Positions 1-22,069 of a stretch of 22,069 nucleotides of DNA are shown in pieces. The notes below the pieces were generated by a model that was not told the DNA's origin, made no database searches, and saw nothing but the letters and a program-made list of their open reading frames with translations. Source of the DNA: a virus; the IMG/VR virus record IMGVR_UViG_3300035670_001349, positions 1 through 22,069 of that record. The stretch is one strand, 5' to 3'. Position numbers and translations under genes: made by a program. Within the stretch, counting starts at the first letter, position 1; every line of letters starts with the position of its first letter.

Positions 1-78
1 GCTGATGCAAATGTTATAGCTAGAGTAGCAACAGAAATGTTAGCTGGTGTTTCTTACGAGGAAGCTGAAAAAAAGTAA
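1..78 (+). CDS. Tail assembly chaperone, C-terminal end of the zero-frame product (partial)
   Basis: The window opens inside a reading frame whose last 25 codons end with a TAA at 76-78. It lies directly upstream of the tape measure gene, the usual place of the lambda G / GTA-type tail assembly chaperone that binds the tape measure during tail assembly. The last sense codons form a slippery heptamer, and the -1 frame opens exactly there, as in lambda G/GT. The visible peptide alone is too short to name a family. The assignment rests on position and on the frameshift signal. Confidence 0.7.
   Translation, partial: ADANVIARVATEMLAGVSYEEAEKK
69..75 (+). promoter_or_regulatory. -1 programmed ribosomal frameshift site (A AAA AAG)
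   Basis: The heptamer A AAA AAG sits in the correct phase (zero-frame codons AAA 70-72 and AAG 73-75), immediately before the zero-frame stop. Slipping back one base gives AAA AAA, then GTA at 75-77, and opens a frame that runs to 254. The -1 frame has a stop at 66-68, so it is open only from the slip site on. I did not find a convincing stimulatory stem-loop downstream. Confidence 0.8.
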
Positions 79-254
79 GATCTGATTCTGAGTTATATTC
101 TATACTTGCTCTAGGTCAGGAATTAAAAAAAAGTATGGAAGAAGTTTTGTGTTTTACACAAGATGAATTTTATTATTGGATAGCTTACTTTAAAGTGAAG
201 GCAGAACGTGAGAAACTAAATTATGGCAGATCAGCAACTAAATATAAAACTTAA
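75..254 (+). CDS. Tail assembly chaperone, frameshift extension (T-like domain)
   Basis: In the -1 frame, after the slip at 69-75, 59 residues follow to a TAA at 252-254. The peptide contains 'LGQELKKSMEEVL', 'EFYYWIAYFKVKAEREK' and similar features: a short helical domain with a Trp and a basic tail, as in the GT extension that recruits the tape measure. There is no good independent start: the first ATG, at 135, has no Shine-Dalgarno sequence. The end of this frame overlaps the tape measure start at 223 by 32 bases, typical of coupling to that gene. It was too short and unstarted to be called as a normal ORF. Identity is inferred from architecture, not a database match. Confidence 0.72.
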   Translation, partial: VRSDSELYSILALGQELKKSMEEVLCFTQDEFYYWIAYFKVKAEREKLNYGRSATKYKT

Positions 255-2151
255 TGTCATAGATAATGCTACAAAAGCATTTACAGAAGTTAAGAACTCA
301 ATATTTAATGTTAGAAATGCACTAATAGGTTTAGGTGCTGGTATTGCTGTTAGGTCTTTAGTCAATATTGGTAGAGAAGCTGATAATTTAAGTTCAAGAT
401 TAAACCAACTAGCAAAAGCTGGTTTTGGTGGAAGCCAAGCATTTGACCAATTAAGTAGATTTGCGATTAGTGCAAAGATACCTTTGTTAGATGTATTTCA
501 AGCATCAAATGATTTACTTGCAGTTTCTAAATCACCAGAAGAATTAGCTAGAAATTTAGAAATAGCTAGTAACGCATCTGCTTTTTTTAAAATTAGTTTT
601 GTTGAAGCATCAGATCAAGTAGCTAAAGCTTTATTAAAAGGCATAGATTCTGCAAGATTATTTCAAGATAGAGGAATTAAATCATTAAGAGGATTTGGTG
701 AATTTGCTGATAAATCTTTTGAAGGTGTAGGTAGAGCATTAGAAAGAAACTTTGGTGCTAATGGAATATTTGGTAAAGCAAATCAAGAATTAAAAGATGG
801 TTTAGGTGGTACTTTAATTGCTTTAGATAATAGATTCAAACAATTTCAAATAACAATAGCACGAGGATTTTTTGATTCATTAACTAAAGAATTAGGTGAT
901 TTAGAAATATTCCTAAATAACAACAATAAAGCAATAGATGATTTAGCAAAAAATATTGGGGAAATACTTGGCAAAGCTGTTGTTGCATTAGGCAACGCAA
1001 TAGTTTTTGTCAAAGACAACTTTGAAATATTTGTTAATTTATTTTTTTCTTTTGTAGGATTAAAAGCTGGTCAATATATTTACGAACTTGTTACTGCATT
1101 TGAAGCTTTAGGAGTTACTTTAAGAAAATTAGACAAAGAAGCAAGTAGAAATAGATTATTTCTTTTATTAGGATTGATTGCAGGATTTGTAGCTTCTGTT
1201 GAAGAATTTAGAAAAAAATTTGGCGATACTAATGTTGAAACAGAAAAACTAAATGAAAACTTAGATGGCACTTCACAATTATTAGATTCAATACCTAAAA
1301 CTTGGCAACAAATATATGATCTTACAAAAGCATCAAATAAAGAACAATTAAGTTTTTTAGGTATATTAGGAAATGTAGCACAAAAAAATTTAGATAGTAT
1401 TAAAAATCTTGAAAAAGCATTTACTGATCTTGAATCTGTTTCTAAATTAGTTGTAGAAAGTTTAGATAAAGGAATTAAAGCATTTTCAAGAGGTATAGCA
1501 GAATCAATAATATTAGGAAAAGGTTTAGAAGAAACTTTTAGAAAATTTGTTCAGGAGACTGCTATTAATATGATAGCAACAATAGCAGAACTTATAATTA
1601 GAACTTATGTGTTAAAAAAATTATTTGAAGCATTAGGATTGCCAGTTGATGAAGCAAACAACAAATCAAAAGAACTTAGAGGAACTTCATTAGATATATT
1701 TGGGATTAATAGTGCTAATTATGGAGTACAAGTATTAACCACATCTGAAATAGCAAAACAAAATGAACTATTAAAACAAAGACAATCTTTTGGTGGTGAT
1801 TCAGGTGGTGGTGGTTTTTTAAGTACTTTATTTAATATTGGAATGAGTGCTTTTGGTGGTGGGGGTACAACTGGATTTCCTGATGCACCACCAGCTTTAT
1901 ATGCAGAAGGTGGTGCTGTTAGAGGTGGTATGCCAATAACAGTAGGAGAACGAGGTAGAGAATTATTTGTACCATCAACAAATGGAACTATTGTACCTAA
2001 CCATGAATTAGGTGGTGGAATGAATATAACATTTAATATTCAAGCAAATGATGTTAGAGGTATTAAAGAATTATTAATTGATAATAGAGCAACCATAATT
2101 AACTTAGTTAATCAGGGTGCTAATCAAAAAGGAAAGTCTAACGTAATATGA
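223..2151 (+). CDS. Tail tape measure protein
   Basis: This 642-aa protein sets tail length and is threaded through the tail tube. It sits right after the frameshifted chaperone and before the distal tail genes, the canonical place. The N-terminal 220 residues are helical and alanine-rich with a TMP core-like region; there is a hydrophobic segment around residues 310-327 ('LFLLLGLIAGFVASV'). The C-terminus has the glycine-rich 'GGAVRGGMPITVGERGREL' segment followed by 'FVPSTNGTIVPN', a hallmark of lambda H-like tape measures. At about 1.5 angstrom per residue, the length suggests a tail near 100 nm, hence a siphovirus of modest tail length. Only a weak Shine-Dalgarno (GTGAGAAA) precedes the ATG, consistent with coupling to the upstream frame. 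Confidence 0.9.
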   Translation: MADQQLNIKLNVIDNATKAFTEVKNSIFNVRNALIGLGAGIAVRSLVNIGREADNLSSRLNQLAKAGFGGSQAFDQLSRFAISAKIPLLDVFQASNDLLAVSKSPEELARNLEIASNASAFFKISFVEASDQVAKALLKGIDSARLFQDRGIKSLRGFGEFADKSFEGVGRALERNFGANGIFGKANQELKDGLGGTLIALDNRFKQFQITIARGFFDSLTKELGDLEIFLNNNNKAIDDLAKNIGEILGKAVVALGNAIVFVKDNFEIFVNLFFSFVGLKAGQYIYELVTAFEALGVTLRKLDKEASRNRLFLLLGLIAGFVASVEEFRKKFGDTNVETEKLNENLDGTSQLLDSIPKTWQQIYDLTKASNKEQLSFLGILGNVAQKNLDSIKNLEKAFTDLESVSKLVVESLDKGIKAFSRGIAESIILGKGLEETFRKFVQETAINMIATIAELIIRTYVLKKLFEALGLPVDEANNKSKELRGTSLDIFGINSANYGVQVLTTSEIAKQNELLKQRQSFGGDSGGGGFLSTLFNIGMSAFGGGGTTGFPDAPPALYAEGGAVRGGMPITVGERGRELFVPSTNGTIVPNHELGGGMNITFNIQANDVRGIKELLIDNRATIINLVNQGANQKGKSNVI

Positions 2152-2750
2152 GTGGCACATTCCCATCAAGTCCAGCACCAAGAGATGTAGCTATTAGTTC
2201 TAATCAAAACACTATTGTAACTACAACTGCTTCTGGCAGACGACAAGCAAGACAAATTGATGGACAGAAATTCAGATTAAGACTTAGATTCCCAGTTATG
2301 ACTAGAAGTGAGTTTGCACCAATACTTGCTTTTATAATGAAACAAAGATCACAAATGGAATCATTCCAATATACTCCACCAACTGTTGATGATGCACTTG
2401 GTTCTGCAAGTACAACTATTTCACTAAATGGTGCTATTAGTGCTGGTGTTACTACTTGCTCAATAGATGGTATGGGAAACAATTTAACTGGTGTAATTAA
2501 AGCTGGAGACTTCTTTAGATTTACTGGTCAAGCAAAAGTTTATATGTGTGTAGCTGATGTTGATTCTAATGGTTCTGGTGCAGGAACATTAACATTTGAA
2601 CCACCATTAAGAGCAAACGTAGCTGACAATGCAGTAATCATTTATGACAATGTAGATTTTACAGTTGGACTTACAGGAGATATTCAAGAATTTACTATCG
2701 GTACAGAAAACTATTTCCAATACGAAGTTGATTTAATAGAGGTACTGTAA
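2148..2750 (+). CDS. Distal tail protein (minor tail protein, Dit/DUF2460-position)
   Basis: A 200-aa protein whose ATG overlaps the tape measure stop (ATGA). The Shine-Dalgarno AAAGGAAAG lies within the end of the tape measure gene. The N-terminus carries 'FPSSPAPRDVAISSNQNT' and a strand-rich 'RLRLRFPVMTRSEFAPILAF' segment, as in phage minor tail proteins that cap the tail tube below the tape measure. In GTA-type clusters this slot is gp12 (DUF2460). Order and beta-rich composition support a distal-tail role; I cannot confirm the exact Pfam family by eye. Confidence 0.7.
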   Translation: MSGTFPSSPAPRDVAISSNQNTIVTTTASGRRQARQIDGQKFRLRLRFPVMTRSEFAPILAFIMKQRSQMESFQYTPPTVDDALGSASTTISLNGAISAGVTTCSIDGMGNNLTGVIKAGDFFRFTGQAKVYMCVADVDSNGSGAGTLTFEPPLRANVADNAVIIYDNVDFTVGLTGDIQEFTIGTENYFQYEVDLIEVL

Positions 2751-3304
2751 TGACAAGATCATTAACTGCTGGAGTTATAGCCGAGATAGCAACTAATAAA
2801 CTCAATCCAGTAGAACTTGTTTATCTAGGAATTAGCACAGGAACTTATTACACAGATCATTATAAAGATTTAACCTTTGATGGAAATACTTACACAGCTT
2901 CATCATTATTCTTAGGAAGTTCTGAAGTACAAGAAACTGCTGATGTTTCAGTAAATACATTAACACTTAAATTTTCAGGTGCAGATACAACAATAATTTC
3001 TTTATTGCTTAACAACAATTACATGAACAAACCTGCAAAAGTTTATAGAGGTTTTTTAAATGATAGTCAGGCATTAATAGCTGACCCATTTCTTTTATTT
3101 GATGGAAGAATATCTAATTTTGCTCTTGAAGAAAATGCTACAACATCTTCAATCAACATAATTATAACTTCTCATTGGGCAGACTTTGAAAAGACTTCAG
3201 GAAGAAGAACTGCTGAGAACTCACAGAAACTTTATTTTCCTAATGACAAAGGTATGGAGTTTGCAAGTAAAACAGCACAAAAGATTAAGTGGGGTTCAGC
3301 ATAA
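2750..3304 (+). CDS. Tail-tip hub protein, DUF2163-like
   Basis: A 184-aa protein coupled to the preceding gene by a TAATG overlap. It resembles the N-terminal domain of DUF2163 / GTA gp13 hub proteins: 'PVELVYLGISTGTYYTDHYK' near the start, a 'LFLGSSEVQETADVSVNTL' strand pair, then 'LFDGRISNF' and a C-terminal 'GRRTAENSQKLYFPNDKG' with a final 'IKWG', the usual ending of this family. It should sit between the distal tail protein and the tail-tip protein. It lacks a separate C-terminal peptidase-like domain, and the next gene is not NlpC/P60 but an HlyC-like protein. Confidence 0.7.
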   Translation: MTRSLTAGVIAEIATNKLNPVELVYLGISTGTYYTDHYKDLTFDGNTYTASSLFLGSSEVQETADVSVNTLTLKFSGADTTIISLLLNNNYMNKPAKVYRGFLNDSQALIADPFLLFDGRISNFALEENATTSSINIIITSHWADFEKTSGRRTAENSQKLYFPNDKGMEFASKTAQKIKWGSA

Positions 3305-3717
3305 TGAATGATTTGTATAGAATAATACATTTATACAGACAATTTCCTAAATATGACAAATTTACTTACAAACAACTAACTGAGATGATTTATCCATCAA
3401 TTAATTTAGACCAATATCAAATTCACAGAATAGATAATCAAGATGTTGGATTTACTAACTGGGCTTATCTAAGCGATAATGTTGAACAAAGATTTAAACT
3501 TATTGGCAAATTAAAACCTAATGAATGGAACTGTGGAGATAATATTTGGGTTATGCAAGTAATTGCAAAAAGCCATGTTAGAGAGATTATGAAATGGGTT
3601 AAAGATTATTTTAGAGAAAGAATTGAAGTTAATGAATCTGTTAAATGGATTAGAGCAAATAATGATTTTCAAATTTACAGAAGATCAGAAAAATACAAAA
3701 GGGAGTTTCATATTTAA
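3304..3717 (+). CDS. HlyC/RTX toxin-activating lysine acyltransferase-like protein
   Basis: A 137-aa protein starting at ATG 3304 (TAATG overlap; an in-frame GTG at 3289 is less likely). It aligns by eye to HlyC, the GNAT-fold enzyme that acylates RTX toxins: 'NQDVGFTNWAYLS' (residues 45-57) against HlyC 'NYPVAYCSWANLS', and 'WNCGDNIWVMQVIA' (75-88) against 'WTSGDRKWFIDWIA'. In that alignment the HlyC catalytic His23 falls on Tyr17 and Asp92 on Gln85, so acyltransfer by the known mechanism is doubtful. It occupies the slot between the hub and tail-tip genes where GTA-like clusters place an NlpC/P60 peptidase. A role in modifying or assembling the tail tip is inferred; I know of no demonstrated function for such phage copies. 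Confidence 0.72.
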   Translation: MNDLYRIIHLYRQFPKYDKFTYKQLTEMIYPSINLDQYQIHRIDNQDVGFTNWAYLSDNVEQRFKLIGKLKPNEWNCGDNIWVMQVIAKSHVREIMKWVKDYFRERIEVNESVKWIRANNDFQIYRRSEKYKREFHI

Positions 3718-6576
3718 ATGGGTGAAGCAATAGTAACAGCAATTATAACTACCATAATAACTACTGCAATAAGTTATATTATTGCACCTAAACCAAAAGC
3801 ACCAAGATTTAATTCGCAAGACGAAGCAAAAGGAACATTAGTAAATAAAGATTCTAATAACAATCCTATTCCTGTTGTTTATGGTAAAAGACAAGTAGGT
3901 TTAACTAGAGTATTTGTTGAAAGTTCTGGTGCTGATAATCAATATCTTTATGTTGCTGGAGTATTATGCGAAGGTGGTGGTGCAGGAATTACTGCAATAG
4001 ATGAAGTTTACGTTGATGACAAACTAGTTACATTTGATGGTGCATTAACTAATGGAACTATAAGAGGAGTATCTAGTGGAGATGCTAATTATTATAAAGG
4101 TGGTGAAAGTTTAATATCTATTCAAGGATTTTTTGGATTAGATAATCAATCAGCTTCTTCTTTGCTTGATGAAACAACTAACTGGACATCAGATCATAAA
4201 TTATCTGGTCTTGCTTATGTTGCTTTAAGGTTTAAATGGAATCAAGATGCTTTTAATGGATTACCAGAAGTTAGAGTAACAGTTAGAGGTAAAAAGATTT
4301 ATGACCCAAGATTAGATTCAACTAAAGGTGGTTCTGGTTCTCATAGACAAGATGATGCAACTACTTGGGCTTATTCTGCGAACTCATCATTAGTTCTTTT
4401 AGACTATCTAAGAAACAGCAGATATGGAAAAGGATTACCTAATGATGCTTTTGAAACAAACTACGATTCATTTAAGACTTCTGCAAATACCTGCGATACA
4501 CAAGTTACACCTTATTCTGGTGCAGTAAGCGATATAAACTTATTTGAAACAAATGCAGTTATAGATAGTGAGAAAAAGGTATTAGAGAATGTAAGAGAAT
4601 TGCTTGTACCAATGAGAGCAATATTTAATTACACACAAGGTAAATACAAAGTTATTATTGAAGGAACAGGAAGTTCACAATTACTATTAACTAAAGATAA
4701 TGTTGTAAGCGAAGTTAAATTACAAGGTGAAAGCAAATCTGAAAAATATAATAGAGTTATAGGAACATTTACAAACCCTGAAAAAGATTATCAATCAGAT
4801 ACAGTTTCTTATCCACCTTATGATGATTCTGCATTAGACCCAGCAGATCAACACTCAACTATGTTATCTGAGGATAATAATACTTTATTAGAGAGAAGCT
4901 TTGATATGTTACAGGTAACTTCTCCATATCAAGCAGAAGAAATTTGCGAGAACATACTAAAAAGATCAAGAAACAATTTAAAAGCAGAAGTTACAGTTAC
5001 TTCAGAAGCACTTAACTTATCTATTGGCGACATTGTAACAGCTACATACGACACAGCAGGATTTAGTGCTAAACCATTTAGAGTTATGTCTTTAGCTATT
5101 AATTCAGATTCAACAGTAACTCTTGGATTAGAAGAACATCAAGATAACTTTTATACTTGGGAAGAAAAAGGCGAAGCACCTACAATAGCTGATACTGTAC
5201 TTCCAAATCCTTTTTCTGTATCTGCACCAGTTTCAGTTAGTTTAGATGACCAACTTATAGAATACTCAGATGGAGTTGTTATTACTGCTTTAGATGTAAC
5301 AATAGGTGCATCACTAGATAACTTTGTGGACTACTACCAAGTAGAATACAAACTAAGTACAGAAACAGATTATATTGTATCTGGTCAAGTTAAAGGATTA
5401 TTTCATAGAATACTAAACGTAGTAGATGGATTAATTTACAATGTAAGAGTAAAAGCATTTAATACATTAGGAGTTAGTTCTACTTACACATCTGCAACAA
5501 GAACTATTGTTGGTGGATTATTACCACCTGCTAACGTAGAAGATTTTTCTTGTAACATTATTGGTCGTGATGCTCACTTATCTTGGACACAAATACCAGA
5601 TTTAGATTTAGCTTATTATGCAATTAGATTTAGTACATTAACAACTGGTGCTGAATGGCAGAACTCAGTTTCACTTGTTGAAAAAGTTGCAAGACCAGCT
5701 ACTTCAGTTACAGTACCAGCTAGGATTGGTTCTTACTTAATTAAAGCAGTAGATAAAAATGGAAACTTCTCATCTAATGAAGCTGTAATATCAACTAACT
5801 TATTAGAAGTTGGAAACTTTAATGCTGTTGTAACACAAACTGAATCACCTACATTCTCAGGAACTAAAACTAATGTCTATGTTGATAGTGGTGCTTTAAG
5901 ATTAGACTCTACTGAACTATTTGATTCTGCTACTGGAAATTTTGATTCTGGTACTACTTTATTTGATGCTGGAGTTACGACTTATGACTTATCTCCTACT
6001 GGTTCTTATGAATTTACTTCTCCTATTGACATTGGTGGAAGTTACACAGTTCGTGTAACTGCTTCTCTTACACAAAGTGTGGACAATATAGATAATCTTT
6101 TTGATAGTGCTACTGGCGACTTTGATGATGGTGCTTCTAACTTTGATGGAGACTCTCCTGCTAACTGTAATGCTCATTTAGAAATTGCTACTTCTGCTGA
6201 TAACATAACTTATACTGCATTTAGAAATTTTGTAGTTGGCGATTATACGAGTCGTTTTTTTAAGTTCCGATTAATGATGACTTCATCTGATTTAGCTTCT
6301 ACTCCAGTTGTATCTGCTTTAAGTGTAACGATTGATGTAGAAGATACTATTCAAAATGGTAATGATTTAGTAAGTGGAACTGGTACTTATACAGTAGTGT
6401 TTACAAGACCATTCTATTCTGTTAATTATGCTATCGGTATTACTAATCAAGGAATGGCTACTGGCGATTTTTATACTTTAAATAACAAAACTATAAATGG
6501 TTTTGATATTGCCTTTAAGAATAGTAGTGGTACTGGAGTAAGTAGAACTTTTGATTATATTGCAAAAGGATTTTGA
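3718..6576 (+). CDS. Tail-tip / host-specificity protein (lambda J / GTA gp15-like)
   Basis: A 952-aa protein preceded by AAAGGGAG. The N-terminus is a hydrophobic helix (residues 4-22) followed by 'IPVVYGKRQVGLTRVFVES', the start typical of J-like tail-tip proteins. The central part has 'LDYLRNSRYGKGLP' and the ring domains of the tip. Around residues 500-600 and 605-695 are fibronectin type III-like strands ('YYQVEYKLSTETDY', 'YNVRVKAFNTLGVSS', 'SYLIKAVDKNGNFSS'). A repeated motif LFDSATG[N/D]FD[S/D]G occurs at residues 734-745 and 794-805. The C-terminus is a small beta domain ending 'SRTFDYIAKGF', probably exposed and receptor-facing. It is the last core tail gene before the homing endonuclease and fibre. 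Confidence 0.88.
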   Translation: MGEAIVTAIITTIITTAISYIIAPKPKAPRFNSQDEAKGTLVNKDSNNNPIPVVYGKRQVGLTRVFVESSGADNQYLYVAGVLCEGGGAGITAIDEVYVDDKLVTFDGALTNGTIRGVSSGDANYYKGGESLISIQGFFGLDNQSASSLLDETTNWTSDHKLSGLAYVALRFKWNQDAFNGLPEVRVTVRGKKIYDPRLDSTKGGSGSHRQDDATTWAYSANSSLVLLDYLRNSRYGKGLPNDAFETNYDSFKTSANTCDTQVTPYSGAVSDINLFETNAVIDSEKKVLENVRELLVPMRAIFNYTQGKYKVIIEGTGSSQLLLTKDNVVSEVKLQGESKSEKYNRVIGTFTNPEKDYQSDTVSYPPYDDSALDPADQHSTMLSEDNNTLLERSFDMLQVTSPYQAEEICENILKRSRNNLKAEVTVTSEALNLSIGDIVTATYDTAGFSAKPFRVMSLAINSDSTVTLGLEEHQDNFYTWEEKGEAPTIADTVLPNPFSVSAPVSVSLDDQLIEYSDGVVITALDVTIGASLDNFVDYYQVEYKLSTETDYIVSGQVKGLFHRILNVVDGLIYNVRVKAFNTLGVSSTYTSATRTIVGGLLPPANVEDFSCNIIGRDAHLSWTQIPDLDLAYYAIRFSTLTTGAEWQNSVSLVEKVARPATSVTVPARIGSYLIKAVDKNGNFSSNEAVISTNLLEVGNFNAVVTQTESPTFSGTKTNVYVDSGALRLDSTELFDSATGNFDSGTTLFDAGVTTYDLSPTGSYEFTSPIDIGGSYTVRVTASLTQSVDNIDNLFDSATGDFDDGASNFDGDSPANCNAHLEIATSADNITYTAFRNFVVGDYTSRFFKFRLMMTSSDLASTPVVSALSVTIDVEDTIQNGNDLVSGTGTYTVVFTRPFYSVNYAIGITNQGMATGDFYTLNNKTINGFDIAFKNSSGTGVSRTFDYIAKGF

Positions 6577-6586
6577 TAGATAGATT

Positions 6587-7015
6587 ATGAAACAAGTTTT
6601 TGGATTTGAAGGTCAATATTCTGTAACTAGAGATGGTAAGGTTTATTCTCATAAAAGAAATAGATTTTTAACACCAATGAATTTAAAAGGTTATAAAACT
6701 GTTAAATTTAGAGATTCTAATAATAAACAAAAAGCAACAAATCAATTAATACATAGATTAGTAGCAAAAGCATACATTCCTAACCCAAATAATAAACTAG
6801 AAATTAATCATAAAAATAGTATAAGAGATGATAATAGAGTTGAGAATTTAGAATGGGCTACAAGGTCAGAAAATAATCAACACGCATGGACTTATGGAAA
6901 TAAAGTTTTTAAAAAAACAAAAAAGTATTTAGATGCTGTTAAAAAAAATATTATTATTGCTAGAAATTATAGACTAAACAAATTAAAGAATAATACAAAT
7001 GCAACACGATTATAA
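6587..7015 (+). CDS. NUMOD4-HNH homing endonuclease (free-standing)
   Basis: A 142-aa protein with an N-terminal NUMOD4-like region ('FGFEGQYSVTRDGKVYSHKR', residues 5-24) and an HNH core: His56 in 'IHRLVAKAYIPNP', Asn74-His75 in 'INHKNSIRDDNRVENLEWAT', then a basic tail. This is a family of phage homing endonucleases that cut a homologous allele lacking the gene and spread by repair. It sits between the tail-tip and fibre genes and overlaps the fibre start by 17 bases, so it inserted without disrupting either neighbour. Lysine-rich, AT-rich coding resembles other mobile HNH genes. No intron or splice-related structure is evident. Confidence 0.9.
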   Translation: MKQVFGFEGQYSVTRDGKVYSHKRNRFLTPMNLKGYKTVKFRDSNNKQKATNQLIHRLVAKAYIPNPNNKLEINHKNSIRDDNRVENLEWATRSENNQHAWTYGNKVFKKTKKYLDAVKKNIIIARNYRLNKLKNNTNATRL

Positions 7016-8570
7016 CATAGCGAACCAGTCGTTCCCTTCATTTAGAACTGACTTAAATAATGCACTATCAGCTATACAAACTTGTAACTCAGGAACATCA
7101 AGACCAACTGGTGCTGTCGCTGGTCAAATTTGGCTTGATACGACATCAGCAACAACTCCTACTTTAAAATATTATGATGGTGCTGATGACATCTCTTTAG
7201 CAACACTTGACCATTCTGCTAATACAGTAAATTGGTTAGACTCAACTGTGTCCATAACTGGACTCTCTACTACTGCTACTGGAACTGTTTTAACACTTTC
7301 AGATTCAGCTTCTACAACAACAGTTAATCTTATTATAGATAATGAAAAAGAAATTCGCTTTCGTGAAGCTACTGCTAATGGAACAAACTATGTAGCATTA
7401 AAAGCACCTGCTAGTGTAAGTGCTGATTTAACTTTTACTTTACCTGCAACTGATGGAACTGCTGGACAAGCATTAACAACTAATGGTTCTGGTGTATTAT
7501 CTTTTTCAACTATACAAAGTCCAAGTGGATTTAGAAATATCGTTATCAATGGTGATATGCAAATTGCACAAAGAAGTACAAGTGTAGCTTCTATTACTAC
7601 ATCTGGTTATTATACTTTAGATAGATGGAATCCTATAATTACTACTATGGGAACTTGGACTATGTCGCAATCAACTGATGTACCTTCAGGATATGGATTT
7701 GCTAAATCTTTAAAAATGGACTGCACAACAGCAGATGCTTCACCTGCCTCTGGAGATAGAATTTATATTAGACAAAACTTTGAGGGACAGAATTTACAAT
7801 ATTTAAAAAAAGGAACTGCTAGTGCTGTATCTTTAACAGCATCATTTTGGGTTAAATCTACAAAAACTGGTACTTTTATTTGTGAATTACATGACACAGA
7901 TAATACTAGAAATATATCAAAATCTTATACTGTAAATACTACTAACACTTGGGAATTTAAAACAATTACATTTGCTGGAGATACAACTGGTGCATTAAAT
8001 AATGATAATGATTTAAGTCTTACTATAAACTGGTATTTAGGTGCAGGGACAGATTGGACATCAGGAACTTTAGCAACATCTTGGGAATCAATAACAAATG
8101 CAAACAGAGCAGTTGGACAAGTTAATTGTGCAGATAGCACATCAAACGATTTTTTAATTACTGGAGTTCAATTAGAAGCTGGAACAAGTGCTACTGATTT
8201 TGAGTTCTTACCTTATGATGTGTCTTTGCAAAGATGTTTGCGATATTATGAAAAAATTAAAGCAGAATCAACCAGCCAATTATTTGGTGCTGGTTTTAAT
8301 TTTAGTACTACTCAAGGAATTGCTTTAATAAATTGTTCAAAAAAAAGAACTGATGTTAGCGTAACATTTTCTAGCACAGTTGGAGATTTTGGTTTATATA
8401 GTGCAACTGGTACAATAATTACTGCAACTGCCATAGTTGCATCACGAGGAACTTCAATTAGTTTTGCAACAACAGTAACTGTTGCAAGTGGTTTAACAGC
8501 AGGAGATGGAACAACTTTTATTTCTAACCTAACAACTAATCCATATATAGAAATATCAGCAGAACTATGA
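6999..8570 (+). CDS. Tail fibre protein (expressed cassette of an invertible fibre gene)
   Basis: A 523-aa fibre. The N-terminal segment ('NIANQSFPSFRTDLNNALSA', then 'GAVAGQIWLDTT') is the virion-attachment region common in marine phage fibres. The middle holds 'FRNIVINGDMQIAQRSTS' and 'TASFWVKSTKTGTFICEL', beta-rich and carbohydrate-binding-like. At residues 399-413 ('TDFEFLPYDVSLQRC') it enters a 47-bp sequence that is repeated inverted at 9267-9313. The last 110 residues after that point (about 414-523) are the variable tip, ending '..ISAEL'. Inversion of the segment between the repeats would replace this tip in frame with the minus-strand version. The ATG at 6999 lies inside the homing endonuclease gene; only a weak AAAGAA precedes it. 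The next gene overlaps its stop (ATGA). Confidence 0.9.
   Translation: MQHDYNIANQSFPSFRTDLNNALSAIQTCNSGTSRPTGAVAGQIWLDTTSATTPTLKYYDGADDISLATLDHSANTVNWLDSTVSITGLSTTATGTVLTLSDSASTTTVNLIIDNEKEIRFREATANGTNYVALKAPASVSADLTFTLPATDGTAGQALTTNGSGVLSFSTIQSPSGFRNIVINGDMQIAQRSTSVASITTSGYYTLDRWNPIITTMGTWTMSQSTDVPSGYGFAKSLKMDCTTADASPASGDRIYIRQNFEGQNLQYLKKGTASAVSLTASFWVKSTKTGTFICELHDTDNTRNISKSYTVNTTNTWEFKTITFAGDTTGALNNDNDLSLTINWYLGAGTDWTSGTLATSWESITNANRAVGQVNCADSTSNDFLITGVQLEAGTSATDFEFLPYDVSLQRCLRYYEKIKAESTSQLFGAGFNFSTTQGIALINCSKKRTDVSVTFSSTVGDFGLYSATGTIITATAIVASRGTSISFATTVTVASGLTAGDGTTFISNLTTNPYIEISAEL
8191..8237 (+). repeat. Left arm of 47-bp perfect inverted repeat (fibre inversion site)
   Basis: Bases 8191-8237 are the exact reverse complement of 9267-9313, 47 of 47. 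Identity stops sharply on both sides (8190 g against t, 8238 t against c). The repeat encodes the fibre junction residues 399-413 in the same reading frame in both copies. Each arm contains the perfect palindrome TCTTTGCAAAGA (8223-8234 here). Confidence 0.95.
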
Positions 8571-8746
8571 TTATAAATGTAGAAAAATTATATATTAATG
8601 GTGTTGATTGTAAAACTTATAAAGTTATTTACAATAACAATAAAATAACTTTTGTACCATTAAACGAAGCAAACACAGACTACCAAGCTATTCAAGAATG
8701 GATTGCTGAAGGTGGCGAAGTAATAGATAACCCACCTACTGAATAA
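8567..8746 (+). CDS. Small fibre-partner protein of the expressed cassette (59 aa)
   Basis: A 59-aa ORF whose ATG overlaps the fibre stop (ATGA). It has a short strand-rich N-terminus ('VEKLYINGVDCKTYKV') and a C-terminal 'NTDYQAIQEWIAEGG' helix. The minus-strand protein at 8749-8928 is the same length and shares 'NTDYQ...W...G', so this is a family that travels with each fibre tip. By analogy with U of Mu it may be a tip-specific fibre assembly factor or a small structural protein; XkdW-like small tail proteins are an alternative. Function is inferred from context. Confidence 0.75.
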   Translation: MIINVEKLYINGVDCKTYKVIYNNNKITFVPLNEANTDYQAIQEWIAEGGEVIDNPPTE

Positions 8747-8748
8747 GA

Positions 8749-8928
8749 TTATTCGCTAATTTCGTCTGCTGGTAAAGGTGTATTTCCTTCTTCTAGCCAT
8801 TTTAAGTATTCTTGATAATCGGTATTAGGTAAATCAAATGGAATAAAAGCATTATCAGATAAACGACAAACAACTTTAGATTCAATTAATCCATTAGGTT
8901 TTTTTTGTTTTGGTAATAATTTATACAT
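8749..8928 (-). CDS. Small fibre-partner protein of the silent cassette (59 aa)
   Basis: A 59-aa minus-strand ORF whose ATG (8926-8928) begins two bases after the stop of the silent fibre tip. It contains 'NTDYQEYLKWLEEGN', matching 'NTDYQAIQEWIAEGG' in the plus-strand partner, in a protein of identical length. The sequences differ elsewhere, so the pair diverged with their fibre tips. It has no obvious promoter of its own in this orientation and would be expressed only after inversion. It ends two bases from the stop of the plus-strand partner. Confidence 0.75.
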   Translation of the reverse strand: MYKLLPKQKKPNGLIESKVVCRLSDNAFIPFDLPNTDYQEYLKWLEEGNTPLPADEISE

Positions 8929-8930
8929 AC

Positions 8931-9332
8931 TTATAACTCCGAATCAATTTTAATTTGACTTGTTGAAGAAGAATAAAAATAAGAAGCATTTCCAGCAGTA
9001 AATGATGATGTAAAACCAGTTCCAGATAAATGAAATCTTGAAACAGTTATATCACTTACTGTTATTGTTCCTGTTGTAGCAGGATAATTTACATCACTAG
9101 CTAAAAAATTTACAGTTCCAGAAACCGTTCCAACAGTAGGTAAGGTTATTGTAGGATTTGCTCTTTTTTGAGTTAAATAATTAAGATCTGCCTTAACAGC
9201 ACTAGTGGTATGAGCTTGACCACAACTAACAAATTCATCTAAATAAATTAATTCAAAATACCTCTGACATCTTTGCAAAGACACATCATAAGGTAAGAAC
9301 TCAAAATCAGTAGAACGAACTTGATTTAACAA
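8931..9332 (-). CDS. Silent alternative tail-fibre C-terminal cassette
   Basis: A minus-strand frame that encodes the fibre junction 'TDFEFLPYDVSLQRC' followed by 111 residues different from the expressed tip but of the same kind and length (110 in the expressed one) and with a similar end ('..IKIDSEL' against '..IEISAEL'). Upstream of the repeat the frame opens only after a TAG, with a TTG at 9332 as the sole possible start and no Shine-Dalgarno sequence. The residues there do not match the fibre, so it is not a stand-alone gene. It is best read as a store cassette that becomes the fibre C-terminus (N-terminal 398 residues unchanged) when the segment inverts. Most of it is beta-rich with Thr/Ser/Gly, as expected for a receptor-binding tip. 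Confidence 0.82.
   Translation of the reverse strand: MLNQVRSTDFEFLPYDVSLQRCQRYFELIYLDEFVSCGQAHTTSAVKADLNYLTQKRANPTITLPTVGTVSGTVNFLASDVNYPATTGTITVSDITVSRFHLSGTGFTSSFTAGNASYFYSSSTSQIKIDSEL
9267..9313 (-). repeat. Right arm of 47-bp perfect inverted repeat (fibre inversion site)
   Basis: This is the partner of 8191-8237, read on the minus strand at the start of the silent fibre tip. Beyond the repeat (above 9313) the minus strand no longer resembles the fibre, which shows that the copy is only a tip cassette and that this arm is the recombination boundary. Confidence 0.95.
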
Positions 9333-9355
9333 ACAAACTTTGACATAACTATTCT

Positions 9356-9463
9356 ATGATTATATTTATATTAGGAATTATCTTAGGATTATATCTTGAA
9401 TGGAAGTTTGAGATTGCCAAGTATATTATTGAATCAGTAAAAGAACATTTAAACATTAAATAG
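9356..9463 (+). CDS. 35-aa single-span membrane protein
   Basis: A 35-residue ORF: an N-terminal hydrophobic helix (residues 1-13, '[13 protein letters not shown]') then a charged amphipathic tail ('KEHLNIK' end). It lies just outside the right inversion repeat. The stop TAG shares its G with the GTG start of the next HNH gene. No Shine-Dalgarno is evident. Small membrane proteins are common in phage lysis regions, but nothing here says what it does; it may equally be a non-functional short frame. Confidence 0.45.
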
Positions 9464-9795
9464 TGAAAAAAATACTTTGTATTAATCCAAAATGTAAAAA
9501 AAAGTTTAAATATAGAGTTCGTAAAAGATATTGTTCTGATTTTTGTTATAGAAAACATTATTGTGGTAAAGCAAGTTCATTAATTTCAAAACTTAAAAAT
9601 AAAAATTTAGTACCAAAGTTTGCTAATATTGAAAAAATAAAAGAAATATATAGAAATTGTCCAAAAGGTTATCATGTAGATCATATAGTACCGATTGGTA
9701 ATAAATTGGTATGTGGACTTCATGTTGAATGGAATCTTCAGTATCTCCCTGCTAAAGAAAATATAAGAAAAGGTAATAAGTTATTGAATTATTAA
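9463..9795 (+). CDS. HNH endonuclease with zinc-binding cysteines
   Basis: A 110-aa protein starting at GTG 9463. Cysteines at 6, 11, 24 and 28 form a treble-clef-like N-terminus, followed by a basic stretch and the HNH core: '[20 protein letters not shown]' (Asp73-His74, His87) and '[17 protein letters not shown]' (Asn91, Asn100). This is the short phage HNH group often annotated as homing or defence endonucleases. With the NUMOD4-HNH gene at 6587 it brackets the whole fibre locus, which suggests that mobile nucleases exploit this variable site. No Shine-Dalgarno; the start is coupled to the previous stop. Confidence 0.85.
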
Positions 9796-9812
9796 AGATT
9801 GATACCTATATA
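9784..9812 (+). promoter_or_regulatory. Candidate sigma70-type promoter (TTGAAT-N17-TATATA)
   Basis: TTGAAT (9784-9789), a 17-base spacer, then TATATA (9807-9812). It overlaps the end of the HNH gene and lies 55 bases before a small gene with a strong AAAGGAG. Spacing and boxes fit a housekeeping promoter; in a genome this AT-rich such matches also occur by chance. Confidence 0.4.
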
Positions 9813-9866
9813 ACGCAGATGATATATACGACTGAAGAAAATAACTTTTACTCAAAGGAGAACTCA

Positions 9867-9986
9867 ATGTTAAACTATTCTGACATTAAGAACTACTGGT
9901 CTAAATTCTATGCAGATGCTTTTGAAGATGCAAAATCATACTGGAAGAATTATTTTGACTTAGTTCAAAACATTTACAAAAAATAA
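9867..9986 (+). CDS. 39-aa aromatic-rich helical protein, unknown function
   Basis: A 39-residue ORF with a good Shine-Dalgarno (AAAGGAG at 9854-9860). It is rich in Tyr, Trp and Phe and looks like one amphipathic helix ('YWSKFYADAFEDAKSYWKNY'). It has no obvious membrane segment. It could be a surface-binding or membrane-skimming peptide. The family is not recognised. It stands alone between a candidate promoter and a non-coding gap with a small hairpin. Confidence 0.55.
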   Translation: MLNYSDIKNYWSKFYADAFEDAKSYWKNYFDLVQNIYKK

Positions 9987-10014
9987 CTTTATTAAAACAT
10001 AATTGTTTGATATT

Positions 10015-10039
10015 AATGCACAAAAATTTAATGTGCATT
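10015..10039 (+). terminator. Weak hairpin (AATGCAC / GTGCATT) in intergenic gap
   Basis: Seven-base stem at 10015-10021 and 10033-10039 with an 11-base loop, between the 39-aa gene and the next. There is no T-run, so it may be a weak terminator, an operator or nothing. Confidence 0.25.
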
Positions 10040-10097
10040 TACAGATTAGCTAATGGCAGTTGTCTCTTGCTAAAGTCTTGCAAATGCGAAAACGACA

Positions 10098-10286
10098 ATG
10101 GCAAGAACACAAAACGAACAGTTAATAGCTTTTAAGGGGCATATAACAGGAATTAAAAGAGAAATAAGAATACTCAGTACATCAATGTATAAACTAGAAA
10201 AAAAGGTAGAGAACCTTTACTGGTCTATATTGGTTGCTACTGGTTCTTTATCTTTGGCTTTGATTACAATATTTCTTGCCAAATAA
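10098..10286 (+). CDS. Small XhlA-like membrane protein (possible lysis helper)
   Basis: A 62-aa protein: a charged helix with coiled-coil potential ('RILSTSMYKLEKKVENLYW', residues 24-42) followed by one transmembrane segment (about 43-60, 'ILVATGSLSLALITIFL') and a short C-terminus. This is the layout of XhlA-type hemolysin/holin helper proteins. It lies at the head of a lysis-like cluster (metallophosphoesterase, M15 endolysin). No database match could be made; XhlA assignment is by architecture. Confidence 0.55.
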   Translation: MARTQNEQLIAFKGHITGIKREIRILSTSMYKLEKKVENLYWSILVATGSLSLALITIFLAK

Positions 10287-10310
10287 GACAAATACAACTA
10301 CTAGGAAGTA

Positions 10311-11009
10311 ATGAATAAAAGAATCTTAGTCATATCTGATTTGCATATTCCATATCATAGAGAAGATAGCTTTGAGTTCCTAAAAGAAATTAAAAAACAA
10401 TATAAGCCAGATACAATCATAAACATAGGTGATGAGATTGATTGCCACGCACTTAGCTTCCACGACCATAACCCAGATTTAGCTTCTGCTGGACATGAAC
10501 TTGCTAGAGCAAAAGATTTTATAAAAGAATTAGAATCAATATTTCCAGTAATGACTTTGCTAGACTCAAATCATTCTAGCTTAGTTTATCGTAGAGCAAT
10601 TAAATCAGGAATACCTAAAGGTTATCTAAAAGAATATAACGAGTTCTTAAATGTTAAAAAATGGAACTGGCAAGATAACTTAACTCTTACACTTCCAAAT
10701 AAACAAAGATGTTTCTTTACTCATGGAATATCTGCTGATGTAACTAAAGTATCTCAAATTAATGGAATGAGTTGCGTTCAGGGACACTTCCATTCTAAGT
10801 TCAAGATTGAATACTGGGCTAATCCTGATGCACTATTTTTTGCTATGCAAGTAGGTTGTTTAATACAACAAACAAATATGGCATTTACTTATTCAAAGAA
10901 TTTTAAAACTAAATTTTTAATGGGTTGTGGAATGATTGTAGATTCTACTCCAAGATTAATGCCAATGGTTCTTAACAAAGAAGGCAAATGGATAGGCAAG
11001 TTAGTTTAA
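10311..11009 (+). CDS. Calcineurin-like metallophosphoesterase
   Basis: A 232-aa protein with the metallophosphoesterase signature: Asp10 and His12 ('ISDLHIP'), Gly40-Asp41 ('GDEIDC'), Asn87-His88 ('SNHSS'), His138 ('FFTHG') and Gly158-His159-x-His161 ('QGHFHS'). These bind two metals and would hydrolyse phosphomono- or diesters. Phage-encoded members are widespread but their substrate is mostly unknown. It is preceded by AGGAAG and its end overlaps the endolysin start by 22 bases, so the two are co-translated. It is not lambda-phosphatase-sized evidence of a specific substrate, so no gene symbol is given. Confidence 0.85.
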   Translation: MNKRILVISDLHIPYHREDSFEFLKEIKKQYKPDTIINIGDEIDCHALSFHDHNPDLASAGHELARAKDFIKELESIFPVMTLLDSNHSSLVYRRAIKSGIPKGYLKEYNEFLNVKKWNWQDNLTLTLPNKQRCFFTHGISADVTKVSQINGMSCVQGHFHSKFKIEYWANPDALFFAMQVGCLIQQTNMAFTYSKNFKTKFLMGCGMIVDSTPRLMPMVLNKEGKWIGKLV

Positions 11010-11434
11010 AAGAATTACTGTTTTCAGAAACAGCAACAAGACTTGGAATAGACAATACTCCAACAGACCAAATATTAATTAACTTACAAACTTTAATTTA
11101 TGAAGTTATAGAACCAATCATAAATCAATTTGGTGACATCAAAATAACTTCTGGCTATCGTTCTCCTGAATTATGCAAAGCCATTGGAAGTTCTACAACA
11201 TCACAACACACTCTTGGACAAGCTGTTGATTGCGAAGTTCTAGGAGTTCCAAATAAAGAACTAGCTGACTGGGTTGTTAATCATTTAGAATTTGACCAAT
11301 GTATTTTAGAATTTTGGAAACCAGAAGAAATCAATTCAGGTTGGGTTCATATCTCTTACAACAAATCAGGAAATAGAAAAATGTATTTACGTGCCTTTAA
11401 AGCTAATAATAGAACAGTCTATGAAGTCTTATAA
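10988..11434 (+). CDS. Endolysin, peptidase M15 (VanY/L-Ala-D-Glu type)
   Basis: A 148-aa zinc peptidase: 'TSGYRSPELCKAIGSS' (54-69) leads to His74 and Asp81 in 'SQHTLGQAVDCE', and His121 in 'GWVHISY' completes the zinc site. This is the M15 fold of phage endolysins that cleave peptide cross-links of peptidoglycan. There is no signal peptide, so it needs a holin to reach the wall. It overlaps the metallophosphoesterase upstream and the DUF3310 gene downstream. Confidence 0.9.
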   Translation: MDRQVSLKELLFSETATRLGIDNTPTDQILINLQTLIYEVIEPIINQFGDIKITSGYRSPELCKAIGSSTTSQHTLGQAVDCEVLGVPNKELADWVVNHLEFDQCILEFWKPEEINSGWVHISYNKSGNRKMYLRAFKANNRTVYEVL

Positions 11435-11630
11435 AAAACAAGTTGGTGGAAGCCACTATAAGAAATACAAAATACAACCTGTTGAGTTTATAGTTAAAAA
11501 TAATATTGGATTTTGTGAAGGTAATATCATAAAGTATGTTTTACGATTTAAAGAGAAGGGTGGTGTCCAAGACTTAGAAAAGGCAAAACACTACATAGAA
11601 CTGCTAATAGATACAACTAAAAGTAGATAA
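11421..11630 (+). CDS. DUF3310 family protein
   Basis: A 69-aa protein from ATG 11421 (an in-frame GTG at 11391 would add ten residues, but family members start just before 'VGGSHY'). It has the family core 'QVGGSHYKKYKIQPVEFI' and a helix ending 'YIELLID', with 'GNIIKYVLRFKEKGG' between. DUF3310 proteins are common small phage proteins, sometimes called nucleotide kinase-like, but no activity is established. It overlaps the endolysin end by 14 bases. Confidence 0.85.
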   Translation: MKSYKKQVGGSHYKKYKIQPVEFIVKNNIGFCEGNIIKYVLRFKEKGGVQDLEKAKHYIELLIDTTKSR

Positions 11631-11644
11631 TATCATTTAAACGC

Positions 11645-11670
11645 ATTTTAAAGCATAGTGGCTTTAAAAT
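11645..11670 (+). terminator. Perfect 10-bp stem hairpin (ATTTTAAAGC/GCTTTAAAAT)
   Basis: A ten-base perfect stem (11645-11654 and 11661-11670) with a six-base loop follows the DUF3310 stop by 15 bases. No T-run follows, but its AT-rich base can act as one on either strand. It separates the lysis genes from the next promoter. Confidence 0.5.
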
Positions 11671-11698
11671 TACGATACACGACAACTGAACCTATAAT
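11670..11698 (+). promoter_or_regulatory. Candidate promoter with perfect -10 TATAAT
   Basis: TATAAT at 11693-11698 with a poor -35 (TTACGA, 11670-11675) at 17-base spacing. It is followed by a 5' leader with an eight-base-pair hairpin including one G-U pair (11715-11722 with 11733-11740) and a good AAGGAG. It would drive the gene at 11754. Confidence 0.5.
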
Positions 11699-11753
11699 AT
11701 CAAAAAAAAGGGGTAATTTGTCGGTTTAAATAGGCAAATTTAAGGAGTTTAAT

Positions 11754-12038
11754 ATGTCAAACTACGTAGTAACTACAATAGACCCAGATTTTACCCCAGA
11801 ATGTCATACTGTTGGTAATACATCTGCACAGTCATCAGCTATCATAACACAATCAGGATTAGTAAGAATATCTGTAACTGGTGGAACTCATATTAAGTTC
11901 GGTGCAAACCCAACTTCAACAACAGAAGATGTCTTGGTAGTTGGTACTGAAATATTCTCTTTTAAGAGTGGAGACAAAATAGCTTTCATTCATCATGGGG
12001 GCGGAAGTGCGATTATTTCAATTTGTGCAGTAGATTAA
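11754..12038 (+). CDS. Small beta-rich protein, probably abundant (possible virion component)
   Basis: A 94-aa protein of Ser/Thr/Gly-rich strands ('TSAQSSAIITQSGLVRISVT', 'GGTHIKFGANPTSTTED', 'FSFKSGDKIAFIHHGGGS'). It has its own terminator-promoter pair upstream, a leader hairpin and a strong Shine-Dalgarno (AAGGAG at 11741-11748 region), unlike most genes here. That suggests high expression, as for a head decoration or other structural protein. The family is not recognised with certainty. The following gene starts one base after its stop. Confidence 0.7.
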   Translation: MSNYVVTTIDPDFTPECHTVGNTSAQSSAIITQSGLVRISVTGGTHIKFGANPTSTTEDVLVVGTEIFSFKSGDKIAFIHHGGGSAIISICAVD

Positions 12039-12039
12039 T

Positions 12040-12420
12040 ATGTGGTGGAATATCATACCAACAGTAGTTAAAACTGGTGCTGAGATTTATAAGAATCATA
12101 AGCAATCAGAACTATTAGAATCTGAAGCTGAACGTAGATACTATGAACGTATGGCTAGAGGTGAGATTGAATATCAAAGAGATGTAGCAGATCAACAAGA
12201 CAAGTCATGGAAAGATGAATTTGTTTTGATTGTGGTTTGTATTCCAATTATTGTTTTATCATACGCAGTTATAAGTGATGATATTAATATCAAATCTAAA
12301 CTAGATTTATTCTTTGATTACTTTGGTAAGTTTCCTTCTTGGTATCAATGGTTAATAGTAGGTATCTTTGGTGCGATCTATGGACTTAAACCAAGTATAG
12401 ACGCATTTACTAAAAAATGA
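12040..12420 (+). CDS. Holin-like protein with two membrane segments
   Basis: A 126-aa protein. A charged helix (residues 15-58, 'ESEAERRYYERMARGEIEYQ') precedes two hydrophobic segments ('FVLIVVCIPIIVLSYAVIS', about 61-79, and 'WYQWLIVGIFGAIYGL', about 100-115), then a lysine end. The layout fits a class II-type holin or small phage membrane protein that would let the M15 endolysin out. Homologous hypothetical proteins are frequent in marine phages. The next gene overlaps its stop (ATGA). Confidence 0.6.
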   Translation: MWWNIIPTVVKTGAEIYKNHKQSELLESEAERRYYERMARGEIEYQRDVADQQDKSWKDEFVLIVVCIPIIVLSYAVISDDINIKSKLDLFFDYFGKFPSWYQWLIVGIFGAIYGLKPSIDAFTKK

Positions 12421-12650
12421 ACTTCTACTTAATCACTTATGCTGTAAGCTTTGTGAAAGTAAATGATGAGAGTATAAAGGAAGATGTCGCATTTTGTCGG
12501 TTCTTTGATACTGACTCTTTTGTAAATGCCAGTTCATTTCTTGCTTCATTAAAACAAGTTAAGAAACTTAGAATAACTGGAGTTGAGTTTGAAGTAGAGG
12601 AGTGTAATTGGTATGATTATTATGAAGATATTTCCAACACTATTCACTAA
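12417..12650 (+). CDS. Hypothetical 77-aa acidic protein
   Basis: Unrecognised. It starts with ATGA overlap on the holin-like gene, has a possible beta-alpha pattern ('FYLITYAVSFVKV', 'VKKLRITGVEFEVEE') and an acidic, aromatic C-terminus. Its stop overlaps by two bases the stop of the convergent nuclease gene, leaving no room for a conventional terminator. Confidence 0.7.
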   Translation: MNFYLITYAVSFVKVNDESIKEDVAFCRFFDTDSFVNASSFLASLKQVKKLRITGVEFEVEECNWYDYYEDISNTIH

Positions 12651-13168
12651 TTTAACTGTACTTCAAAGTATTCTATACTATCATTTGGAAAGCATTTTAA
12701 TTGCGACTTTGGTAGTAGCTTTAATATTTGATCTACACTTTTAAAAATAATCTTATCAGCTAAAGGAAAGCAGATTGTGAATTTAGTATGATAGTTTGTA
12801 AAAGCTTGTTCAAAATAAATATATCTTTTAACATCTCTAACTTTAATCTTAGTTAAAGTCTTGCCACTTTCCCAAGTAGCATTTTTTAATTCAACAAAGA
12901 ACTGCTCTTGCTTATGTGCTTCTTTAGGTGCGTAAACGAAGTAGTCTGGGAAAGCTTTGATAAGGGTTGGGAGTTTGGCAAACAAAGGTATAATACTTTC
13001 AGCGAAAGATTGAGAATCATTAACAGCATTAAGACCAAGCTTCCTGTAAAGATAGCCACGATTAATGCAATACTGAACGAAACGATCTTCACTAATGTTA
13101 AGATAATTCTTTGTACGATTTTCATAAGACTCATGGTTAAAGTTTTCAATGTATTTCTTATCATTCAT
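12647..13168 (-). CDS. PD-(D/E)XK nuclease-like protein
   Basis: A 173-aa protein. 'FPDYFVYAP' (Pro74-Asp75) and 'FFVELKNAT' (Glu93-x-Lys95), with the predicted helix-strand setting in between, match the PD-(D/E)XK active site used by Holliday-junction resolvases and restriction-like nucleases. The C-terminal half is hydrophobic strands and lysine-rich helices. It is the last gene of the minus-strand recombination block. Its start overlaps the upstream gene (ATG directly before the neighbouring stop). Which DNA it cuts is unknown. Confidence 0.65.
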   Translation of the reverse strand: MNDKKYIENFNHESYENRTKNYLNISEDRFVQYCINRGYLYRKLGLNAVNDSQSFAESIIPLFAKLPTLIKAFPDYFVYAPKEAHKQEQFFVELKNATWESGKTLTKIKVRDVKRYIYFEQAFTNYHTKFTICFPLADKIIFKSVDQILKLLPKSQLKCFPNDSIEYFEVQLN

Positions 13169-13513
13169 TTATTTGCTCAATTCTCTTTGTGAGACTAACC
13201 AAGAACGATACAAGTCAATGTAAGATAAAAGATTATTATATCTTGATTTAGTTTTTGAATATTCAGATTCAGCAACACACAATCCTTCAATGTGCTTTGC
13301 ATATTCTGGTCTAACGTAAGCTTGTTTTTCTGCCTGAGCAATACTTATGTTTGAATTTCCTTTTTCTTCTAAAGTTAATTTACTTAAAATCATTTTTGTA
13401 TGCGAATCTAAAAGTTTATATTGATACAAAAGTTCAGACATTTTATCTGATAATGTATCAAGTTCTAATTTAATTTCATCTGGGTTTTTAGAATTTTGAG
13501 TAAGAGATATCAT
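13169..13513 (-). CDS. Coiled-coil protein of unknown function
   Basis: A 114-aa, mostly helical, charged protein with heptad-like stretches ('DTLSDKMSELLYQYKLLDSH' and 'EYSKTKSRYNNLLSYIDLYR'). It has a good Shine-Dalgarno (AAAGGAAGG) before ATG 13513. It lies between the PD-(D/E)XK nuclease and small genes of the same strand. Such proteins may be helpers of recombination or repair, but nothing in the sequence shows this. Confidence 0.75.
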   Translation of the reverse strand: MISLTQNSKNPDEIKLELDTLSDKMSELLYQYKLLDSHTKMILSKLTLEEKGNSNISIAQAEKQAYVRPEYAKHIEGLCVAESEYSKTKSRYNNLLSYIDLYRSWLVSQRELSK

Positions 13514-13537
13514 ACCTTCCTTTACATTTTTAAGTTG

Positions 13538-13558
13538 TACTAGGTAATTATCCTAGTA
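13538..13558 (-). promoter_or_regulatory. Seven-base hairpin (TACTAGG/CCTAGTA) before coiled-coil gene
   Basis: TACTAGG at 13538-13544 pairs with CCTAGTA at 13552-13558 around a seven-base loop. It overlaps the stop of the 44-aa gene and lies 25 bases upstream of the next start. It may be an operator or attenuation signal. Confidence 0.3.
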
Positions 13559-13682
13559 ATTTTTCAAAGTTAAAAGCTATCTTGGAATTTATAAACTCTC
13601 TAAGTCTTTTTGCTTTTTCAAGTTTCATTTTATATTCCAATTCAAGATCAAGCAACTTTCGTTGGCGATCTCTCAGCTTCAT
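13548..13682 (-). CDS. 44-aa basic helical protein
   Basis: A 44-residue ORF from ATG 13682, overlapping the end of the previous gene by 35 bases. It is one charged helix ('KLRDRQRKLLDLELEYKMKL'), lysine- and arginine-rich. The function is unknown; overlap and shared strand argue that it is real. Confidence 0.5.
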   Translation of the reverse strand: MKLRDRQRKLLDLELEYKMKLEKAKRLREFINSKIAFNFEKLLG

Positions 13683-13863
13683 AACTACTTGGCTTTGTTG
13701 TAGCATCAGCTAGTTTTATATTATTTCTTATGAACTTAGTATTTAGTATGTCCACAGAAATAATCTTACCTTCCTTTGTTTCAGTTAGAGCATCTTCTGT
13801 ATTCTCAAATAGTTCTTTAACTAAGATAGAACACTCAATTAACTTTTCTCTAACTACCTTCAT
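13648..13863 (-). CDS. Hypothetical 71-aa protein
   Basis: The longer frame starts at 13965, but those first 34 residues come from the structured element and are unlike a protein start. The ATG at 13863 ('MKVVREKLIECSILVKELFE') is more likely. It has no Shine-Dalgarno; a promoter candidate lies only a few bases upstream, so the mRNA may be leaderless. The helix-strand make-up is unremarkable and the family is unrecognised. Confidence 0.6.
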   Translation of the reverse strand: MKVVREKLIECSILVKELFENTEDALTETKEGKIISVDILNTKFIRNNIKLADATTKPSSYEAERSPTKVA

Positions 13864-13870
13864 TATTTTA

Positions 13871-13898
13871 CTTATATATATTTTATAATTAATTGCAA
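13871..13898 (-). promoter_or_regulatory. Candidate minus-strand promoter (TTGCAA-N16-TATAAG)
   Basis: On the minus strand TTGCAA (13898-13893) and TATAAG (13876-13871) are 16 bases apart. Transcription would start at about 13864, at the ATG of the 71-aa gene, hence a leaderless message. Confidence 0.35.
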
Positions 13899-13901
13899 GG
13901 A

Positions 13902-13966
13902 TATGGCAGGTGGAAAAGGGGGAAAATGAAACTAAACCAACAAGGTTTAATAAACCACCTGCCATA
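13902..13966. repeat. 12-bp perfect inverted repeat enclosing a nested hairpin
   Basis: TATGGCAGGTGG (13902-13913) pairs with CCACCTGCCATA (13955-13966). The 41-base loop holds a further hairpin (TAAACC/GGTTTA around a five-base loop) and a G-rich tract. It is GC-rich against the background. It lies between the SSB-like gene and the next minus-strand gene, so it may be a processing, termination or binding element. Confidence 0.7.
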
Positions 13967-13972
13967 AAATTT

Positions 13973-14479
13973 CTAGTTATGAAAATTAATTTGAAATAAA
14001 AACTTATAATCTTTTATTTTCAAATCAATTTCTTCCTTTGTAACATCTATTTTACCAGATTCAATACCTGATTTAAGTAAAGCCATAACAAACATATATT
14101 CGTCTTTGTTAAATGCTTTAGATACTGGTTTATCTGCTATTTCTTTTTCAATAGTAGTTACAGCAGTATTAAAGTTATCAGCTTCAAAGTCATCAACATT
14201 AAAGCTGGTATCTGGTTTTGTATTAGCACCAGTAGGCAACTCCTGAATCATTGGAGTTTTATCTTCCTTACTAAGAACGAATAAACTTCCATTCTTTTTT
14301 GATGCACCACAAGTTACAGAAACAGTTTTATTCTTTTCTAAAAAACTAGGTTTAATTGCCGACCATAAAACTATTTCTTGATCGTTTACTTTAAACTTAA
14401 AATTAGGAAACTTGTTTGGAGTTCCATCTTTTGTAAGTCTATTATCGTAAACGTATTTTACTACTCCTTGTACGTTCAT
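13973..14479 (-). CDS. OB-fold single-stranded DNA-binding-like protein
   Basis: A 168-aa protein whose first 75 residues show an OB-like strand pattern ('VQGVVKYVYDNRLTKDGTPN', 'FPNFKFKVNDQEIVLWSA', 'KTVSVTCGASKKNGSLFVL'), followed by a linker and a helical C-terminus. It is next to the RecB/Cas4-like exonuclease, the common place of phage SSB. It lacks the usual acidic SSB tip. A good AAAGGAG precedes the ATG. Identity as an SSB is inferred from fold pattern and neighbours. Confidence 0.6.
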   Translation of the reverse strand: MNVQGVVKYVYDNRLTKDGTPNKFPNFKFKVNDQEIVLWSAIKPSFLEKNKTVSVTCGASKKNGSLFVLSKEDKTPMIQELPTGANTKPDTSFNVDDFEADNFNTAVTTIEKEIADKPVSKAFNKDEYMFVMALLKSGIESGKIDVTKEEIDLKIKDYKFLFQINFHN

Positions 14480-15217
14480 TTACTTTTCTCCTTTTTGGTT
14501 TAGGTAGCGATACATTTTTAGGCAGGAAATCGCCACATCTTCCTGCATTTCTCCTATTGGAAATTCTTTAATATTTAATTTTCCAGTTTTGGTACAATTA
14601 ACAATCACACCTTCTTTAACATCAATCCCAAGTTCTTCTTTAACACAAATCTTATAAAGATAAATTTGCACTAACATAGAATCTCTTATTCCTGATGATG
14701 ACTTCCAGTCATAGATAATATGCTCTCCTGATTTGTTTTTAAATAAAGCATCAAGAGTTCCAGTAAACTTATGAATACGACTTAGAACTTTACGTTCAGT
14801 AAATACAATTTCTAAACCTTCTTGCTTGTCGTACCATTCTTTAAACTTACCAAATGATTTTTTAATCTCAGGATTATGTATCTCAGGAACAATTCCTTTA
14901 TGAATATAATCTTCAATTAAGTTATGAACGTGAGTGCCGACTGAACCAGCATCAGACATACTTTGGTTAGGTGCTTTTTTAATTTGATCTGCAATCTTAG
15001 ACAATTCAATCTCATCATAGCTAACACCTGCTCTAATTAACTTTTTAAATTCTTCAGAACATATCTTAGCTGACCATAAGCCGATCACATTAGCTGGTGT
15101 CAAAATTTTGGTTATTCCAGTAGCACTAGGCAACTGCTCATCATTCCAAAAATACTGATGAAGCACTTGGTCAAAAAAAAGTGTTTCTTGATTATTGTAT
15201 AATTTAATTTCTTCCAT
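14480..15217 (-). CDS. RecB/Cas4-like PD-(D/E)XK exonuclease
   Basis: A 245-aa nuclease. The N-terminal 'FDQVLHQYFWNDEQLPSATG' is typical of phage RecB-like nucleases. Catalytic positions can be read as His98 ('GTHVHN'), Glu141 ('TERKV'), Asp156 ('TGTLDAL'), Asp170-Trp-Lys172 ('IIYDWKSSS') and Gln184 with Tyr188 ('VQIYLYK'). Enzymes of this group degrade or resect double-stranded DNA for recombination-dependent replication or repair. It lies directly upstream of the SSB-like gene and is preceded by a good GGGAAGG. No Cys cluster is visible, so it is unlike an Fe-S Cas4. Confidence 0.85.
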   Translation of the reverse strand: MEEIKLYNNQETLFFDQVLHQYFWNDEQLPSATGITKILTPANVIGLWSAKICSEEFKKLIRAGVSYDEIELSKIADQIKKAPNQSMSDAGSVGTHVHNLIEDYIHKGIVPEIHNPEIKKSFGKFKEWYDKQEGLEIVFTERKVLSRIHKFTGTLDALFKNKSGEHIIYDWKSSSGIRDSMLVQIYLYKICVKEELGIDVKEGVIVNCTKTGKLNIKEFPIGEMQEDVAISCLKMYRYLNQKGEK

Positions 15218-15234
15218 TTTACCTTCCCTTTTGT

Positions 15235-15534
15235 TTAAGTATAAATATTTTGCTTTATTGTTTTTGTATAAACTGATTTGGGTAAGTTTTCATCAAATAA
15301 TTTATCAACTGGCAAACCAAATAATTTAGCAATTCTATAAAGCTGACTGGCACTTAACTGATTAGTTCCAAGTTCAAATTTACTTATTTGTTGAGTATGA
15401 GAACCAATGAACTCAGCTAAATGTCTTTGCGACATATATTTAACTTTTCCTAGTGGTTCTTCTACCTTTGTATTAATTCGCAAGAATCTAAGATTACTTG
15501 CTAATCGTTCATTTATACTGCGTCTTGTTTCCAT
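15235..15534 (-). CDS. XRE/Cro-CI family transcription regulator
   Basis: A 99-aa protein from ATG 15534, which has GGAAGG at a good distance (an in-frame ATG four codons upstream lacks one). The helix-turn-helix is 'MSQRHLAEFIGSHTQQISKF' with 'LSASQLYRIAKLFGLPVDK' and 'LFDEN' after it, the standard XRE DNA-binding layout. It sits at the head of the exonuclease-SSB block and may set expression of the minus-strand operon. No lysogeny genes (integrase, CI-like with protease domain) are visible here, so a temperate life style is not shown. Confidence 0.85.
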   Translation of the reverse strand: METRRSINERLASNLRFLRINTKVEEPLGKVKYMSQRHLAEFIGSHTQQISKFELGTNQLSASQLYRIAKLFGLPVDKLFDENLPKSVYTKTIKQNIYT

Positions 15535-15746
15535 ATTTCCTTCCATCTGTTGTGTTGTTGTTTCCAGTAATCAGAATTTATATCTGGGTTATGATAAGGG
15601 AACAACTTATAGAACTCATCTAAAGTTATTGTCTTATCAACCACAGAACATAAATCATAGTAAAGTGATGCTTCATTAGAAACTATATATCTATTCAATT
15701 TAGATTCTAAATAAAGTCTATCTATTTCTTGTTGTACTGTTTGCAT
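15513..15746 (-). CDS. Hypothetical 77-aa protein
   Basis: Unrecognised helical protein with Tyr/Trp-rich C-terminus ('YWKQQHNRWKEIWKQD'). Strong AAGGAG before the ATG at 15746. Its end overlaps the XRE gene start by 22 bases, so the two are co-translated. Confidence 0.7.
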   Translation of the reverse strand: MQTVQQEIDRLYLESKLNRYIVSNEASLYYDLCSVVDKTITLDEFYKLFPYHNPDINSDYWKQQHNRWKEIWKQDAV

Positions 15747-15754
15747 AGTTCTCC

Positions 15755-16060
15755 TTAGTTTAAAATTGAATGACCACGATTAATCATACATTTTCTAATG
15801 TAGTTTTTTCTTGTGTCATCAGCTTTACTTACAACACCTAAACTAGCTGGTCTTAAAATATTATCTATAATCCAAGACTGAAATTCTTGGCTATCAGATA
15901 AAGTATTCTCAGCAAACTTAGTGCATAAGATTGTATCGTTTGTTATTTCTTCAGCTTTAGCATGAGGAAATGTCCCTGATCTTCCAGCAGTATCAACTAC
16001 TGGCTTGTACGTACTACAACTAGTTAAGCTTAAAATTAATAAACTTAATATTATTCTCAT
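15755..16060 (-). CDS. Small outer-membrane-type lipoprotein
   Basis: A 101-aa protein from ATG 16060 (AGGGAAAA upstream; a longer frame starting at 16108 is less likely). 'MRIILSLLILSLTSC' is a lipoprotein signal with lipobox LTSC, giving a mature N-terminus at Cys15. The mature part contains 'YKPVVDTAGRSG', resembling glycine-zipper-type outer-membrane lipoproteins of Gram-negative bacteria. Candidate roles are superinfection exclusion, envelope modification, or an o-spanin-like part of lysis. Its place inside an early, minus-strand block of regulatory and recombination genes favours exclusion or host-surface alteration, but this is only an inference. Confidence 0.75.
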   Translation of the reverse strand: MRIILSLLILSLTSCSTYKPVVDTAGRSGTFPHAKAEEITNDTILCTKFAENTLSDSQEFQSWIIDNILRPASLGVVSKADDTRKNYIRKCMINRGHSILN

Positions 16061-16256
16061 TGTCTTTTCCCTCTTTTGTTTGTTGATTAAGATAGTCCAT
16101 AGTAACAATATTAGCTATGTCTATTTTTTTTATTCTTGGTTTGTGTTTCCATACTTCAAGTATGTATTCAAGAATTGTGTAAAAGCGATTATTTTTAATT
16201 AATTCTTTTAGATGTTTTTCTGCGTAATGTAGTTCAATCTTTTTTTTGTTTTTCAT
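16020..16256 (-). CDS. Hypothetical 78-aa protein
   Basis: Lysine-rich helical protein ('KIELHYAEKHLKELIKNN') overlapping the lipoprotein start by about 40 bases and the 47-aa gene start by 23. No domain recognised. Confidence 0.6.
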   Translation of the reverse strand: MKNKKKIELHYAEKHLKELIKNNRFYTILEYILEVWKHKPRIKKIDIANIVTMDYLNQQTKEGKDNENNIKFINFKLN

Positions 16257-16377
16257 TTGCCTTCTCCAGTTTTTGTTTTTCTAATCGTTCTTGATACTTC
16301 TTTAAAGCTTCTTCCATTTTAACACGCATAATGGAATCGCCTAAAGCTTTACTATTATCTTTTTTTAAAAAGTTCAT
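16234..16377 (-). CDS. Small basic helical protein (47 aa)
   Basis: A 47-residue ORF from ATG 16377 (alternative in-frame ATG at 16392, five residues more). One long charged helix ('VKMEEALKKYQERLEKQKLE'), probably coiled. It overlaps both neighbours, as do most tiny genes of this block. Confidence 0.45.
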   Translation of the reverse strand: MNFLKKDNSKALGDSIMRVKMEEALKKYQERLEKQKLEKANEKQKKD

Positions 16378-16531
16378 CTTTTCTTTTACCATTTATAGCT
16401 AGTTTTAATGCGTTGTAAATTGCTTTTTCATAACTTGATATTTTGCTTCCTGAAAATTCTTGCACAACAAAATACTTTTTCATAATTTCAGCACAACCAT
16501 TCAGTATATCAATATCAACAGTTCTTTTCAT
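16355..16531 (-). CDS. Hypothetical 58-aa protein
   Basis: A 58-residue ORF of mixed helix and strand ('EIMKKYFVVQEFSGSKISSY', then 'EKAIYNALKLAIN'), with a lysine-rich end. It overlaps the 47-aa gene start by 23 bases. Unrecognised. Confidence 0.5.
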   Translation of the reverse strand: MKRTVDIDILNGCAEIMKKYFVVQEFSGSKISSYEKAIYNALKLAINGKRKDELFKKR

Positions 16532-16533
16532 AA

Positions 16534-16626
16534 TTAATTAATTAGCCAATTTAACAATATTATGCTTGACGTGCCTAATACAAACACAAGCACAAATCCT
16601 ATTCCATCTTTAGTTTCTCTAGTCAT
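16534..16626 (-). CDS. 30-aa single-span membrane peptide
   Basis: Thirty residues with one hydrophobic span ('GFVLVFVLGTSSIILLNWL') after a charged start. It is coupled to the next tiny gene by an ATGA overlap at 16623-16626. It may act on the host membrane, but nothing shows how. Confidence 0.4.
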   Translation of the reverse strand: MTRETKDGIGFVLVFVLGTSSIILLNWLIN

Positions 16627-16709
16627 TTATTTAACTCCCATATTATAATTGTTAATATTACTGCAAAACAAAACCAATAAAATCCTAAATCATTAATAGT
16701 ATCTAGCAT
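16623..16709 (-). CDS. 28-aa single-span membrane peptide
   Basis: Twenty-eight residues, mostly one hydrophobic span ('GFYWFCFAVILTIIIWEL'). The stop overlaps the start of the 30-aa membrane peptide (ATGA), so the two would be made together. Its own start overlaps the end of the 55-aa gene by seven bases. Confidence 0.4.
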   Translation of the reverse strand: MLDTINDLGFYWFCFAVILTIIIWELNK

Positions 16710-16870
16710 TGTTTTGTAATCATATTGTTAAGTTTACTTATTAGATTAGTGATACGTTTTTTTGTATGCTCTCCTCTAACTTCATTGTCCAATAAGATTC
16801 TTGATAGAACTGCTGTCATCAATTTCATTTCATGATAACTCATTGAACAAATTACACCTGTGTTTCTCAT
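16703..16870 (-). CDS. Hypothetical 55-aa protein
   Basis: Helical, moderately basic ('KLMTAVLSRILLDNEVRGEH'). The start overlaps the previous small gene's stop (ATGA). Unrecognised. Confidence 0.45.
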   Translation of the reverse strand: MRNTGVICSMSYHEMKLMTAVLSRILLDNEVRGEHTKKRITNLISKLNNMITKQC

Positions 16871-16950
16871 TTACGTTTTCTTTTTCTATTACCAAAGCAA
16901 TCCCATTTCTTATGGTATGATTTGAGTAATTTGGCTATTTCTTTTTTCAT
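16867..16950 (-). CDS. 27-aa basic peptide
   Basis: Twenty-seven residues, very basic end ('NRKRKRK'), preceded by AGGAAG. It overlaps 168-aa gene's last codons. Strong Shine-Dalgarno and ATGA coupling to the 55-aa gene argue that it is translated. Confidence 0.4.
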   Translation of the reverse strand: MKKEIAKLLKSYHKKWDCFGNRKRKRK

Positions 16951-17453
16951 GCTATCTTCCTTTGCCCAGCTTTGTTTAAACCACCTTCTAGTTCTTCGCA
17001 AACAACACTTCTTTCAGTCCAACCAAAAGGAATAATGTAATCTTTTGGAAAAACAAATAGATGATATTGATTTGCTGTGTCCATTAATCTTTTTTCACTT
17101 GGATAAAGTTCAATGGCTTCTCTTGTTTCACTTACCAATTCGTTTTTAATTAATTGGAAGTGTCTCCAGTCGTGTATAGATTTTTTATCTAATCTTTTAA
17201 TTGATAGATAATCAATCATTCCATACCAACTCTTTTCATGTACCAACCAATTAGCTTGGTCTCCACGAAAAACTCTAACTTCATAAGTATCATTTCTGAA
17301 TACTTCACAATTATACATTTCATTGTAAAATTGTTTTGATTGTTCGTAAGTAAGATTTAAACCAAAACTTTTAGCTTCTGATTTACAATATTCAAATCTA
17401 GCTTTAATTGGTAAATCCCAAATAGGAAAATGTGCTTTTCTAAATGGTGTCAT
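16947..17453 (-). CDS. Conserved phage protein, DUF7694-like
   Basis: A 168-aa protein with the signature 'HDWRHFQLIKNELVSETREA' followed by 'IELYPSEKRLMDTANQYHLF', seen in many phage and prophage proteins of unknown role. The N-terminal half is aromatic-rich and helical. It overlaps the upstream gene by four bases. The family name DUF7694 is from memory and should be checked. Confidence 0.65.
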   Translation of the reverse strand: MTPFRKAHFPIWDLPIKARFEYCKSEAKSFGLNLTYEQSKQFYNEMYNCEVFRNDTYEVRVFRGDQANWLVHEKSWYGMIDYLSIKRLDKKSIHDWRHFQLIKNELVSETREAIELYPSEKRLMDTANQYHLFVFPKDYIIPFGWTERSVVCEELEGGLNKAGQRKIA

Positions 17454-17833
17454 TTAATCTCCTTTACGTAAGTGTTCCAGTATTGACCTTTAATCAAAAG
17501 CTTTTTAGTTTTTGTTTGATGATGCAGTTCTAAGATTTGCATTTGCAAACATTTATTAATTGCTCTTGAGATTCTGCCTGAATTAATTTCAGGAAGTTTG
17601 TCTTTAATTAATCCAATCATAACTCTACGACCAATACCTTTAACTCTTTTAGAGTCATTAGAATAATTTTCTTGAATTAATTTTATAGCTTCAGGATAGA
17701 CAACTGAAAAAGAATTACGAGATTCTTTTTTATATCTATTTGCAAAAGCTAAAAACCACTTATCCCAACCCTGTGGGTCGGCAGTCCAACAAGGTGCATT
17801 TTCTTCACCTGTGTATTTTATTTTGTTAGTCAT
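17450..17833 (-). CDS. Hypothetical 127-aa protein at the head of the minus-strand block
   Basis: The first gene of the minus-strand operon, facing the divergent control region. It has a basic, helix-rich make-up ('GIGRRVMIGLIKDKLPE', 'SGRISRAINKCLQMQILELH') that fits a winged-helix or other DNA-binding protein, but this is a guess from helix pattern. AAAGGGAAAA precedes the ATG. Unrecognised. Confidence 0.7.
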   Translation of the reverse strand: MTNKIKYTGEENAPCWTADPQGWDKWFLAFANRYKKESRNSFSVVYPEAIKLIQENYSNDSKRVKGIGRRVMIGLIKDKLPEINSGRISRAINKCLQMQILELHHQTKTKKLLIKGQYWNTYVKEIK

Positions 17834-17904
17834 ATTTTCCCTTTTTGTTTTTTATATATAATTAATATAATTATAAAAATCTTAATTTCAAGCTTATAAG
17901 TAGA

Positions 17905-17913
17905 TTATCCACA
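17905..17913 (+). promoter_or_regulatory. Perfect DnaA box (TTATCCACA)
   Basis: The nine-base consensus high-affinity DnaA box TTATCCACA is exact at 17905-17913. It lies in the AT-rich divergent spacer next to a phage gene for a DnaA domain IV-like protein. One box alone could occur by chance but the setting makes a role in initiation or in control likely. Confidence 0.6.
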
Positions 17914-17991
17914 GCTTAATATAAGAAATATATTAATGAAATCAATGACTTAAATCGTTGCTATTTTGTTCTATATTTGATACTAGGGATT

Positions 17992-18019
17992 GTGGTGTGT
18001 ATGCCTTCCTACACACCAC
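17992..18019 (+). promoter_or_regulatory. Ten-base GC-rich hairpin with CCTTCC loop
   Basis: GTGGTGTGTA (17992-18001) pairs perfectly with TACACACCAC (18010-18019) around the loop TGCCTTCC. There is no T-run. It lies 18 bases before the ATG at 18038, so it would be in the leader RNA. The loop is complementary to GGAAGG, the Shine-Dalgarno used by several genes here. Confidence 0.6.
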
Positions 18020-18037
18020 GTATAAACAGGAAATAAT

Positions 18038-18184
18038 ATGCCACTAATTAAAGGTTATTCTAAAAAATCAATAAGTAAGAATATTAGCCGAGAAATGAAA
18101 GCTGGTAGATCACGTTCACAATCTGTGGCTATTGCTTTGTCGGTTGCAAGAACTGCAAAGAAAAAAGCTAAAAAATATAAGTAA
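18038..18184 (+). CDS. Small basic protein, phage-conserved (48 aa)
   Basis: A 48-residue, strongly basic protein. 'MPLIKGYSKKSISKNISREM' then 'KAGRSRSQSVAIALSVARTA' and a lysine tail. This short signature is frequent in phages of marine and other Gram-negative bacteria, and is probably DNA- or RNA-binding. AGGAAA precedes the ATG. It is coupled to the HNH gene (TAATG). Confidence 0.75.
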   Translation: MPLIKGYSKKSISKNISREMKAGRSRSQSVAIALSVARTAKKKAKKYK

Positions 18185-18570
18185 TGCAAATTGCGAAGGC
18201 AAAAATAATTCATTCTGTTAAGCATCAGAAGTTCGTGGCTTCTTTTCCATGCGTGGTATGTGGCAACGATACCCAAGTTCAATGCTGTCATATTAGATCA
18301 ATCCCAAAAGTAGGTAATGTAGGCAAAGGGATAAGAGATGATAGGTTCTGTATTCCAATGTGCTTTACTTGTCATACCCAACAGCATCTTATTGGCGAAT
18401 TAGAGTTCTTTGAAAAATATAATATAAATCCTATATTGATTTCTATGAAGATAGCTAGTATATCTCCTTGTAATAAAATTAACCAATCCAAACAGGAAGG
18501 TGCATACAATGGTAAACTTGACTATCGGCAACATATCCGAAATAACAAAAAAAGTTCTTTGCAATCCTAA
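18184..18570 (+). CDS. HNH-type nuclease, DUF968/Orf-like
   Basis: A 128-aa zinc-binding nuclease: Cys23-x2-Cys26 ('PCVVCG'), His36 ('CCHIRS'), 'GKGIRDDRFCIPMCFTC' with Cys60, Cys63 and His64, and His68. It follows the DUF968/lambda Orf-type layout, a recombination-linked HNH nuclease of phages. It lies just upstream of the DnaA-like gene, with an overlap of about 60 bases. A role in resolving or processing DNA joints is the family expectation. Confidence 0.75.
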   Translation: MQIAKAKIIHSVKHQKFVASFPCVVCGNDTQVQCCHIRSIPKVGNVGKGIRDDRFCIPMCFTCHTQQHLIGELEFFEKYNINPILISMKIASISPCNKINQSKQEGAYNGKLDYRQHIRNNKKSSLQS

Positions 18571-18784
18571 ACTTTATAAAGAATTAGATTTCTTTGAAGT
18601 TCCACACAATAAAGTTTGTCTAGCAGTTATTAGGGAACTAACTAAGTTATCTTATAATGAAATTGGCAAAGCATATAAAAAATCTTGGTTCACAATTTAT
18701 TCTGCTGTTAAAGACACAAACAAAAATGGACTTAAATCATTTACAGCTAAAGTAATTGATCTGGTCAAAGCAGAAGTTAAATGA
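18509..18784 (+). CDS. Free-standing DnaA domain IV-like DNA-binding protein
   Basis: A 91-aa protein (ATG 18509 with AGGAAGG; a GTG at 18500 is poorer). Residues 33-68 ('HNKVCLAVIRELTKLSYNEI' and on to 'AVK') match the start of DnaA domain IV, in which helices before 'RELTxLSxxEIGxAF' bind the DnaA box; Arg42 corresponds to E. coli Arg399. The base-reading motif GRDHTTV is changed to 'KSWFTIY', so specificity may differ. There is no AAA+ domain, so it cannot load helicase by itself. Its stop overlaps the start of the replisome organiser (ATGA). A perfect DnaA box lies 600 bases upstream. Roles: origin recognition for the phage, or a competitor of host DnaA. Confidence 0.75.
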   Translation: MVNLTIGNISEITKKVLCNPKLYKELDFFEVPHNKVCLAVIRELTKLSYNEIGKAYKKSWFTIYSAVKDTNKNGLKSFTAKVIDLVKAEVK

Positions 18785-19356
18785 TTGAAGGTTGGATAGC
18801 TTTACACAGGAAGATTTATACATCTAACGATTTTAAAAATCAGTTAGAGGTTTCTATATTTATTTATCTACTTACAATGGCTTCGCATAAGCCAATACAA
18901 GTTATTTATAGAAAAAAGAAATTAACTTTAAATAGAGGTGAAGTTTCAATAGCTTATAGAGATTTGGCTAAAAAATTTAATATTTCTAAAGATAAAGTTA
19001 GAACTGTTATTAAGAACTTAATTCAATCAAATAACATAAGACAAACTTTGCACAAACGTCTTAGCATATTTAGCATTGTAAAATATAGCAAATATCAAGA
19101 TTTGCCAAAATCTCAAGACAAACTTTCCCACACAGAACAACAACCATATACTAATATACTATATAGTAGTAAAAATAATGATATAAGTCTTAGCAATATG
19201 ACTAATACACCAAAGAAAATTACTATTCCTACCTTGCAAGACTTAAAAACCAAGATTATTGAGAAACCAAGAGAAAAGAACGAGTTTGAAATTATGCGTG
19301 AAAAACTTGACGCAGAAGATTACGAAAAATGGGTTCTGCACAGATTAAACTCTTGA
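18781..19356 (+). CDS. Winged-helix replisome organiser / replication initiator
   Basis: A 191-aa protein. The N-terminal ~100 residues match the phage replisome organiser layout: 'GWIALHRKIYTSNDF', 'LNRGEVSIAYRDLAKKFNIS', 'KDKVRTVIKNLIQSNNIRQT' and 'IVKYSKYQ', a winged helix that binds origin DNA. The C-terminus is a linker with an acidic helix ('EFEIMREKLDAEDYEKWV') that could touch a helicase loader. It is co-translated with the DnaA-like gene. It would load the host helicase at the phage origin. Confidence 0.75.
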   Translation: MIEGWIALHRKIYTSNDFKNQLEVSIFIYLLTMASHKPIQVIYRKKKLTLNRGEVSIAYRDLAKKFNISKDKVRTVIKNLIQSNNIRQTLHKRLSIFSIVKYSKYQDLPKSQDKLSHTEQQPYTNILYSSKNNDISLSNMTNTPKKITIPTLQDLKTKIIEKPREKNEFEIMREKLDAEDYEKWVLHRLNS

Positions 19357-19402
19357 AATAAAACAATAATATCTTTATAACTACAAATAACTATATAGGT
19401 AT

Positions 19403-19426
19403 GGGGGTTGAAACATTACCCCCTTT
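19403..19426 (+). terminator. Rho-independent terminator-like hairpin (GGGGGT/ACCCCC)
   Basis: GGGGGT (19403-19408) pairs with ACCCCC (19418-19423), nine-base loop, followed by TTT and AT-rich DNA. It follows the replication initiator gene by 46 bases and ends that operon. The only strongly G/C-rich stretch in this gap. Confidence 0.7.
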
Positions 19427-19496
19427 AAAATTTATATATTTACTTAATCCTAAAATATCATTAGTGATTCGCCATTAACTAACAGGAGAAATAGTT

Positions 19497-19670
19497 ATGG
19501 AAAAAACAATAGAAAAAACTCTAAAGCAATTAGAAAAAATGGAAGATATGATTGCTAAACTTAGAGATCAATTAGAATCAAGTCTTGATGAGTATGAGAA
19601 TGATGAATCTGATTATGACGATTCAGATGATGATTACTCAGATGACGAAGAAGATTCTGACGAGGAATAA
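19497..19670 (+). CDS. Very acidic small protein, possible DNA mimic
   Basis: A 57-aa ORF with a strong Shine-Dalgarno (CAGGAG). The first 30 residues form a charged helix ('KTLKQLEKMEDMIAKLRDQL'), probably a coiled coil. The last 27 residues are almost all Asp, Glu, Ser and Tyr ('SDDDYSDDEEDSDEE' end), giving a very strong negative charge. Such proteins can mimic DNA (as Ocr, UGI and other anti-restriction or anti-repair proteins do) or bind basic proteins. It stands alone after a terminator. The role is inferred from charge only. Confidence 0.7.
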   Translation: MEKTIEKTLKQLEKMEDMIAKLRDQLESSLDEYENDESDYDDSDDDYSDDEEDSDEE

Positions 19671-19696
19671 CAATCACAGATAGACTGCAAAGTCGG

Positions 19697-19713
19697 AAGG
19701 TTATCATAACCTT
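19697..19713 (+). promoter_or_regulatory. Palindrome next to glucosaminidase start (AAGGTTAT c ATAACCTT)
   Basis: Eight-base perfect arms around one base (19697-19704 and 19706-19713), three bases before ATG 19717. It overlaps the GGAAGG Shine-Dalgarno of the gene, so a hairpin or bound protein could hide the ribosome site. Confidence 0.45.
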
Positions 19714-19716
19714 AAC

Positions 19717-20331
19717 ATGAACTCAAAAATACTTAGTATAAAACTATGGGACTATTCTATTGTCTGTTTATTCTTGTTTTCTGTTTTTGTGCTTGGCACA
19801 TTCTTTCCGAATGACCACACCAAGTCTATCATTAGACAGAAAACAATAGAAGAAATCAGAAAAATAGGGTTCTTTGAACCCAAAGTAGAAAATATCTCTA
19901 GCGAAAGGTTTATTTCAAGTATGCAGAAATGTATTGCTTTTCATAACCTAGAGATAAGGAAGGAAGAACAAATACCATCATCATTAATCATAGCACAAGC
20001 AATCGTAGAATCTAATTTTGGTACATCAAGATTTGCAACAGAAGGTGGAAACTTATTTGGCATAAGAGTATGGTCTAAGAATGGTATGTTGCCACTTAAA
20101 CAAGACCCATCAATAAACTGGCGAGTTAAAACATTTAAAACTAAATGCCAATCAGTTAAATTCTACATCAATCTACTAAACACTAATCATCATTACCAAG
20201 AATTTAGAATTGTAAGAAATAGAACAAAAGACCCAATGATTTTAGCAGATACATTAGATAATTTTTCTACTAGCAAAGAATACGCAAATCATGTTAAGCA
20301 GATACTAATTAAATACAAAGGCAAAATATAA
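19717..20331 (+). CDS. Membrane-anchored glucosaminidase (Bax/FlgJ-like)
   Basis: A 204-aa protein. A hydrophobic segment at about 14-29 ('SIVCLFLFSVFVLGTFF') is a signal anchor. The catalytic domain has Glu98 in 'IAQAIVESNFGTSRF' and the following 'EGGNLFGIRVW', the signature of the Bax/FlgJ endo-beta-N-acetylglucosaminidase family (PF01832) that cuts glycan strands of peptidoglycan. The C-terminus has 'HHYQEFR' and the closing helix 'YANHVKQILIKYKG'. It is a second wall hydrolase besides the M15 endolysin, and by its anchor may act from the membrane (SAR-endolysin style) or help entry. It is not next to the other lysis genes. Confidence 0.82.
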   Translation: MNSKILSIKLWDYSIVCLFLFSVFVLGTFFPNDHTKSIIRQKTIEEIRKIGFFEPKVENISSERFISSMQKCIAFHNLEIRKEEQIPSSLIIAQAIVESNFGTSRFATEGGNLFGIRVWSKNGMLPLKQDPSINWRVKTFKTKCQSVKFYINLLNTNHHYQEFRIVRNRTKDPMILADTLDNFSTSKEYANHVKQILIKYKGKI

Positions 20332-20450
20332 TGGCAAATGAGACTACATCAACAACACTAAACAAGCTTTACACAAACAAAGTAAAGACCAAAGGAACTT
20401 ATAGAGTTTATAGACCAAAACCATTAAAGATGCCGAGAAAAAAGAAATGA
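20331..20450 (+). CDS. Small basic protein (39 aa)
   Basis: A 39-residue ORF coupled to the glucosaminidase by TAATG. The C-terminus is strongly basic ('YRPKPLKMPRKKK'). Related in tone to the following 57-aa basic protein ('RPKP' in both), so the two may be duplicates in part. Function unknown; nucleic-acid binding is likely from charge. Confidence 0.5.
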   Translation: MANETTSTTLNKLYTNKVKTKGTYRVYRPKPLKMPRKKK

Positions 20451-20620
20451 AAAAACCTATTTGGGAAAGACAAAGACCATCTAAACTTGGCAGACCAAAA
20501 CCTTTTAACACTAAATCAAAAGCTTATAAATCTGCAAGACGTTCTGCTGGTCAAAAGTTCGGCAAGAAAAACAGCTTTGTTAAAAACCTTTACATAGCAA
20601 AGAAGCTTAAAAGAAAATGA
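20447..20620 (+). CDS. Small very basic protein with AT-hook-like motif (57 aa)
   Basis: A 57-residue ORF coupled by ATGA to the gene before and after. It is Lys/Arg-rich throughout ('KSARRSAGQKFGKKN', 'IAKKLKRK' end) and carries 'SKLGRPKPF', a core GRP like an AT-hook. It probably binds DNA or condenses it. Unrecognised family. Confidence 0.6.
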   Translation: MKKPIWERQRPSKLGRPKPFNTKSKAYKSARRSAGQKFGKKNSFVKNLYIAKKLKRK

Positions 20621-20940
20621 ACTTAGATAAAATAACCTTTGGAAGCAGGATTATTAATCTAAATCTAATAGACAAAGAACAAGCATCTAAGAAAAAGATT
20701 TTCGGTGAATTTGACTGCGATTCAAATACACTCACTTTAGACAAATCATTAGATAATATTCAAACAATTAACACACTACTCCACGAACTGTGCCACATGA
20801 TTCATTCGGAATATTTAATTGAATTACCAGCAAAAGCTGAAGAACTAGTATGTAATTCAACAGCTAATGGACTTTGTCATATCCTATATCAAAACCAAGA
20901 TTTACTAGAGTTCCTTTACAAATCGTTAAAAAAAGCTTAA
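20617..20940 (+). CDS. HExxH metallopeptidase (SprT/ImmA-like, phage type)
   Basis: A 107-aa protein with 'INTLLHELCHMIHSEYL' (His56, Glu57, His60 = HExxH) and Glu75/Glu76 as possible third ligand. This is a short zinc-peptidase type common in phages and often near packaging genes. In the ImmA/IrrE group such proteins cut regulators, but the target here is not known. It is co-translated with the basic protein before it. Confidence 0.8.
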   Translation: MNLDKITFGSRIINLNLIDKEQASKKKIFGEFDCDSNTLTLDKSLDNIQTINTLLHELCHMIHSEYLIELPAKAEELVCNSTANGLCHILYQNQDLLEFLYKSLKKA

Positions 20941-20970
20941 TAGAACATTTAACGAACATAGTCGGTTAAT

Positions 20971-21378
20971 ATGGGTAAAGATATACTAGTAATAGACAGT
21001 CCAAAGAAGATTGGGAGACCAAATTTTGAGTTTACACCAAAAATATTAGAACAAGTTAAAACTATGGCTAGTTATATGTGTACGAAAGCAGAAATAGGCA
21101 GAATTATTGGTTGCTCAGAATCTACAATTAATAGAAATCAATCAGCACAGGAAGCATGGGAACAAGGGGTTGCACTTGCAAAACAAGCTATTAGAAAAAC
21201 TCAATTTGATATAGCTACTAAACTTAACTCAAGCATAATGGCTATGTGGTTAGGTAAAGTTTATCTTGGGCAAACAGATAAAATACAAAATACTGACGAC
21301 AATGTACCACTACCAATCTATGACATTGTTGATGAACCAAAAGAAGTTATTGAACTAAAAGAAGAAGTAAAATCTTAA
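20971..21378 (+). CDS. Terminase small subunit-like protein (HTH)
   Basis: A 135-aa protein. An N-terminal helix-turn-helix ('TKAEIGRIIGCSESTINRNQ', about 38-57) binds DNA, followed by a helical region ('GVALAKQAIRKTQFDIATKL') and 'MAMWLGKVYLGQTDKIQ', the typical C-terminal part of phage small terminases, which recognise the packaging site. It is followed by a methyltransferase gene; the large subunit is not in the window and should lie to the right. Confidence 0.75.
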   Translation: MGKDILVIDSPKKIGRPNFEFTPKILEQVKTMASYMCTKAEIGRIIGCSESTINRNQSAQEAWEQGVALAKQAIRKTQFDIATKLNSSIMAMWLGKVYLGQTDKIQNTDDNVPLPIYDIVDEPKEVIELKEEVKS

Positions 21379-21382
21379 TATT

Positions 21383-21940
21383 ATGAAAAAATCATCAGCA
21401 CTTGCCTACGTTGGTCATAATGCAAATGGAGACAGAGAAGAAAACGATTTTTACCCAACACCTGAATCTGCAACACAAGAATTATTAAATAGAATTAATA
21501 TTAATGGAAATGTATGGGAGTGTGCTTGTGGAGATGGTGCTATGTCTAAAATAATGATTAAAAATGGTTATAATGTTTATTCTTCAGATTTGATTGATAG
21601 AGGTTATGGAGAAACAGGAGTTGATTTTTTAAAGTCAAACAAAGAGGCAGATAATATAATTACAAATCCACCATTTAATCTTGCAACAGAATTTACTTTA
21701 AAAGCTTTAGAGTTATCAAAAGGCAAAGTTGTTATGTTGTCTAAAATATCATATTTAGAAGGAGTTAAAAGAAGGGAACAAATTTTTAATAAAAACAAAC
21801 TAGAAAAAATACTTGTTTTTAGTCGCAGAGTTCCATTTAAAAAAAAATCTAGTAATAAATTAGCTGGTGGATTAATGGCTTTTGGTTGGTTTATTTATGA
21901 TGTAAATTATAATGGCAAACCAACTGTTGATTGGATTTAA
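21383..21940 (+). CDS. DNA adenine-type methyltransferase
   Basis: A 185-aa methyltransferase. SAM-binding motif 'WECACGDGAMSKIM' (45-58), catalytic 'NPPF' at 95-98 within 'DNIITNPPFNLATEF', and 'SSDLIDRGYGETGVDF' between. Family: phage N6-adenine methyltransferases of the DNA N-6-adenine type. It probably methylates phage DNA against restriction, or marks packaging. No cognate restriction gene is adjacent, so it is an orphan enzyme. The target site cannot be read from sequence. Confidence 0.85.
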   Translation: MKKSSALAYVGHNANGDREENDFYPTPESATQELLNRININGNVWECACGDGAMSKIMIKNGYNVYSSDLIDRGYGETGVDFLKSNKEADNIITNPPFNLATEFTLKALELSKGKVVMLSKISYLEGVKRREQIFNKNKLEKILVFSRRVPFKKKSSNKLAGGLMAFGWFIYDVNYNGKPTVDWI

Positions 21941-21942
21941 CT

Positions 21943-22069
21943 ATGAGTAAATGTATATTTTGTAAAAGACTTATGGTAAACAAACTAGAGCAACATATAA
22001 AAGCTTGTCATCAATGTATTGTGAACTTGCTAATGAAAAAGCACAATCTTAAAGTTAAGAAACAAGCAC
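21943..22069 (+). CDS. Zinc-finger protein, partial (cut by window end)
   Basis: The ATG at 21943 begins two bases after the methyltransferase stop. The 42 visible residues have 'MSKCIFCKRLMVNKLEQH' and 'HIKACHQC', a CxxC...H...CxxC zinc-binding pattern, then a basic tail. It continues past the window. Role unknown; a small nucleic-acid-binding zinc finger is likely. Confidence 0.6.
   Translation, partial: MSKCIFCKRLMVNKLEQHIKACHQCIVNLLMKKHNLKVKKQA

Follow-up and report, generated by a model that had tools for sequence, protein, structure and literature searches.

An invertible tail-fibre cassette with paired tips and partners in a pelagiphage-like virus

Described fibre switches and the phage under study

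The G segment of phage Mu (S-U / S'-U', with Gin) and the C segment of P1 (with Cin) exchange the C-terminus of a tail fibre together with its assembly partner. Both have short inverted repeats, one copy of which lies inside the fibre gene, and a tail-to-tail arrangement of the two halves; in the Mu-like SfMu, the inverted repeats are 34 bp long (PMC4406740). In the Min system of p15B and the Rin system of bifidophages, a serine and a tyrosine invertase, respectively, are encoded beside the array (PMC6109161), and several C-terminal tips with their crossover sites serve one constant N-terminus.

The locus described here is a real invertible fibre cassette, which works like the Mu G segment and is placed outside that family by the features tested. 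It shares with Mu and P1 the joint exchange of tip and partner, the repeat inside the fibre gene and the tail-to-tail layout. Different from both, no serine invertase gene was found, either adjacent to the cassette or anywhere searched, the repeats lack the 26-bp dyad site, the block is about 1 kb long with partners of 59 amino acids, the proteins are unrelated, and there are nested relatives with three tips. These nested relatives resemble the Min and Rin shufflons in holding several tips and crossover sites on one constant N-terminus. Unlike in Min and Rin, no invertase was found here at the array, the crossover classes each have their own sequence and lie concentrically (class O outside class I), and every tip has a partner gene. 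The term Mu-like, used in an earlier sequence-only reading of this DNA, therefore holds for the inversion of a tip and partner block and fails for a Gin-type system, as neither a recombinase nor dyad symmetry was found.

The window, i.e. the whole stretch of DNA that was analysed, is a linear virus record of 22,069 bases (IMGVR_UViG_3300035670_001349) with a GC content of 30.7%. It is a genome fragment, and roughly a third of the genome is missing; the relative G001 (32,570 bases) is regarded as near complete because both of its ends fall in the capsid/scaffold region. Among deposited phages, the J-like tail protein of the window is closest to those of HTVC202P, HTVC112P, HTVC026P and HTVC111P (43-55% identity). 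The virus is aquatic and pelagiphage-like, in line with the earlier description as marine-like, and its closeness to Pelagibacter phages points to a host that is probably SAR11-like. The DNA pattern of the window's crossover site (T site) was not found in GTDB genomes, and a search with the J protein returned a single MAG with a distant relative, so that neither a host nor a prophage could be linked to the window.

The four cultured pelagiphages have a gene order similar to the window but, unlike the window, no inverted fibre cassette: in HTVC202P and HTVC112P, the sequence that follows the J gene lacks inverted repeats of at least 18 bp, and in HTVC026P and HTVC111P the genes of the fibre region are annotated on one strand only. 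In marine phages, including pelagiphages, C-terminal fibre regions vary strongly within populations and form metaviromic islands, for which inversion is not mentioned (PMC3909814). The cassette represents one concrete mechanism for such variability. A partial coverage of the literature yielded no account of marine phages with an inverting fibre.

A two-tip cassette present in both orientations

The cassette and its immediate surroundings in the window comprise the following features.

6999 to 8570, plus strand: tail fibre gene, 523 amino acids, constant in its N-terminal part as far as the left repeat, then tip A (PHROG 4492 tail fiber protein, E 8e-52)
8191 to 8237, plus strand: left 47-bp repeat, which lies within the fibre gene, encodes TDFEFLPYDVSLQRC and is a T-type crossover site (47/47 against the reverse complement of 9267-9313)
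8238 to 8570, plus strand: variable tip A, 110 codons plus stop, expressed orientation (tip family alignment A2)
8567 to 8746, plus strand: partner A, 59 amino acids, with an NTDYQ...W...G core and the end IDNPPTE
8749 to 8928, minus strand: partner B, 59 amino acids, with the end LPADEISE, silent orientation
8931 to 9266, minus strand: variable tip B, 111 codons plus stop, silent (PHROG 4492 tail fiber; expressed in the relative L088)
9267 to 9313, minus strand: right 47-bp repeat, inverted copy
9321 to 9349, plus strand: promoter-like element TTGATT-N17-CATAAC, just outside the right repeat and 6 nt before the next ATG
9356 to 9463, plus strand: membrane-type ORF of 35 amino acids behind the cassette

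The two partner genes meet stop to stop, two bases apart, and partner A is likely a tail-fibre assembly partner. Beyond the 47 exact bases, the inverted match extends imperfectly to 71 nt at 89% (8188-8258 / 9246-9316). When the block 8191-9313 is reversed in silico, an intact fibre of 524 instead of 523 amino acids results, followed by partner B. The coordinates, the 47/47 repeat, the lengths of tips and partners and the two-base gap in the sequence-only reading were exact to the base, and its proposal that inversion swaps tip and partner in frame is borne out by this reversal and by L088, which expresses the pair that is silent in the window.

The decisive evidence is comparative. Positions 8526-9195 of L088 (IMG/VR) match positions 9316-8645 of the window in reverse (672 bp, 89%), and the upstream J gene of L088 is collinear with that of the window at 91%; tip B and partner B, silent in the window, are thus the expressed pair in L088. 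The six T-type contigs are split 2:4 in orientation. Partner A is expressed in the window and in L173, and partner B in L088, L002, L001 and L169; in L088, L002 and L001, the relatives of partner A sit on the opposite strand. The repeats are exact over 57/57 bases in L088, 41/41 in L002, 31/31 in L169 and 47/47 in the window. L001 and L173 are identical in the J stretch used for the tree and show opposite states, with different tips. A near-identical phage pair that differs in orientation throughout was not found, the best cases being L001/L173 and L201/L219, the latter with nested sites. In the J tree, which has modest support, the orientation state changes several times. A search for both tip orders among related phages, as proposed earlier, thus returned both, with breakpoints at the repeats, and these relatives show that inversion does happen. 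Contigs that end at repeats were considered as a sign of mixed orientations and rejected, being too few and ambiguous. In L238, a contig of a different fibre lineage, the end falls exactly on a T-like motif (6577-6604), where the assembly may have forked at a switch of this kind.

The exact inverted match of 47 bp is far beyond chance. Under a stricter null model, in which both copies are forced to encode TDFEFLPYDVSLQRC, the probability that all 15 codon choices agree is 1.4e-4, computed with the codon usage of the phage itself. Because of this value, the DNA identity of the repeats taken alone is suggestive of active recombination, as had been proposed, and not overwhelming. The proposal gains from concerted evolution within genomes. 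Tip B is highly identical in the window and L088, including the first bases after the repeat. The second half of the T repeat differs between the two phages (TATGATGTGTCTTTGCAAAG versus ATTGATGTTAGCTTAGGTAG), and both copies agree within each genome. As the copies are alike within a genome and different between genomes, recombination must have equalised them after the two phages separated. An exchange of strands at a single fixed point does not suffice to transfer the differing stretch, whereas gene conversion or homologous exchange can do so.

The fibre and both of its tips match a tail-fibre family. For tip B, an AlphaFold model built with 13 relatives (mean pLDDT 73) shows one helix, which is encoded by the repeat, followed by a beta sandwich. 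Among solved structures, the model matches H-type lectins, pyocin fibre tips and phage tailspikes best, with E-values that are weak throughout, and its best viral structural matches are tail fibres. Sugar binding by the tip is plausible from this model, and from the resemblance to lectins and tail fibres we infer that a flip switches the host range.

Nested relatives and the element behind the cassette

Two further crossover sequences, I (26 bp) and O (29 bp), occur in the fibre gene of related phages, a diversity that lay beyond the view of a single sequence. Scans with exact patterns, which are biased towards conserved copies, returned 33 stretches for I and 16 for O; a set found through the J gene alone, free of this bias, agrees with the scans. 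In many contigs the sites are nested, O outside I. Both orientations were found for each crossover site. At the O site, the outer flanks stay fixed, and state A (L083, L086, L089, L145, L201, L212) and state B (L202, L203, L208, L219) differ by an exact swap of the inner flanks. L201 and L219 share a fibre N-terminus at 99.3% identity, and a linker of 243 bp is inverted between them at 98.8%. At the I site, L209 and L100 align in opposite directions over the entire segment from one repeat to the other, within flanks that are collinear at 90% and 85%. The two partner ends in the centre (KSIL and YPKE) are seen in either direction.

Flipping the nested loci in silico produced three different intact fibres (317-424 amino acids) in all nine loci (9/9), each followed by a small partner ORF. 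The nested relatives are thus three-tip switches, as opposed to the two tips of the window. In many phages, the repeats I and O keep a fixed and abrupt length of 26-27 bp and 29-31 bp, and they are at the same time conserved coding motifs of the fibre. The I site is invariant in 7/7 cassette genomes found through J alone, and a nearby stretch of 43 bp is equally invariant; site conservation was therefore dropped as proof of a recombinase site. In I-type cassettes (L083 9957-10542 and equivalents elsewhere), the partner genes overlap tail to tail by about 10 bp. The partner slots of these cassettes have constant borders (KSIL against YPKE) and a variable middle, as if for importing tips.

An element of the form TTGNNN-N17-[CT]ATAAN, a pattern defined after inspection of the sequences, is present at 19 of 20 distinct inverting loci and in 0 of 24 non-inverting relatives. 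The small membrane-type ORF downstream (35-36 amino acids in inverting phages) occurs in inverting and non-inverting relatives alike; in the 24 non-inverting relatives, it lies close behind the previous gene and the element is absent. Because the silent minus-strand genes interrupt the late operon, a restart by the promoter-like element would make sense: placed outside the right repeat, it probably restarts downstream transcription past the antisense silent block. The element lies so near to the ATG (about 6 nt) that a leaderless transcript is suggested. Two contigs that are otherwise 99.9-100% identical, L206 (near position 2923) and L224 (1788-1864), differ by a deletion of 78 bp just outside the right repeat, which takes out part of the small membrane ORF in L206.

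What flips the block

The Mu model predicts a serine invertase encoded in cis and crossover sites with dyad symmetry. Six-frame searches of the window, the cassette contigs searched and G001 gave no match to the families Resolvase, Phage_integrase or IS110-type (Transposase_20). For PF00239 (Resolvase), there was no match at E<=1 in the relatives, including G001, and none at E<=0.001 in the window fragment; PF00589 and PF02371 had no match in the phage records searched. A comparison of G001 with inverting relatives and with non-inverting ones, whose shared proteins are up to about 90% or more identical, showed that, apart from fibre tips and partners, inverting genomes have no private genes. 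The best dyad symmetry (12+2+12) in the I, O and T sites is no better than in shuffles (p 0.21-0.97), and a motif common to the three site classes is at best marginal. A diversity-generating retroelement was considered and does not fit: variation occurs by exchange of whole modules, and no reverse transcriptase was found among the window ORFs scanned. Two adjoining genes of the window are of interest for a recombination route.

14483 to 15217, minus strand: PD-(D/E)XK (Cas4/RecB-like) exonuclease (PF12705, E 7e-5; PHROG 298 exonuclease, E 6e-27)
13976 to 14479, minus strand: protein of 168 amino acids with a weak OB-fold prediction, perhaps SSB-like (low-confidence model, pLDDT 61)

The exonuclease is a candidate part of a homologous-recombination route. 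Structural matches of the 168-amino acid model are mostly OB-folds, none with an E-value below 0.001; the two proteins could together serve the annealing of short repeats.

On balance, we consider it fairly probable that the locus is an invertible two-tip fibre cassette acting as a host-range switch, which is flipped by general recombination and not by an invertase encoded in cis. Exchange would occur at the inverted repeats, which belong to the conserved coding stretch directly ahead of the variable tip, and the flip of a block of roughly 1 kb would join the other tip in frame to the constant N-terminal part. Each tip would move together with its own small partner gene, and the phage would alternate between two receptor-binding tips. 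The exchange itself may be carried out by phage exonuclease and annealing functions or by host RecA acting on the short repeats.

The competing possibility for the agent is a site-specific recombinase acting in trans on the same switch, either a host enzyme or a highly diverged phage protein. This explanation has been given for an inverted locus of a bifidophage that has no recombinase beside it (PMC6109161). The repeats themselves speak for such an enzyme where they look like sites: I measures exactly 26-27 bp at about 24 loci, with unrelated flanks on the silent side, O measures 29-31 bp with unrelated flanks, and the I sequence does not vary among the seven (7/7) J-derived cassette genomes. 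The same short, fixed lengths and unrelated flanks count against general recombination, for which 26 bp is short if RecA is involved. Further points against it are that the near-complete G001 uses the I site and not the T site, the window being incomplete, and that the phage SSB/annealing candidate is a weak prediction. The trans-acting enzyme in turn has to accommodate three crossover classes without a clear common motif or dyad symmetry, T repeats that differ in sequence and in length (31, 41, 47 and 57 bp) and are used alike, the lack of any gene that tracks with the cassettes and of any recombinase family match in the phage records searched, and the equally invariant 43-bp stretch, by which the conservation of I loses its uniqueness. 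The varied sequence and length of the repeats, their concerted evolution and the exonuclease gene are signs consistent with homologous recombination. We lean towards general recombination with moderate confidence and regard the unseen site-specific enzyme as a possible but rather doubtful agent.

Two other explanations dispense with inversion altogether. The reversed block might be a fixed second fibre module that is expressed from the minus strand, or a dead relic, and the silent ORF of the window could indeed begin at a TTG (8931-9332). This is very unlikely and largely refuted by the relatives, as judged from their sequences: the same modules occur in both orientations between flanks that stay fixed, the breakpoints lie at the repeats, and the silent tips, which have no fibre N-terminus, are intact and in frame after a flip in every case tested. 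Alternatively, chimeric contigs may have joined two strains at a common repeat. Short-read assemblers can be misled by inverted repeats, and the cassette contigs all come from metagenome assemblies of uncultivated viruses. Against such an artefact, the same tail-to-tail layout recurs in some 30 cassette contigs from many samples, the promoter-like element outside the right repeat is lineage-specific, and separate records agree with each other (L083/L084, 100% over 11 kb; L087/L088, 99.9% over 7 kb), which leaves it with hardly any probability.

A broader reading, which extends general recombination to the whole clade, has about an even chance in our estimation. It describes a programmed switch with two to three states in uncultured pelagiphage-like viruses, which operates without an invertase. 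Its crossovers would lie in conserved coding segments kept identical by general recombination, new tips would be imported from other phages into slots whose constant ends are the repeat on one side and the partner C-terminus on the other, and antisense storage of the silent genes would be tolerated by means of the promoter-like element. It seems that these phages alter their choice of cells through DNA inversion at short repeats. In such small phages (about 32 kb), a reversible fibre switch would help to explain the variability of fibre tips in viromes, and it bears on how SAR11 phages keep pace with changing receptors; SAR11-type bacteria are among the most abundant marine cells. If no invertase is involved, the fibre would be switched without any gene dedicated to the task, and tools that search for invertases would therefore miss such switches.

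Two neighbouring genes of the window deserve mention. A NUMOD4-HNH homing-type endonuclease gene (6587-7015) is inserted between J and the fibre gene, a gap of only about 22 nt in most relatives and of about 370 nt in L201. Homing HNH endonucleases beside the cassette were rejected as the flipping agent because the upstream one is absent from most inverting relatives. Between tail genes, positions 3289-3717 encode an HlyC-type protein (RTX toxin acyltransferase family, PF02794, E 8e-20). As a gene of this type is annotated at the corresponding position of HTVC112P, HTVC026P and HTVC111P, the protein probably is structural or modifies the tail in phages of this group.

Follow-up and report, generated by a model that had tools for sequence, protein, structure and literature searches.

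A divergent spacer with a single, variable DnaA box and a conserved leader hairpin as a candidate early control region in a freshwater phage group

The divergent spacer and its neighbouring genes

What does a single perfect DnaA box do in the spacer between two diverging blocks of phage genes? A sequence-only reading of this DNA had proposed a replication origin; control of the flanking promoters is the other main possibility. The stretch analysed, called here the window, is a virus record of 22,069 bases, whose relatives reach 32-33 kb, one of them (G002) with a 127-bp end repeat. The spacer, delimited from the ORF list and an alignment of homologous spacers, occupies 17834-18037 (204 nt, A+T 75.5%) between a leftward ORF at 17450-17833 and a rightward ORF beginning at 18038. 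As read from the ORF list, the main gene blocks switch direction twice, converging at about 12.65 kb and diverging at 17834-18037, which is the only divergent spacer of the window, as had been claimed. The A/T-only stretch of the earlier description is also present, as a 33-nt run at 17848-17880 that is the longest in the window. Comparison of the spacer DNA with annotated phages gave no match, and none of the open-access literature searched describes a spacer of this kind from these phages.

The first leftward gene (17450-17833, minus strand) encodes a 127-residue protein for which no family was found and which has no match in annotated phages. It is swapped among relatives: with a crude choice of ORF, the 57 spacers in which one was found carry 27 sequence groups of first leftward gene, and the spacer stays. 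Its place has the look of an early accessory-gene slot. The rightward operon opens with a basic protein of 48 residues (18038-18184, plus strand; PHROG 2423, E 3.6e-18), followed on the same strand by an HNH-type protein (18184-18570; DUF968, 30.6 bits against a cut-off of 27.8), a stand-alone 91-residue protein with a predicted DnaA domain-IV-like fold (18509-18784, or from a GTG at 18500 as an alternative start) and a DnaD-like helicase loader (18781-19356; PHROG 2514, E 6.4e-20). The earlier statement that replication genes lie directly to the right is thus borne out by the loader and by the DnaA-fold gene before it. A search of genome contigs with the DnaD-like protein, made in order to find a host, returned no relative. 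Beyond the loader, the gap at 19357-19496 contains a G+C-rich hairpin in some of the relatives listed, and then a widely conserved stretch of the TTTAAAAATTATATATTTACATAA type; this gap could be a terminator followed by a promoter, and signals for control or replication might be located here instead of in the spacer.

The product of 18509-18784 had been described as DnaA-like, and this holds for its predicted fold but not at the Pfam threshold. Its score against PF08299 (DnaA domain IV) is 18.0 bits, below the curated cut-off of 31.5; among its relatives 13 of 22 match that family at E ≤ 0.1, the best at 0.0026. Searches with the structural model (pLDDT 90.8) returned DnaA structures as the top three Foldseek matches (E 0.026 to 0.12) and as the top four in VIA-align (Z 9.9, 9.1, 8.3 and 8.2, the next being 5.1), a method in which helical models can yield middling Z by chance. 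Because two independent weak signals agree on one family, the protein is likely to have the DNA-binding (domain IV) fold of DnaA. A sequence search of the PDB gave only a chance-level hit, and there was no match in annotated phages or among the proteins of a phage collection. In the predicted recognition region Lys-Ser-Trp (K-S-W) is invariant in all 22 aligned members, with K-S-G in an additional relative (L182); the Asp-His-Thr-Thr signature found in the recognition region of DnaA is not at the matching place. As far as the literature searched goes, a stand-alone DnaA-fold gene adjoining a DnaD-like loader is new.

A DnaA box at a fixed place

The perfect DnaA box TTATCCACA lies where it had been reported, as an exact match at 17905-17913 on the plus strand, and is the sole perfect copy in the window when both strands are scanned. 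Dinucleotide shuffles give a chance expectation of 0.24 perfect boxes per window, and one of 300 shuffled spacers held one. For comparison with relatives, loci were found by searches with five window proteins, and the 127 loci in which the 48-residue gene was preceded by 150 nt or more of sequence were reduced to 60 distinct spacers, the window counted in. The box is perfect in 36 of these, has one mismatch in 5 and is present in neither form in 19; the form TTATNCACA is fitted by 38. Across the 60 loci, the 12,000 bp of spacer hold 36 perfect boxes and the remaining 611,538 bp hold 3, an enrichment of approximately 600-fold. Position is equally constrained, with 35 of the 36 perfect boxes placed 124-147 nt before the start of the 48-residue gene; the exception, at 192 nt in L037, is an anchoring artefact of a duplicated first gene start.

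These spacers are homologous, so their counts are not independent and significance is inflated. A better argument is therefore the recurrence of the box within unrelated surroundings: the 36 perfect boxes have 26 distinct flank pairs, the conserved unit is the 9-mer alone, and it occurs in both orientations. The same 9-mer is the commonest one in the stretch from -150 to -113 of the 60 spacers (35 occurrences). A scan that was blind to the box and used the rightward promoter element and the hairpin loop described below found 76 contigs, many of them overlapping the earlier set. In the 69 with enough upstream sequence the box was perfect in 39, had one mismatch in 6 and more mismatches in 24 (33, 5 and 20, respectively, among the 58 distinct sequences), and all 39 perfect boxes lay 46-59 nt upstream of GTTGCYATT. 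On this sequence evidence the box is more than a product of chance, and it looks real and useful.

That the 9-mer is the site of some other protein, or is kept by descent alone, is a reading to which we give little credence. The homology of the spacers speaks for it, and the unrelated flanks, the two orientations, the at least 17 changes of state required by parsimony (see below) and the prominence of the 9-mer in its stretch of the spacer all speak against it.

Promoter-like elements and an IHF-like site

The DnaA box sits between two promoter-like elements. On the minus strand, TTGAAA beginning at 17891 and TATATT ending at 17864, 16 nt apart, form a leftward promoter-like pair (17864-17891) that matches the consensus at a frequency not above that of shuffles, three such pairs being found against 3.1 expected; the CAA of its -35 is common to the large majority of aligned spacer rows. 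On the plus strand the conserved element GTTGCTATTTTGTTC (17957-17971) includes a -35-like TTGCTA at 17958-17963, and a -10-like GATACT was picked out by eye at 17979-17984, a spacing of 15. Its core GTTGCYATTWTGTTC is kept in 59 of the 60 spacers, and the element is a putative promoter.

Between the box and the rightward element lies an IHF-like site, AATCAATGACTTA, at 17940-17952 on the plus strand, which fits WATCAANNNNTTR. An exact fit to the IHF consensus, ATCAATGACTTA, is present in 34 of the 60 spacers, and also in 42 of 1000 shuffled window spacers (4.2%). At the four free positions of the site TGAC prevails (45 of the 57 sites that have one mismatch or none), which is more conservation than IHF would require. 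We treat the site as a lead only. One-mismatch sites, present in 57 of the 60 spacers, were set aside as uninformative, since 615 of 1000 shuffles pass as well. A palindromic operator, CAATGA...TCGTTG, was also considered and rejected by eye from the alignment, its spacing varying among relatives. No CtrA site of the form TTAAN7TTAA was found in the window spacer.

A leader hairpin with a fixed loop and a covarying stem

Between the rightward element and the 48-residue gene, at 17992-18019 on the plus strand, is a hairpin that the sequence-only reading had not described. It is a perfect 10-bp inverted repeat (arms 17992-18001 and 18010-18019) enclosing the 8-nt loop TGCCTTCC at 18002-18009. 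None of the 60 spacers lacks the loop, which in 59 of them lies no more than 80 nt from the gene start. The stem was analysed in 187 loci matching the promoter-loop pattern, with redundancy kept, under a rule for the stem core that required GTG/CAC ends and tolerated up to two bad pairs. All but three of these loci (L221, L250 and L256) fit the rule, and the 184 fall into 14 distinct stem cores, in which 131 pairs are Watson-Crick and 9 are G-T; A-C and all other combinations are absent. Altogether 138 such hairpins occur among 205 sequences; 3 are in loci where nothing matched the 48-residue gene, and all the others lie near that gene.

By sequence, the hairpin is the most constrained and strongest feature of the spacer. 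Because this strand shows G-T but never A-C pairs, the pattern points to an RNA or a single strand of the rightward sense. A search of Rfam 15 matched the hairpin to no described family; the sole hit lay elsewhere in the window (13591-13719) at E 0.18, far below the cut-off. With its fixed loop and covarying stem it is a leader element undescribed in Rfam 15, and a leader hairpin of this fixed-loop type is new as far as the literature searched goes. By eye, a hairpin with a different loop, GTAGGGTAAG ... CTTACCCTAC, was also seen before the first rightward gene in the divergent spacer (3927-4411) of the Pelagibacter phage HTVC112P (L138).

Gain, loss and inversion of the box among relatives

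Loss of the box in close relatives had been named as grounds for refuting the origin proposal, and such loss is what the comparison shows. Among three mutual nearest relatives the window has the box on the plus strand, L036 has it inverted and L045 has none. Overall, 31 of the 36 perfect boxes are inverse to that of the window and 5, the window included, have the same orientation. The states (plus, minus, and none or mismatch) were mapped on a tree of 59 rows, built from the 760 nt of rightward operon next to the spacer. By parsimony they need 17 changes, fewer than in any of 200 label shuffles (mean 22.7), so that the state of the box is partly inherited yet often changing; when only well-supported branches are counted, the minus label must still change at least 8 times. 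As far as the literature searched goes, it is new for a phage family to gain, lose and invert a single box so quickly at one fixed position.

The interval from the leftward -35 to ATCAATGACTT, counted without L037, is 40-41 nt in 15 of 59 spacers and 50-53 nt in the other 44, with none between. This step of about one helical turn suggests, from the sequences, that whole turns are gained or lost.

Two further ideas were rejected. The state of the box is not tied to the first leftward gene, which is shared by the window (plus), L008 (minus) and L004 (none). A move of the box to dnaD in phages that lack it in the spacer has no significant support, a box there being found in 2 of 31 box-less and 0 of 35 box-bearing phages (p 0.22). 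A perfect box does occur within dnaD of L004, L007 and L053, at an identical in-frame place (nt 201).

Promoter control or replication origin

We give an even chance to the proposal that the spacer is a divergent early control region in which the box modulates the promoters through host DnaA. Under this proposal, the leftward promoter would serve the exchangeable accessory gene, and the rightward promoter the operon for the 48-residue protein, the HNH protein, the protein resembling the DNA-binding domain of DnaA and the DnaD-like helicase loader. The 9-mer between them would most likely be a true host-DnaA site modulating both, and expression of the early and replication genes would follow host DnaA. 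The rightward transcript would probably start at or just before the hairpin with its fixed UGCCUUCC loop, which may be a leader element acting in stability or protein binding. The box would be optional and would work in either orientation. DnaA control cannot be essential, because 19 of the 60 spacers are without a box within one mismatch. The box does lie at a fixed place near a promoter-like element, the putative promoter of the operon. What the sequences show directly is the position, enrichment and switching of the box and the covariation of the hairpin; DnaA binding, use of the promoters, the direction of any effect and the function of the hairpin are inferred from them.

The same facts also fit an optional box at an origin, and the two roles can hold together. 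As an origin, the spacer would have host DnaA at the box, perhaps with IHF, opening A/T-rich DNA, and the DnaD-like loader and the DnaA-fold protein recruiting the host helicase. We regard this as possible and, on balance, doubtful. Part of the original claim stands: a perfect, position-specific box is conserved beside a replication-initiation operon, and the spacer contains at least one high-affinity DnaA box, as a DnaA-dependent origin should. Some plasmid origins need no more than one DnaA box. Against it, the nearest relatives have the box inverted or do not have it at all, there is one perfect box only, and neither iterons nor a cluster of boxes was found in the spacer, the operon or the downstream gap. 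The 33-nt A/T run, a candidate unwinding element that would suit an origin, overlaps the leftward promoter-like pair. The IHF-like site, exact in more than half of the spacers, would likewise suit an origin, but its fit is weak when judged by the shuffled window spacers.

GC skew, the other check that had been named, gave a divided answer. Cumulative skew was rotated to the spacer in G001, G002, G003 and HTVC112P, whose genomes are 32.4-32.9 kb long; the minimum falls 0.1-3.5 kb to the right of the spacer and the maximum 26.8-28.2 kb to the right. In G003, G005 and HTVC112P the minimum is near the spacer, and in G002 and G001 it lies within approximately 1.4-3.5 kb, in agreement with an origin. 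However, the maximum coincides with the convergent gene switch instead of lying opposite the spacer, and HTVC112P, with no perfect box anywhere, has the same skew. Since both extremes follow the switches in gene direction and the box-less phage behaves alike, GC skew cannot decide the matter and was rejected as proof of an origin.

The reader of the box

Host DnaA is more likely to read the box than is the DnaA-fold protein of the phage, because the box comes and goes while the K-S-W region stays. The alternative, in which the product of 18509-18784 reads the box for autoregulation or as an initiator site, draws on its predicted domain-IV fold and on the place of its gene within the operon driven from the spacer, and we consider it unlikely. 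K-S-W occurs in box-bearing and box-less lineages alike (12 of the 59 rows being unparsed), and a reader that does not vary would be expected to have an unvarying site, which the box is not. The displaced or missing Asp-His-Thr-Thr signature also counts against this reader, for which the near-constant GTTGCYATTTTGTTC region would be a better candidate target. A sink, in which the numerous copies of the phage genome would titrate host DnaA and so halt initiation in the host, is very improbable: one high-affinity site per genome and indifference to orientation would suit it, but it has no need of the fixed position that 35 of the 36 boxes occupy before the first rightward gene.

A bolder combination, which we offer as speculation and consider unlikely, is a compact switch for replication and transcription in which an exchangeable one-box cassette, gained or removed by roughly one helical turn at a time, tunes the phage to host DnaA, the stand-alone DnaA-type domain of the phage with its changed recognition region binds the fixed GTTGCYATTTTGTTC, and the hairpin, by way of its invariant UGCCUUCC loop, links early transcription either to priming or to a partner that binds RNA. 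If DnaA-tuned control is correct, a common freshwater phage group would be reading the replication clock of its host through one DnaA site that can be lost, beside an early-gene slot of exchangeable content, and would carry its own DnaA-type DNA-binding domain. The natural relatives that differ in presence or orientation of the box are ready-made test pairs.

Comparison with known systems and related phages

DnaA boxes at promoters and at origins are already known. The lambda origin lies inside gene O and has iterons; none were found in the window spacer or operon, and the initiator genes differ. The likeness is that host DnaA is tied to transcription of phage replication genes, the lambda origin region having, in passages of PMC3985674, DnaA-stimulated transcription and DnaA-like boxes near pO. 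At the mioC and dnaA promoters of E. coli, passages of PMC5835720 describe single or few DnaA boxes that control transcription, with a consensus box upstream of or between promoters, as in the window. The present case differs in being a phage with one box, divergent promoters and switching of orientation and presence, and DnaA dependence is here an inference. Predicted origins of Alphaproteobacteria, as described in PMC1914354, combine DnaA and IHF sites, with several boxes in about 400 bp and conserved boundary genes adjoining; like our spacer, they are A/T-rich and bring TTATNCACA together with an IHF-like site, and they differ from it in that one box is present here in 204 nt.

The nearest isolate by DNA is HTVC112P, with one stretch of 71.9% identity covering 3% of the window. 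It has a similar layout with a divergent spacer, but is without a perfect box. This kinship and a G+C content near 31% make a host from a SAR11/Pelagibacterales lineage likely. The operon of 48-residue, HNH and DnaA-fold genes was seen neither in this phage nor in HTVC010P, the DnaA-fold protein having no match when the proteins of the phage collection were searched. In HTVC010P (L259), also an isolated Pelagibacter phage, a single perfect box is present at 667, in a non-coding stretch and 50 nt upstream of the first rightward gene (725). A second group of contigs (L011-L016, L017, L018 and L022) carries relatives of the leftward protein beside a T7-type terminase gene. In L017 (1930-2261) and L018 the terminase-side spacer contains a perfect TTATCCACA, and other aligned members of the group have ATATCCACA in the spacer beside CAATGACTTATTC.

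Finally, the 3' end of the tail-fibre gene, at 8188-9332 of the window, looks like an invertible cassette, for which Mu-type tail-fibre switching is the comparison. It is bounded by inverted repeats of 71 nt (8188-8258 and 9246-9316, 89% identical) and encloses paired small genes at 8567-8746 (plus strand) and 8749-8928 (minus strand). An alternative fibre C-terminus is encoded on the minus strand at 8931-9332, with 36% identity over 142 columns.
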